NCBI GenBank assembly: GCA_030323885.1
Contig: CM059198.1
Location: 11,508,462-11,572,461 of the forward strand
Source of the DNA: Branchipolynoe longqiensis
Taxonomy: Eukaryota; Annelida; Polychaeta; Phyllodocida; Polynoidae
Reading direction: 5' to 3'
DNA: 64,000 nt
Below are positions 1-64,000 of this stretch, one piece after another. The notes beneath the pieces were generated by a model. It was not told where the DNA came from. It saw nothing but the letters and a program-made list of their open reading frames with translations, and ran no database searches. The stretch's first letter is position 1, and each line of letters opens with the position of its first letter. A program made the position numbers and the translations under genes.

Positions 1-634
1 GAGGTAGTTTCCACCCCTTACTAGCAGCTGTTTTAAACCGTTGGCAATATGTCTCACCCTCATTCTGTACCATATTCATTACCATACTTTTTAAATGAGT
101 CTTTTCATCTGCAGTTAACAAAGTCTTAGCAATTTCCTCTTTGATATCATCCCATGACTTAGCACCCTTAGTTTTGAAGGCAGTGAATAACACTTCATGC
201 AGTGTACCTGTTGCATTTGAAAGTGCGAAGCGAATTATATCTAAGTCTGACACATCTGCAAGAACTCCAATCCTCTCAATAAGATCTACCCACTCTCTCA
301 GTGCACCTCTGTCAGTCCCATCCAGCATAGGTACAGACTTCCCATATGCTTTAAGAGCTCTTATTTTAGTTTCATTACTTTTATGCTGTAGACCAGCTAA
401 TTCCCGTCTCTCTCTATGCTCTTCCCTGTCATTATCAGCCTCAGTACACTCTGTAATTTGCAATATCCTTTCTTCATTTTTGTCAGTAATACTTTCTAAG
501 CTATCAGCCATAAATTTAGTCCATGCTTCCAATTTATCACAGTCATCACTAAGAATCCCTATATCTACCTGACTTTCAAACCACAACCCAAATTGTTCAC
601 TTAATGCAGCCTCTTTTAACCGTGTTATAGGCAT
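1..634 (-). CDS. Gag-like ORF of an LTR retrotransposon, cut by the left window edge
   Basis: Reading on the minus strand, an ATG at 634-632 opens a frame with no stop down to base 1, giving 211 codons of an incomplete protein. It has a charged, helix-prone N-terminal third (for example EEHRERRELAGLQ) followed by a stretch with the spacing of retrotransposon Gag cores: DRGALREWVDLIERI, then SWDDIKEEIAKTLLT, then EGETYCQRFKTAA at the edge. Gag proteins of this kind coat the element RNA in cytoplasmic particles; that role is family knowledge. The LTR-like block at 2065-2577 on the same strand lies upstream, with a leader between them, so I read this as the first ORF of that element. Protease, RT and integrase would lie outside the window. 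A host paralogue of Gag is an alternative. No frameshift is visible in the part present. Confidence 0.6.
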   Translation of the reverse strand, partial: MPITRLKEAALSEQFGLWFESQVDIGILSDDCDKLEAWTKFMADSLESITDKNEERILQITECTEADNDREEHRERRELAGLQHKSNETKIRALKAYGKSVPMLDGTDRGALREWVDLIERIGVLADVSDLDIIRFALSNATGTLHEVLFTAFKTKGAKSWDDIKEEIAKTLLTADEKTHLKSMVMNMVQNEGETYCQRFKTAASKGWKLP

Positions 635-1303
635 AGTGAGTGTGTAGTGTAAGTGTATTTAATACAATATATAACTTACCACCAGTCAAATATGTTCACG
701 CTATTGATATCCTTCTTGTAGTGGGTTATATAGGAATTTCAGCGTGTTGTGAAAAGCGCGATAGATATACCTGTACAGTAGCAGAAATGTGAAAAGTCTC
801 TCCCGTATATATTAATACGCTCTAATTTACTTCAGGGTTAAAGAAAATTACCGAAAGTAGTCCGAAATGAAAATAATTCTAGCGGCGACACGAGGCTTCA
901 GACATGCGACATTACAGTAATATCGATGCCAAAGACTAATGCCTCCCTCAAGAACTGACACTTTCGTCGGAAAACTCATCAACAAAGCAATTTAATTTAA
1001 TTTAGTCCCTGCATAAAGCAAAAAGATTGGAGAATCAATAGAATAAACTAACTCATCCACTCCAACAACCCACCAGTCGTAGTCAATAGAAAAGTCCTTT
1101 TTTTTTTTAGAATTTAGAATAACATATCAAATTAAATGAAATAAAAATACTACGTATATAATATATATTCTCTAAAAAGAATTGTAGTTCTAGCCCTAAC
1201 ATCAAAATTACAACACCACCTACGTTCAATTAACCAGCCGTCAACTAACAATTTAATTAAGAAATATAACCTTTATAGTATTAAATAACAAATAAAATGA
1301 AAA

Positions 1304-1972
1304 TGAGGAGTTCAGGCGCAAAACCAAGTAAGTCCATTTTCATGAAAAGTGAGATAACCAATGGAGACACCACTTCTTAGTCCCTATTACCCAATGAGCA
1401 AATCAGTTTTGTTTCAAAACCTGGTAAGTCCTATGTTAAATTGGCCTTAAAATAGGGTTTGGTTGCAAAACCTTGTAAGCGCCATTCGAGTTTGTCTGCA
1501 AAACCACGTCAGATGTAGCTGGCCAATCAGCTACGCGTGTCAGGTCACATTTTTTTTTGTTTTTTTTTGTTTTTGCCTCGGGTGATTTGTCGACGTTTAT
1601 GATGGAAACCTATGTTGCAATTGATGAGGATAGTGGTGATGATGAGTAAGCTTATGGTGGAAATTGTGTGTTCTTTGATTCTGCAAGATTTCCATAAGAT
1701 TAGTCTTTGACAATGGACTTACATGGTTTTGCAAACAAACCGAAAGTGGACTTACTTGGTTTTGCAGAAAAATCAATAAAAGTTGATTAATTAATGAGTT
1801 TTGGAATAAAGGTTCATTTATCACTTTCATAGTATTTTGTTCATTGCCCATAACCCTATAATACAAAGAAAAGTGGAATTACTGAGAATGATATTTATGG
1901 GCATATACAAATCTTGATTTTAAAACAAAAGAGGTCGCGTGGACTTACTTGGTTTTGCGCCTGAACTCCTCA
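1304..1972. mobile_element. 669-bp MITE with 33-bp perfect terminal inverted repeats
   Basis: Bases 1304-1336 (beginning TGAGGAGTTCAGGCGCAAAA) are the exact reverse complement of 1940-1972. The core motif GGACTTACTTGGTTTTGC recurs inside the element near both ends in both orientations (around 1405-1425, 1460-1480, 1495-1510, 1717-1735 and 1745-1765). Repeated subterminal motifs are typical of transposase-binding sites. There is no coding capacity. I do not see an unambiguous target-site duplication (flanks are A-rich), so the superfamily is open. A shorter relative is at 62870-63107. Confidence 0.75.
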
Positions 1973-2029
1973 AATGCTCCCGAAACACACCAAAAGTATC
2001 AAATACAGTCAATACAGTCACTACTAACC

Positions 2030-2064
2030 AATGTTGTGTAGGTTCAAATCCTGGTAGTTTCAAC
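2030..2064 (-). promoter_or_regulatory. Possible primer-binding site or tRNA-like relic next to the LTR
   Basis: Immediately inside the LTR boundary the plus strand reads GGTTCAAATCC followed by TGGTAGTTTCAACA, which resembles the T arm and 3' acceptor end of a tRNA (ending ACA rather than CCA). On the minus strand this would be where a primer-binding site belongs. The tRNA-like match runs past 18 nt, which is longer than usual. A fragment of a tRNA-derived SINE is the alternative, and I cannot name the tRNA. Confidence 0.3.
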
Positions 2065-2577
2065 ATGTCGTGGTCGCTATTTTATAAAGTCGCTGGCAGG
2101 TGGTGTGAGTGGTGTGGACAAGCCAAGAGAAATCAATACAGGTAATGAAGGAAAGTAGGTAAAGAGTGAAAGTAGGAGAGTGAGACTCCTTGATTTATTA
2201 TCTTATATAGGTTTCTAGAATCCAAGATGGCAGTGGTCACATGGGTTCATCCACCAATCAGAGTTCAATCTGTTGTATACAAAGCCTTGTTATGCTGGCT
2301 ACAGTCCCTTGTAGTGGCCAGTGATCCATAAATAACACCATGGGGGGAGGGGGTATGTGAGGTGACTCCTCCAAAGACTATCTAAGAAGTGACACTCCTC
2401 CAAAGACTATTTTACTATACAATTTCTATACCTAATGAGTAATAGTTTACCAATTCCACATATCCCTCATATGCCTTTGGATTTTATATATCACCATTTA
2501 CCATTATATAGACAAGTTGCAATTTATTATAATAGTTTCACATATATCCTCATGCCATTAGATCGGAAAATTTTACA
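2065..2577 (-). mobile_element. 5' LTR of a minus-strand LTR retrotransposon
   Basis: Read on the minus strand, the block begins TGTAAAATTTTCCGAT, closely matching the start of the 516-bp solo LTR at 38342 (TGTAAAATATTCCGAT), and its length (about 513 bp) is almost the same. Both contain a TATA-like box next to AATAAA (here CTATATAAGATAATAAA), then a pyrimidine-rich tract with CTACTTTCACTCTTTA and CTGTATTGATTTC. The outer edge at 2577 abuts CCAT inside a 148-bp satellite unit, as expected for insertion into that array. The inner edge (2065, TGTCGTGG) is placed by comparison and may be off by some bases. Confidence 0.6.
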
Positions 2578-3232
2578 CCATGACAAGCGAACGATTCTGC
2601 TATTGAAATATGATTTTGATATTGCACCAGAACATTGATAAAGGCCCAATTGATGATTTTGAAGAAAATTAGTGACATTGAAATATTGTCGATATAGCCT
2701 CGAAACGATGACCATGACAAACTAATGATTCTTCACCGAATAGGTGAAATTGAAATATGATTTTGATATTGCACCAGAACATTGCTAAAGGTCCTAGTTG
2801 ATGATTTTAAAGAAAATTAGTGACATTGAAATATTGTCGATATAGGCTCGAAACGATGACCATGACAAACGAACGATTCTGCACCGAATAGGTCAAATTG
2901 AAATATGATTTTGATATTGCACCAGAACATTGCTAAAGGTCCTAGTTGATGAATTTGAAGAAAATTAGTGACATTGAAATATTGACAATATAGCCTCGAA
3001 ATGATGACCATGACAAACAAACGATTCTGCACCGAATAGGAGAAATTGAAATATGATTTTGATATTGGACCAGAACATTGCTAAAGGTGCTAGTTGATGA
3101 ATTTGAAGAAAATTAGTGACATTGAAATATTGACGATATAGCCTCGAAACAATGACCATGACAAACGAACGATTCTGGACCGAATAGGTGAAATTGAAAT
3201 ATGATTTTGATATTGCACAAGAACATTGCTAA

Positions 3233-3508
3233 TGCCTAGTACACACCTCCCGTATAGGATTCGCGCACTAAAACTCGCGATTCGACCCAACCCGCTTAAA
3301 ACTGAAAACGGGCTGATTCGTTTTTCGAATCGCGAATCGCAATCGTAAACGGCTGCTTTTAGCACTAAAAACTGAGTTTTATGTGCGAATCGCAATCGCT
3401 AGGTGTGCGTGGGGAGTGCACACCAAGCGATTTTTGTGGGCGAAACGGGCAGTTTTCGATCGTATATGGGAGGTGTGCGCACACAAACGGTAGGTGTGTA
3501 CCGGGCAT
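3233..3508. mobile_element. 276-bp MITE with TAA target duplication, inside the satellite
   Basis: The satellite consensus GCTAAAGGTCC is split by a 276-bp block with TAA on both sides (3230-3232 and 3509-3511). The ends are inverted (TGCCTAGTACACACCTCCCG and the complement of GGTAGGTGTGTACCGGGCAT). Internally it holds mirrored GAATCGCGATTCG-type motifs. A 3-bp TWA duplication and short TIRs fit PIF/Harbinger-type nonautonomous elements. No coding capacity. Confidence 0.7.
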
Positions 3509-4543
3509 TAAGGTCCTAGTTGATGATTTTGGAGAAAATTAGTGACATTAAAATATTGTCGATATAGCCTCGAAACGATGATGATGACAAATGAATGATT
3601 CTGCACCGAATAGGTGAAATTGAAATATGATTTTGATATTGCACCAGTACATTGCTAAAGGTCCTAGTTGATGTTTTTGAAGAAAATTAGTGACATTGAA
3701 ATATTGTTGATATAGCTTCGAAACGGTGACCATGACAAACAAACGATTCTGCACCGAATAGGTGAAATTGAAATATGATTTTGATATTGCACCAGAACAT
3801 TGCTAAAAGGCCTATTTGATGATTTTGAAGAAAATTAGTGACATTGAAATATTGTTGATATAGCTTCGAAATGATGACCATGAAAAACGAACGATTTAGC
3901 ACCGAATAGGTCAAATTGAAATATGATTTTGATGTTGCACCAGAACATTGCTAACGGTCCTAGTTGATGTTTTTGAAGAAAATTAGTGACATTGAAATAT
4001 TGTTGATATAGCTTCGAAACGGTGACCATGAACGATTCTGCACCGAAATAGGTGAAATTGAAATATGATTTTGATATTGCACCAGAACATGCTAAAGGTC
4101 CTAGTTGATGATTTTGAAGAAAATTAGTGACATTGAAATATTGTCGATATAGTTTCGAAACAATGACAATGGAAAACGAACGATTCTGCACCAAATAGGT
4201 GAAATTGAAATATGATCTTGATATTGCACCAGAACATTGCTAAAGGTCCTAGTTGATGGTTTTGAAGAAAATTAGTGACATTGAAATATTGTCGATATAG
4301 CCACGAAACGATGACCATGACAAACGAACGATTCTGCACTGAATAGGTGAAATTGAAATATGATTTTGATATTGGACCAGAACATTGCTAAAGGTCCTAG
4401 TTGATGATATTGAAGAAAATTAATGACATTGAAATATTGTCGATATAACCTCGAAACGATGACCATGACAAACAAACGATTCTGCACCAAATAGGTGAAA
4501 TTGAAATATGATTTTGATATTGCACCAGAACATTGCTAAAGGT

Positions 4544-5249
4544 AAATCCACTTGTGTTGGGTGCCTGGCCATGCCGGCATCCAGGGAAACAAACAAGCTG
4601 ATTGGGCTGCGAAGGAGGCTCTGAACTATGATGTTGAGCCGTGTCTGATACCCCACTCTGATCTGAAACCACTAATAGGCACCCACATCAAATCCAAATG
4701 GCAATATGAGTGGGATGAAAACATTAATAAACTTAAAAAATTGAACCAGCTGTGGGAAAACCACCTCATTCTCATGTGGGGGGTCGGCGACCCCATACGG
4801 TCCTTCGCCGCTGCCGTATTGGCCACTTGTGGCTAACACATGTTTTCATGCTCAAGGGGGACCCTCCCCCTGAATGTATTGGATGTCAGCCCCCACTGAC
4901 TGTCAAGCACATTTTACTAAACTTTATTGATTTTATGGCACTGCACCAACAATTTTACACTGCAAACAGCATGCATGACCTTTTTACCAAAGTTAAACAA
5001 TAAGACATTTTAGGTTTTTTGAGCGCAGCTTGTCTGTACCACCTCATATAGTTCATTAAAACAATTTGATTAATTAATTCTTTGATTTACCTTTTAAAAA
5101 TTCATAAGTGTCTATTGACACTTAATTGCTTGTATGCTTTTACATTATATGTAAAGGCGATGGTTGAATAAAAACAAAAAATTCTCGCCATGAATATGGC
5201 CTATGCTGCTGACACATCGTAAAGAAACCACCAATCAATCAATCAATCA
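4544..5249 (+). pseudogene. 3' end of RNase H LINE (family A), with target duplication
   Basis: The piece is flanked by TAAAGGT (4537-4543 and 5250-5256), a 7-bp target duplication in the satellite, and ends in (AATC)n, the 3' tail of this LINE. It begins inside the RNase H domain (CWVPGHAGIQGNKQADWAA), continues with the C-terminal Cys/His segment (PPPECIGCQPPLTVKHILL, 4866-4930 region) and a 3' UTR of about 250 bp. Frames shift near 4750-4850, so it is dead. In intact elements this region is the C-terminus of ORF2: RNase H removes RNA from the cDNA hybrid. 5' truncation is normal for LINE insertion. Confidence 0.85.
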
Positions 5250-5541
5250 TAAAGGTCCTAGTTGATGATTTTGAAGAAAATTAGTGACATTGAAATATTG
5301 TCGATATAGCCTCGAAACGATGACCATGACAAACGAACAATTCTGCACCGAATAGGTGAAATTGAAATATGATTTTGATATTGCACCAGAACATTGCTAA
5401 CGGTCCTAGTTGATGATTTTGAAGAAAATTAGTGACATTGAAATATTGTCGATATAGCCTCGAAACGATCACCATGACAAACGAACGATTCTGCACCAAA
5501 TAGGTGAAATTGAAATATGATTTTAATATTCCACCAGAACA

Positions 5542-6804
5542 CGGGGACGGTGCCATCCACATCACAGGCCTGCGCTGGTCAAATCTAGATAATTGCACTC
5601 TGCAAGGAAATCATATATTGGGCTGGTAGACACGATTCACCAACAGGGACTGCGCCTGGCCCTTGGGGCCTTCCACACCTCACCGGTTCAGAGCCTCTAC
5701 GTCAAAGCCAATGAACCATCACTTAACAACAGGAGAATCAAACTGGCCATGCAATATGTAGTCAAGATAAAACTAATGCATTGAATCATGCACACAATTG
5801 TCTATTTGAGCAACATGATGAATCCAGGTATGAAGCCAGGCCAAATTACATCCGGCCACTGAGGCTCCGAATGAAACCTCATTTGGAAGCCTTAGGCATG
5901 GAATTGAACGTGTTGGAGGATGCCAAAGTCCCAGAACATCCCCCGTGGTCATTGAGGAAGCCATCGGTTATCCTCCGACTCACGGAACTGAGGAAGTCTG
6001 GGACACATCCACTCGAATACCAAGGACTGCATGCACAGATTCAAGGGCAGTTTGCAGACCATCTCTCCATATACACTGATGGTTCGAAAGACCAAAGCCG
6101 GGTAGCTGCTGCAGCAGTCTGCCAACGCAAAAAATTTGGCATACGCTTGCCCGATCAGAGCTTGATTTTCACTGCGGAGGCCCGAGCACTCCTTCTCGCT
6201 TTGGAGTGTATCGAGGTATCCAACCACACTAACTATGTTATATACAGTGATTCGTTCTCCTGCCTCCTGGCTGTTGCTGGACTGAAAACAAATCACCCTA
6301 TTCTAGCAACGGTCATCTATAAAATGAACCAACTGGCAACGGATGGGTATGATATCCACCTGTGCTGGGTTCCTGGCCATGCCGGCATACAAGGAAACGA
6401 ACGAGCTGATCGGGCTGCGAAGAAGGCCCTGAGCTGTGATCTTGAACCATGTCTGATCCCTCACTCTGATCTGAAACCACTAATAGCTACCCACATAAAA
6501 TCCAAATGGCAACATGAGTGGGATGAAAATATTAATAAACTTAAAGAAATTGAACCATCTGTGGGAAACCTACCACAGACTCATGCGCGAGGTCGGCGGG
6601 ACCAAGTGGTCCTTAGCCGATGCTGTATTGGCCACTTGTGGCTTACACATGCTTTTCTGCTCAAGGGGGAACCTCCCCCTGAATGTATTGGGTGTCAGTC
6701 CCCACTGACACTCAAACACATTTTACTCAGTTGTGTTGACTATTTGGCCTTTTTGAGGGCAGCTGGTATGTACTGCCTCATATAGTTCATTAAAACAATT
6801 TTTA
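5542..6804 (+). pseudogene. RNase H LINE (family A), ORF2 C-terminal part, truncated at both ends
   Basis: Entry starts at the end of the RT thumb region (SARKSYIGLVDTIHQQGLRL, then LALGAFHTSPVQSLY), shifts frame near 5770, and continues as a 334-codon frame at 5781-6785. That frame carries a complete RNase H signature: YTDGS around residue 95, AEARALLLALE around 130, YSDS around 155 and WVPGHAGIQGNERADRAA around 195. A C-terminal HILLSC/CIGC Cys-His segment follows. These are features of I-superfamily (I/Nimb/Jockey-like) LINEs. The 5' junction is in the 148-bp satellite after CCAGAACA. The 3' UTR and tail seen at 4544-5249 are missing, since similarity stops near 6804. Confidence 0.85.
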
Positions 6805-7476
6805 TCCATTGCTCACGGGCACAGAAGACGATGATGCTGTTTGGGGAAACATGGATTTTATTTGGTCGCGGCCCCTGGGCCGCAATGGGTGTGTACATTG
6901 TGGATTGATGACAGGCCGTGGCCGACATAAGGTCATGCAGTGATAACATAAGAGCATGAGATGAGAGATGTGACATATGGACAAGTGAAGATATAAGATA
7001 AGATATGATGAACAGTTATAAGTAAGGTAAGATATGATGAACAAGTACAAGTAAACAGTCAATATGTGAAGGTGAATAGAATAATCCTCGTAAGCTGCGG
7101 ATGGCACTTTTGAGGTGTGTTTTTGTCAATTGCGCGGTTGTCAATTGGGCGATTGACAATTGAGTCGTTAATGGACTTCCTTGTCTAAATGTTTTTTAGA
7201 AAAGGGGGTGCAGTAGTGGTCAGTCGGAGGCGGTGCTGCAGACTGACTCCCTTGTGGTGTGTGGCGCCGGGCTCCGGTCGCCGGAGTGATATGATTGGCT
7301 CAGGTGGGTTGTGTTGTGATTGGTGGAGGGAGCGTGAGGGTGTTGGGCTCCCTCCCCCCACCCCATGAACCCCCCCCGCCCCATGCGGGGGGGGGGGTGG
7401 CAGCATCACCTCTCCACCGTGCCCAGCAATGAGTCCGAATGAGCGACCCCTCTCATTCCCGACAATTAATTCTTGG
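6805..7476. other. Unassigned AT-rich stretch with small repeats
   Basis: No credible gene. There are short direct repeats (AAGATATGATGAACA twice, 7005-7055), a cluster of TGTCAATTG and its complement (7120-7165), a hairpin-like GC-rich patch around 7195-7260, and G/C homopolymers at 7365-7400. Confidence 0.5.
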
Positions 7477-7795
7477 GATGGCCGAATGAGTTGGAGCGTC
7501 CGTCTCCCGTGCTGGGAGATCATGAGCTCATGGGTTCGAACCTTGGTCGAGTCAAACCAATGACTTGAAAATTGGTGCTTGTCACTTCCTACCAAGCGCT
7601 TGGCATTATTATGTCAGGATAATGTGACTGAGTGGCATACCAGGTCATGGTGCCGGTGGCCTGGTTTCCCAGTGAGACAGCACTATAAAGTCACCATGAG
7701 TGCGCACTGTCACAAGTCGGTACCCGTCCTGATATGACCTTAGATGTTGCTAGGATGTAAAACAACAACAAACAAACAAACAAACTAGATTTGAG
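7477..7795 (+). mobile_element. SINE-1 (tRNA-derived, tail i), full-length reference copy
   Basis: The head carries an A-box-like TGGCCGAATGAG and a B box GGGTTCGAACC about 45 bp later, as expected of an internal RNA polymerase III promoter. The body has GAGTCAAACCAATGACTT, CATTATTATGTCAGGATAATG and GTGACTGAGTGG. The 3' domain includes GTGCGCACTGTCACAAGTCG and CCGTCCTGATATGACC and ends in (AAAC)n. The same family recurs at least fifteen times in this window, giving strong internal support. Confidence 0.85.
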
Positions 7796-7842
7796 TTTTG
7801 AGATATTTTGAGTGCAAGCCTGGTACACCATAGACTAAATTG

Positions 7843-7978
7843 GCGCATAATTCCGAATTGTGGTTGATTCGGGGGAAGCCGGAGACCCACCACGCACCAA
7901 GCAGATTGCACGAACACTACCCCTGACCTCCCCCCGCATCGGCATTCGGATTCGGTTCCTCACGCCGTATTCATTTCA
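7843..7978 (+). repeat. Split direct repeat A1
   Basis: 136 bp from GCGCATAATTCCGAATTGTG to CCGTATTCATTTCA, repeated with few changes as A2 at 8691-8826. Confidence 0.85.
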
Positions 7979-8221
7979 AATCCAAGGATACAGCATAATT
8001 CCTCCCCTGGCACCCACTTACCATCACCCATGTAAAAACAGAGCACGCAAGTGAAAAACATCAAAATGCAGCACACACGACAAACGTTACGACCTGTAGA
8101 TAGGCCCCCGAAGCGAGCCATACGGTGACAGAGGCCGGAGCAGGAGGGGGAGCAGCCCAACGGGCCCTCTCAAAATGGCGGCGAAGACATGTCCCTGACG
8201 CACCGGCGGGCCGCGAAACAC

Positions 8222-8503
8222 AAACAGCCCACAGCCGCCACCGGAAACCCAGAAACGCCAGGGGGAAATGATGATCCGCATGCAGTGGCCATAGCAGATG
8301 CCAAGTCCTACATCTGAAAGAAAGGTATTTACTCCAAATATCTCTTTCCATACGACCTAATCGAACGGGGGGATGAGGGCAAATTGGTGAAGAAAGGCAA
8401 AGCCACACGCGAGGAAGACACGCTGGGTCTCAAATGCCTTGAGACCCAGCATGGCTTCCCTCCCACGCCCTGGCAGCCCTCTCGGCCCAAAAGGAAGCCA
8501 TAG
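8222..8503 (+). pseudogene. Gag relic of the miniature Ngaro-like element
   Basis: A frame reading KKGIYSKYLFPYDLIERG and DEGKLVKKGKATREE before a stop at 8501-8503 aligns with the gag-like ORF at 54877-55692 (RRGIPPGYVFPHHLIEHG, PEGKAVKRGEVTLEE). A stop codon lies just upstream of KKGIY, so the relic is broken. The homology, with about half the residues identical over some 50 positions by eye, shows that this short element once had an autonomous relative of the 55-kb type. Upstream to about 8060 the sequence is GC-rich and probably more of the same ORF, but I could not align it. Confidence 0.7.
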
Positions 8504-8573
8504 CACAGGACAACTGCACACTTCCATGGAACCTCGTACTCCGAGGAAATCTTCACTCGGATCGCCGACGGCT

Positions 8574-8690
8574 GGAGTGTCCGGCGCCTACAGAGGCCCC
8601 GATCGACATCGATGAGCTGGACTGAGTCCCCTCACTGTCAATAAACATGTATTTACTCCCATGCAGTCTCCGGCTTCCTTCCTCGAATCA
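8574..8690 (+). repeat. Split direct repeat B1
   Basis: Begins GGAGTGTCCGGCGCCTACAG. Holds the end of an ORF (PIDIDELD then TGA), then CAATAAACATG and CAGTCTCCGGCTTCCTTC. Repeated as B2 at 8886-9017. The acidic C-terminal codons lying inside the repeat imply that the last ORF of the parent element ended in B1. Confidence 0.8.
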
Positions 8691-8826
8691 GCGCATAATT
8701 CCGAATTGTGGTTGATTCGGGGGAAGCCGGAGACCCACCATGCACCAATCGGATTGGATGAATACTACCCCTGACCTCTCCCCGCATCGGCATTCGGATT
8801 CGGTTCCTCACGCCGTATTCATTTCA
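8691..8826 (+). repeat. Split direct repeat A2
   Basis: Second copy of the 136-bp A repeat, fused directly to B1. Confidence 0.85.
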
Positions 8827-8885
8827 CCACGCTCACCCACCCTCTTTTTAAGGACTACTTCATAGGGGTCGGCTCCGGCGGCCTC

Positions 8886-9017
8886 GGAGTGTCCGGCGCC
8901 TATGGAGGCCCCGATCGACATCGACGAGCTGGACTGAGCCCCCCTTGTGTAGCCCTCCCTCGCTGTCAATAAACATGTCTTTACTCTGACGCAGTCTCCG
9001 GCTTCCTTCGTCGAATC
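8886..9017 (+). repeat. Split direct repeat B2
   Basis: Second copy of B, with a short insertion (around TTGTGTAGCCCTCCC) compared with B1. The element ends near TTCGTCGAATC. Confidence 0.8.
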
Positions 9018-9083
9018 GACTCATGCAAATGCAGGATGCAGGTTTAATGAAGGAAATAATGAAAAAGAAAGGCAGGTAGGTAG

Positions 9084-9690
9084 AGCAGCACAGGTTTTAC
9101 AGAGGCTAGTAAATGGATCAGATCAAAGTGTGAGTGGGACCATCTTTGTTTGCAATGTAAGAGCAAAAATAATGTCGACGCTTGTAGACGCGAAGAGACC
9201 GTTGTTGCACGTATGCGAATTGGACATAGCTATTTGACTCATAGTTACCTTTTTAAAGCAGAAGACCAGCCAGAATGCATACCATGTGGAGTGCCTCTGA
9301 CTGTGAAACATATTTTGATTGAATGCATTGACTTTGCAAATGTTCGAGCACAGTATTTTAATGTAGCAAGTATGAAATGTTTATTTGACACTGTTAGTAC
9401 TGCCTTAGTTTTATCGTTTTTAAAGCACATTGGACTGTTTAACCGGTTTTAAGACATTTCGATGGCATTGTATAGCCCTTAGCGCGCTGGTATGCCGTTA
9501 AGCATTTATTCATTCATTCATTCATTCATTCATTCATTCATTTGACGCTTGTCCAAACAAGAAGTTTACACTGAGTCAGGATGCCGAGAGATTAGTGTCG
9601 GGGGAGAGTGATGATAGTGATTGTGTCACCGGTCGCGGGGCGCATACAGGTGGCTCTTCTAAGGGATTAGGAAGTGGGGGTGGGGGGGGT
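9084..9690 (+). pseudogene. Cys-rich, zinc-finger-like ORF split by a LINE insertion
   Basis: After a plausible acceptor-like GGTTTTACAG near 9102, a frame reads KWIRSKCEWDHLCLQCKSK up to the LINE at 9186-9543. Beyond the LINE the frame carries on through KKFTLSQDAERLVSG and an acidic SDDSD patch to a Gly run and a stop near 9690. Counting only one copy of the 9-bp target duplication keeps the two halves in the same frame. The CxxC/His pattern suggests a zinc-binding module like the finger of DIRS Gag proteins or another nuclear factor. I do not recognise the family. It could be a host exon or an older element's ORF. Confidence 0.45.
9186..9543 (+). mobile_element. 3' fragment of RNase H LINE (family B), with 9-bp target duplication
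   Basis: Flanked by GACGCTTGT at 9177-9185 and 9544-9552. It begins in the C-terminal segment (EETVVARMRIGHSYLTHSYL), contains the Cys/His module (CIPCGVPLTVKHILIECIDF), a stop near 9450, a short 3' UTR and an (ATTC)n tail. Nearly identical to 12580-12910. Recent, 5'-truncated insertion. Confidence 0.9.
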
Positions 9691-9720
9691 GGCGTCACAA
9701 GCGTGTGATGTGACTGACAC

Positions 9721-9862
9721 TTCCTAATGTTTTGATAGTGAGAAACCAAAGAAGTGGCATTTGGCTAAAACTGACCATCCTTGCACACGAACCACTCCTG
9801 GAATCTTGCCCAATTGTTGCCGAAGAAGTCATGGGCAGTGCCTGAGCAGATGTCCACATTTC
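9721..9862 (+). other. Second Cys-rich open stretch, possible exon
   Basis: A frame beginning SEKPKKWHLAKTDHPCTRTT contains CC and CLSRCPHF before a stop near 9862. The run of Cys and His residues matches the style of the interrupted ORF just upstream, so it may be a downstream part of the same gene or element. No splice signal is decisive. Confidence 0.3.
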
Positions 9863-9961
9863 CCCGTGTAGAGTTGAGGAAGACTAACATGTCGACCTCA
9901 CCATCTGTGTTGAGGTATCACAGCAAGCGTGCCTGGATCAAAGTAAACACCACAACTCAAT

Positions 9962-10345
9962 GAAAAATAAAGTTTGTTGTTGTAAAGAGGCAAATGGCAA
10001 TTATAAACGAAGCTAGGTAAAAACGATGAGAAAAAGTAATCCAGTCTGTTATATCGGTAGTATCGGTAGATATAACAGACACAAAATATTAGGAATATTA
10101 TGGCAGACTAATATACCTCCTTGCAACGAAAAATAAAGTTGGTTTGTTGGTTTGTTGTTGTAAAGAGGCAAATGGCAATTATATACGAAGCTAGGTAAAG
10201 ACGATGACAAACTGTTAAATAAACCAAAATATAAAACAAAGATGAAGGAATATCATCATTACATATCGGGTCCACATTAGGTAGATATAACAGACACAAA
10301 ATATTTGGAATATTATGGAATATTATGGCAGACTAATATACCTCC
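9962..10345. repeat. Tandem duplication of about 170 bp
   Basis: GAAAAATAAAG, TGTTGTAAAGAGGCAAATGG, ATATAACAGACACAAAATAT and CTAATATACCTCCTTGCA occur twice in the same order, starting at 9962 and about 10129. Confidence 0.75.
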
Positions 10346-10513
10346 TTGCACAGACAATGATAAGATGCATTAACCATGGCAACACGCTCCTCACGGGTCA
10401 TCTCGTCAGGATTCAGCTGAGCAAGCTGCCGGGCATCATCTTGATAGGCTTCGCGCTCAGTTTGCAGAAGTGAGCTCCACCCCTCCAACCAAGCAGTCTG
10501 CTTTTCCGCGAAG
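10333..10513 (-). pseudogene. Short ORF end of unknown family, exon-like
   Basis: On the minus strand a frame of about 60 codons reads WLEGWSSLLQTEREAYQDD, then LNPDEMTREERVAMVN, and ends CLCKEVY with a TAG at 10335-10333. The composition is that of a real hydrophilic protein, and an AG acceptor-like CCCCGTGCAG precedes it at 10514-10519. There is no ATG, so it would be the last exon of a host gene or the tail of an element ORF. The 170-bp duplication at 9962-10345 repeats its last few codons. No family recognised. Confidence 0.35.
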
Positions 10514-10547
10514 CTGCACGGGGCTGAAGAGTTTTGAATTCAATTTG

Positions 10548-11350
10548 ATGCAATCAATTAATTATTGACATTTGTGGAATCACACCCAAATGGGTCAGGG
10601 ACTATCTGACCAACAGAAGCAACGAATACAAGCAAAGCAAATGATGTGACATCAACTGAAAGGGGTGTTAATGTTGGAGTCCCACAAGGTTCTGTCCTAG
10701 GTCCACTATTGTTTATAATGTACATAAACGATCTCCTAGACTGGCTGGGAATGAACAACCTCAAGTTGTATGCCAATGACACTGTAATTTACACAGATGG
10801 TCAGACAGAGAATGAAGTCATTGACAAACTAACCATAAAGCTTAGCAACTTAAATAACTGGCACAATGCAAACAAACTAACCATCAACATTAACAATTAG
10901 AAACTGTTATCTTTCACAATCGCAAATCAATAAACAACACCAAAGCTGCCACCCTGTGGGGAAAATAACTTGAGAGAGTCCATGAGTACAAGTACATTGG
11001 TCTTTTCCTTGACTCCAAACTAACATTCAATGAATATATCAAAAATGTTCTCCAGAGGGTAAACAGCAAAATATGGTTGTTCCAGAAAATTTGGCCATTC
11101 ATGACACAAAATATGTCAATCAAAATTTACAAAACCGTGGTACTACGCTATTTTGACTACGGGGACATAATTTTCATGGGAGCAAATTACAACATCTCCA
11201 AAATAAAGCACTCAAAATTTGCTTACAAACAACTAAAATGCATCCAACCACTGACCTACACTACCAAACAAAAATGACAATGCTACAAACATGTAGGGAA
11301 TCACACATACTAAAAGTATCATTCACCTATGCATAGAATCCAAAGTATTT
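10548..11350 (+). pseudogene. LINE reverse transcriptase fragment (CR1/Jockey type), degraded
   Basis: Fragments in several frames give GITPKWVRDYLTNRSN, GVNVGVPQGSVLGPLLFIMY and then LYANDTVIYTDG, the RT palm with the catalytic YADD box changed to YAND. After frameshifts comes MSIKIYKTVVLRYFDYGD (around 11115-11165). The order and wording match the minus-strand LINE at 42718-44446, so it is the same or a sister family. The loss of a catalytic Asp, stops and 5' truncation make it a pseudogene. Confidence 0.8.
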
Positions 11351-11665
11351 TATGATACCAACCCTATTCCCCTGTGGGAAGGGGGTTCGTAGAATAAGAA
11401 TTTTCCCACTGTATCCCTGTGGGGCATGTCGTAAGAGGCGAACTAAATGAGGGAAACCTGTTTGCCGTGGGTTGTGACCTGTGTCGGAGGAGGATGGGAT
11501 CCTGGTGATTGAAGGATAACCAACACATCACTTCAGCCTGGATTTCCCCTAAACAGGTGGTCAAGTTTGGCTCGGCTTGATCAATCGGCTGGTGGTGTCA
11601 TGCCCTAGGATTGCCATTCAATTATGTGATGATTCATTATTCATTCATTCTTACAGTTGAATAGT
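11351..11665 (+). mobile_element. SINE-like or LINE 5'-leader segment ending in ATTC repeats
   Basis: A non-coding block with TGTCGTAAGAGGCGAACTAA (near 11430) and GGTGGTCAAGTTTGGCTCGG ends in ATTCATTATTCATTCATTC, the same tail motif as LINE family B. This suggests either a SINE that borrows the LINE B tail or a LINE leader. I recognise TGTCGTAAGAGGCGACTAAA-like motifs as common in invertebrate LINE-associated repeats, but cannot name the family. Confidence 0.4.
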
Positions 11666-11680
11666 ACTATTTGAAATTTA

Positions 11681-12912
11681 GAATGCATTGTTGAAGCAGA
11701 GGAACCTCCACTTGTGCTGAGAAGAGAAAAGCTCGCTCTACAGTATGCATCCAAGATCGCAGCAAATCCCAGCAACCCTGCCTATGACTGCATTTTCAAC
11801 CCAAGCAATGAAACACTCTTTGCCAATAAACCCAAGGCCAATCCAACTTTTGGTATATGTATTAAGGAATCATTAGAAACACTCGAGTTTGATGTAGATA
11901 ACATTGCAAAATTCCAATATCCAGACACACCACCTTGGACATACGCTGTCAATGTGAACTTGGCAATCTCTGAAGCAAGGAAAGACTCAACTGACCCTCT
12001 GATCTACAACAGTAGGTTCAGGGAGGTTAAAGACATACATTCTGATCATAAGTTCATCTACACAGATGGTTCTTACATGGATGACAAGGCTGCAGCGGCA
12101 GCTGTCATGGGCACGCACACCTTCTCAGAGCAATTACCAAAGGGTGCTTCGATATATTCAGCAGAGCTTGATGCTGTATTCTTAGCAATGGACCATGTAG
12201 AAACCTCTTCCCATAGAAAATTTGTGATATGTTCGGATTCAAAATCATGCCTACAAGCTATTCAGAGCAAGGATTGGAAGAACCCTCTGATCCGCAAGAT
12301 TTTAGAAAGGCTACATTCTTTATGTTCAGGACTTCACAAAACTGTGCTTTTTTATTGGGTGCCGAATCATGTTGGCATTCGAGGAAATGAGGCTGCAGAC
12401 ATGGCTGCCGAAGACAAATGCATTACACCTCTTCCCATTTCTCACACGGACCTCAAAAGGCACATCAGTGTACTCACAAGGAAAAAGTGGCAATTACAAT
12501 GGGATGAAGCTGTCATGAACAAGCTTCATGCAATTCAGCCCACCCTTGGCAAATTTTCAGGTGCTTGTCATAGAAATAGACGCGAAGAGACCATTGTTGC
12601 ACATATGCGAATTGGACATAGCTATTTGACTCATAGTTACCTTTTTAAAGCAGAAGACCAGCCAGAATGAATACCATGTGGAGTGCCTCTGACTGTGAAA
12701 CATATTTTGATTGAATGTATTGACTTTGCAAATGTTCGAGCACAGTATTTTTTATTGTAGCAAGTATGAAATGTTTATTTGACACTGTTAGTACTGCCTC
12801 AGTTTTATCGTTTTTAAAACACATTGGACTGTTTAACCGGTTTTAAGACATTTTGATGGCATTGCATAGCCCTTAGTGTGCTGATATGCCGTTAAGCATT
12901 TATTCATTCACT
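11681..12912 (+). pseudogene. RNase H LINE (family B), ORF2 C-terminal half
   Basis: A 318-codon frame (11714-12670) starts at the post-RT segment (LRREKLALQYASKIAANPS) and contains RNase H motifs YTDGSY, YSAELDAVFLA, CSDSKSCL and WVPNHVGIRGNEAADMAA, in which His and Asp are retained. A premature TGA at 12668-12670 replaces the codon seen as Cys in the 9.3-kb copy; beyond it the frame continues into the Cys/His module, with another small indel near 12750. The 3' end has the same UTR and short ATTC tail (to about 12912). Recently inserted to judge from its near identity to 9186-9543, but inactive. Confidence 0.85.
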
Positions 12913-13035
12913 ACCAAATTGAGACTATTGCTGTTCAGTGATGAAAACAAGCCGTGATGCGACTTACTCATTATGGACAGGGTAAATAATCCATCACACT
13001 AACACCCCACCCCACCAAAAAAACCACAATAGCCT

Positions 13036-13192
13036 TGCTTGGTGTCAGGATAATGTGACTGAGTCAGATATTGGGTTACGTTGCTGGTAGCCTGGTCTCC
13101 CAGTGGGGCAGCACTATAAAGTCACCATGCGTGTCCACTGTCACAAGTCGGTACCCGTCCTGATATGGCTTTAGGTGTTGGTAGGACATAAA
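13036..13192 (+). mobile_element. SINE-1 3' half
   Basis: Contains GTCAGGATAATGTGACTGAG, the GTCCACTGTCACAAGTCGG domain and CCGTCCTGATATGGC. The tRNA head is missing. The 13193-13386 stretch that follows shows nothing recognisable. Confidence 0.8.
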
Positions 13193-13386
13193 ACCGCATT
13201 AAGAGAAAACTAAATCAGTAGTTGATACCTAATTAATAAATAACTAGGCGGCCAGTGAGTTAAGCGTCTGGAAGCCAGGCGGCAGGCTGTGCTTTTGAAA
13301 ACCGGCGGAGACTAGAGAGGGTAGGGAGCCATGGAATGACGGAGATGAACTGTCCGTGCTTAATTCCACCCGGTTAATCAATGAAT

Positions 13387-13655
13387 GTCGCACACACAAT
13401 ATCTCTCTGATGAAAACATCACGTTTTCGAAATCAAAACACCAATCTAGATTTGATCCAACATATCCAACTTAAATACGGGCACACCTATTACATATGTG
13501 CTGCTGGGTAGAAGGCAGAACGAAGTCAACTTAGCGCAACCAATTCCAGTTGAAGCCAATGGTATTCAACATATTTCGTTCCGTACACACAAATGTAATT
13601 TTCGGGTTTCCCTTAAAATATTTCTCTTTGAAATAAAAGTTACTTAAGACTAAGG
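13387..13655 (-). mobile_element. Diverged copy of the TTAAAG-type TIR element
   Basis: Pieces such as GAAAACATCACGTTTTCGAAA, CAATCTAGATTTGATCC and TTTGAAATAAAAGTTACTT follow the same order as the better copies at 47065-47395 and 47950-48303. Old and eroded. Confidence 0.5.
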
Positions 13656-14639
13656 TCAGGAAGAGTCTAACAGCCAACATAATATATTTATCATAACATA
13701 AAACACACACGTAAAACCATCAACTTTAAGGTTCTAATGTAGAGACTATATTTTACAGAGTAACAGGAACACTATTGCATTATATTTATAATTAAATCAT
13801 TAATTTACTTTAAAAAAGAAAGGTATTATCTGAGTATTGCATTACCATACGTCCACTCGACTTATAAGTTATAGTCAAGCACATATGGATCAAACACTAC
13901 CCCCTCCCCCTCCCCTCAATCCCCCCCTCCCTCACCACGCCCCCTCCGTCACCCAGGCCACCACGTGACACACGCTACACACCCCCCCCCCCCCCACACA
14001 CACATACACGCGCACACGCACCGCGCCAGCACAAACCGTCCGTGTTCATCGATGCGTGTCGACGTGCAGGGGCCTGTGTCACTAACACATAGCCGTCCCT
14101 CCCGTGCTAATAATAGATTGAGTCACGTGGACTCTACGGAGCGCGGCGACCACCCTCATGCCACGCCACACGCCACTTAGTAGGCATTCAGTGAAGCGTG
14201 ACTGGGTGTGCACATTCGTAATTTGCTGTTTCAATGTAGACACACATAAATATATGTACATATATGGCCATGTATTCATAGAACTACATCCGTTAACTAT
14301 ATATTTATAAAAATATAGGTATGCAGACAAAATATGCTGTTTAATTATGCAGTTATGCAGTGAGGAGCCCTGACCTCTCCAGCTGGCCTCGTGTGTGCAG
14401 ACATGCACGTAAGCACTTACATATGTACATATCGTTGTATCCCATATTGTAGGTCAAACACAGTGCGATGAAGCTGTCATTGTAATGTCAATATATATGC
14501 ACAATATGTATATACATATATATATATAGATATATATATATATATATGTTTAACCCATAGTTGTATCCCATATTGTAGTGCAAATACGGGCACCATACAT
14601 TACATATGTCAAAATGGTTGGATATGCAGGAACCTAATG
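13656..14639. repeat. Unassigned AT-rich stretch with C-rich, CA-rich and TA-rich tracts
   Basis: C runs at about 13895-13930 and 13980-13996, CA dinucleotides at 13997-14030, and (TA)n at about 14505-14548. No gene seen. Confidence 0.6.
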
Positions 14640-14735
14640 TATGTATGTATAACATTATTAGGATAGGGCAAGTAGCAGTGGAATGAAGAAGACCAATCGT
14701 CCACGATTGAAATTTCCCCTGCTTAATCAACTAAT
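14640..14735 (+). mobile_element. SINE tail module ii, fragment
   Basis: Reads AGGATAGGGCAAGTAGCAGT, then GATTGAAATTTCCCCTGCTT and AATCAACTAATG. The same module ends other SINE copies (50886-51062, 20985-21195). Confidence 0.7.
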
Positions 14736-14970
14736 GTACCCACCAAATACCATGGACCAATGTAGTGCTAATAAGAGAAACAAAAGTGCGCACTGTGTAC
14801 ATGCGTTGCATGCCATGAGGTAGTAGTACTAGTAAATGGTTTTATCTCTCCCAGCAAAGGCGAATAATTCCTGCTGATACAGCATTTTATTTTTGAAAAA
14901 ATATCCTCCTATAACCCATGATAATGGGTTGTAGGGCAGAAGAGGATATTTTCTCAAAGAAAATGCACTA

Positions 14971-15009
<39 letters not shown>

Positions 15010-15462
15010 CTTACATAATCGGTGGGGTAGTGCTGTAAGAACGCGTGGGAACGGAGTTCGCTTACTTTCTTTCAGAGGGGACCGGCGTTCCTTAACTATT
15101 TCAAATAAATCCAAACCTGGGTTCCCTAATTTCTTCTTTTAGCAGTGACCACTATATATATAAATTAATATATATATATATCTATATATATTATATACAT
15201 TACATAGAAACATTATATTATACACATTTGCAATGCACTTATATATATATATATATACACAGATTTTGGGGTAATTTAAACTGCCGTTTGATGTCATGGA
15301 CAATGTTGCCTTTGTTGTAGCTGCCAGTTTCTGTTTGTTTTGGCCCATTGTTGCTTTTGTCACGGTTTCTGGGTGCTGCCTAATTAGCATAATATAGACT
15401 CATTTCACAGAGGATGCAACAGCTCTGCACAGAGCACCTCCTGCCACCTTCTGCCCGTCTCT
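14736..15462. repeat. Unassigned stretch with TA microsatellites
   Basis: (TA)n tracts lie at about 14955-15005, 15150-15195 and 15240-15257. The remaining sequence shows no gene or known repeat. Confidence 0.6.
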
Positions 15463-16600
15463 CTATCTATGCTCCACTACAATCCTCTCACCCTCCCACC
15501 AACCCACCTCGTGCATATTGCCACTCTTTATTCTTCCCTCCCTGTAGTCTTCCCTCCCTGTAGTCTTCCCTCCCTGTAGTCTTCCCTCCCTCCTTACCCT
15601 CCCTTCTGCGCACCTCTCGGTCCCCCACACACTCGACCTCCCTCCAACGCCCTCAACTCTCCCACCCACCTCCTCCCTACTCCCTCTCTTCATTCTCCCC
15701 TCCCTCCATCCCTGTGCTTTCATCGCATCTCTCTATCCTCCGTCCCACCCTCCCTCACACCCACCCATCCTCCCACCCTCTCACCCCACCCACCCTCCCA
15801 CCCAACCTTCCACCAACCCTCCCACCCACCCTCCCACCCAACCTCCCACCCAACCTCCCACCCAACCTCCCACCCAACCTCCCACCCAACCTTCCACCCA
15901 AACCTCCCACCCAAACCTCCCACCCCAACCTCCCACCCAACCTCCCACCCAACCTCCCACCCCAACCAACACCCAACCTCCCACCCAATCTTCCACCCAA
16001 CCTCCCACCCAACCTTCCACCCAAACCCTTCCAACCCAACCTCCCACCCCAACAACACTCCTCCCACCCAACCTCTCACACCAAACCTTCCAACCAACCT
16101 CCCACCCAACCTCCCACCAACCTCCATCCAACCTTCCACCCAACCCTCCCAACCACCTCCCACCCCAACCTCCCACCCCAACCCTCCACCAACCTCCCAC
16201 CCAACCTCCCACCCAAAACCTTACCTCCAACCTTCCACCCAAACTCCCACCCAACCTCCCACCCAACCTCCCACCCAAACCTCCCACCCAACCTTCCCAC
16301 CCAACCTCCCACCCAACCTTCCACCCAACCTCCCACCCAAACCTCCTCCACCCAAACCTCACTCCACATCACCAACTCCACCCAACCTCCACCCAACCTT
16401 CCACCCAACCTCTCACCCAACCTTCCACCCAACCTCCCCCCAACCTCCCACCCAACCGTCCCCCCCACCTCCCACCCAACCTCCCACCCAACCTTCCACC
16501 CAACCTCCCACCCAAACCTCCCCCCAACCTCCCCACCCAACCCCTCCCCCAACCTCCCACACCCACCCACAACCTCCCACCCACCCCTCATCTCCCTCCT
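15463..16600. repeat. C-rich minisatellite, CCCACCCAACCT-type, with CT-rich shoulder
   Basis: From about 15735 to 16600 a 12-13 bp motif (CCTCCCACCCAA with variants) repeats some 65 times on a C-only/A/T strand. 15463-15730 is CT-rich with TAGTCTTCCCTCCCTG repeated. Long Pro/Asn- or Gly/Trp-rich ORFs in every frame arise from the absence of stop codons in the motif and are not genes. Confidence 0.9.
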
Positions 16601-17931
16601 TCAGTCGCCTGCATGCACGTCCGACCGGTAGGTGGGGATGGGTTGGTGAAAGGGTGGTGTGTGTGGCTGTCTGTGTGTGGGTGGGTATGCGTTGACCGTG
16701 GGTGGGTGTGCGATGAGTTCCTCGCGCACACGTGTCGGGACGTGTGGTTGCAGCCTGGCGGGGAGACACTTACTCCAGTCCACACTGCAGCGCTCTAGAC
16801 AGATACCTGCATGCTGTGGATCGAGGGGTGCCGCAGTGTGCCTCCCTATCTGGGACTGACGAGCCGTCACATGGTTCCAAGTGGCAGTTCACGTAGGTAG
16901 TAAGTAGTGCACTGCATGGGGCGCACGGGGCACCAGTCACCATTGCACGACCTGCTCAACCAGCGCCCTATCCCTGCATGCCCTATCACTGCAACCTGCA
17001 ACCTGCAGCAAGGACTTAACAGAAAGGATGGGGCAGTTTCCACCGACTGGAGGGTGTTAATGTACTCCGGCAGGCAGCAGTCCACACCCTGCAGGCATCC
17101 AACCAAGCAGCTGGCAGAGGTCCGAACAGTGCCGTCATGGAATGACTGCGATCTTAATCCAGGATTACCGCTTGTTTCCATATATGACATATATAGTGGC
17201 ACTATACCTATTCTTTTGATGGGGTAGATATTGCATTTGTCAGAATACCTCATTATCACTGTGAACTAAACTAAGCAAACACTACAAAGAACAAGCTGCA
17301 GCTACACTAATCCAAGTATATATATATATATCTGTATATATATATCAATGTATACACACGCGTGCACACTGTACACACATGGAACACACGCGCCTCCTGC
17401 TACATGCACACACAGCCACAAGTGGCTTGTATATCTGCAGTGCACATGATCAATCAAATATTGAACAAACCGCCTGCCTAGAGTCAACGTTTTAATACTG
17501 CTCCACCCACTGCTGCCAGTTTCCTACCCACGCTGCCAACTCGGGCAATGATATAGGATCCTAACTGCACTGACTTCACAATTTGATTCGTGTCCATAAT
17601 ATGTGTATATATACAACATATGAGAGCGGCTTCGGATCAATTGTGGACTCACTTCAGGACACACAATTATGAGGCTGCGATATGACCCGAGATAGAGAGA
17701 GGTGGTGGGGGAGACTAACGCAGGTAGGATCTTTGTTTATTTATTCACCTCTCGTCAGATTAACCGGTTGTTCATTGGGGGTTTAAGTCCTAGACACATC
17801 GAAGGCTAATATTGTGTGACAAGTAAGTTACTAATTGTATGTTTATTACTGATTTATTATTTGATGATTGACTTACTGTTATACATTTGTGCATACGCTG
17901 TTACTGTCCCTATTATACAGGTCTTTACCAC
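16601..17931. other. Unassigned stretch
   Basis: GT-rich simple sequence at 16630-16730, a (TA)n tract near 17318-17345, otherwise unique-looking sequence. No frame here looks coding to me. Confidence 0.5.
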
Positions 17932-18216
17932 CCGCTCTGGATCGGGAGTTTCGTTCCCGGTCGAGTCAAACCAATGACTTATAAGATTGATACGTGTTGC
18001 TTCCTAGCCTGGCGCTTGGCATTAATAGGATAGGGCAAGGACTGGTTTGCTCAGTGTCTGGATAATGTGACTGAGTTGGATATCGGGTCATGATGCTGGT
18101 CACCCAGTGGGGGTGCACTTTAAAGTCACCATGAGTGTGCACTGTCACAAGTCGGTACCCATCCAGGTATGACCTTAAATGTTGCCAGAACATAAAACTC
18201 CAACAACCAACGTATT
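17932..18216 (+). mobile_element. SINE-1 copy (tail i)
   Basis: Head with a degraded B box (GTTTCGTTCCCGGTCGAG), body CATTAATAGGATAGGGCAAGG, 3' domain GTGTGCACTGTCACAAGTCG, ending AACATAAAACTCCAACAACC. Confidence 0.8.
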
Positions 18217-18311
18217 TGCACTATTACACTACCCGGCCATTCACTCATTGACAATAATATTTATATAAGACAAGAAATTACTGCATTGGGTGAAATACTG
18301 CCTTTACAATG

Positions 18312-18315
<4 letters not shown>

Positions 18316-18360
<45 letters not shown>
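18316..18360. repeat. (TA)n microsatellite
   Basis: Uninterrupted TA dinucleotides. The flanking 18361-18805 contains nothing recognisable. Confidence 0.95.
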
Positions 18361-18365
<5 letters not shown>

Positions 18366-18805
18366 TGTCTATACATTTGTGTTGGGTGTGATCTGGTGGG
18401 ATATCAATTTATTTGGCACGGACTGTTATTCTGTCGTAGTTACAGTTACTGACTCCATGTGGCGCCAGCGTCCACTGCTAGAAGTACAGACAGATAAGAA
18501 ATATAGGTTCTGGCTACAAATGACAAATTATGAAGAGTGGGACGAGTCGAACGCCCAGCAGCTACTTATATAGGCCGGGGCAGGACCGCAGCACATGACG
18601 CAGCACATGGAGCACAATAATTAGATAGGTATGAGAAATTCAAACAATAACATAGCAATAACAATATTAAATAAATAAGCAAAGTGCATTTTCCGCTGCC
18701 TATAGACGTTTAACGTTTTATGCGTCCTATATTAATAATAAAGTGAGTACACTTTATTCACATATATAGCACACACGTGTCTCCTTACGTGAGTTTAGTT
18801 ATACA

Positions 18806-18872
18806 TCCCGTCCTGATATGACCATATATGTTGATAGGACGCAAGTCCCCAACAAACAAACTAACAAGTTAT
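18806..18872 (+). mobile_element. SINE-1 3' end fragment
   Basis: CCGTCCTGATATGACC, TGTTGATAGGACGCAAG and an AACAAACAAAC tail. Confidence 0.7.
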
Positions 18873-18984
18873 ACATATGATTCGCCTTGAGGGGAGGAAC
18901 ACCTAGTGGAGGTGAAGAAAGTCTATTTCCACGAGGAGCCCTCAAGTCAGTGTGTGAAGTAGGAAGGAGGTGAAGTAGATAAGG

Positions 18985-19245
18985 CGAGTAAGTAGTAAGT
19001 GACAGAGTAAGTAGTAAGTGACAGAGTAAGTAGTAAGTGACAGAGTAAGTAGTAAGTGACAGAGTAAGTAGTAAGTGACAGAGTAAGTAGTAAGTGACAG
19101 AGTAAGTAGTAAGTGACAGCGTAAGTAGTAAGTGACATAGTAAGTAGTAAGTGACAGAGTAAGTAGTAAGTGACAGAGTAAGTAGTAAGTGTCATAGTAA
19201 GTAGTAAGTGACAGAGTAAGTAGTAAGTGACAGAGTAAGTAGTGG
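18985..19245. repeat. 19-bp minisatellite
   Basis: AGAGTAAGTAGTAAGTGAC repeated about 13 times with few changes. Confidence 0.95.
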
Positions 19246-19925
19246 CCAAGTTCAGGGTCACGAAGTACAGTAGAAGTCGGGTGGGTGGGCAGAAGAGTAC
19301 ACCCGTGCAGTCCAGCCGCTGGAGGAGGAGTGCTGGGTCGGCAGCTGTGGAGTGGCAGCTTCCAGTGGGAGATGGTAGGTGGCGCCTCAGACAGTGTTGT
19401 GGTGGTGGCCTGAGGGTGAGAGTCCGGGGGGAGGAAAGAGTAGCAGCTGGAGGTAGCAGTTCTTCCCCCTGCCAATCAAACGTAATGTTGCACATGATGC
19501 ATTAAGTCCACTTATATGTCTACTTGTTAATAAATACATAAACTTGTACACATTCTATTATCATATATATGTATTGTATATACTGTATGTATAGATAGCA
19601 GTGAGTGACAGTTGAGAGTGGTGAGATGTGGTACTCATCCTGGTGGCCGCACCGGTTTCGTTTCCTATATAATCAAGCTATAAACTATCCAAGCTACGGG
19701 AAACCTGCTATTTTTACTCACATAATTAATTATTCGTCACGGGACGCTCATTCGTGGTCATTGCAAACTAACATGGAATTGGACCATATACTGGTTGATT
19801 GGTACAACGTGTTTGTAAGCAAATATGAGAGGCTATTTCACTGCAACAAAATATAAATATATTTACTTAACACGTAATCGGTGCAATTTCAGCAGCTGTC
19901 CAAAGTGCATAATCTGAACAGACTT
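19246..19925. other. Unassigned stretch
   Basis: Moderately GC-rich up to 19500, then AT-rich. No recognisable gene, RNA or repeat. Confidence 0.4.
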
Positions 19926-20890
19926 GAGAGAATATTCCATTGGCGCTCATTGGACCTACAGGCTCCCCCCTCCCCCGATGATAACAGCCGTGGGGGTGAT
20001 GAAAATGGGAAATATTGCGCCTAAAGCAGGACTCGAACCTACATCTCGTGCATTCTGGGCTAGTGTGCCAGAGCGGACATTTTGATTTTAGGGGACTTCA
20101 ATATAAACTATGATGGTGAAAACAGAAATAAAACAAAATTGCTAAATTCTATAAAAGGTCTGCGATTAGATCAGATAGTTAAACACTGCACCAGACTTGG
20201 TGAAAGCAGCACCCTCATTGACCTAATATTGACTAACTCGAACAATATCTCAGTAAGTGTTACTAGAAGCTGGGCACTACGCAATCATGAACTGGTATAT
20301 ACTACACGAAGGAAAAACAAGACAAAACATTCCTATGAGTTTAAAATGGCAGATTGTATAACACTATTCAGCCCATAATCTCATAGAACAACTAATTGCA
20401 TACAAAAACACCCCCTAATGCAAACTGAAACATTAATGATGACTGGTGTAATATACTCAATGCATGGATAATATATGCCCATTACGAAAGCTACAACTAT
20501 AGGTCGACCAGGACCCAAGGATAGATAAAGAACTAATAGACAAATTAGCTTGGAAACAATACGAGGAGATAGAGCTAAACAAATCAAAAGAAGATACAGA
20601 CATTAACAACTACAAAACTGAAAAAAAAGAAATTCTTTAAAAGCAGTAAAGTTAGCAAAAGGAAACTACAAAATAACCCAAGACAGGATAGAGGGAAATA
20701 ATACAAATAAATTCTCGCCAAATGTCAAAACCTAATCCCGGACTCAAGAAACAATGAACAACTAACCAATATAAATAGAATGTTAACCATTACACTTCCT
20801 AGGCTCCCTGATGCAATCAGCCTATGCACACATACCTGTCCATGTGGCTCCTTGCTGAGAGGTCAATGCAAACTACTACTAGTACTAGTT
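19926..20890 (-). mobile_element. SINE-2 copy, split by a LINE fragment
   Basis: SINE-2 is a second tRNA-derived family. Read on the minus strand its head has TGGTTAGCACACTAGCCC (A-box side) and GGTTCGAATCC (B box), and the other end carries GTCTGCACTGACCTCTCAGG. Here the part at 19926-20072 (AAATGGGAAATATTGCGCC, ACTCGAACCTACATC) and the part at 20781-20890 (TTAACCATTACACTTCCTAG, GAGAGGTCAATGC) are separated by about 700 bp of LINE. Confidence 0.75.
20073..20780 (+). pseudogene. LINE ORF2 fragment: endonuclease end and linker
   Basis: A frame at 20082-20378 reads LGDFNINYDGENRN, then STLIDLILTNSNN and RNHELVYTTRRKNK. These are the late motifs of an apurinic-type endonuclease (GDFN, and SDH reduced to RNH). 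Past a stop at 20376-20378 further frames give PRIDKELIDKLAWKQYEEIE, the usual linker before RT. The catalytic SDH box is changed and stops are present, so it is dead. Intact enzymes nick target DNA to prime reverse transcription. It probably belongs to the same CR1/Jockey-type family as 42718-44446. Confidence 0.75.
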
Positions 20891-20984
20891 TAGATTGACA
20901 ACCTAAAGCTGCAAGGTCTGATGAAAGCGTTCACTTTTCAAAACCAAAGTACTTACTCAGATTCTTTTGTTGTTGGTGCAATAA

Positions 20985-21195
20985 TTGATTAGGCAGGGGA
21001 AATGTCAATGGCGGACAATTGGTCTTCCTCTATTCACAGTTCCTTGCCCTATCCTAGTCATGCCGAGCGCCATACCAGGCGAGGTAGCAACAAGTATACA
21101 TTTTTAAGTCATTGGTTTGACTTGGCCAGGGTTCGAATAAATACATCTGCACTCGTAGCTTCTGGACGCCTGCATAGACTTACTCCGAAGCCATT
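20985..21195 (-). mobile_element. SINE-1 head with tail ii
   Basis: In minus orientation: tail ii (complement of AATTGATTAGGCAGGGGAAA) at the low end, the body (CTATCCTAGTCATGCCGAGC), and the tRNA head (TTGGTTTGACTTGGCCAGGG) toward 21195. Confidence 0.75.
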
Positions 21196-21351
21196 GGCGT
21201 TGTCTCTGTTTGAACCATGCAGGCAGTAAGTGTATGAATTATTTATGAACCGATTGTGAAACCAAGCTGAGGTGAGATGAAAGTGATTTGGTTTTTAAAT
21301 ACAGCCTCAAACCTCCACATATTGACTCATCGTGAGCAGAGGCCAGTTGTT

Positions 21352-21686
21352 AAGATTATATCGTCTGATGATTTTGGGTTTCTACCATTTTCTGAGATAA
21401 GTACATTAGATTAATGATTAGTATCCATTTTACTTTAGCGTGAAGTAACCTTTATTTTAATGGGTAACTTTGGTGATATTTGAAGTGAAGACATGCCAAA
21501 TTAATTTTGGCAAGCAGATATACTTCAGCAGCAACAGCTTCTGGTGAATTGGCTCAGTATCCCCTTCTATGCAGCAACAAATACTTAATAAGTGCATCCC
21601 TATCTAAGGTCTATTTTTAAGATCAAATGTAGGCAAGTGCTTTGGTTTTAGAAACTTGCTGATGGCATCACACGATGCAGCTTTAA
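21352..21686 (+). mobile_element. TTAAAG-type TIR element
   Basis: Starts near TTAAGATTATATCGTCTGAT and ends at CATCACACGATGCAGCTTTA. Internal order matches 47950-48303 (TTTCTGAGATAAGTACATTAG, then GCAAGTGCTTTGGTTTTAG). Noncoding. Confidence 0.65.
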
Positions 21687-21779
21687 TTGTAAGTGACAAA
21701 TACCCACCCTCCGTGTCATCTTTAAATAGAAGGCTCCACCCATCAGCGGATACAATCCGCAGAAAAGGTTGTATAGAGC

Positions 21780-22022
21780 ATTTCCAGCATCAATTGTGGG
21801 AAGCGTCTCTCACTACAGCATGTTTTAAATGATCATTTAGAGGATTTGCACCACCAACCTGCCTCTGTTGGGAGTGACACAAAGATTACTGATGTAAGTA
21901 GTAACTCACTAACATGCCTGCTTTATGGAAAAAAAGGTCTCATTGAGGTCACCACCACCAACCCACCCTCTGCTGTCACTCACAATTGGGTACCAGCTCA
22001 GTTTTACGGGTAGCAACTGACC
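21780..22022. repeat. Degenerate ~95-bp dispersed tandem repeat
   Basis: Landmarks TAGAGGATTTGCACCACCAA, CACTACAGCATG and CAGCTCAGT are shared with 32070-32345, 32560-32680 and 33540-33860. It merges into the GGTAGCAGCTC minisatellite that resumes at 22500. Confidence 0.5.
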
Positions 22023-22490
22023 ATTTTTTAATTTTAATTTTTTAATTTTTTTTATTGAGGCTGTATTTATTCTGTCCATAGCATGTAAGCCTGGGTACCC
22101 AGGCTTGTTTTCAATGCTGACCAGCTGTAGTGTTGGTGTTGTCTTACCAAACAGTAGCTGCTGATAAGTTATTTGATTGTCTGCATTCATTTCAGTAGCA
22201 GATAGATAGTCTGTTGGTACGTTTAGTAGTCTATGTTAGTTTTTTTGGGCCCTCTTGGTATTGTATTTTTGTTCTATCCTTATTACTATGTTAGTTGTTT
22301 TCTTAAGGTTCTATGTTAATGTTTTGGGGTTTTATTGGGAAGAGTTTTCCGCTTTTTTCTACTTAATTCTATACTAGCCTATTTTATTTACATGTCCATA
22401 GGCTTGTACGTAATAGGTGGTTGAGTTATGTTTGTTTGAAATTGATTTGATTTATATTGTTGTTGGATATGTTATCTGGCTTTTATATGG
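22023..22490 (-). mobile_element. LINE 3' UTR copy, 5'-truncated
   Basis: TTATTGAGGCTGTATTTATT, CAGGCTTGTTTTCAATGCTG and CAGTAGCTGCTGATAAG match the 3' UTR of the LINE at 42718-44446 (42730-43030). The A-rich 3' end, seen as T-rich at 22023-22065, faces left. It was inserted in the minisatellite that flanks it on both sides. Confidence 0.75.
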
Positions 22491-22499
22491 CTAGCAGAT

Positions 22500-23096
22500 C
22501 ACAGTTATGGGTACCAGTTCAATATTATGGGTAGCGGTTCATTGTTATGAGTAGCAGCTCATTGCTATGGGTTGCAACTCACGATTATGGGAAAAAGCTC
22601 TCTGGCGTAGATAGCAGCTCATTGTTATGGGTAAAAGCTCATTGTTATTGGCAGCACCTCCCTGTTATGGGTAGCAGTTCACTGTTATGGATAACAAGAC
22701 ACTGTTATAAGTAGCCGTTCACTGTTATGGAAAACAACACACTGTTATGAGTAGCATTTCACTGTTGTAGGCAGCAGCTCCCTGTTATGGGTAGCAGCTC
22801 ACTGTTATGGGGAACAACACACTGTTATGAGTAGCATTTCACGATTGTAGGCAGCAGCTCCCTGTTATGGGTAGCAGCTCACCATTATGGGAAACAACAC
22901 ACTGTTATGAGTAGCATTTCACTGTTCTAGGCAGCAGCTCCCTGTTATGGGTAGCAGCTCACTGTTATGGGAAACAACACGCTGTTATGAGTAGGATTTC
23001 ACTGTTGTAGGCAGCAGCTCCCTGTTATGGGCAGCAGCTCACTGTTATGGGTAGCAGCTCACTGATATGGGTAGCAACGTATACTGTTATGAGTAG
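22500..23096. repeat. 20-bp minisatellite with 80-bp higher-order unit
   Basis: The basic unit is ACTGTTATGGGTAGCAGCTC. From about 22741 to 23000 four variants repeat as an 80-bp block (ACTGTTATGAGTAGCATTTC at 22741, 22821, 22901, 22981). Confidence 0.9.
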
Positions 23097-24291
23097 CAAA
23101 TACACGGAAAAAGGTTAATTAAAATTTGCACAATTTTCTAAAAATACTTATATATATATAAACTATAACAATGCCAATATAAAACCAATGAAAAAGTAAC
23201 CGGGTCCAGAAGTCCAAACTGTTATATGGCGGTCATTTATATTCTGGCTGAACAATGGGTGCTCACTGGTTAACTTGAGGAGGGAAGGCGACTTCTGCAA
23301 GTTTGGCACAAGACTAATATGCAGGCGCCTCTGTTGCCCCCATAGACGGTTTGTTTATGTACATTGCATTAGCAACCTTGGCTTTTGTGATGATAGCAAC
23401 ACCAATTGTTATGGCAACGGTGAGGCAATGCGAAAACTTGGCTCCAGTAGATGCAAGGGAAAGGAAGGAAATACAACAGGATATCGACTGGAAATAGGGA
23501 AAAGGGAAGCTGGATTCTCATCAGTTTGCGACAATCTAATGTAATTTAAAAAACTAAAACAAGGCATTTCGATGTGATCCCATTTAAGGACACCCTTAAA
23601 GTTCCATAACCTGATGATTGATTGGTGGCTGCTTGAAGGGGCATAGTACGATGGGTTTTAGTTTCTGACATTTTCCTAAATAAATTGTTCGCTTCTCTTC
23701 TGAGCATCAATTGAGATATTATATATTAACTATATGGTGTGGTACATATTAACATTAAGCTAGAGTTAGGTATGGTTGAGGAGTACAACTGACACAATCT
23801 GTTATGGACATGTGGAAGGGGGTTTGAGTTTGAGCATGTTGGGTTGGGTTCTGAGAGGTGTGGTATTGGTGGGTTTAAATCGGTGTATATGTGTATTGAT
23901 TATGTCATTTAGTTACAGAGTGGTTAGGTCATTGGTTTCCCTTCCCAGATTTGTATACAGCTATACTCGCTATTGTAGTCAGTAACAATAGTCCAAACTA
24001 ACCATAGATTAGCGTTGTCAACGTTTTATTAATATATTCGAATGCATAAGTAATTCCTTTGTTCATCATTAACTAAGTTCTAAATCATTTCGCGATTGGC
24101 AGTAGGATACTTTGGGCAACTGGGATCAACTAACTGTCACTGATGGCTTAGATATAACCTGCTGAATGCACACTTAGATAATTTATTATCACCCATGGCA
24201 CTCTACGTGCGCCTTCAGGCTTTTATTCACTTACACCTTTATGTCTTACCGTACACACCGTGCATATTGCATACATGTGTGTGGAGTGTAA
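23097..24291. other. Unassigned stretch with one TIR-element relic
   Basis: 23636-23700 (GGCATAGTACGATGGGTTTT, GTTTCTGACATTTTCC) matches one end of the TTAAAG-type element. The rest shows short ORFs of non-coding character only. Confidence 0.45.
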
Positions 24292-24470
24292 CGGTAGCAG
24301 CCAACATTATCCAGCATTGTGTGCCATGGTGCCAGTGGCTTGGTGTCCCAGTGGGGCAACACTATGAAGTCACCATGAAGGCGCACTGTCACAAATCAGT
24401 ACCCATCCTGATATGACCTGAGATGTTGCCAGGATGTAAAATCCCAACAAACAAAACAAACCTTGACTTC
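24292..24470 (+). mobile_element. SINE-1 3' half
   Basis: GGTGCCAGTGGCTTGGTGTC, GCGCACTGTCACAAATCAG, CCATCCTGATATGACC and an ACAAACAAAACAAA tail. Confidence 0.8.
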
Positions 24471-25127
24471 ACACAACATTTCTCATTTCACCCCCAACAA
24501 ACTTCCTCCATGTCGGTGGCGCTAATTTGTCTCCAAAATTAAAAAACAAAAGTCACTATGTTCACTATCTTAGTTGGTCTTTTCCATCCAGTGGCTTTAT
24601 TCCTCTGACTAACATGTCAGTGCTGATGCACTGATTGATCTTCCAGCCCTAATGACAATTGCCACTACACACTAAAGAAGTTAGACAATTCCAAGACAAT
24701 AAGCAAAGCATCGATATGAATGATGGGTAAAGAATAAGATACAAGAAAAAAGAAGCACATGGGGAGGTAACTATGTTAGACTAATATTGTAAGGATTAAT
24801 AGGGGGGGGGGTATAACTGAATATCTTTCTAGAGGTGACATACTTGTTGAAAGGGTGATGGTGGGATGTAGGATGAGCCTTTGTGGTAGAATCTTCCTCC
24901 CTTGTTTGGGTTCATAACATAATGACACACTATTGAAAGGAAGCACTTGTCTGACATTATATACCAGCACTGTTGACACAAGTTGCAGTGTGCGCTTACC
25001 CCCAGATCCACCCCTTACTGTAGGTGTGCCTGGCTTTGCATTATTGAATGCAAACACATCCTGTTGGAGACGGGCCAGTGCCGGCGACCCACGCATTTGG
25101 GGGACCATACATGATGTAGGATTTTAT
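24471..25127. other. Unassigned stretch containing a possible minus-strand exon
   Basis: On the minus strand an ATG at 25108 opens a frame (RGSPALARLQQDVFAFNN, then AKPGTPTVRGGSG) that reaches a consensus-like donor GGG|GTAAGC at about 25000-24994. Residue usage looks more natural than in neighbouring frames, but I do not recognise the protein and no acceptor or second exon is visible. Otherwise nothing is recognised. Confidence 0.25.
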
Positions 25128-25440
25128 TTGTTTGTTGGAATTTTACATCCTGACAACATCTAAGGTCATATCCTGATGGGTACCGACTTGTGATAGTGCA
25201 CACTCATGGCAAATTTATAGTGCTGCCCAACTGCCAGCATGACCCCGCTTTCGCACTCAGTCACCTTATTCTGAGACCGAGCCAACCAGTCCTTCCACTT
25301 TCCTAAGAATGCTAAGGGCCAGGCTAGGTAGCGACAAGTATCAATATTGTATGTCATTGGTTTGACTCAGCCGGGAATCGAGCTCACAAATCTCCGTACG
25401 GGAAGCCTGTACTCTACCGATTCGGCCACCGCGTCCGGTT
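25128..25440 (-). mobile_element. SINE-1 copy (tail i)
   Basis: GGTCATATCCTGATGGGTAC, then the body, then the tRNA head with GACTCAGCCGGGAATCGAGC and CGATTCGGCCACCGCGTCCG at the right end, all complementary to the plus-strand copies. Confidence 0.8.
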
Positions 25441-25629
25441 CATGATTTAAGAACTCATATGGGAAGCAATATCAACAAGAGAAGGAATGCCTGCAGTGGA
25501 TAGTTACACAACTGAAAAGGGGACAACACAAGGGGAACCGTGAGAATATTATTGTCTAGCAGCGAAAACAAATCATTGGACGTAACCGCTATGGGTAGCA
25601 CAAATACACTATCACAAAAATAGCAACCC

Positions 25630-25800
25630 CATAAACCTAAAGTAAGGTAATATTGCGGCCAGAGCAGGATTCTAACACACATATCTTCCATTCCTGGCTA
25701 GTGTGCTAACCATTACACCGCATATGCTCCCGCACTCACGCCCACCTGCTGTGTGTCTCCTTGCCTGAGAGGTCAGTGCAGACTAGCGAAATAGCGAATG
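25630..25800 (-). mobile_element. SINE-2 copy
   Basis: GAGCAGGATTCTAACACAC, GGCTAGTGTGCTAACCATTA and CTTGCCTGAGAGGTCAGTGC in the family order. Confidence 0.8.
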
Positions 25801-25934
25801 GTAGACAGGAAGTGTCAACACTTATTTGTCTCAACTAAATTTGCAGACTACCATGAATCGGTCATGCTTCTTTTTACGCCCAATGTTTGCAATGTTATTG
25901 AGACTACAAGGAGCTGGACGTTGGTTTAAGTGAT

Positions 25935-26096
25935 CACAATATTTACTGGAATTAAAATATTTTAATTTGTGTAATTACACTTATTGACTAAGCAGGTGAA
26001 ATTTGCACTGCAGACAATGTTTACTGGAATTAAAATATTTTAATTTGTGTAATTACACTTATTGACTAAGCAGGTGAAATTTGCACTGCAGACAAT
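25935..26096. repeat. Two exact ~80-bp tandem units
   Basis: TTTACTGGAATTAAAATATT at 25940 recurs 80 bp later. Each unit ends in a piece of SINE tail ii (GACTAAGCAGGTGAAATTTG), so the duplication happened within or beside a SINE. Confidence 0.9.
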
Positions 26097-26245
26097 GTGT
26101 CTTCCTCAGTACACTGCTCCTTGCATTATCCCAGTGTTGTCATCTTGTCATACATGGCATATACAGTAGTACTTCTTTCCAACGAGTCCTCCATCGGCTT
26201 TCTTCATTGCAACCTAATAGTTCATTTAATAATTAGTTGACTACA

Positions 26246-26575
26246 CAGGATGACCGAGTCAGGAATAACACTAGTTGGCTGGCTTCCCATGCCTGATGTT
26301 GTGGATTTGGACCCCAAGCGAGTCAAACTTACAAAATTGATAGTCGTCGCTACCTAGCCTGACACTAGACATTAATAAGATAGGGCAAGGACTAGCTTGC
26401 TCAGTATCAGGTAAACACAAGTGAATGGGATATTGGATCATGGTGATGCTGGCACGACTTCCCTAAGGGGCAGCACTATAAACTTGCCATGAGTGCATGC
26501 TGTTTGAAATCATAACCCATCCTGATAATACCTTAGATGTTGATAGGCTGTAAAACCCAACAAACAAAGAAAAAT
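26246..26575 (+). mobile_element. SINE-1 copy (tail i), diverged
   Basis: Head GGATGACCGAGTCAGGAATA, body CATTAATAAGATAGGGCAAG, GCTTGCTCAGTATCAGG, and tail AACCCAACAAACAAAG. Confidence 0.75.
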
Positions 26576-26699
26576 AATTAGTTTTGTCAGATGAAGCCCA
26601 TCAAATATACCAAAATGGTAATATATATAATTTGACTCTACATTGTCCAAGTTTTACTGATATACAACAAATAATTGTGGGTAGCGTGCATCCACCAAG

Positions 26700-26815
26700 G
26701 AACCTAGAGAAATTAATGATTAGAACGCTCGCCCAGGAATGGCAGAAATGCGGGTTCGATGGTGCTTCTTTTTGTTACAACACATCCATGACACGACCTT
26801 GCATGATGCTCGACA
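26700..26815 (+). mobile_element. SINE-2 head, plus orientation
   Basis: AATGATTAGAACGCTCGCCC, AGGAATGGCAGAAATG and CGGGTTCGATGG resemble the SINE-2 tRNA-like head. It leads straight into the 78-bp array. Confidence 0.6.
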
Positions 26816-28462
26816 TGACTAGGTGAGAGAGAGGACTAGCTCAGTGTGAGCATAATGTGACTGAGGGGGATGGACGGGTCATGGTGCTCGACATGACTAG
26901 GTTAGAGAGAGGACTAGCTCAGTGTGAGCAAATGGACTGAGGGGATGGACCACAAATTAGAGAGAGGACTAGCTCAGTGTGAGCATAATGTGACTGAGGG
27001 GGATGGACGGGTCATGGTGCTCGACATGACTAGGTTGGAGAGAGGACTAGCTCAGTGTGAGCATAATGTGACTGAGGGGGATGGACGGGTCATGGTGCTC
27101 GACATGACTAGGTTAGAGAGAGGACTAGCTCAGTGTGAGCATAATGTGACTGAGGGGGATGGACGGGTCATGGTGCTCGACATGACTAGGTTAGAGAGAG
27201 GACGAGCTCAGTGTGAGCATAATGTGACTGAGGGGGATGGATGGGTCATGGTGCTCGACATGACTAAGTGAGAGAGAGGACTAGCTCAGTGTGAGCATAA
27301 TGTGACTGAGGGGGATGGACGGGTCATGGTGCTCGACATGACTAGGTTAGAGAGAGGACGAGCTCAGTGTGAGCATAATGTGACTGAGGGGGATGGACAG
27401 GTCATGTGCATGATGCTCGACATGACTAGGTGAGAGAGAGGACTAGCTCAGTGTGAGCATAATGTGACTGAGGGGGATGGACGGGTCATGGTGCTCGACA
27501 TGACTAGGTTGGAGAGAGGACGAGCTCAGTGTGAGCATAATGTGACTGAGAGGGATGGACGGGTCATGGTGCTCGACATGACTAGGTTAGAGAGAGGACG
27601 AGCTCAGTGTGAGCATAATGTGACTGAGGGGATGGACGGGTCATGTGCATGATGCTCGACATGACTAGGTTAGAGAGAGGACGAGCTCAGTGTGAGCATA
27701 ATGTGACTGAGGGGGATGGACGGGTCATGTGCATGATGCTCGACATGACTAGGTGAGAGAGAGGACGAGCTCAGTGTGAGCATAATGTGACTGAGGGGGA
27801 TGGATGGGTCATGTGCATGATGCTCGACATGACTAGGTTAGAGAGAGGACGAGCTCAGTGTGAGCATAATGTGACTGAGGGGGATGGACAGGTCATGTGC
27901 ATGATGTTCGACATGACTAGGTGAGAGAGAGGACTAGCTCAGTGTGAGCATAAATACTGAGGGGGATGGACGGGTCATGGTGCTCGACATGACTAGGTCA
28001 GAGAGAGGACGAGCTCAGTGTGAGCATAATGTGACTGAGGGGGATGGACGGGTCATGGTGCTCGACATGACTAGGTTAGAGAGAGGACGAGCTCAGTGTG
28101 AGCATAATGTGACTGAGGGGGATGGACGGGTCATGGTGCTCTACATGACTAGGTTAGAGAGAGGACTAGCTCAGTGTGAGCATAATGTGACTGAGGGGGA
28201 TGGACGGGTCATGTGCATGATGCTCGACATGAGTAGGTGAGAGAGAGGACGAGCTCAGTGTGAGCATAATGTGACTGAGGGGGATGGACGGGTCATGGTG
28301 CTCGACATGACTAGGTTAGAGAGAGGACGAGCTCAGTGTGAGCATAATGTGACTGAGGGGATGGACGGGTCATGTGCATGATGCTCGACATGACTAGGTT
28401 AGAGAGAGGACGAGCTCAGTGTGAGCATAATGTGACTGAGGGGGATGGACGGGTCATGGTGC
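26816..28462. repeat. 78-bp satellite derived from the SINE-1 body
   Basis: About 20 units of 78 bp (84 bp when GTGCATGATGCTC replaces GGTGCTC). The unit text GGACTAGCTCAGTGTGAGCA, TAATGTGACTGAGGGGG and GGGTCATGGTGCT aligns with the SINE-1 body (GGACTAGCTTGCTCAGT, TAATGTGACTGAGTGGG, CGGGTCATGGTGCTGG). The array is followed by SINE-1 3'-domain sequence at 28463-28560. The open plus-strand frames (26 residues per unit) are by-products of 78 being a multiple of three. Confidence 0.85.
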
Positions 28463-28560
28463 TGCTGGCGGTGGGATAACGAGTGCGTGCTGTCGCAAGT
28501 CCGTATCCGTTTTTGTATCATCAGTAGATGTTGCTAGGGTGTACAACCCCATACACCACC
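28463..28560 (+). mobile_element. SINE-1 3' domain closing the array
   Basis: TGCTGCTGGCGGTGGGATAA, GAGTGCGTGCTGTCGCAAGT, and GATGTTGCTAGGGTGTA are diverged forms of the SINE-1 3' domain. Confidence 0.65.
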
Positions 28561-28909
28561 AAATCGCCGGAGGTTCCTTCAGGTCTTCCTGCCTGGGTTT
28601 ATTAATTATAATTACCACGCACCCCTGCCTCCCCCTGCCTCCACTCTCCCAACCCTAATTCCCCAACCCCCAACCTCCTGCAGTAGCAGCGCACCTGTGC
28701 AATAGCCGTTGTCCAATCAGATGAAGGTAAAAGGCAGCTACCCATGCAATTTAGCCATCATACCACCCAATAATTCGCAGCAACGTCAGCAACCAACTTT
28801 ACAATTTATAATAGTCTCATTTGAGCTCAAACTTATTTTTTTTTAAATAAAAGAAATTAAACGAAAAAAAAGATGAAAAAAGAGACAAACTGATCCCCAT
28901 TTCCATATT
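28561..28909. other. Unassigned stretch
   Basis: C-rich at 28620-28690, A-rich at 28830-28890. No gene seen. Confidence 0.5.
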
Positions 28910-29095
28910 GTCGTGTGGGGTGATGAAAAGGATACATCTTGCATATGAGCAGGATTTGCACCCACACTTCTTGTCATTCCCGGGTTAGTGTGCTAACCAT
29001 TATACTACCTAGGCTCCCTGATGGATTCTTCCCATCCACACATACCTGTCTATGTGGCTCCTTGCCTGAGAGGTCAGTGCAGACTACTACACATT
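28910..29095 (-). mobile_element. SINE-2 copy, well preserved
   Basis: GAGCAGGATTTGCACCCACA, CGGGTTAGTGTGCTAACC, CTAGGCTCCCTGATGGATTC and CCTGAGAGGTCAGTGCAGAC. Confidence 0.85.
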
Positions 29096-29119
29096 CTACA
29101 ATATTAAACACGGCATTTG

Positions 29120-29175
29120 AATATATATAAGGTCTTAGATGTTGCTAGGACGTAAAACCCCCAAAAACCTTATAT
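29120..29175 (+). mobile_element. SINE-1 tail fragment
   Basis: GGTCTTAGATGTTGCTAGGA and CGTAAAACCCCCAAAAACC. Confidence 0.6.
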
Positions 29176-29239
29176 ATATATATAGGTCATTATTAGGGTG
29201 AAGATTCCAATACACACTCTGAAATGCATATCAGCTGGC

Positions 29240-29525
29240 TAATCTGGCTAACATTTTCTAGACCAAAACGCTGACCTAGATTTGATCCCATGGGTCCTAC
29301 TTAAACACTCTGCAGTCATTAAATATGCATTGCAGCTGCCCGCTTTTGTGCTGCAGTGCTATACTTGAAAATAGGTCAACAAAGCCAGGGTCCAGCTTTT
29401 CGGTGTCCACCCCAAAGTTAACTACAAGTTAAAGGAAAGTAGATGATACCGATCAATATAATATAATTATCTAAACAAAATATGGCAGCAAATACAACTC
29501 AATCAGATTATGCTACTTTAAGGCT
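29240..29525 (-). mobile_element. Diverged TTAAAG-type TIR element
   Basis: Family order is kept (ACCTAGATTTGATCCCATGG, then AGTAGATGATACCGATCAAT, ending CAGATTATGCTACTTTAAG). Confidence 0.5.
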
Positions 29526-29775
29526 TGGGACTTGTCTTATGTCACACGCCTTTACAACAAATACCAAGCTTGTCGTGAATGACGTCACGCGGCTGCGTGC
29601 ATATTGAAAGGGGTACTCGCAGAGGTGCTAAGTAGATAAGACTGAGTGTCAGTAGGGAGATCTCCCGAATACACAAATTGCAAACAGGGAGAAATAGAGA
29701 GGCCTAAGAGTAAGAGGGGAGGGTGTGGGATGGAGGATTGGCCCCTGCCACAAGGGAGGTCCAGGTCCAGACAAT

Positions 29776-29797
29776 TGGGGGGGGGGGGGGGGGGGGG
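29776..29797. repeat. Poly-G run
   Basis: About 20 consecutive G. Likely polymorphic or a polymerase/assembly trouble spot. The surrounding 29526-30190 holds only pieces of SINE tail ii (about 29985-30060). Confidence 0.9.
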
Positions 29798-30191
29798 CGA
29801 ACTGATACAAAATGTTGCATTCTGGTGTATTTTGACGGAACATATGAATAACAAATAACATTTTAAAATTAAAATATACTTCTGGGTGGGGATGAGGATG
29901 ATAGAATCTGGTAGTGGCATGACATTAACATTGGTTAACATAATTAATTGATTGTTTCATTTAATGGGGTTAATTTATTGATTATTTGGAGGAAATTTCA
30001 ACTGCAGACAATTGGTCTTCCTCATCCCACTGCTCCTTGCCCCATCCGAGTAATCAGGTTGAAGATCTTACCTCGTTTTAGCCCTGGTGGTCATTTGACC
30101 ACCAAGTTAATTACCAAGTTCGAATTTCATATAGGATAATGTAGTGAAATGATATATATATGCCTGTAGCACAATGAGTTTGGGCTAGATT

Positions 30192-30382
30192 TACTATAGG
30201 AGGGCGCGGACATCCGGGTACTTAGAGCATCGCACCCTAGCAACTATTCAGGGCGGTGAATACAATGGCAATCACAGCATTGAAACAGCATTGGCGGCGT
30301 TATTGCGAATCTAAATAAAACAAAAAGCTGGTTTGTTTTCACCGCGTCAACTGGAAGTGACATGAACCCGCGCCCTCCTATA
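30192..30382. mobile_element. ~190-bp TIR element
   Basis: CTATAGGAGGGCGCGG near 30192 is mirrored by CCGCGCCCTCCTATAG near 30368-30383, a 16-bp perfect terminal inverted repeat. Noncoding. Confidence 0.6.
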
Positions 30383-30957
30383 GACTACATCACAGATCCA
30401 GTGCCACGGTGCATTGTGGGATGGGTCAGAGCAAAACAACCCCCCCAAAAGCACATGGCACATGCTAATACACTGGGTGCAGCTATGAAATGTGCTAGTT
30501 TCAGCTCATCTCAGCTCTTGAAACATAGAATACTAACTAAAAAAATATATATAATAGATTAAGATATTAATCTTTTATCCAGCATTGCATTTACATCAAT
30601 ATAATCAGCACATTTTATGCCATGTGCATTTAGATTTAGAAAGATCTAGGCACTCAGACTAGTGTTAGAGCCACAGCCAGAGTACTCAATGCATTGTCAA
30701 TCTCCATACAGAAAAAGTAAAATATTGATAAAACCACACAACCTAGGTACAAACCGCTTGGAACACATATAGAAAACATGTTTAACAAAAAGATTATATT
30801 AAATTGATACGGTTAGAGTTTTGGATTTCTATTAATTTTGAATAAAACTGACATTTTTCAATGCGCGTATCGGCAAACTCAATGGCCGTACGGCTTTGCT
30901 TTTCTCCCTAGGCCGTTTTCAGCGCATGCACAGTCGGAACCGTGATGTAGTCTATTG
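30379..30957. mobile_element. ~580-bp TIR element, with an inverted relative at 44.9 kb
   Basis: ATAGACTACATCACAGATCC at the left is the complement of the right end GGAACCGTGATGTAGTCTAT. The right third (CGTATCGGCAAACTCAATGG, CCGTACGGCTTTGCTTT) is found inverted at 44890-45000. Noncoding. Confidence 0.55.
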
Positions 30958-31329
30958 GAACATATCACAGGAAAGGAAACACATATTGTAAGATCCTTGA
31001 TTAGCGCTGCGATATTTAGGTAGGGAAGTAATTTGTAAAACAACATAAAAATATTAGCGCTTAATGATTATGGACCAGGTTCCCTGTGTTAGTGTTAGTT
31101 ACTGTGTTGCTATAACCAAACAACCACATCACAATAGGGGTACCTCCAGTCAGACATAAGTGGTTATGTAGGTCAGTGGCAAACCATGTGTGACTGCCCC
31201 CCCCCCCACACACACAAACACCCTTTACACCCATTCATGTGTAGTGGCTAGCTTCCTGGGGTTAGGGATTAGTTAAGAGAGGGAGAACAGTGAACAGGTC
31301 AGATTAGGTGTATTAGCTGTATTAATATC
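30958..31329. other. Unassigned stretch
   Basis: Contains a C run and CA repeats near 31198-31220. Nothing else seen. Confidence 0.4.
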
Positions 31330-31615
31330 TATATTTGATCAATTATTATTATTGTCATTATTATTGTGATCATTATAATTATTGTCATTATTATAATAAT
31401 TATACATATCATTTGCATTAATGTCAGTATATATGAAAATATTATTATCATTATTATTGTCATTATTATTATTGTTATTAATATTACCTTTATTATTGTT
31501 ATTATTGTAATTACATTGTCAGTATTATTATTATTATTATAATAATTATTGTCCTCATAATTGGCGTTATTATTATCGTTATTGTTACTGTATTATTTTC
31601 ATTATCATTGGCATA
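31330..31615. repeat. ATT-rich simple repeat
   Basis: Degenerate ATT/ATC trinucleotide-type repeats (TTATTATTGTCATTATTAT). 31616-32069 is unassigned, with G/C-rich blocks at 31720-31780 and 31845-31880. Confidence 0.8.
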
Positions 31616-32069
31616 CATATATACATATATGTGTGTATGTAGGCATACAGATACATGTATATATACGGTTACTGATAAATCCTTTATCACAATAAAAAAG
31701 CCATGTTGTGTCCTACCCCCTCCCCCCTCTGTGGAGTGGGTCGGGGTGGAGGGTGATGGTGGTGGTGGTGGGGAGGGGGGTCCTCCTGCATTTGCGTCGC
31801 GAAGGCGTGAAAGCCCGAGTCGCGGGAGGCAGAGGTGACTATGAGAGCCCCCACCCCCACCACCACCCCACCGCATCCCCTTAAGGCGAATCAAATGCAA
31901 TGCAAAGCATTGCGACCCCCCACCCTCCACCCGCCCCAGTGTAGGGCGCATAACGCTACGCACACAGGGCACGGGCGTCCCGTGGGCAGAAAGTACAAGC
32001 GATGGGAATGCGGTACTCACACGGAAATGGTGAACACACTGCACGCGTCTGGCAAGTATAAGATTAATG

Positions 32070-32680
32070 CTCTGGGTCGCAGCTCAATGGGCAGCAGGCT
32101 CCGTGGAAATAATATTGTAGAGGATTTTCACCACCAACTGTCCCCTGGCGGCAGTGGGCGAACTAATGTGGGCAGCAGCTCGCTGTGCAGCAACCTGTGG
32201 AAACTGTCTTATAGAGGATTTCTACCACAGGTGTGGTCTAACAGATGTGGAAGAACTAATGATGTAAGGAACAGCTCACTGTACACCATACTCTGTGAAA
32301 AATGACTTATAGAGGATATTCCACCAGTAATCCGTGCTCTCACGGCAGTGCAAGATGTAACACTCCATGCAAAACATCTTCTCATCGTCATCATCAATCC
32401 TTTAACCGTGAGCGTCGTTGGGGCACCACAGATGACTTTGCAACCAGTTTTCTCCATCTGGGACTTGCCAAACCCTAGCCCTGTCCATTCCCTGATGTTG
32501 TTTTCCCACCTCTTCCTTTGTCCGCCTCGTCTTCTAGTATATTTCCAGCACCGACCTGCCCTCTGATGGTGGATGAAAGCATGACTGTTGTGGGTAGCAG
32601 CTCACTTTGCAAGCTCCATGGAAAGGAAGAGCTTCATTGTGTGTAGATTGGTTCCCAGTGTGCTGTTTGAGTCAGTACAG
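32070..32680. repeat. Degenerate ~95-bp dispersed repeat, split by a LINE end
   Basis: Units share GGCAGCAGCTC, TATAGAGGATTT, CCACCAACTGTCCCCTGG-type text. A LINE fragment sits at about 32375-32550. The same units continue at 33540-33860. Confidence 0.6.
32375..32550 (-). pseudogene. LINE 3' end (RTE-like), fragment
   Basis: TCATCGTCATCATCAATCC begins the (GATGAT) tail on the minus strand, followed by CACCAGATGACTTTGCAACC-like text shared with 46503-46785. The frame is too decayed to read beyond EKTGCKVICGAP. Confidence 0.65.
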
Positions 32681-32682
32681 TA

Positions 32683-32925
32683 TAACCCCGTTAAACCAAA
32701 CTTGAAGGGACCCTAGAAATTTGTTTGGATTAACCACTCATTGGTTTAACCGAGCTTTGGCTTCTACTTTGACTTGGCTTTGGCAAAAACTTTGGTGCAT
32801 TATGAATGTAATATACAATATATGTGGACACTATGATTATTGTTTTTTATGCATATACAGTAACCCCATTAAACCAAGCTTGGTTAAATCAAACGATTGG
32901 TTAATCCGAACTGGTTAAATTAGTT
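32683..32925. mobile_element. pogo/Tigger-like TIR fragments
   Basis: CAGTATAACCCCGTTAAACC at 32688 and CAGTAACCCCATTAAACCAA at 32858 resemble pogo-type ends next to TA, and the intervening text alternates GGTTTAACC-like palindromes. The two ends lie in the same orientation, so this is not one simple element. Confidence 0.45.
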
Positions 32926-33539
32926 TTTTTAAAGAAGAAAAAAAGGAACAAAATGGAAGTTTTCTATGCGGTGTTAGTTTGCTACGTTAGCTCGGGCCAG
33001 CAATGGGTTCTCAGTAGTCCGTTAATTAATTAAACAATCCCCCACCTCCTGACACACACATACGCACACACGCACAAACACCCCCCCCCACACGCACACA
33101 CGCGCACGCACACTCGCGCACATACCCACCCACACACGCGCCCACCGCCGCAAGTGAGACGGCGCCTCCACAGGTGGTTTGTGTGTTGGTGGATCACCTC
33201 GCCACCCGTAGTAACCATGGTAAACAAACCGAGGCGTAGCTTAGCGACGCTTTGCCATTACCGCGGCTCATCACAGCTGAGTGCGTTTCGGGATGGGTTT
33301 TCTTTTTGGAGCTGAGGCGGGAGTCGGGGTCTGTGTCTGTCTTGTATGTACAATGGAATCATAGTCAGTATTGGCGAACATAGTAGGGGGTTTCTATAGT
33401 CGTTGCACATCTTTGTCTTCGTATTTTATTCACATTGCTTTGATCGTCTCAATACATTATCTAATTGTTTCCGTGGATAAGCGACATTTACTGTAAAGTG
33501 TACGATATATTGATCAACATTAAACTGGCAAGCAATACA
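32926..33539. other. Unassigned stretch with CA-rich tract
   Basis: CACACACG-rich at 33050-33150. A palindrome-like GTAACCATGGTAAA at about 33211-33224 is noted in the findings. No gene. Confidence 0.4.
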
Positions 33540-33860
33540 CACTCTCCACTCACTCTGCAGCACATTCTGAGAGAAAGACGTGATTAAAGATTTCCAGCAC
33601 CAATCCACCCTCTGGTGAGTAGCAAAGTCTGTTCTATGGAGAAGTGCCATAGAGGATTTCCACCGCCAACCTGCCCTCTGATGGCAGTGGCAATAACTAA
33701 TGTTGAAGTCATCAGCTCCCGGTGCAGCATGCTCTGTGGAAAATATGGTATATAGGATTTCCACCACCATCCACCCCTCTGAGGGCAGTAATAAGAACTA
33801 ATTGTGCATCATGCTATGTGAAAAAGGTCTTATAGAGGATTTCCCTAATCAAATTGCCCT
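33540..33860. repeat. Degenerate ~95-bp dispersed repeat
   Basis: Three to four units, each with GCAGCATGCTCTGTGGAAAA-like, TATAGAGGATTTCCACC and CCACCCCTCTGAGGGCAG landmarks. Confidence 0.65.
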
Positions 33861-35440
33861 CGCTGCGCACATCCACGGAAGAGGGCTATTGGATGGTTTT
33901 GGTAGTCTGTGTGAATTTGCTCAATTCCATTTTGCAAAGACCGTTGCAATTCAATATATCTCAGCAGTTGGGCATCTAAGCTATTAATATATTATATAGA
34001 CCATGGTATGCAGGTATTGCAGGTATAGCAATACCTCAGGGAGTTTGACACCCCTGCCTTGCAGAGTTGTAAACCACTGCCTTGTGGTACAGGTTCTTGA
34101 CAGAACCGAAGGCTAATGGAGCAAACCCTAAACAGAAAACCATGTCACTGTGGCAGCATTAAGCTCTACTAACGGCCACCTCTGTGAGACGTTACCTGCG
34201 ACCCGGCTGGGCAGTGAACAGGGCACTCTCCCTCCAAGATGAGTTAGTGGTGAGCTCTACTAACGGCCACCCCTGTGAGACATTACCTGCGACCCGGCTG
34301 GGCAGTGAACAGGGCACTCCCCCTCCAAGATGAGTTAGTGGTGGATTAAGCCTGCTTTGAAGCTGACTCGGTGTCCTCCCTTGTTGTTCATACGGATTCA
34401 TCACCGCATCTAAGTTGGCAATGTACAATCAAATCAAGGTAGATGCTTTGTTGTTGACAATGTCATCATTTCATCAGTTGTTTAACTCCACAAATTTAAC
34501 AGTGTCTGTCATTTTCGAAGTGTATTATGTCCAGCATTTTAGCGCATACAAAAACATTAATCTTAGGTGTATCTATTTCAAATATCCCCAATGCTATGCC
34601 TTTACATTTAATCAAGTTAAGGCAACGTAGATATATTTTTCTAAAAGAATACTTATTTATATCGGGTGTCTGTTCTGTGTTCAGCCAAGTACTCACATCA
34701 TTGGCCACCTGTCCTGATATGACCCTAGGACGTAAAACAGCAAAACAAACCACTTTATTGACTAGCACCAAGCACACACATAATTGATCATTTCTAGGAG
34801 ACACTAACCATCGGAGACACTATTACCATATTTCCATTAGGTCACCAAGGTATCCATTGTGGGGTATCCAGTATTCAGACTGAATGGATGGCTGAAACTT
34901 GAAAGGCCAAAGTGTTTATAACTAAGACTGTGCACTGTGTGCACACGTGTTGCCTGATTCAATCCAATCCCCTAAATGTCAACCGCAGCCAATTACCTCA
35001 CGCAATTACCCCAGCTGATAGGCCAGCATTTATCTGCAACATTATCTCGCCAATCCCGGCCACAACCAGGGGAATAAAAACACACCTGAACCGAGCTGTT
35101 ATTGGAAGAAGTTAAATCATTTTCTAATTAACATCAACAGATACAAGGTATTAGCTTTTGATATGGAGGAGGTCGGACATATCGACATATATGGTACAGT
35201 GGTTTTATGTATAGGTTGAACTTGGATATTTGATTCAGAATTGACCATCTATCTGTTGGTGAAACAGGCTCCTTGACTGGGTGACGATTACCGTTGAGTG
35301 CATGTTCGGGTAGCGTTATGTGGAAAGTGTGTGGATGGGAGCAAGCGGGAGAGGGGGTGATTCAGGGAGAGGTGGAACAGATAAACACATGCAGGCATCA
35401 ACAAGTTGAACATTATACACGTTGCTACAACCACGAGCTG
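33861..35440. other. Unassigned stretch with a 91-bp duplication and a SINE-1 tail
   Basis: 34162-34343 is two 91-bp units (CTACTAACGGCCACC at 34165 and 34256). 34700-34760 is a SINE-1 tail (CTGTCCTGATATGACC, AAAACAAACC). No gene is recognised in the rest. Confidence 0.5.
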
Positions 35441-37290
35441 CTAGCTGAGTTACTCTTATCTTGACCTACTTCAACCTGCTCTTATCTGACTTACACTATC
35501 TTTCTTTGATTATTCTGAATTACCTGTATTTGCTTAGGCGTGCTCTAACCTGTCTGACTTACCTTGATTCATTCTGACCTACTGTGGTCTACCTTGATTT
35601 ATCTGACCTGCTCTGACTTACACTGATTCATTTTGACATGTTCTGACTTACACTGATTCATTCTGACATGTTCTGACTTACACTGATTCATTCTGACATG
35701 TTCTGACTTACACTGATTCATTATGACCTGCTCTGACTTACACTGATTCATTCTGACATGTTCTGACTTACACTGATTCATTATGACCTGCTCTGACTTA
35801 CACTGTTTCATTTTGACATGTTCTGACTTACACTGATTCAGTATGACCTGCTCTGACTTACACTGTTTCATTCTGACATGTTCTGCCTTACACTGTTTCA
35901 TTTTGACATGTTCTGACTTACACTGATTCATTCTGACATGTTCTGACTTACACTGTTTCATTTTGACATGTTCTGACTTACACTGATTCATTCTGACATG
36001 TTCTGACTTACACTGATTCATTTTGACCTGCTCTGACTTACACTGATTCATTCTGACATGTTCTGACTTACACTGATTCATTCTGACATGTTCTGACTTA
36101 CACTGATTCATTCTGACATGTTTTGACTTACACTGATTCATTTTGACATGTTCTGACTTACACTGATTCATTCTGACATGTTCTGACTTACACTGATTCA
36201 TTCTGACCTGCTCTGTCTCAACTTAGCTAATTACTACTTGTTCTGACCTGTTCTGACATACATGACATCATTCTGACATGCTCTGACTGACTCACTCTCA
36301 TTAATTACTACTTGCTCTGACCTGCTCTGACATACAGTACCCCAGTCTGACCTGCTCTGGCTCACCTTAATTAATTAAACACTACTTGTTCTGACCTGTT
36401 CTGACATACATTACATCATTCTTCTCTGCTCTGACTCACCCTAGTTAATTACTACTTGCTCTAACCTGTTCTGACATAAAGTTCTTCATTCTGACCTACT
36501 CGGACTCACCCTAGTTAATTACTACTTGCTCTAACCTGTTCTGACATAAAGTTCTTCATTCTGACCTACTCGGACTCACCCTAGTTAAGTACTACTTGCT
36601 CTAACCTGTTCTGACATAAAGTTCTTCATGCTGACCTACTCGGACTCACCCTAGTTAAGTACTACTTGCTCTAACCTGTTCTGACATAAAGTTCTTCATG
36701 CTGACCTACTCGGACTCACCCTAGTTAAGTACTACTTGCTCTAACCTGTTCTGACATAAAGTTCTTCATGCTGACCTACTCGGACTCACCCTAGTTAAGT
36801 ACTACTTGCTCTAACCTGTTCTGACATAAAGTTCTTCATTCTGACCTACTCGGACTCACCCTAGTTAATTACTACTTGCGCTGACCTGTTCTGACATATA
36901 GTACATCATTCTGACCTGCCCTGACTCACCCTAGTTAACTACTGCTTGCTCTGACCTGTCCTGACCAACAGTATACCATTCTGACCTGCTCTGACCGTCT
37001 CTGACTTACCATGATTTACTATTAGTTGTACTACTGCCTTACTCCGATTCATTCTGACTTGGTTTGAGTTGCTCTCATTCACTTTGACTTTCTCTGAGTT
37101 GCTTTGACCTGCTCTGAGTTGGTCTGGCCTGTTCTAACTTGCTTTGTCTTGCTCAAACTTACTCTGACTTACTGTTCGTCGCTTTGTCTTACTTCCTCTG
37201 ATTCACCATGACAAGCCCTGATTTACCTTCACTTGCTCTGACTTACGCTGAATTATTCTTACTCACTCTGACTCCGATCCACCACCTATA
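35441..37290. repeat. CTGACNTGCT-based minisatellite with 30-bp and 70-bp higher-order units
   Basis: A degenerate ~10-bp motif pervades the block. At 35600-36212 it is organised in 30-bp units (TTCTGACTTACACTGATTCA), about 20 copies. At 36463-36880 it forms six 70-bp units (CATAAAGTTCTTCATGCTGA, CTCGGACTCACCCTAG). The 200-codon minus-strand ORF (MNQCKSEHVR repeated) follows from the 30-bp period. Confidence 0.9.
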
Positions 37291-37933
37291 TATGTGGTAT
37301 TCCAGAATGCAAATGATCAAAAAAAGACCAAAGTACACCAAACACGGGGTATCCAGTATTCAGACTAAAGTATATGTTATTCATCAAATAGTTTGTCTTG
37401 TCAGCGCCACAGCACTGGTTTTCCGGCCATACAGTACAATTCCTTAATACATAAATGAAACTAATATCAGTTGTAATAGTAACTTCATGCAAATCCTGTT
37501 TGATACTAAAAGTATTATACATTTTGTATCAGCTGTAGTAGTAACTGTGTACAATTCTAGTCCAATAAAAGTAACATGCATATCAATGTGCAGTATCAAT
37601 GAATATTTATTGCATCATTCTAGAATTGTCTTTAAACATTTTTTCTTTCCTTCCTTTTTGTAAAGAAATATATCAAAAATAGATATACCTATTTTCAAAT
37701 ACATATACAATATATATGTAAATCAGTGGATCTAATCAAAATTAATATGCTGGTATCTAGTAAATACATACACTGATTTACCCATAAATGTAAGTCATTA
37801 TATACTGAAGGATATGGTATGATGGTGACAGGGAAGAGTTAAGTAAATCAGAACACTGGATGTCAATGTGTATGACGTTAACTTTTGCAATCCTGTTTGA
37901 GTCATTTAATTAGTAATTGTTAGTTCTTTGTGG
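37291..37933. other. Unassigned AT-rich stretch
   Basis: No gene or known repeat recognised. Confidence 0.4.
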
Positions 37934-38255
37934 CTTAAAGTTGCATAGTGTGATGGTTTTGAGTTTCTGTCATTTTCTCGGATAAATACATTACGTTGAT
38001 TCTCATGATATACTTTGCCTTAGTTCGAAGTAACTTTGATGTATAATGGCTAATTTATGATATATTTGACGTGTAAACATGCAAAATTAATGTTGGGTCA
38101 AAACGCTTACCCCATAGGCTTCAGCAGTGACATTTTCTATTACATTGACTGAGAATGCCCTTCTATATAGCAACAAATATGTAATAAATGCTGGTATCTA
38201 ACTGGGGATATGAGGTTCAAATGTAAGTCAGTTCTTTGTTTTTGATGCCTTCCTT
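37934..38255 (+). mobile_element. TTAAAG-type TIR element
   Basis: CTTAAAGTTGCATAGTGTGA at the left end, TTTCTCGGATAAATACATTA and GCAACAAATATGTAATAAAT in family order. The right end is less clear, meeting another copy at 38273. Confidence 0.65.
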
Positions 38256-38272
38256 TAAAGCTGCATAGCCCG

Positions 38273-39118
38273 ATGAAATATCACATTTTCAAAACCAAAC
38301 CAATTATCTAGATTTGAGTTGACATATCTAACTTAGATACTTGTAAAATATTCCGATAAAACGCATTGGTGGGGGAATGCAAATGATCTATTGGTGTAAA
38401 AGGTATATAGGGCCAGGTGCATGAACATGTTTATGTAGTTGCTGGTGATACTTTACTCATGGTCAATAGTCATTGTGTGTTAGTCAGATAGTGTGTTAGG
38501 AGCACTTGGAGCTCTACTCACTACCCCCTACCCCCTCTGTTAGTCACGGATCACCACACACTCAGTTCAAGGCAGGTGGTGGCCAAGGCAGCCATGCTGC
38601 ATGTTGGTGGTGGGAAGAGCACTGTAGCCATGGGAACCCAGGAATGCTTGATCTTCATTGGTGGAGCTCTAGATGCTTGATTCTCATTGGAGAATAAGGT
38701 CAGGTGGTGTGCCATACCAGATCCATATACCACTATAAATAATAAACCTGAGGGCTTATCTCTCTCTCTCTACTTTCACTCTTTATACTCTTCCTTTCTC
38801 TTTTTGTCTGTATTGATTTCACTACACAAACCACAGATTCCAGCCGTGGACTTTACATACTGATGCATTTATTTAGCATCTATTTCTGCATAGAAGGCAA
38901 TACTGAGTCAAATTAATAGAACTTGTTACTGCAGAAGTCTATGGTGTCAGAGCTTTGGCAAACTTGCCAAAACTACTTTTCCATGTTTGCACTAAAAATA
39001 TCTCAAATGTTTACCACTTAAAATAAAAGTAACTTTAAACGAATGTAAAGTGATCGTTCTAATATGTTTATCTCAGAAACAATACAGAAATCCAAAACCA
39101 TCGGACTATGCAACTTTA
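38273..39118 (-). mobile_element. TTAAAG-type TIR element split by a solo LTR
   Basis: Left part 38273-38341 (TTTAAAGCTGCATAGCCCGA ... AACTTAGATACT), right part 38858-39118 (TACTGATGCATTTATTTAGC ... CATCGGACTATGCAACTTTA). Removing the LTR and one TACT copy gives the order seen in other family members. Confidence 0.75.
38342..38857 (+). mobile_element. 516-bp solo LTR with 4-bp target duplication
   Basis: Begins TGTAAAATATTCC and ends GGACTTTACA, so it has TG...CA ends within a short inverted repeat. TACT flanks it at 38338-38341 and 38858-38861. CACTATAAATAATAAACCTG near 38733 combines a TATA-like box and AATAAA, followed by a pyrimidine-rich tract. No internal region is present, so it is a solo LTR left by LTR-LTR recombination. 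Related to the LTR at 2065-2577. Confidence 0.8.
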
Positions 39119-39299
39119 ACATATTTGGAGTAAGTTTACGAGTCTGGTGGCATGAGATGCACTGCAGTAGAACCAGCCAGTTAACCAACGAACCAAGCAT
39201 TTGCCGGGCTAGTCATAAACATAATCAATAATATCGATCTTGTCAGCAATGCGGTCTATGGATTATCATGTCAAGGAGTGGTTACTTCTTGGATGTATG

Positions 39300-39510
39300 T
39301 GTCTATTCCATTCAGAGCAAGACTTTCAATCATGGATACAAGGTCATTCCCATTTCACTGCTCCTTGTTCTGTCCCAACAATGCCCAGTACCAGGCTAGT
39401 AGTGACACGTGTACACTTTTTAATAAGCTATTGGTTTGGCCTGGCTCAGGTTTGAAACCGCAGTCTGAGTACCATGAACTGCCGCATGGGAAGTGGGCCC
39501 TCACTATACT
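39300..39510 (-). mobile_element. SINE-1 head with tail ii, diverged
   Basis: CACTGCTCCTTGTTCTGTCC, AATGCCCAGTACCAGGCTAG, GGTTTGGCCTGGCTCAGG in family order. Confidence 0.6.
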
Positions 39511-39531
39511 ATTATAACATATATATATATA

Positions 39532-39617
39532 TATAAAGTTCGGCTACGGCAAGGAGAGAGACAAGAGGCGGTGATGGGTAGGAGACTTTATTTGCGTCAG
39601 GGCAGCAAAATATAGGC
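39532..39617 (-). repeat. Split direct repeat B2 of the Ngaro-like element
   Basis: 86 bp, TATAAAGTTCGGCTACGGCA to TATAGGC; twin at 39842-39927. Confidence 0.85.
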
Positions 39618-39841
39618 TACCGGTAAAAGATTTTTTTTTTCAAAGGCAGGAGAGAGACTGACAGCCCGGGCAAGTAGTGCCAGGAACCCACAGGTGGTGG
39701 CGCTGGGGTAGGCCAGGACCGGGGCAAATCCGGGCAAGTCAGCGATTGGACAATATAATAACAGAAGCATATCGTAATAATATTAAGATAACCAAGCGAG
39801 AGCTCCGCCCCTTTTATATACGTATAATACATTATACTCTC
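39618..39841 (-). repeat. A2 region of the Ngaro-like element
   Basis: The 224 bp between the B repeats. By analogy it should match an A1 copy at the missing 5' end; that copy is not in the visible sequence. Confidence 0.55.
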
Positions 39842-39927
39842 TATAAAGTTGGGCTACGGCAAGGAGAGAGACAAGAGGCGGTGATGGGTAGGAGACATTA
39901 TTTGCGTCAGGGCAGCAAAATATAGGC
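39842..39927 (-). repeat. Split direct repeat B1 of the Ngaro-like element
   Basis: Lies directly after the recombinase stop. Contains AATAAT/AATAAA-like signals on the minus strand (ACGCAAATAATGTC here, ACGCAAATAAAGTC in B2). Confidence 0.85.
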
Positions 39928-39938
39928 CAAGGAGACGC

Positions 39939-41018
39939 CTAAGCGTCTCCCCCCAACCCAACGCCAGCCTGACTCGAGCATAGCGCCACCCCAACCCTCA
40001 TGTCGTTCACAATCCTTGTGCCGAGCGGAGTCTTGAGATATGAATAGACAGTTTCGGACGCCCAGTCACCCCGGACCTTCAGCTCCTCTATGGTGGCTCC
40101 GCACATGGAAAGGAAGGTGCAACCCCCCCTCCTAAGTGAGTGGGACGAGAGGGAGGCGGCATCGAGCCCAGCCCTGGCTGAAATTTTTTTTAGGGTCTCC
40201 TGATAGGCCGAGTAAGGAAAGGGGGCGGAACTCCCGCCGCCGCATGGAATGCGGAAGGCTGCCTGAGATGGTTTGGCGGCAATCTGGCTGAAATGCAGCT
40301 CGGTCCAGTAAACCGCACACATGTCAGTCTCAAGAGACCTAGATATCGGGATCTCGAGGACCCTTTCGTTAAACTGGATCGTCTTGGAGCGACGGACAGT
40401 CAAAATCAGCCCCCAGTCATAAAACTGGAAGTCCGATCTCAATAAGGAGGAATCCGACAAGGTGACCTGGGACTTATGCAACAGCCCTCGGAATGAGCAG
40501 AGGACTGCTGCGCGCCAGGCGACGTGGCCGGGGTTATTAGTTAACAAGGCGAAGATCTTGCGAAGCATATGGGGAAGGAGAGGCATAGCGCGCCTCGGGA
40601 TATCCGACTTAGCTCTACGAATACCTTTGAGCGTAGAAGAAAGGACAAAGTTTGTGTAGTCTATAGGCCTTTCGCCGTTTTGCTTAAGGAAGTAATTTAG
40701 GCCACTTTGGTAGTTAATGACCGATACATACTTGAGGTCCCTTGCCAACCAGGCGGCATATAGGGCCACCTGCTCCTCGGAGCATGGTATGGGGGACCTA
40801 GAAGAATGGAAGAGATCAGCATATCTTAAATATTTCTTGATCTGCGTGGCCCTCGCTATTGTAGAGTTCTGAGCGTATGCTTGATGCTGGTACTGCTGCT
40901 GCTCGGCTCTCAGGGCTGCCCTCACTGAAAGAGACGAGCGATCGGTCAAAAGTGTCGCTGCAACAGAGCATTCTGGCACCATCGACACTCCTGATTCTAG
41001 CGGCACTATCCTTGTCAC
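39939..41018 (-). CDS. Tyrosine recombinase (integrase) of the Ngaro-like element
   Basis: 359 codons. The N-terminal 75-160 region (KYLRYADLFHSSRSPIPCSE, VINYQSGLNYFLKQ) fits a SAM-like core-binding domain, and the rest is the catalytic domain. Visible catalytic elements are Lys in RRSKTIQF, the HxxR box HSLRRGG at about 293-296, Trp in GDWAS at about 319, and the Tyr in VYSYLKTP at about 327. The first catalytic Arg, normally in an LLRKS-type motif, reads LLHKSQV (His), so the enzyme may be inactive. It would integrate a circular double-stranded cDNA into host DNA without target duplication. It overlaps the RT-RNase H ORF by about 200 bp in another frame, which is usual for this group. The start could be internal. 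Confidence 0.85.
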   Translation of the reverse strand: MTRIVPLESGVSMVPECSVAATLLTDRSSLSVRAALRAEQQQYQHQAYAQNSTIARATQIKKYLRYADLFHSSRSPIPCSEEQVALYAAWLARDLKYVSVINYQSGLNYFLKQNGERPIDYTNFVLSSTLKGIRRAKSDIPRRAMPLLPHMLRKIFALLTNNPGHVAWRAAVLCSFRGLLHKSQVTLSDSSLLRSDFQFYDWGLILTVRRSKTIQFNERVLEIPISRSLETDMCAVYWTELHFSQIAAKPSQAAFRIPCGGGSSAPFPYSAYQETLKKISARAGLDAASLSSHSLRRGGCTFLSMCGATIEELKVRGDWASETVYSYLKTPLGTRIVNDMRVGVALCSSQAGVGLGGDA

Positions 41019-42088
41019 ACAGTCTACTTAAGGCATCACATACTACATTCACAGCACTACGTATATAAACAGAAGTAAAGGTAAAATTGTATTTAACCGA
41101 GAACCAAAATATTCTGCGCAAGAAGTGCATGATTTCGGCACTCCTAGACCTGCCAGTATTAAGGGCTGCCTGCACAACAGAGCTATCGGTGACGAAAATG
41201 ACCGCAGTATCGCCCCAGCCCAAACTCCAACGGACGCAGGATGCGTAGACCGCCCACATCTCCTGCACGTTGATGTGGGCGGTCCAGACATCCTCCGGAG
41301 GACGGAAGTGGTGATGACCAACGTAATCGTCAAGGATGTCTTCCGTCGAGTCTGTGTATGCACCGACAGTCCAATCGCTGCCATGCAGGGCACTGAAGCC
41401 CCACTTGGAAGAGTCGCTGTAACAGGATATAACTGGGGCAAATTTACCGAGAATCTTGGCTTTCCCGTTAAAGTTACTTGCAAAATTCAACCACCAGTCG
41501 AGGTCTTCCCTAACTCCAGTGCCTAGCCTCGTTCTATGGAAAAGTTGCTTGAGTTTAGACATGAGATCATAGAACCGCCTAGAGAAGGTCCGCCCGCCGC
41601 GGACGACCTTGGCACAGTGAGCGAGCAACCCGCCCACCTGCTCCAGCTCCTTTCTGCTGGCCTTCTTGCGCCCGCGTAGTTTGCGGAGGATCTCTAATGT
41701 TCTCTCTAATTTATCCGGAGGAAGGCTAAGCTCGAGGCGTACCGAATCTATGAATATGCCAAGGAACCTAACCTTGGTCTCGACACCACTGACCTTCTTG
41801 AAGTTAACAAAAAACCCCAGTCTTCTCAAGATATGGATGAGGGTTCTCTGAGCGCCCTGGACGTCCGAACGCGTCCCACCGACTAGACAGAAGTCATCAA
41901 GGTAGTTTACGACTCTGGCCAAGCCTTCGCGAACACCGCATCTCACGATGAAGTCCGAAATCTTGGAAAAAATAAAGGGGCTCGATGACAGGCCCATGCT
42001 CAACCGATTATCCAGAAAGTAATCGAAGTTCTCATCGCCATGGCGAAGGCCTTGACGCTGGCGGTCATCAGGGTGGATGGGGACTGCA
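40816..42088 (-). CDS. Reverse transcriptase-RNase H of the Ngaro-like element, 5' end missing
   Basis: The frame is open from the gap edge at 42088 to a stop at 40816 (about 424 codons). Motifs in order: VPIHPDDRQRQGLRHG near the edge, RLSMGLSSSPFIFSKI, the catalytic box VVNYLDDFCLVGG, thumb-like RFLGIFIDSVRLELSLPP, then RNase H with YSDSSKWGFSAL, INVQEMWAVYAS, VTDSSVVQAALNTG and VCDALSR (D-E-D-D). It makes cDNA from the element RNA and removes the RNA strand. RT motifs before the palm lie in the gap. No stop or frameshift is visible in the part present. The tail after RNase H is about 65 residues long, with no methyltransferase. Confidence 0.88.
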
Positions 42089-42588
42089 NNNNNNNNNNNN
42101 NNNNNNNNNNNNNNNNNNNNNNNNNNNNNNNNNNNNNNNNNNNNNNNNNNNNNNNNNNNNNNNNNNNNNNNNNNNNNNNNNNNNNNNNNNNNNNNNNNNN
42201 NNNNNNNNNNNNNNNNNNNNNNNNNNNNNNNNNNNNNNNNNNNNNNNNNNNNNNNNNNNNNNNNNNNNNNNNNNNNNNNNNNNNNNNNNNNNNNNNNNNN
42301 NNNNNNNNNNNNNNNNNNNNNNNNNNNNNNNNNNNNNNNNNNNNNNNNNNNNNNNNNNNNNNNNNNNNNNNNNNNNNNNNNNNNNNNNNNNNNNNNNNNN
42401 NNNNNNNNNNNNNNNNNNNNNNNNNNNNNNNNNNNNNNNNNNNNNNNNNNNNNNNNNNNNNNNNNNNNNNNNNNNNNNNNNNNNNNNNNNNNNNNNNNNN
42501 NNNNNNNNNNNNNNNNNNNNNNNNNNNNNNNNNNNNNNNNNNNNNNNNNNNNNNNNNNNNNNNNNNNNNNNNNNNNNNNNNNNNNNNN
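42089..42588. other. Scaffold gap, 500 N
   Basis: Exactly 500 N, so a placeholder of unknown true size. The Ngaro-like RT frame runs into its left edge and does not reappear on the right. Confidence 0.99.
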
Positions 42589-42622
42589 TATATATATATA
42601 TATATATAATCATATATATATA
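42589..42622. repeat. (TA)n at the gap edge
   Basis: TA-rich microsatellite; probably what broke the assembly. Confidence 0.9.
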
Positions 42623-42717
42623 GATGTCCTTTAGCAGATTTTCCGCAGATGGGCGGTTTCCCGACTTTTGGACAGATACTTGTCACTAGCTGGCCTGACA
42701 CTCGGCATTACTAGGAT

Positions 42718-44446
42718 TTAAAAATATTTTTTTTATTGAGGCTGTATTTATACTGTCCATAGCATATAAGCCTGGGTATTCAGGCTTGTTTTCAATGCTG
42801 GCCAGCTGTAGTGTTGGTGTTGTCTTATCACACAGTAGCTGCTGATAAGGTATTTGATTGCCTGTATTTCAGTAGCAGATAGATAGTTGGTTGGTCTGGT
42901 TAGTACTATAGTAGTCTATGTTAATTTTTTTGGATTTTCTTGGCATATATGTGCTTTATTTTTTCTACTCTTATTTCTAGACTAGCCTACTCCTATTTAC
43001 ATATCATAGGCTTGTACGCAGCTGTGAGGTGTGTTATCTGGGTGCTTTTGGTATGGTTACCTTCCATTGGGCGTCTCGCTGGTGGGCCGTGACATGTATC
43101 ACCTGCCCCTTTGCGGTGCAGCTTAGTTGGGGGTTCCTAGCCTTATTTTGCACAGATATTTTTTGTATGTTTTTAGGTCAGGAATTTGTCGTTCCTTTAC
43201 TGTTTGGGCATTCCACACCTTGGCAGCCATTTCTAGCGTGCTTCTCTCGTGAGCTTTTATTTGGCTTCTGGTCTGCTTTAGTAGTGGCGCATTATTTGCT
43301 CTAGTTGCCCTTTGTGGTTTTGTTAGGAGTTTATTGTCTTGACTATAGCTGTATGCTAATGTTTTCAGATGAATTATTCTCCTATTTTCTAGCAATTTTA
43401 CTTTGGTTCTTTTGTGTATGTCATAGGTGGGGTGCAGCTTGTCTACTCTGAGGCAGATTTTCAGGGCTCTGTTCTGTAGTGTTTGCAGTTTTTTTAGAAG
43501 TTCTTTCTTTGCACCCATGTAGTTTACATCTCCATAGTCAAAATAGGGTAGCACCATGCCCTTGAAGATTTTTATTGACATTTCTTGTGTCATGTAGTCT
43601 CTTAGCTTTGCAAATAGCCACAGTTTGTGGTTTACCTTTTGGACAATTTTGTTTATACATAGGTTGTAGTTTAGTTGGCTGTCCAACTCAAGGCCTAGGT
43701 ATTTGTAATGGTCTACATTTTCTAGTGTTTGGCTTCCTAGCTTACAGTGTAGTTTTCTTTCTGGCATTTGTTTATGCGAGAAGAGAACTGTTTTTGACTT
43801 GCTTGTGTTGATGGTTATTTTGTTGGACTCACACCACTCATCCAGTTTTAGTAGGAGCTTGTTTAGTTTAGTTATTACCTCCTCTTCTGTGGTGCCGTTT
43901 GCATATATGACTGTGTCATCTGCATATAGTTGGAGGCATTCGGTTTGTAACCATTTTTCAAGATCGTTTATGTAGATTATAAAGAGCAGTGGCCCTAGCA
44001 CTGACCCTTGGGGTACACCACATGTGACAGGTTGGTTGTCTGATAGTGTATTGTTTATTTTTGTTCTCTGTTGCCTGTCTTTCAGGTAGCATTTTATCCA
44101 GTCCATAGTGTTGGATTTTATGCCCATGGATTCTAGTTTTTCCAATAGTATGTTATGGTCTACTGTATCGAATGCTTTGCTGAAGTCAATGAAGGCTGCT
44201 CCAACTAATTGTTTTTGGTTCATTGACGCCAATATGTCATTTGTTAGGTTAGCTATTGTTTTAGATGTGGAGTGCAGTTTCCTGAAACCTCCTTGTCTTT
44301 CGTTTAGTATATTGTTTTTTTCCAGGTGTTTTTTTCCAGGTGTTCATTTATGTGTCTATGTAACACTTTTTCAATGAGCTTGCCTGGGGTTTGAAGAATC
44401 GATATTGGCCTGTAGTTTCCCATGTTTTGTTTGTCTCCACTTTTGT
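42718..44446 (-). mobile_element. CR1/Jockey-type LINE, 5'-truncated
   Basis: Minus orientation, with an A-rich 3' end at 42718-42740 (read as T-rich), a 3' UTR to about 43122, and ORF2 from there to 44446. Flanked by GGAT inside a SINE. A second copy of its UTR is at 22023-22490. Confidence 0.85.
43123..44446 (-). pseudogene. LINE reverse transcriptase (ORF2 3' half), one frameshift
   Basis: From the 5' end: PIHKSGDKQNMGNYRPISIL (first RT block) in one frame to about 44310. A 13-bp tandem duplication of CCAGGTG plus a T run (44316-44343) then shifts the frame. The 369-codon frame at 44232-43123 carries AAFIDFSKAFDTVDHN, CGVPQGSVLGPLLFIIYIND, the catalytic LYADDTVIYANG, HYKYLGLELDSQLNYN and the C-terminal YFDYGDVNYMGAKKE region. 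The domain order is that of CR1/Jockey-like LINE RT, which copies the element RNA at a nicked target. The endonuclease part is lost by 5' truncation. No RNase H follows, unlike families A and B here. Confidence 0.85.
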
Positions 44447-44518
44447 GGATAGGGCAAGGAGCAGTGGAATACGCAAGCCACGATTGAAATTTCCCCTGCT
44501 TAATCAACTAATGTACAA

Positions 44519-44879
44519 ACAAAACCCACAAATTGACCGACGGACTTGGTGTCAGTCGATTGCTCATGGCTTAGCAATTGGCAAGTCGCCCCCACATGTC
44601 TAGCCGCAGTGGTTAGTAGTGCGAGTGCAAGTGCAGGGTGGTGCAGGCATACCGCTGACACAGTAAGTTGCGCATGCACATTTTATCGTTCTGTCTCACG
44701 CACTGCCACGCCTGCCACCCTGCATTGCAGTGTGTCGACTCATGCCGGGACCTTGGCAACTGGCAAACAGATAGGAACAGACAAAAATAGAAGCATAATT
44801 GGGGGCCTATGGAATATATTAACTTTTGCTTTACTCAGATGTTTATTATTTGTGAAGTAGGATGTGGAAACAAGAGAAT
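44519..44879. other. Unassigned stretch
   Basis: No gene or known repeat recognised. Confidence 0.4.
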
Positions 44880-45470
44880 GCACTTGGCATTATAGATGAG
44901 ATCACCGTTCCGACTGCGCATCATGCGCTGAAAACGGCATTGGCAGCAAAGCAAAGGCATACGGCCATTGAGTTTGCCGATACGCATAGGGCAAAATTTC
45001 GATTTTATTCCAAATTAATAAAAATACATAACAATTTGGCACAAACATGGATGGATGGATGCAATATAATAGTATAATGAATATGTTTAAGACACAACTC
45101 TCCATAATTAAGCATTTTGAGCTAAGAAACATACAATTTCAGTCACTTTGATTAGACATAAGTCATTCTTGTTCTAAATATTAAAATGTTAGATGTGTCA
45201 ACAAAAACTTGTTTCAAAGAAATATATAACCAATATCTGATTAACCCTACCTATTTCCGAGCCCAACAACTGTTATTAACCATAGGATATAAATAAAAAC
45301 ATGAATAAAATGAGTAAAACTGACTCTAGCAATGGCTCTAACACCAGTCTGAGCACCCAGATTTGTCTCAATCTAAATGCAGATGGTATAAGTAATATGT
45401 TCTGATTAGATTGATCTTAATGCAATGGTAGCTAAAATATTAATATCTTAATTTATTATGAATGCATGCA
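44880..45470. mobile_element. Inverted relative of the 30.4-31.0 kb TIR element
   Basis: GATCACCGTTCCGACTGCGC, GCTGAAAACGGCATTGGC, GGCATACGGCCATTGAGTTT and TGCCGATACGC are complementary to 30870-30950. Similarity in the AT-rich remainder is patchy (TCTGAGCACCCAGAT vs ATCTAGGCACTCAGA). Confidence 0.5.
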
Positions 45471-45939
45471 GTAGATAGCTACACAGCAACTGAAAGTGAC
45501 AAAACAAAGGGAACCACGAAACTATTACTGTTCAGCAGTGAAAACAAGCCTTAACCATAATGGGCAGCACAACCACACCATCACACACACAAATACATGG
45601 TGCAGTAGCCTTTCAGATACAGTGATATCCCACACAAAATCAGTAGTGGTTACGCAATTAGGTCAACGATTCACCTCCAGTAGGGGAAACGACGGCAACG
45701 TTTCAACCCAAACAAAACCTGCTTTGGTAGGTGCTCACTGTAAATGCCCGGCGAAGGCTCTGGTCCCAGGCAGCAGTGGTCAGCTGCATTGGTGTAGTTG
45801 TGTTGAACTGGAAGAGAATGCCATATACCAAAATAGCGGCCTTTGGAACCTCTCCATTCAACTTTTAAAGTCTATTATATTAATCTACACAATCTCATGA
45901 ATCCTACACTCCAAAAGTTGATTCATATGGGTTTTACCT
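45471..45939. other. Unassigned stretch
   Basis: Nothing recognised. Confidence 0.35.
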
Positions 45940-46195
45940 CCAGGCAACATCAAAGGGTACCCACGACGTGTGACAGTGCACTCTCATGTGGACTTTATAG
46001 TCCTGCCCCACTGGAAGACTGTGCCACCCGCACTATGACCAGATATCTCACCCAGTCACATTATCCCGTTACTAAGCTAACCAGTCCTTGCCGTATCCTT
46101 GTAATACTGAACACCAGCCTTGGTAGCAACAACTTCCAATGTGTGCCATTGGTGTGACTTGGCCGGGTTCGAACCCATGACCTCCAGCACGGGAA
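45940..46195 (-). mobile_element. SINE-1 copy (tail i)
   Basis: GTGTGACAGTGCACTCTCAT, CACCCAGTCACATTATCCCG, GGCCGGGTTCGAACCCATGA. Confidence 0.85.
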
Positions 46196-46502
46196 GAATA
46201 TAGCTGGTTAATTTGGAGACTATTTGAGCTGTACATTTGAATCGCGTGCTATTTTCATTCAGTCGAGCAACAAAGTGACAGGTGTAAATGATGCCCTCTG
46301 GTGCCACGCACCTCATCACGTGACATGCTGCATGCCTATTGATCAGAGCAAGGCGATAGGAGTAGCATCAACTGCATTTTATCTTTTCGATGACTTCAAC
46401 ATGTTGCAATGCCTGTGATGTACATGTATCTGCTTAACTAGCTAGGCTCGGGCAGGCGCATTATATATGTATAAATATGTATATATGTGGACATGTATAT
46501 AA

Positions 46503-46785
46503 TGTCATCATCATCATCAATCCATTAACCACAAGAATCAATGGGCCACCAGAGGTGACTTTGCAACCAGTGTTCTCCATCTTTTCCTGTTCTCTGCTGC
46601 CTTCTGTGAGTTGCTGAATTCCAGGCCTGTCCGTTTCCTGATGTTGTCTTCCCGCCTCTTCCTTTGTCCATCTTCTTTTATTTCCCCTTTCACTGTGCCT
46701 TGCAGGATGGTTTTGGCCAGACTTGCTGAATGGGAAGTGAAGGATTGCCATACCACTGCAGTTTGTGTCTCTTTATGATGTGTAC
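46503..46785 (-). pseudogene. LINE 3' end (RTE-like), C-terminal codons and GATGAT tail
   Basis: On the minus strand a frame reads SASLAKTILQGTVKGEIKED, then GLEFSNSQKAAENRKRWRTL and VAKSPLVAH with a stop, followed by a (GATGAT) tail ending near 46503. This C-terminus type is common in RTE-like and related LINEs of aquatic animals. 5'-truncated, with the upstream part in another frame (RHKLQWYGNPS). Confidence 0.75.
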
Positions 46786-46859
46786 ATCTCCATCACCTCC
46801 TAACAAGACGCTATAGGCTTCCTGGTGGACTCACTCTATCTATGCTTAACTGTATGCAC

Positions 46860-46880
46860 GTATATATATATATATATATA
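46860..46880. repeat. (TA)n microsatellite
   Basis: Short TA run next to CATAAACATG. Confidence 0.9.
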
Positions 46881-46924
46881 CATAAACATGGTAGGTTCAA
46901 CAACCTTACATAATCTAGCATGGT

Positions 46925-47025
46925 GCGATCCTGGTCATGGAAACCAGTGTCATGGGGGTGATGCAAATGGGAAATATTGTGCCTAGAGCAGGTTTCAAAC
47001 CTACACTTTTTGCCATTTGTTTACC
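46925..47025 (-). mobile_element. SINE-2 fragment
   Basis: TGATGCAAATGGGAAATATT, GAGCAGGTTTCAAACCTACA. Confidence 0.7.
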
Positions 47026-47064
47026 CAACCTGAGCACAGCGGCATAGCACGGAGCACCAAGCTG

Positions 47065-47395
47065 CAATAAAACATCAACTTTTCAAAACCAAAGCAATTA
47101 TCTAGAATTGATTGTACATATCTAACTTAGATGTTGGTGCCCTTATTAAGCATTTCTTGCTGCATAGAAAGGAATGCTGAGTCAATTTAAAAGAGCATGC
47201 TACTACTGCAGCCTATGGTGTCAAAGTTGTGATGTGGTTGCCAAATTAATTTAGCATCCTTGCACCTCAGATATCTGTAAATATAGCTATTTGAAATACA
47301 AAATTACTTCAAACTAAAATAAGGTAGATTATAACAATCAAAAAAATTATCTAAAAAATGTCACAGAAATTCAAAGCCATCGCAGTATGCAACCT
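47065..47395 (-). mobile_element. TTAAAG-type TIR element
   Basis: Reverse of the 47950-48303 copy: AAGCTGCAATAAAACATCA at the left, ACAGAAATTCAAAGCCATCG and CAGTATGCAACCTTTATAA at the right. Confidence 0.75.
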
Positions 47396-47559
47396 TTATA
47401 AATGCACCAGTATCTAAGTTAGAGATATAGGATCACATCTAGGTATGTGTGTTGGGTTTGGAAAATAGGAAGGTTTCATTGGACTAGGCACCATTAAGGG
47501 TAAATGCGGTTTGACCACAGCTTAAGACACACATATCTTCAATCAGTTAATTGCCAGTC
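47396..47559. other. Partial TIR-element text
   Basis: AAATGCACCAGTATCTAAGT and GGATCACATCTAGGTATGTG repeat one end of the neighbouring element family, suggesting overlapping copies. Confidence 0.4.
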
Positions 47560-47830
47560 ATGGTCGAATGGGTATGGCGTCTGCTTCCCGTGCGGGACGT
47601 CGTGGTTTAGATACTGGTCTACTCAACACATAGACTACAACACAGAAGATAGTCGTTATCTTAAATGAAACTCTGCATTATTCGGATATGGCAATGCTTT
47701 ATATCCCCAAGTCAGGAAAATATGACTGAATAGAATACTGCATTGTTGCATCCGAGAGGAGCAGCACTAAAAAGCCACCATTGGTGCACACATTCTCACT
47801 GTCGTAACTCTGTATACCTGTCCCAACCTG
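47560..47830 (+). mobile_element. SINE-1 copy, diverged
   Basis: Head CATGGTCGAATGGGTATGGC, B box reduced to GGTTTAGATAC, body CCAAGTCAGGAAAATATGAC, 3' domain CACTGTCGTAACTCTGTATA. Confidence 0.65.
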
Positions 47831-47949
47831 TGCGCGCCCCTCAATGAATTGTCCATGTTATTCATAATGTGGGTAATTCACAGCGCAGGAAAAGTCGCAA
47901 TGACCATGACTGCCGATGCCTACGCCATTTACTGGAACCCATTTTCAAC

Positions 47950-48303
47950 CTTAAAGTTGCAGTCCGATGGTTTTGAATTTCTGTATTTTTTCTGAGATAA
48001 ATATATTAGATCGATCACTAGTATCTACTTTACAATAGTTCAAAGTTACTTTTATTTTAAATGGTAAACCTTTGAGATATTTTAAGTGCAAACATGGAAA
48101 ATTAGTTTTGGCAAGCTTGCCAAAACTTTGACACCATAGACTTCTGCAGTAACAGGTTTTGTTAAATTGACTCAGTATTGCCTTCTACACAGAAACAAAT
48201 GCTTAATAAGTGCATCAGTATCTAAGTCAGATATGTAAAATCAAATCTAGATAATTGGTTTGGTTTTGAAAATTTGATATTTCATCGGCCTATGCAGCTT
48301 TAA
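47950..48303 (+). mobile_element. TTAAAG-type TIR element, best copy
   Basis: CTTAAAGTTGCAGTCCGATG at the left is mirrored by CATCGGCCTATGCAGCTTTA at the right. Internal AT-rich noncoding text with GGCAAGCTTGCC. Seven or more relatives occur in the window. Confidence 0.8.
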
Positions 48304-48949
48304 CCACCAACACGGGCACTGCCACACCATCTAGCAGATACTCCCACACCTCAGCCTGACACGGTGAGCGCCTTTTCCACTATCATCCTGGATCTGAACC
48401 GGCATTGTCACAGTCAATCTTGTACAGAAATCTATCCACCCACCCCATAAACAAACTAATCTCACCATAGTTGAATGCCAGATAGAGCATTAACCCACAA
48501 TGACCGCATATCATATGCACATGGGTCGGGAAGGATCAACCCCTCAGACAATGATGCACTGCTATTGTAAGCAGGCCTGGGCAGGGTGTGCATAACCCAC
48601 AAATAAATAAAGCGATGTAGACCACTTCTTTTTTCCGCATTGAGAATTACTTCTGGAGTCTTCCCTGATTAGTTTTTTTCCACCGCCACCAAGTGGTGGG
48701 GTCACCGTGGGAGCCGACTATTCGTTAGTGACACCCGCCCACCCCGGGCACGCGCTGGTTGACCCGAATATTACTATGTAAATATATATGGTATTGACCT
48801 GCACAGCAGGCCGAGTGCCATGTTGGCTGATGATGCCAACACCTGGATTGTGTGCATATATTTCCTGTCGTATGGATTGCTGATTCCAGCTAAAATAACT
48901 ACTAAATAACCTAACTTTCTGGATGTTTTGGTTTGCTGTTGTTTTCTGT
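48304..48949. other. Unassigned stretch
   Basis: No gene or known repeat seen. Confidence 0.4.
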
Positions 48950-49225
48950 CCTAGCAGCATCTAAGGTCATAACAGGACGGGTACCGACTTGAGACAGTGG
49001 GTAATCATCCCGCCAGTACCATGACCTCATATCCCACTCAGTCACATTAGTCCTTGCCCTATCCTAGTAATGCCGAGTGCCAGGCTAGGAAGCGACAAGT
49101 ATACATTTTTAAGTCATTGGTTTGACTCGACCAGGGTTCGAACCCACGATCTCATGGGTTCGGAGCCCCCGATCTTCCAAAACAAGGGGCGGACACTCAA
49201 CTTATTCGGCCACCCCGTCTGGTCC
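48950..49225 (-). mobile_element. SINE-1 copy (tail i)
   Basis: AACAGGACGGGTACCGACTT, TATCCTAGTAATGCCGAGTG, GACCAGGGTTCGAACCCACG, ending in CGGCCACCCCGTCTGGTCC. Confidence 0.85.
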
Positions 49226-49320
49226 CTAACTTTCTGGATGATTCAGGGAGAAATTTATTGCATTGTGACATGTTCATCGATTTCACTTGGCTTGTAAATA
49301 GATTAAACATTTTTGTTTCA

Positions 49321-49349
49321 CTCCCCCCCTCCCCCCCCCCCCCCCCCCC
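49321..49349. repeat. Poly-C run
   Basis: C homopolymer broken by single T bases. Confidence 0.95.
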
Positions 49350-49404
49350 GAAGTAAACTTACATAGTCGGATTGTATTGATTTGGTGCCATATCTATATG
49401 GAAC

Positions 49405-50310
49405 TCACACGTCTAACTACACACAGGTGCGGGGTGACTCGCATATTGTTTACTAATAACCATCTAACTACACACAGCGCGGTGTGACTCACATATTGTT
49501 TACTAATAACCATCTAACTACACACAGCGCGGTGCGACTCACATATTGTTTACTAATAACCATCTGACTACATACAGTGCGGGGTGACTCGCATATTGTT
49601 TACTAATAACCATCTAACTACATACAGTGCGGGGTGACTCGCATATTGTTTACTAATAACCATCTAACTACACACAGCGTGGTGCGACTCACATATTGTT
49701 TACTAATAACCATCTAACTACACACAGTGCGGGGTGACTCACATATTGTTTACTAATAACCATCTAACTACACACAGCGCGGTGCGACTCACATATTGTT
49801 TACTAATAACCATCTAACTACACACATCGCGGTGTGACTCACATATTGTTTACTAATAACCATCTAACTACATACAGTGCGGGGTGACTCGCATATTGTT
49901 TACTAATAACCATCTAACTACATACAGTGCGGGGTGACTCGCATATTGTTTACTAATAACCATCTAACTACACACAGCGCGGTGCGACTCACATATTGTT
50001 TACTAATAACCATCTAACTACACACAGTGCGGTGTGACTCACATATTGTTTACTAATAACCATCTAACTACACACAGTGAGGTGTGATTCGCATATTATT
50101 TACTAATAACCATCTAACTACATAGAGCGTGGTGTGACTCGCATATTGTTTACTGATAACCATCTAACTACACACAGCGCAGTGTGACTCGCATATTGTT
50201 TACTAATAACCATCTAACTACACACAGCGCGGTGTGACTCGCATATTGTTTACTAATAACCATCTAACTACATACAGCGCGGTGTGACCCACATATTGTT
50301 TACTAATAAC
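49405..50310. repeat. 50-bp satellite
   Basis: About 18 units of CATCTAACTACACACAGCGC, GGTGTGACTC, RCATATTGTTTACTAATAAC. Alternating variants (CACACAGCGC/CATACAGTGC) hint at a higher-order pattern. Confidence 0.95.
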
Positions 50311-50699
50311 TATTACTATATAAATGCACATGGATATTTACATATTTATATAATACACAATATTCACATGCATGCACTGTGGCAACGGTCCCACAACCAT
50401 AGTGTTCATCGTCGCCGTCAGATGTCACATGTGTTGTGGATATTGTATATTACTAGTGACTGACTAGTTTGGTACCCACCTACAATTTTTCAAAAGGGTC
50501 CAAACATGAAAATGTTATTTTTATTGGAAGCTCCAATGATCCAAAAGCAATATACTTTTGGAATTTTCAAAATATCCCAAAATTTGACTGACATACATGC
50601 ATTTGAAAGGTAGTAATTTCCATAGCTTTTGTATGTGCTGTGGCAATGATCACACAACCGTAGTGTTCGGCAGCCCCGTCAGATGTCGCATGTATTGTG
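50311..50699. other. Unassigned stretch with an internal echo
   Basis: GCAACGGTCCCACAACCATA and CGTCAGATGTCACATGTGTT (50380-50440) recur as GCAATGATCACACAACCGTA and CGTCAGATGTCGCATGTATT (50642-50700), a diverged repeat pair about 260 bp apart. Confidence 0.5.
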
Positions 50700-50770
50700 G
50701 ATATTGTCTATTATCCCGACTTGATATGACCCTAGATGTTGCCAGGACGGAAAACTCCAACAACCAACCA
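50700..50770 (+). mobile_element. SINE-1 tail fragment
   Basis: CTTGATATGACCCTAGATGT, TGCCAGGACGGAAAACTCC. Confidence 0.7.
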
Positions 50771-50885
50771 TTATATAATTAGATGTGCGAGTTGGGTATT
50801 ATAGCATTGCTCTCCTCGTCTCCTCATATCGTGGTGTCACAGTTCTTACCAGACTGCAGCTCGCTGTTACGTACTGTGCATTGAT

Positions 50886-51062
50886 GGCCGAATGAGTTGC
50901 GCATCCGGCTCTCATATTGGTAGGTCGTGACTGGGTTCGAACCCTTGCTCAGTCAAACCAATGACTTAACAAATTATACTTATCGCTATCTAGCCTGACG
51001 TTAGAAAGAGGAAAGCCAATTGTCCGCTTTTGAAATGTTCACTGCTAAATCAATTAATTACA
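50886..51062 (+). mobile_element. SINE-1 head with tail ii
   Basis: GATGGCCGAATGAGTTGCGC, GGGTTCGAACCCTTGCTCAG, then AAGCCAATTGTCCGCTTTTG and CTGCTAAATCAATTAATTA. It shows the same head as tail-i copies with a different 3' module. Confidence 0.85.
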
Positions 51063-51435
51063 AAAAAAGACAAATTCACCGCTAACACTGCGAGTAGTTA
51101 AATATCCGGCGTGTACATGCGGAGTATCGAACGATGCAGCAGACAGCCAATATTTACAAGTCTCCCGCCTCCAGCGTCGAGGGTTGTCTGGGCATAGACT
51201 AAGCCGTAGACGCAACGTAAAATGACCTAATAGGGTTACTATGATGGTGCCGCCTATCGGAAGCTATCCACACTAAGTGATTTAGTAGTGCTGCAGCGCG
51301 CCGCATGCTGGCAGCACCACGGTGCAGGTGATTGCAAGTCTAGTGGTGTGCGTGCTCACCTCCCAGGCCTCGCCTGGTTCCCTGGCTTTTGTTTTCACAG
51401 ATGTCTCCACTGTGGGACGCTCACATAGGGCAGAT
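51063..51435. other. Unassigned stretch
   Basis: No gene or repeat recognised. Confidence 0.4.
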
Positions 51436-52665
51436 GTGACCAGGATGTTGTACATGCGCTGCATGGTGTTGTGACCAGAATGTTGTACATGCGCTATACA
51501 TTGTTGCAACCAGGATATTGTACATGTGATGTATGGTGTTGTGACCAGAATGTTGTACATGAGCTGTATGGTGTTGCAACCAGGATGTTGTACATGCACC
51601 ATATGGTGTTGTGACCAGGATGCTGTACATGGCTGTATGGTGTTATGACCAGGATGTTGTACATGTGCTGCATGGTGTTGTGACCAGAATGTGGTACATG
51701 TGCTGTACATTGTTGTGACCAGAATGTTGTACATGTGCTGTATGGTGTTGCAAACCAGGATGTTGTACATGTGCTGTATGGTGTTGTGACCAGAATGGTG
51801 TACATGCGCTGTATGGTGTTGCGACTAGGATGTTGTAACTGCACTGTACAGTGTTGTGACCAGAATGTTGTACATGTGCTGTATGGTGTTGTGACCAGGA
51901 TGCTGCACATGTGCTGTATGGTGTTGTGACCAGAACATTGTTCATGCACTGTATGGTGTTGTTACCAGAATGTTGTACATGTGCTGCATGGTGTTGTGAC
52001 CAGAATGTTGTACATGTGCTGTATGGTGTTGTGACCATGATGCTGTACATGCACTGTATGGTTTTGTGACCAGGATGTTGTACATGCGCTGTACGGTGTT
52101 CTGACCAGGATGTTGTACATGCGCTGTACGGTGTTCTAACCAGGATGTTGTACATGCACTGTATAGTGTTGTGGCCAGAATGTTGTACATGCGCTGTATG
52201 GTGTTGCAACCAGGATGTTGTACATGCACTGTATGGTTTTGTGACCAGGATGTTGTACATGCGCTGTATGGTGTTCTGACCAGGATGTTGTACATGTGCT
52301 GTATGGTGCTGTGACCAGAATGTTGTACATGTGCTGTATGGTGTTGTGACCAGAATGTTGTACATGCACTGTATGGTTTTGTGAGCTGGATGTTGTACAT
52401 GCACTGTATGGTGTTGTGACCAGAATGTTATACATTCACTGTATGGTGTTGTGACCAGAATGTTGTACATGTGCTGTACAGTGTTGTGACCAGGATGTTG
52501 TACATGCACTGTACGGTGTTGTGACCAGCATGTTGTACCTGCGCTGTACGGTGTTGTGACCTGGATGTTGTACATGTGCTGTACGGTGTTGTGACCAGGA
52601 TGTTGTACATGTGCTGTATGGCATTGTGACCAGGACGTTGTACATGTGCTGTATGGTTTTGAACT
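51436..52665. repeat. 35-bp minisatellite
   Basis: About 35 units of GTGTTGTGACCAGGATGTTG TACATGTGCTGTATG. Since three units equal 35 codons, long His/Thr/Ser-rich minus-strand frames result (up to 344 codons); I regard them as by-products. Confidence 0.95.
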
Positions 52666-52758
52666 AGTTACTCCCACATCCTAGCCTCAAGGACAGGGCT
52701 GCTAGACAACATTTCCTGAAGGGTGGGTTCTGGGCATAACAGTATGACAACAATCTAA

Positions 52759-53497
52759 TACCCCTGTCACACTACGACGTAACGAGCCAACGTGAGCGTA
52801 ACGTGACGATTTTTCGTCATTACGTTGCCCTACGTTGGGTTACGTTATGATGACGTCATAATGACGTTAGAGTGACGTCGAGCTACATCATGTTACGTCG
52901 TGTTACGTCGGCGCGCATCAAGGTTTTGAACCTGTTCAAAACTTTCGACGTATCTCGACGTGAAGCCGTTACGTCGGGATGACGTGACAATGACGTTAGG
53001 TAGACGTTCCGCGATCGTTATAGCAGCGTAAATGACGTTAGAGTCACGTTATGTCACGTCAGACCGACGGCCCGGGTGGGAGCAACGTGTGTGCAGCATT
53101 TTGCACGTTACGGTCACGTTACGGCACGTTACGGTCACGTTACGGTCACGTTACGGTCACGGTTACGGTCACGTTACGGTCACGTTACGGTCACGTTACG
53201 GTCACGTTACGGTCACGTTACGGTGGCGTTACGGTGGCGTTACGGTCACGTTACGTCCACGTCGCACCCGTTACGGCGACGTTACGCTCACGTTACACTA
53301 ACGCCCGGTCACGTCGCCAATTACCCCTCCCCCCTAACGTTGTCACGTTACAGCTAAGGTCACGACGTACACCAACTTTACTTTCACGTTACGCTCACGT
53401 CCACAATTTGCATATTACGCCCATAACGTCGACGTAATATAATTATTTTCACGTTCTGCCTACGCTGACGTAGTCACGTCGTAGTGTGACAGGGGCA
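52759..53497. mobile_element. 739-bp MITE with TAA target duplication, filled with ACGT motifs
   Basis: TAA flanks it (52756-52758, 53498-53500). The 22-bp ends TACCCCTGTCACACTACGAC GT and the complement of ACGTCGTAGTGTGACAGGGG CA match with one difference. Inside, ACGT-centred words (GTTACGTCG, AACGTGA, TGACGT) recur throughout, and an 11-bp GTTACGGTCAC tandem array occupies about 53105-53220. No transposase. A 3-bp TWA duplication with short TIRs fits a PIF/Harbinger-type element. Confidence 0.85.
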
Positions 53498-53500
53498 TAA

Positions 53501-53661
53501 GACAAGTATTCGCAAGAACGACCTTAAAGTCTGAATGTATATCGCGAACAACCGGCATATGACCTTGTCACCGGTGGCGGTGGTGGCGGATTCAGTTCGC
53601 CCCACTCTGTTGTGATGTTGTGCGCCCCCGGGGGCGCTGGAGGCATGGGCGCCGCGCCCCT
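53501..53661. other. Spacer, end of the minus-strand DIRS-like relic
   Basis: GC-rich text with GGTGGCGGTGGTGGCGG. Possibly the decayed C-terminal coding end of the adjacent minus-strand ORF. Confidence 0.3.
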
Positions 53662-54534
53662 TCAGTGTGGGGGTGGGGCGCTGCCTGGGGATGAGGAGTT
53701 GCATTTCCAGGTATGTAGCTGGCACCCCCCCCCCCCCCCCCCCCCCCCCCCCCAGGCTGTCCCGTGCTCGGCCTGGATCTTGCGGTACTGCGTGTCATAT
53801 TCCACGATGGACTGCCACTCGAATCTGGATGTGAACCTGTGTGTGCTGGCTGTGTACGCCAGGTAATATTCGACGTTCTCCCACACCATGTCGCCCAGCT
53901 GGAGGAGGTGCGTGAACAGACACTGGTTTGCCGCTCCCCACTCGCCCTGTCTGAGGTAGACGCATGTGCAGCTGTCCTCTTCTGTCTTGAACTGCACCAA
54001 GCCCGAGGGAGGGTCGACTACCCGCAGGTATTCCTTGCGCTTCTTTGCTGGTTTTTCCGCGGATGGTCAGGTTGTGGCACGGGCCTGGGCCGATGCCATG
54101 CCAACTGGGGCGAGTCGCAGGGGCGGGTGGGGGGGGGGGATGTAACCCGTCGCGCCACCCGCGGGTCGGGTGTGCTCCAGCATCTCGGTACCGCCGCCGC
54201 CCACGATGCCGAGCACCCTGTCAACCGTTGCCGACGACCAAAGCTGGTCGAACGAGGTGTTCGCCTCCAGTATGACATGGCGCTCGTGCTGCGCCTTCTC
54301 GGCATTGTGCTGTCAGTCGGCCGCTGCGTGGTCGACTCGGGCAGGGGTGGGCTGGCTGTCCTCCCCCCGCCCGGGGCTTGTGCTGGACTGAAAATTGCTG
54401 GACTGAAGACTGCGCACAGTGCCGCCATGCTGGTTATATCCTACTGGGCCATGGTTCCGGTCATTGCCTTTGATTCGCAGTGAAGGAGGAGTACCCCCCC
54501 TCGCCTTTTTCTGCTGCCGACCATTGGGTTGCAT
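53662..54534 (-). pseudogene. DIRS-like Gag relic, minus strand
   Basis: An ATG at 54534 (MQPNGRQQKKARGG) starts a frame that meets a stop near 54313, directly followed in frame by NAEKAQHERHVILEAN and FDQLWSSATVDRVLGIVG. After a frameshift near 54070, AEKPAKKRKEYLRVVDPPSG leads to WGAANQCLFTHLLQLGD, VEYYLAYTASTHRF and FEWQSIVEYDTQYRKIQAEH. The pattern of aromatic residues with a YDxxYR motif is typical of DIRS/Ngaro Gag proteins. A 30-bp C run (53726-53755, G on this strand) follows the H-G-T-A-W motif. Several breaks, so a pseudogene. It lies head to head with the plus-strand element. Confidence 0.6.
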
Positions 54535-54876
54535 AACAGCCCCCCGCCCCCTGCTCCTCCCTCCTTATAAGCTGCTTCCCAGCCTTCCCTCTCCACTCCG
54601 CCTCCTCGCCCTGCCAGACACACTTCACGACCAATTTTATTTTGGCTCGCCTCCTGCTGCCTCCTGCCACGGTGCCTCCACACCTCCACGCCTCCACGAC
54701 CAGCCTATCGCCGGCCTACGCCAGTCATGCCACACACATGAGGCCGACGCGCCACCCGCACATCCAGGAGAGGAACCGCCACGCCGCAGTCCTCCACAGC
54801 CGATTCCGCCTCCACGATATCGGCATCCCCCTCCCCCTGGCCTGCTGCCAGGGAGGAGGCCCCGGATCGGGCTCCG
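54535..54876 (+). promoter_or_regulatory. Intergenic region between divergent DIRS-like ORFs
   Basis: GC-rich sequence with one TATA-like word (CTTATAAGC at 54565-54573) followed by pyrimidine-rich text. It could serve as the leader of the plus-strand element, whose first ORF starts at 54877. No split repeat could be found here. Confidence 0.3.
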
Positions 54877-55870
54877 ATGGCCGACAACCGCATCGACGCC
54901 AACTCCCGTGCCCTGGAGCGCCTCACCGGACTCGTGCCCCGTGCCCCCGCCTCCATCGCCTCCCTCAGTACTGGAGCGCTGGCAGACTTCATGGAGGGGC
55001 TCACCAGCGACACCGCAGACACGGCCCCCGTGACACAACGGCAGTTGGCCGACCCGCCCCCGGTGGCCCCAGACGTCCACCCCATCTACCTCCAGAATAT
55101 GAGGGGAGGAGCCTCCACGACCCAGACGTTCGCCTCCCGGACCCTGGCGGTCCGCGAAATATTGAAGTCCGCCGAGTCGCAGAATACGGGACGTCGCAGA
55201 GGAATTCCCCCTGGCTACGTCTTCCCCCACCACCTCATCGAGCACGGCCCCGAGGGGAAGGCGGTCAAGAGGGGGGAAGTCACCCTCGAGGAATATAACC
55301 TAGCACTCAGGATGCTGGAGTCCCACCCCACCTTCCCCTCGGATTCCATCCCGGGCCTCCTCCATCACAATCTCACGGTCCAGCGCGACTGCGTCACGCA
55401 TCCTTGGCCCACGGTCCGGCGCTGGTCCGAGATGATCTTTGCGTGGGTGGCCGACGGGCGCCTCCCAGATGGATGGCTGGACCCCATCGCCATCAACGCA
55501 GTCCGGTTGTATGTCCTCACCGTCCCCATGACTTTCGTCTACCAGGGCCTCCACCTCACGATCCTCCACCGCCGCCCAGCCCGCGGCCATCCCCCAGCCA
55601 TGCGCGTCCCAGGCCGACAGGAGAACTCCCTACACCCAGGAAGCATACGGGGTCCCCTGCTCAGCCTGGAACCGATCTCCCACCTCGTGTGACCTCGCCC
55701 CCGCCGGTGAGGTGCACGGGGAGCAAGGCGCCCGGAGGCGCCACGCCTGCGCCTACTGCGCCAACGTCAGGCGCATCCTGACCATGCACAGTGAGGAGGT
55801 GTGCAATACAAAGCACCTCCGGGAACGCGCCTCCACCGCCCCGCGACCCCCCCGGCGGATTTTTAGTCCG
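54877..55870 (+). pseudogene. DIRS/Ngaro-like Gag (ORF1), one frameshift
   Basis: ATG at 54877 (MADNRIDANSRALERLTGLV) opens 271 codons. At about residues 105-150 is the segment shared with the 8.3-kb relic (GIPPGYVFPHHLIEHG, KRGEVTLEEYNLALRMLES), and at 180-230 a Trp-rich core (RRWSEMIFAWVADGRLPDGW). Near 55560-55640 the sensible frame shifts by one: YTQEAYGVPCSAWNRSPTSC, then HACAYCANVRR and HSEEVCNTKHL form a Cys/His finger of the sort that ends DIRS Gag proteins. The annotated frame instead stops at 55692. The region is very GC-rich, unlike the flanks. Gag would package element RNA. Confidence 0.7.
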
Positions 55871-56289
55871 TCGGCGGCGACCAGGGGGCCCCGCCCCCCC
55901 CCACCAGGCAGCCCGAGCACCACCCGCTCCTAGCAGCGACCTCCTCCCGAGGGGCTCCTCACATCCCCCGACCATCTGCCGCCATCACAGACGTCAGCGT
56001 CAGCCCTGTGATGTCACAAGCCGCTCCAATGGCCGCACCACCTCCAAACCGAGGGCGGCAATTAGCCGACCGGATGTCGTCCGCCCCGCCACCGTCGCCC
56101 GCACGCCGGCCTCTCGGGCCGACGTAACCCCAGGGGGACGTCCCACGCCACAGGCTCTGTCATCTCGCCCGGCCGGTTACGTAACCCTCCCGCACCCCAC
56201 CAGCACTGCTTCACCACCACCGCCGCTGCCAGCCCTGCCGGCCCTGCCACCCCTGCCGCCCCTACCTCCCCTGCCTTTCCCCGCCAGCA
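55871..56289 (+). other. Proline-rich linker region
   Basis: C-rich, open in more than one frame, without domain signatures. Probably the N-terminal linker of the RT ORF. Confidence 0.4.
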
Positions 56290-57437
56290 GTGTTCCACCA
56301 CCACCGCCCCCTCACGCCAGCCCGCCCTCCCCCCGCCCCCCCTCCCCCCCCCGCCACCGCCGGCGACGTCTTGCGCCCTCCCCCGGCGACACCGCCTACC
56401 TCCACCATCTTCCCGGCCTCCCGCACTCCCCCTGACCCCCCCCTCCCTCCCCCGGCCCTGGCCATACCGCCTGCCTCCACGACCCCCCCCGCCCGCATCC
56501 CCCTCCCCTCAGGTCTATACATCCCCGCCTGGCGCACCCGCCTCCACGACTACCACGCAGACCTCGTCGACCTCCTGGAGTTCGGCTTTTCTGCCAACTA
56601 CTCCGCCAGCACCCCCCCATCCCACATACACCAACCACCGTGGGACCCCAACTTCCACCCCCACCTCCGCGACTTTGTCACCACCGAGCTCGCTCATGGT
56701 TTCCTCGCCGATCCCTTCCACGCCAGCCCTTTCACTCCCTGGGCCCAGGTCTCCCCCATGATGACCCGCCCCAAGTCCGATACGGGAAAGAGGCGGGTCA
56801 TCGTCGACCTCCCATATCCCTCAGGCTGCAGCATCAATGCCGGCATCCCTAGGCACGAATTCCTAGGCAGGCCCCACACCTACAAGCTCCCCAGCGTGGC
56901 CGACGTGGGTCGCCGCCTCCTCGCAGAGGGCCCCGGAGCTTACACCAAGATGGCGGACATCTCCCGCGCCTACTGCCAGCTCCGGGCCGACCCCCTCTCC
57001 TGCCCTCTATATGGGATCACCCTCGATGGCGCGACCTACGTCGACCTCACCCACCCCTTTGGTTGCCGCTCCACCGGCACGGCCTGCGTCCGAATCACCT
57101 CCACAGTCGCCTGGGTCCTCCGCCACGAGGGCTTCCACGCCCTCGTCTATGTGGACGACTTTGTCGGGTGCAAGTGCACCTTCCTGAGGGCCCACCAGGC
57201 CTTCGACGCCTTCATCGCCCTCGTCGGGGCCCTTGGCCTGGAGGTCGCCCCCGGGAAGTGCCACCCCCCCCATGGTCCGCCTCACCTGTCTCGGCTTCAC
57301 CATAGACAGTGAGGCCCTCAGCCGCGCCCACCTCCCTGGGCCCTGCACCAAGGTGACTCGGACCGAGGTGGCGCACCTCGGGCTCACCTACCTCTACCCA
57401 GACCACGATGCCTTCCCCTACAATCCTGGCCTCTGAT
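56290..57437 (+). pseudogene. DIRS/Ngaro-like reverse transcriptase without RNase H
   Basis: A 340-codon frame (56290-57312) has a proline-rich N-terminus and then RT motifs: VSPMMTRPKSDTGKRRVIVD, SINAGIPRHEFLGR, AYTKMADISRAYCQLRADPL, HPFGCRSTGTACVRITS and the catalytic ALVYVDDFVGCK. After a C run at about 57265-57275 the thumb-like sequence VRLTCLGFTIDSEALSRAHL continues in another frame to a stop near 57436. Such elements normally carry RNase H next. Here only 20-odd bases separate the stop from the recombinase ORF and no RNase H motif is seen, so it was deleted or never present. High GC and homopolymer indels could in part be sequencing error. Confidence 0.75.
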
Positions 57438-57459
57438 TGTAGGATACTCCGAATCTGAG

Positions 57460-58401
57460 GTGGCAGCCGTGGACGGACTCAGGATCGCAGCCCTCGCCCT
57501 CACCCCTGCGACCTGGAGAAATCGTCGTCGCCAGGCCGAGGGCTATGTCTCCTTTGCCTCGGCCCATGGCCATGACCCTCTGGCCCCCACCACCTTTGAC
57601 GTCGCGGCCTATACGGCCGCCCTCTACGCATGCTCCATCGCCCTGGCCTCCATCCGCAACGCCCTATCCAGGGCTCGCTCATGGGTGGAGGCCGCCGGGG
57701 GCGCCCCTTCTACCTTCAGATCGCGCCTCGCCCAGGACGTCTGCCGTCCACGCACGTCCCGCGCCCTGCCCCACCTCTGCTGCCTCGCCACCTCGCCGCC
57801 GTCGTCACCCACCTCGACACCGCCAGACCCTCTGGCATCGTCCCTCGGGTACTACAGGATGCTGAGACAGTCCAGCCTCCTCTCTTCCCGCCCCGAGGGG
57901 TGGGGCGGCCCCCACACCATCACCCACGCCGACATGGTACCCGCCCCCGGGGGGGCTCCGCATCACCATCAGGAGCTCCAATACCATTGCGCTGCCCTCG
58001 GGGGCGGTTGCACTCTTCGCCCCCGCTACACCCGGATCCCGCCTCTGCCCCATCGCCGCATGGCAGGCTGCTGTGACTCTCGTCCCTGCCACCCCAGACA
58101 CCCCTGCCTTCATCCTGCCCTCGGGCCCCCCCCCCTCGACCCTCGGACCCTCACGGCAGTCCTGAGAGGCATGCTCCTCGCACTTGCCGTTCCCGCCCCC
58201 GACAGCTACACCCTCCATAGTTTGCATCAGGGTGCGGCGCAGGCCTGCCAGAGGGCGGGGGTCCTCCTCTGCCACATCATGGCCCAGGGCACCTGGACCT
58301 CGGGGGCGGTCCATGCATACCTCCCTCGCCTTGCCACCTCTGCTGCCCCTCGAGCCTTCTCCTCTGTTTTGGCGGAGGGCTCTTCGGGGCCCATCCCCTA
58401 A
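57460..58401 (+). pseudogene. DIRS/Ngaro-like tyrosine recombinase, frameshifted
   Basis: The N-terminal domain is well preserved (ALALTPATWRNRRRQAEGYV, then IRNALSRARSWVEAAGG). LGYYRMLRQSSLL gives the first catalytic Arg. C or G runs then shift the frame; the strand containing LRITIRSSNTIALPSG and LCPIAAWQAAVTLVPATP is in frame +2. The frame returns for SYTLHSLHQGAAQACQRAG, the HxxR box with the Arg changed to His, and GTWTSGAVHAYLPR with the candidate nucleophile Tyr. Loss of the box Arg and the frameshifts indicate a dead copy. Intact relatives integrate a circular cDNA. Confidence 0.7.
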
Positions 58402-58600
58402 CATGACACTATGACACTTAATTGCCTCATGCACTTTATTTATTCATATACCTTCCCCATCATTGTACATTGCCCCCCCCCACTTTACATTTAATAAAGT
58501 GTGCTTTCTTCCCACTCAAAGGGGAAATTTCCAATTTTAATTTGCAACCAAGAAATGATAAAAATTCAAATATTAGATTTTAACTCTCCATGTTACACTT
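58402..58600 (+). other. 3' flank of the DIRS-like element
   Basis: TTTAATAAAGTGTGCTTTC at about 58490-58508 contains a polyadenylation signal and could end the element transcript. No B1/A2/B2 repeats are recognisable, so its 3' end is lost or of another type. Confidence 0.4.
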
Positions 58601-58808
58601 TTGGCCAGTTTTCAGGAGAGTGACCCATATGCAAATGGCATGTTGCGCCTATAGCAGGATTCACGAACCCACACTTCTTGCCATTCCTAATGCTAACCAT
58701 TACCGCTACCACTGCTTACACTACCTAGACTCTCTGATGCAATCACCCAATCCATGCCTACCTATCTATGTGGTTCCTTGCCTGAAAGGACAGTGCAGAC
58801 CCCCTGGA
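58601..58808 (-). mobile_element. SINE-2 copy
   Basis: GCAAATGGCATGTTGCGCCT, AGCAGGATTCACGAACCCAC, CTTGCCTGAAAGGACAGTGC. Confidence 0.8.
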
Positions 58809-58964
58809 ATTATATGCCATTCAAATGCTTTACATCCCTAAGTCGGTTAATGCTTACCACTGCATAATACAGGCAATTTACTTACATACACATACACAGG
58901 GTAAGTTCAACAACCCCCCAATAGCCGATGTCTACTTTTTGTGCTGGGGGGGTCATTAAACAAA

Positions 58965-59195
58965 CAAAGGTTCAACAACCATGTAGCTTGTACAGGATCT
59001 TAGTCATGGGACCACTGTCATGGAGGTGATGAAAATGGGGAATGTTGTGCGTTTTGCAGGATTCAAACCAATACTTCTTGCCATTCCGGGGTCAATGCAC
59101 TAACCATTAAACTACCTAGGCTCCTTGATGCAATCACCCTATACAGGCCTACCTCTGTGCCTGGCTCCTTGCCTGAGAGATGAGTGCAGACTACT
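58965..59195 (-). mobile_element. SINE-2 copy
   Basis: GGAGGTGATGAAAATGGGGA, GCAGGATTCAAACCAATACT, CTAACCATTAAACTACCTAG, CCTGAGAGATGAGTGCAGAC. Confidence 0.8.
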
Positions 59196-59260
59196 CTTCT
59201 TTATCGCACTTTAAACTGAAAGCACACTGACTTGCTGAGGTGGGTCGGCGAGAGGAGGAA

Positions 59261-59296
59261 TCAATAACTGATTGCACATTTACCAGCAAAGTGACA
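59261..59296. repeat. 36-bp inverted repeat, left copy
   Basis: TCAATAACTGATTGCACATT TACCAGCAAAGTGACA; its exact reverse complement is at 62821-62856. The pair brackets the 78-bp satellite and two SINEs. Confidence 0.95.
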
Positions 59297-59359
59297 ATTT
59301 ATCCTGAGCATGCATTGTACCTTGAGTACACATGGATCAAGGAATAGAGTCACCCGTCA

Positions 59360-61388
59360 CCGTGCATTACTCTGTTTACAGCGAAGGCTCTTACGTTGTA
59401 CACATGACTGTATTGTAAATCCATACATGCATGTCAATGCGGCATCACTCTGTTTACAGTGAAGGCTATTATGTTGTACACGTGACTGTATTGTAAATCC
59501 ATACATGCATGTCAATGCAGCATCACTCTGTTTACAGTGAAGGCTATTATGTTGTACACGTGACTGTATTGTAAATCCATACATGCATGTCAATGCGGCA
59601 TCACTCTGTTTACAGTGAAGGCTATTATGTTGTACACGTGACTGTATTGTAAATCCATACATGCATGTCAATGCGGCATCACTCTGTTTACAGTAAAGGC
59701 TATTATGTTGTACACGTGACTGTATTGTAAATCCATACATGCATGTCAATGTGGCATCACTCTGTTTACAGTGAAGGCTATTATGTTGTACACGTGACTG
59801 TATTGTAAATCCATACATGCATGTCAATGCGGCATCACTCTGTTTACAGTGAAGGCTATTATGTTGTACACGTAACTGTATTGTAAATCCATACATGCAT
59901 GTCAATGCGGCATCACTCTGTTTACAGTGAAGGCTATTATGTTGTACATGTGACTGTATTGTAAATCCATACATGCATGTCAATGCGGCATCACTCTGTT
60001 TACAGTGAAGGCTATTATGTTGTACACGTGACTGTATTGTAAATCCATACATGCATGTCAATGCGGCATCACTCTGTTTACAGTGAAGGCTATTATGTTG
60101 TACATGTGACTGTATTGTAAATCCATACATGCATGTCAATGCGGCATCACTCTGTTTACAGTGAAGGCTATTATGTTGTACACGTGACTGTATTGTAAAT
60201 CCATACATGCATGTCAATGCGGCATCACTCTGTTTACAGTGAAGGCTATTATGTTGTACACGTGACTGTATTGTAAATCCATACATGCATGTCAATGCGG
60301 CATCACTCTGTTTACAGTGAAGGCTATTATGTTGTACACATGACTGTATTGTAAATCCATACATGCATGTCAATGCGGCATCACTCTGTTTACAGTGAAG
60401 GCTATTATGTTGTACACGTGACTGTATTGTAAATCCATACATGCATGTCAATGCGGCATCACTCTGTTTACAGTGAAGGCTATTATGTTGTACACGTGAC
60501 TGTATTGTAAATCCATACATGCATGTCAATGCGGCATCACTCTGTTTACAGTGAAGGCTATTATGTTGTACACGTAACTGTATTGTAAATCCATACATGC
60601 ATGTCAATGCGGCATCACTCTGTTTACAGTGAAGGCTATTATGTTGTACATGTGACTGTATTGTAAATCCATACATGCATGTCAATGCGGCATCACTCTG
60701 TTTACAGTGAAGGCTATTATGTTGTACACGTGACTGTATTGTAAATCCATACATGCATGTCAATGCGGCATCACTCTGTTTACAGTGAAGGCTATTATGT
60801 TGTACACGTAACTGTATTGTAAATCCATACATGCATGTCAATGCGGCATCACTCTGTTTACAGTGAAGGCTATTATGTTGTACACGTGACTGTATTGTAA
60901 ATCCATACATGCATGTCAATGCGGCATCACTCTGTTTAGAGTGAAGGCTATTATGTTGTACACGTGACTGTATTGTAAATCCATACATGCATGTCAATGC
61001 GGCATCACTCTGTTTACAGTGAAGGCTATTATGTTGTACACGTGACTGTATTGTAAATCCATACATGCATGTCAATGCGGCATCACTCTGTTTACAGTGA
61101 AGGCTATTATGTTGTACACGTGACTGTATTGTAAATCCATACATGCATGTCAATGCGGCATCACTCTGTTTACAGTGAAGGCTATTATGTTGTACACGTG
61201 ACTGTATTGTAAATCCATACATGCATGTCAATGCGGCATCACTCTGTTTACAGTGAAGGCTATTATGTTGTACACGTAACTGTATTGTAAATCCATACAT
61301 GCATGTCAATGCGGCATCACTCTGTTTACAGTGAAGGCTATTATGTTGTACACGTGACTGTATTGTAAATCCATACATGCATGTCAAG
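59360..61388. repeat. 78-bp satellite, highly homogeneous
   Basis: 26 units of ATCACTCTGTTTACAGTGAA GGCTATTATGTTGTACACGT GACTGTATTG TAAATCCATACATGCATGTC AATGCGGC. Differences are few (CACGTGAC/CACGTAAC/CATGTGAC), pointing to recent expansion. On the minus strand one frame is open for 676 codons (26 residues per unit, YGFTIQSRVQHNSLHCKQSD). Nothing upstream looks like a promoter or signal peptide, so I treat it as a satellite, with translation untested. Confidence 0.95.
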
Positions 61389-61712
61389 GGGTGACGTCAG
61401 ACGTAAGGGCGGACTTCGCATGCGAGAAATTCGGGGGTTCAAACCTTGGCTGAGTCAAACAAATATCTTAACAAAATTGATATTCATCGATACCTAACTT
61501 GACCCTCAGCATAATTAGGATAGTGCAGTACTTACGTTTGCACAGCGTCATGATAACGTGACTGAGTGGGATATCGGGGAATGATGTTGGCCGGACGTCT
61601 CTCCCAATGAGGTCGCTCTATGAAGTCGCTATTTGTGCGCTGACACCAATCAGTAACTTCCATGATATGACCTCACATTTAGCTAGAATGTAAAACCCAC
61701 GTACACAAATTG
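61389..61712 (+). mobile_element. SINE-1 copy directly abutting the satellite
   Basis: GGGTTCAAACCTTGGCTGAG (B box), CTTGACCCTCAGCATAATTA, GATAACGTGACTGAGTGGGA, GTGCGCTGACACCAATCAG. Confidence 0.75.
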
Positions 61713-61814
61713 CTGCCCACCCAACCACTAGTGAGCAAGTCAAACCCTTGGTGCCAATCACGCTGCAGCACAACCCACCGGCTATGTATATATTTTTGCT
61801 TTCGTTACATTATT

Positions 61815-62015
61815 AATTAAGAAAGTCAAATTTCAATCCTGACAATTAGTCCATTGATCATTGCCCTATCCCACTAATGTCAAGTGTCAAGCTAGGTATC
61901 AACAAGTCAGTATAGATGCTTCCGTCATTTGTTTGACTTGGACCAAGATGTGAACGTGAAGTTTGGTTCCCACTACCTGCCACACCGGAAGTGGGCCTTC
62001 ACCCCGTTCAAACAT
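61815..62015 (-). mobile_element. SINE-1 head with tail ii
   Basis: TTAATTAAGAAAGTCAAATT at the tail side, CCCTATCCCACTAATGTCAA, TTTGTTTGACTTGGACCAAG toward the head. Confidence 0.65.
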
Positions 62016-62820
62016 CCCCCGCCTAGATTAGTTCCTGAAAACTGACACGGAGGCGCCACCTGTGCCTGGCAACGCAACCATCACTAGAAGCAATTAACCC
62101 AGTTGACAGTGACAGCTCATTGCAATACACGCCCAGCAGTGTCTAGTGAGATACCATTGCGAGTAACTGAAAACAAAGAGTAAAGTCGTCTAGTAAAAAT
62201 GGGCCAGAACACACATACGACTCAGACCGTGCATTCAGTGCCTCCCGTATGCTTGGTAAATGCTTTGTCTTGCATCATGCTCCCAGAAGAATGCGTGGAA
62301 ACAATAACAAAATAACATGGCGGACACACAGCGCACTCCAGATCCAGGTGCGAAACTAACCCATAAACAACCCCACCCAATTCGGGGGCGCGGCTCCCTA
62401 ACAAACCGCCGGCCATTTCGGGTGAGCGGGGGCCAGCAGGCCGCCAGGTTGAATGACCTGACAATTAAGTGGAGGAGACTGCCCCGCGGTCTGTCCCATG
62501 CACGGACATCACTATCACTGCGCTATTTTAATAATGCTTCTTAATATTGTTGTTATTTTTGCGGGATAATTTCGGGTTAGGTTTGTTAGTAACACTTGCT
62601 GGTAGGAATAATGCGGAACGACCAGGAGTTGCCGGGATACACACAGGTACCAGCGGGTCAGGGATCGATACGCAATCAATCAATGAGATCAATAGATCAA
62701 TGGGCGGGAGTGTGACGGCGGTCTAGGAGTGTAGGAGCGTGTGCATTGTGTTAATCTAAATAGCCAGCATAGAAATATATATATTAAAAACAATATAGTG
62801 TTTATATATTTATATATAAG
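62016..62820. other. Unassigned stretch with a Kozak-like ATG
   Basis: At 62317 AAATAACATGGCGGACACAC has a strong initiation context and opens a 75-codon plus-strand frame (MADTQRTPDPGAKLTHKQPH...). GGGTGAGCGG around 62420 could be a splice donor. The region is richer in GC and CpG than its flanks. No family recognised, so this is only a candidate first exon. Confidence 0.3.
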
Positions 62821-62856
62821 TGTCACTTTGCTGGTAAATGTGCAATCAGTTATTGA
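62821..62856. repeat. 36-bp inverted repeat, right copy
   Basis: Exact reverse complement of 59261-59296. Confidence 0.95.
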
Positions 62857-62869
62857 CATTTCATATATA

Positions 62870-63107
62870 TGAGAAGGGTTCAGAAGTAGAAATCGAAAAA
62901 CGCCATCCAGGCGGAAATAAAACCACGATAAGATATTTGAGCTGAAGCTGCACAGTATTCTGATAATCCAATCCTTTTAGAACAAAACCTGCACCATGCC
63001 CTATATAATGCCCTACTCTAAACTTTAACTGAAAAGCACAACACTAAATTCTGTTTTACAGAAGACAGTTGAAATGGATTTACCGGTTTTTGCGCCTGAA
63101 CCCTTCA
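62870..63107. mobile_element. 238-bp relative of the 1304-1972 MITE
   Basis: The right end read inward is TGAAGGGTTCAGGCGCAAAA, close to TGAGGAGTTCAGGCGCAAAA of the 669-bp element. The left end TGAGAAGGGTTCAG matches it over a shorter span. TATATA-rich flanks on both sides. Confidence 0.6.
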
Positions 63108-63259
63108 TATATATCTACATTCTTTACATCGACTATTACTGTTCGATCAGTGCTTATATAAAATATGTTAGGAAACCCACCAATACCAGTGACGCTATCG
63201 GAAGGACCAGCATACAACATACATGGAGTGGATTCTCAAGCGGAATATTTTACACAAGG

Positions 63260-63420
63260 ATCCGGATAGACAGGTAGACATGGGTAGGGTGATTGCATCA
63301 GGGAATCTGGGTAACGTACCGGTTAGCATGCTAGTCCCAGAATAACAAGAAGTGTGGGTTCGAATCCTCTCTATGTGCAATATTTCCAATTTGTCATCAC
63401 TGGTATCGTGAAAAAGGCAA
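63260..63420 (+). mobile_element. SINE-2 copy, plus orientation
   Basis: GTGATTGCATCAGGGAATCT, ACCGGTTAGCATGCTAGTCC, GTGTGGGTTCGAATCCTCTC, GCAATATTTCCAATTTG. Confidence 0.8.
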
Positions 63421-64000
63421 ATTCAGAGGAATAAAAAAATTTCCAAAAGAAGAAGTGATTATTTATTGATTAGATCATTCACCTGTGGAGTGGCTAGGTG
63501 CAAAGTTATACTTCCCAGGTGTGTACCTGCAGTATGACTGGCTGAGGCATCATGTCGATGAAGACGGGCTTTTAAACAGTGTTAAACTGAGGTGTTCGTG
63601 GAATGGTTTGTTTGCCAAGTGTGGTTAGATGCATGGTTGTGCTACTAAAGTTGATATCTGGTCTATGTTGGTAAAATGCACAAACTTGGAATCAATATTC
63701 TTGTAGCTGCTGGGAGCTATTTGCCAAATTTAATATTTTAGCCAGTGAGAGTGCTTGCTGCTGCAGTTACTTCTACGAGCGCTGTCACGATATGAGCCTC
63801 CGTTATGGGTTTTAGGTAAATTTATTGTTTCGCTTTCCACATAGATTTGTTTCATGGACTAAGGGGTCCTTCACAATTGTCAAAATGTTCACAAACACAC
63901 GGACCATATGTTGGAGGGGATGGAGTTAAGACCATATAATTCTAAAGGATTATAAACGTGATGATCAAATTAATGAAAATATCCACATTTTATTGTATAT
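63421..64000. other. Unassigned stretch to the window end
   Basis: No gene or repeat recognised. Confidence 0.4.

Follow-up and report, generated by a model that had tools for sequence, protein, structure and literature searches.

The feature under study is a short repetitive element on the plus strand of the window, which is the whole 64,000-nucleotide stretch of Branchipolynoe longqiensis DNA that was analysed. The element extends from 7842 to 9017 (1176 bp), its limits being set from empty sites at other insertions. It consists, in this order, of a repeat A1, a 5' region, a gag fragment, a repeat B1 abutting a repeat A2, a spacer and a repeat B2. A1 (7842–7978) forms the left element end, with its first base taken from the empty sites, and A2 lies at 8690–8826. 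Both A repeats were 94.9% identical over 136 bp (7843–7978 versus 8691–8826, E = 4e-57). The alignment of B1 (8574–8689) with B2 (8866–9017), which forms the right element end, comprised 132 columns including a gap of 16 nt (8574–8689 versus 8886–9017, E = 4e-32). These matches are far beyond chance. The spacer between A2 and B2 (8827–8865) is conserved in relatives.

Since the B repeat is 152 bp long in relatives, as it is at 8866–9017, the B1 of the window copy lacks its first 20 bp; an internal stretch of 16 nt is missing as well. The Ngaro-type split direct repeats proposed in a preliminary description of this DNA are borne out by the A and B alignments and by longer relatives. Its "complete" plan A1-[gag relic]-B1-A2-B2 holds as a plan, but completeness was slightly overstated for a B1 with these two losses. 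Likewise, B1 and A2 do abut, yet this arrangement is usual for the family and not a special fusion.

Between A1 and B1 we found the 5' region together with the start of gag (7979–8285), a block match common to relatives, and a gag fragment (8287–8571) that carries stops and a small length change when compared with relatives. Two deletion joints, located at 8285–8287 and 8571–8574, bound this fragment. No reverse transcriptase (RT) or recombinase is left in the window copy, in line with its earlier reading as nonautonomous, and no intact protein encoded by it was found.

Just left of the element, at 7612–7793, lies a dispersed repeat which we read as SINE-like. Several other copies of it are present in the window at about 72–87%, and ARAGORN detected no tRNA in it. 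The stretches 9185–9516 and 12577–12910 are 96% identical to each other and are probably pieces of a non-LTR retrotransposon, because the latter coincides in part with the end of a frame that contains an RNase H domain.

A gag profile made from 24 public proteins matched the third element of the window with E = 1.7e-17 and the relic only with E = 0.08, and a Pfam match for the relic was not obtained. Its identity as gag therefore rests on a match to a gag ORF at 55195–55338, within another element of the window (24 of 48 residues, tblastx E = 7e-12), and on DNA matches to the gag of relatives. Two relatives of this ORF are present in a large collection of proteins, with E values of 2.1e-9 and 1.1e-4. 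The DNA of 8287–8571 matched gag DNA at 75–86% in seven of the first 30 loci. A perfect 12-bp hairpin within the fragment (8413–8459, -32.2 kcal/mol, a value reached by none of 200 shuffles) was considered as a possible signal and is treated as probably incidental, since weaker versions (-14.8 to -28.7 kcal/mol) were found in nine relatives.

Two other retroelements are located in the window. The second element (39513–42000, minus strand), like the 1.2-kb one a tyrosine-recombinase retroelement, carries RT/RNase H-like and recombinase frames followed by B1 (39823–39927), A2 (39618–39822) and B2 (39513–39617), with a run of N upstream at 42089–42588. Its Phage_integrase match was below the Pfam cut-off (E = 8.7e-4), its recombinase had 99 relatives in the protein collection, and no DNA match between this element and the 1.2-kb copy was found. 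The third is a relic on the plus strand (54742–58400) with gag, RT (RVT_1, E = 8.3e-5, below the cut-off) and a further frame that is read as a recombinase, though without a Pfam match; split repeats were not found in 54742–58400. The recombinase ORFs of both elements had no relatives in viral contigs.

To place the 1.2-kb copy among its relatives the 1.85-Gb assembly (1914 contigs) was searched. A query of 1187 bases gave 2527 first-look candidates, the best 40 of which were scored, and 50 matches were listed, two of them being the window copy itself. Among the matches listed, none of the 48 other rows crossed the joints (query 448–450 or 734–737). The matches of relatives fell into three blocks (window 7838–8285, 8287–8571 and 8574–9017). 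In the loci L031, L032, L035, L037 and L038 the first two blocks were separated by 384–442 bp, and the third was situated kilobases beyond the second where the sequence reached it. L031 (5219 bp) and L032 (5292 bp) contained A1, the 5' region and gag, followed by B1-A2-spacer-B2. In total, the longer relatives measure about 5.2 kb and have the same ends as the window copy, and the split direct repeat plan A1-[ORFs]-B1-A2-B2 was seen in the window copy as well as in the longer L031, L032, L033, L034 and L039. Outside this genome, no match was obtained in plasmids, and a 27-base piece had none in viral contigs.

An RT domain (RVT_1) was detected in an ORF of L040 (E = 2.1e-8, 34.6 bits with a cut-off of 29.6) and, more weakly, in an ORF of L035 (22 bits). 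An ORF of L031 upstream of B1 contains HGLRRGAA, which we take to be a recombinase-like motif; the three recombinase-region ORFs of relatives that were scanned gave no Pfam match. The placement as Ngaro-type is derived from the repeat plan, the RT in relatives and integration without target-site duplication. No methyltransferase domain occurred among the matches of six scanned ORFs, which have broken frames and cover part of the sequence; lack of this domain distinguishes Ngaro elements from DIRS and PAT (PMC4157794). The same plan A1-[ORFs]-B1-A2-B2 is described for the Ngaro DIRS-53_XT of Xenopus tropicalis (PMC9210276) and for the Ngaros of Cafeteria (PMC8547959). Like the family found here they have a gag-like first ORF, which in the relatives here is followed by RT; the window copy differs from them in having a gag fragment only.

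The mode of insertion could be read from empty sites. Out of 18 pairs of joined flanks, only those of L018 and L035 were spanned by a match that lay either elsewhere than at the locus or inside the array. A related repeat next to L022 aligned with the joined flanks of L018, a solo copy, at 76% and across the joint. In the empty site CTAAATT is directly followed by AGTCTG, and the filled site reads CTAAATT-[GGCGC...GAATC]-AGTCTG. A second empty site obeying the same rule was obtained for L035, which sits in an array of short tandem units. According to both sites the element runs from GGCGC to GAATC, the ATT belongs to the host and the target is not duplicated. The absence of a flanking duplication expected in the preliminary description is thereby confirmed for the family at two insertions, neither of which is the window copy, whose own joined flanks gave no spanning match. 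The ATT left of the window copy (7839–7841) is assigned to the host on the basis of the empty sites at these two other insertions.

ATT preceded 22 of 25 left ends, with ATC at two and ATA at one. At the 28 right ends counted, which exclude the broken ones of L012 and L037, the next base was A in 22 cases, G in five and T in one. Immediately before A2, ATC was present in 15 of the 16 units with B1; L005 carried AAT, and L037, which was left out, ATT. A 3-bp sequence, often ATT, plays the same part in DIRS1-like elements (PMC3266345). The likeness includes integration at a short sequence by way of a circular junction, as proposed here, and without target duplication (PMC3266345). However, where this family has split direct repeats, DIRS1-like elements are described in that source as carrying inverted terminal repeats along with internal complementary regions.

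At the junction of B1 and A2 the end of B1 pairs with the start of A2 over 22 of 25 columns. The resulting palindrome (8655–8740) folded at -47.0 kcal/mol under RNA parameters, compared with a mean of -23.3 for shuffled sequences, none of 200 being as low. Across 20 junction rows from 17 distinct copies the values ranged from -33.6 to -47.0 kcal/mol, and L005 showed a matching change in both arms. We predict this palindrome to be a recombinase binding site. The junction of the second element of the window had no such excess (-20.2 versus -20.6 kcal/mol, 108 of 200 as low), and a strong palindrome is therefore not general.

Compared to L031, element positions 441–824 (about 384 bp) and 1119–4774 (about 3.66 kb) are missing from the window copy, the second loss extending into B1 and taking its first 20 bp. 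Two deletions, with joints near 8286 and 8572, have thus shaped the interval from A1 to B1, and little or no sequence identity is seen at these joints. The preliminary description had named many copies with the same internal deletion as the support to look for. A query over joint 1 returned 42 rows, one being the window copy, and none of the 41 others spanned the joint (best 40 of 68 candidates scored). For joint 2, 41 rows included the window copy and its own B2, and none of the remaining 39 spanned it (best 40 of 144 scored). Any copy with the same joint would be expected to score above those that end at it; since the best 40 were scored, weak siblings could be missed.

Private deletions were also found elsewhere in the family. 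A query over the deletion of L033 gave 40 rows, one being L033, and none of the other 39 spanned it (best 40 of 106 scored). Gaps relative to L031 were compared at twelve loci, two of which are the same place, and hence in eleven copies. In nine of these, including the window copy, the gaps differed from one another; the other two match only the initial part of L031 within the sequence compared. L050 (contig C14, 58024000 region) is another short copy, of 1449 bp and with a different deletion, in which A1, the 5' region and gag are followed by the second half of A2, the spacer and B2.

The repeats of the window copy differ at 7 of 136 positions for A1/A2 and at 10 of 116 for B1/B2. Six other copies with both repeat pairs diverged by 2.1–9.5% in A and 6.0–11.7% in B, two of them being measured over shortened stretches, and nine further copies with the B pair alone by 5.9–14.0%. 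Judged by this divergence, the window copy appears to be of ordinary age for the family.

Furthermore, nine complete solo copies of A-spacer-B (about 325 bp) with exact ends were found among 50 loci (L018, L022, L023, L028, L043, L044, L046, L047 and L048). L045 is one cut solo copy; L035 and L040 begin with A1, have no A2 and end in a single B. Recombination of A1 with A2 and of B1 with B2 would yield the solo and the single-B forms. A tree was calculated from 25 units, namely the nine solos and 16 units in which B1 precedes A2, after removal of three partial units and three duplicate loci. The solos were scattered among the 16 longer-copy units and needed nine changes, as would be expected of recombination products. 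A mobile minimal solo form was rejected by this tree, since a single solo clade had a p-AU of 2.4e-6, with two of 22 inner branches starred. These starred branches by themselves force at least three changes in the weakly resolved tree. The sampled loci are those that best match the window copy and do not amount to a census. In Cafeteria, solo AB repeats have already been described with the same reading (PMC8547959).

Taken together, the anatomy is as first described apart from small corrections, and the element is a broken, ordinary representative of a known kind. Very probably it is one member of an abundant Ngaro-type family, a single copy that has decayed and suffered internal deletions. 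Longer members of this family carry A1, gag, RT, a putative recombinase region and B1-A2-spacer-B2 over about 5.2 kb. Insertion after ATT without target duplication, shown at two sites, most likely takes place when a tyrosine recombinase recombines a circular junction of B and A with the target. In the window copy a gag segment of about 384 bp and a stretch of about 3.66 kb that begins in gag and ends inside B1 are missing, which leaves 1176 bp. No sign of its having multiplied was seen in the searches, and as they turned up no other copy sharing its losses, it does not resemble a new miniature-parasite family. Of the two outcomes named beforehand as speaking against such a parasite, the first was observed, the copy being alone with its deletions; the second was not, as the ends of full-length relatives are the same and not unrelated.

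We consider it somewhat probable that the element was full-length on insertion and that its middle disappeared afterwards, within the chromosome. Gaps that differ between copies and private joints fit such a piecemeal loss, and the stops in gag fit a long decay, but the joints themselves do not tell a later from an earlier deletion. That the deletions preceded insertion, for example by template switching during reverse transcription, with the short form carried in trans once, is a more doubtful possibility. The copy does retain the parts required by the split-repeat model (A1, B1 abutting A2, and B2) and its repeat divergence is ordinary; against this, no sibling was found among the rows scored and B1 itself is truncated. 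It is rather unlikely, if conceivable, that an RNA without enzymes, carrying A1, B1 joined to A2, and B2, underwent reverse transcription, circularisation and integration in trans on at least one occasion. A trans-mobilised family of MITE or SINE type, to which the window copy or the solo copies would belong, as suggested earlier from the short form, is very improbable and is rejected within the reach of the joint queries and the solo tree: nine solos are short copies with exact ends and the 2527 first-look candidates point to abundance, but the joints were present in the window copy only among the rows scored and the solos do not form one clade.

Degenerate derivatives that keep the Ngaro end repeats, as here, are known from Cafeteria burkhardae, where solo AB repeats and deleted "type 2b" elements lacking ORF1 were described (PMC8547959). 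However, "type 2b" is a group of copies (PMC8547959), whereas here the joints were found in a single copy among the rows scored, which has lost RT and recombinase as well. Titles and abstract openings of the papers listed in the literature searches, with most subscription papers outside this scope, described no miniature Ngaro family.

The window copy in itself matters little, because broken and internally deleted copies of retrotransposons are common. If it is true that the copy inserted already deleted, the repeats would suffice for carriage by the enzymes of another element. The family is useful for studies of insertion by split-direct-repeat elements, since its exact ends, its ATT target and its empty sites are clean enough.
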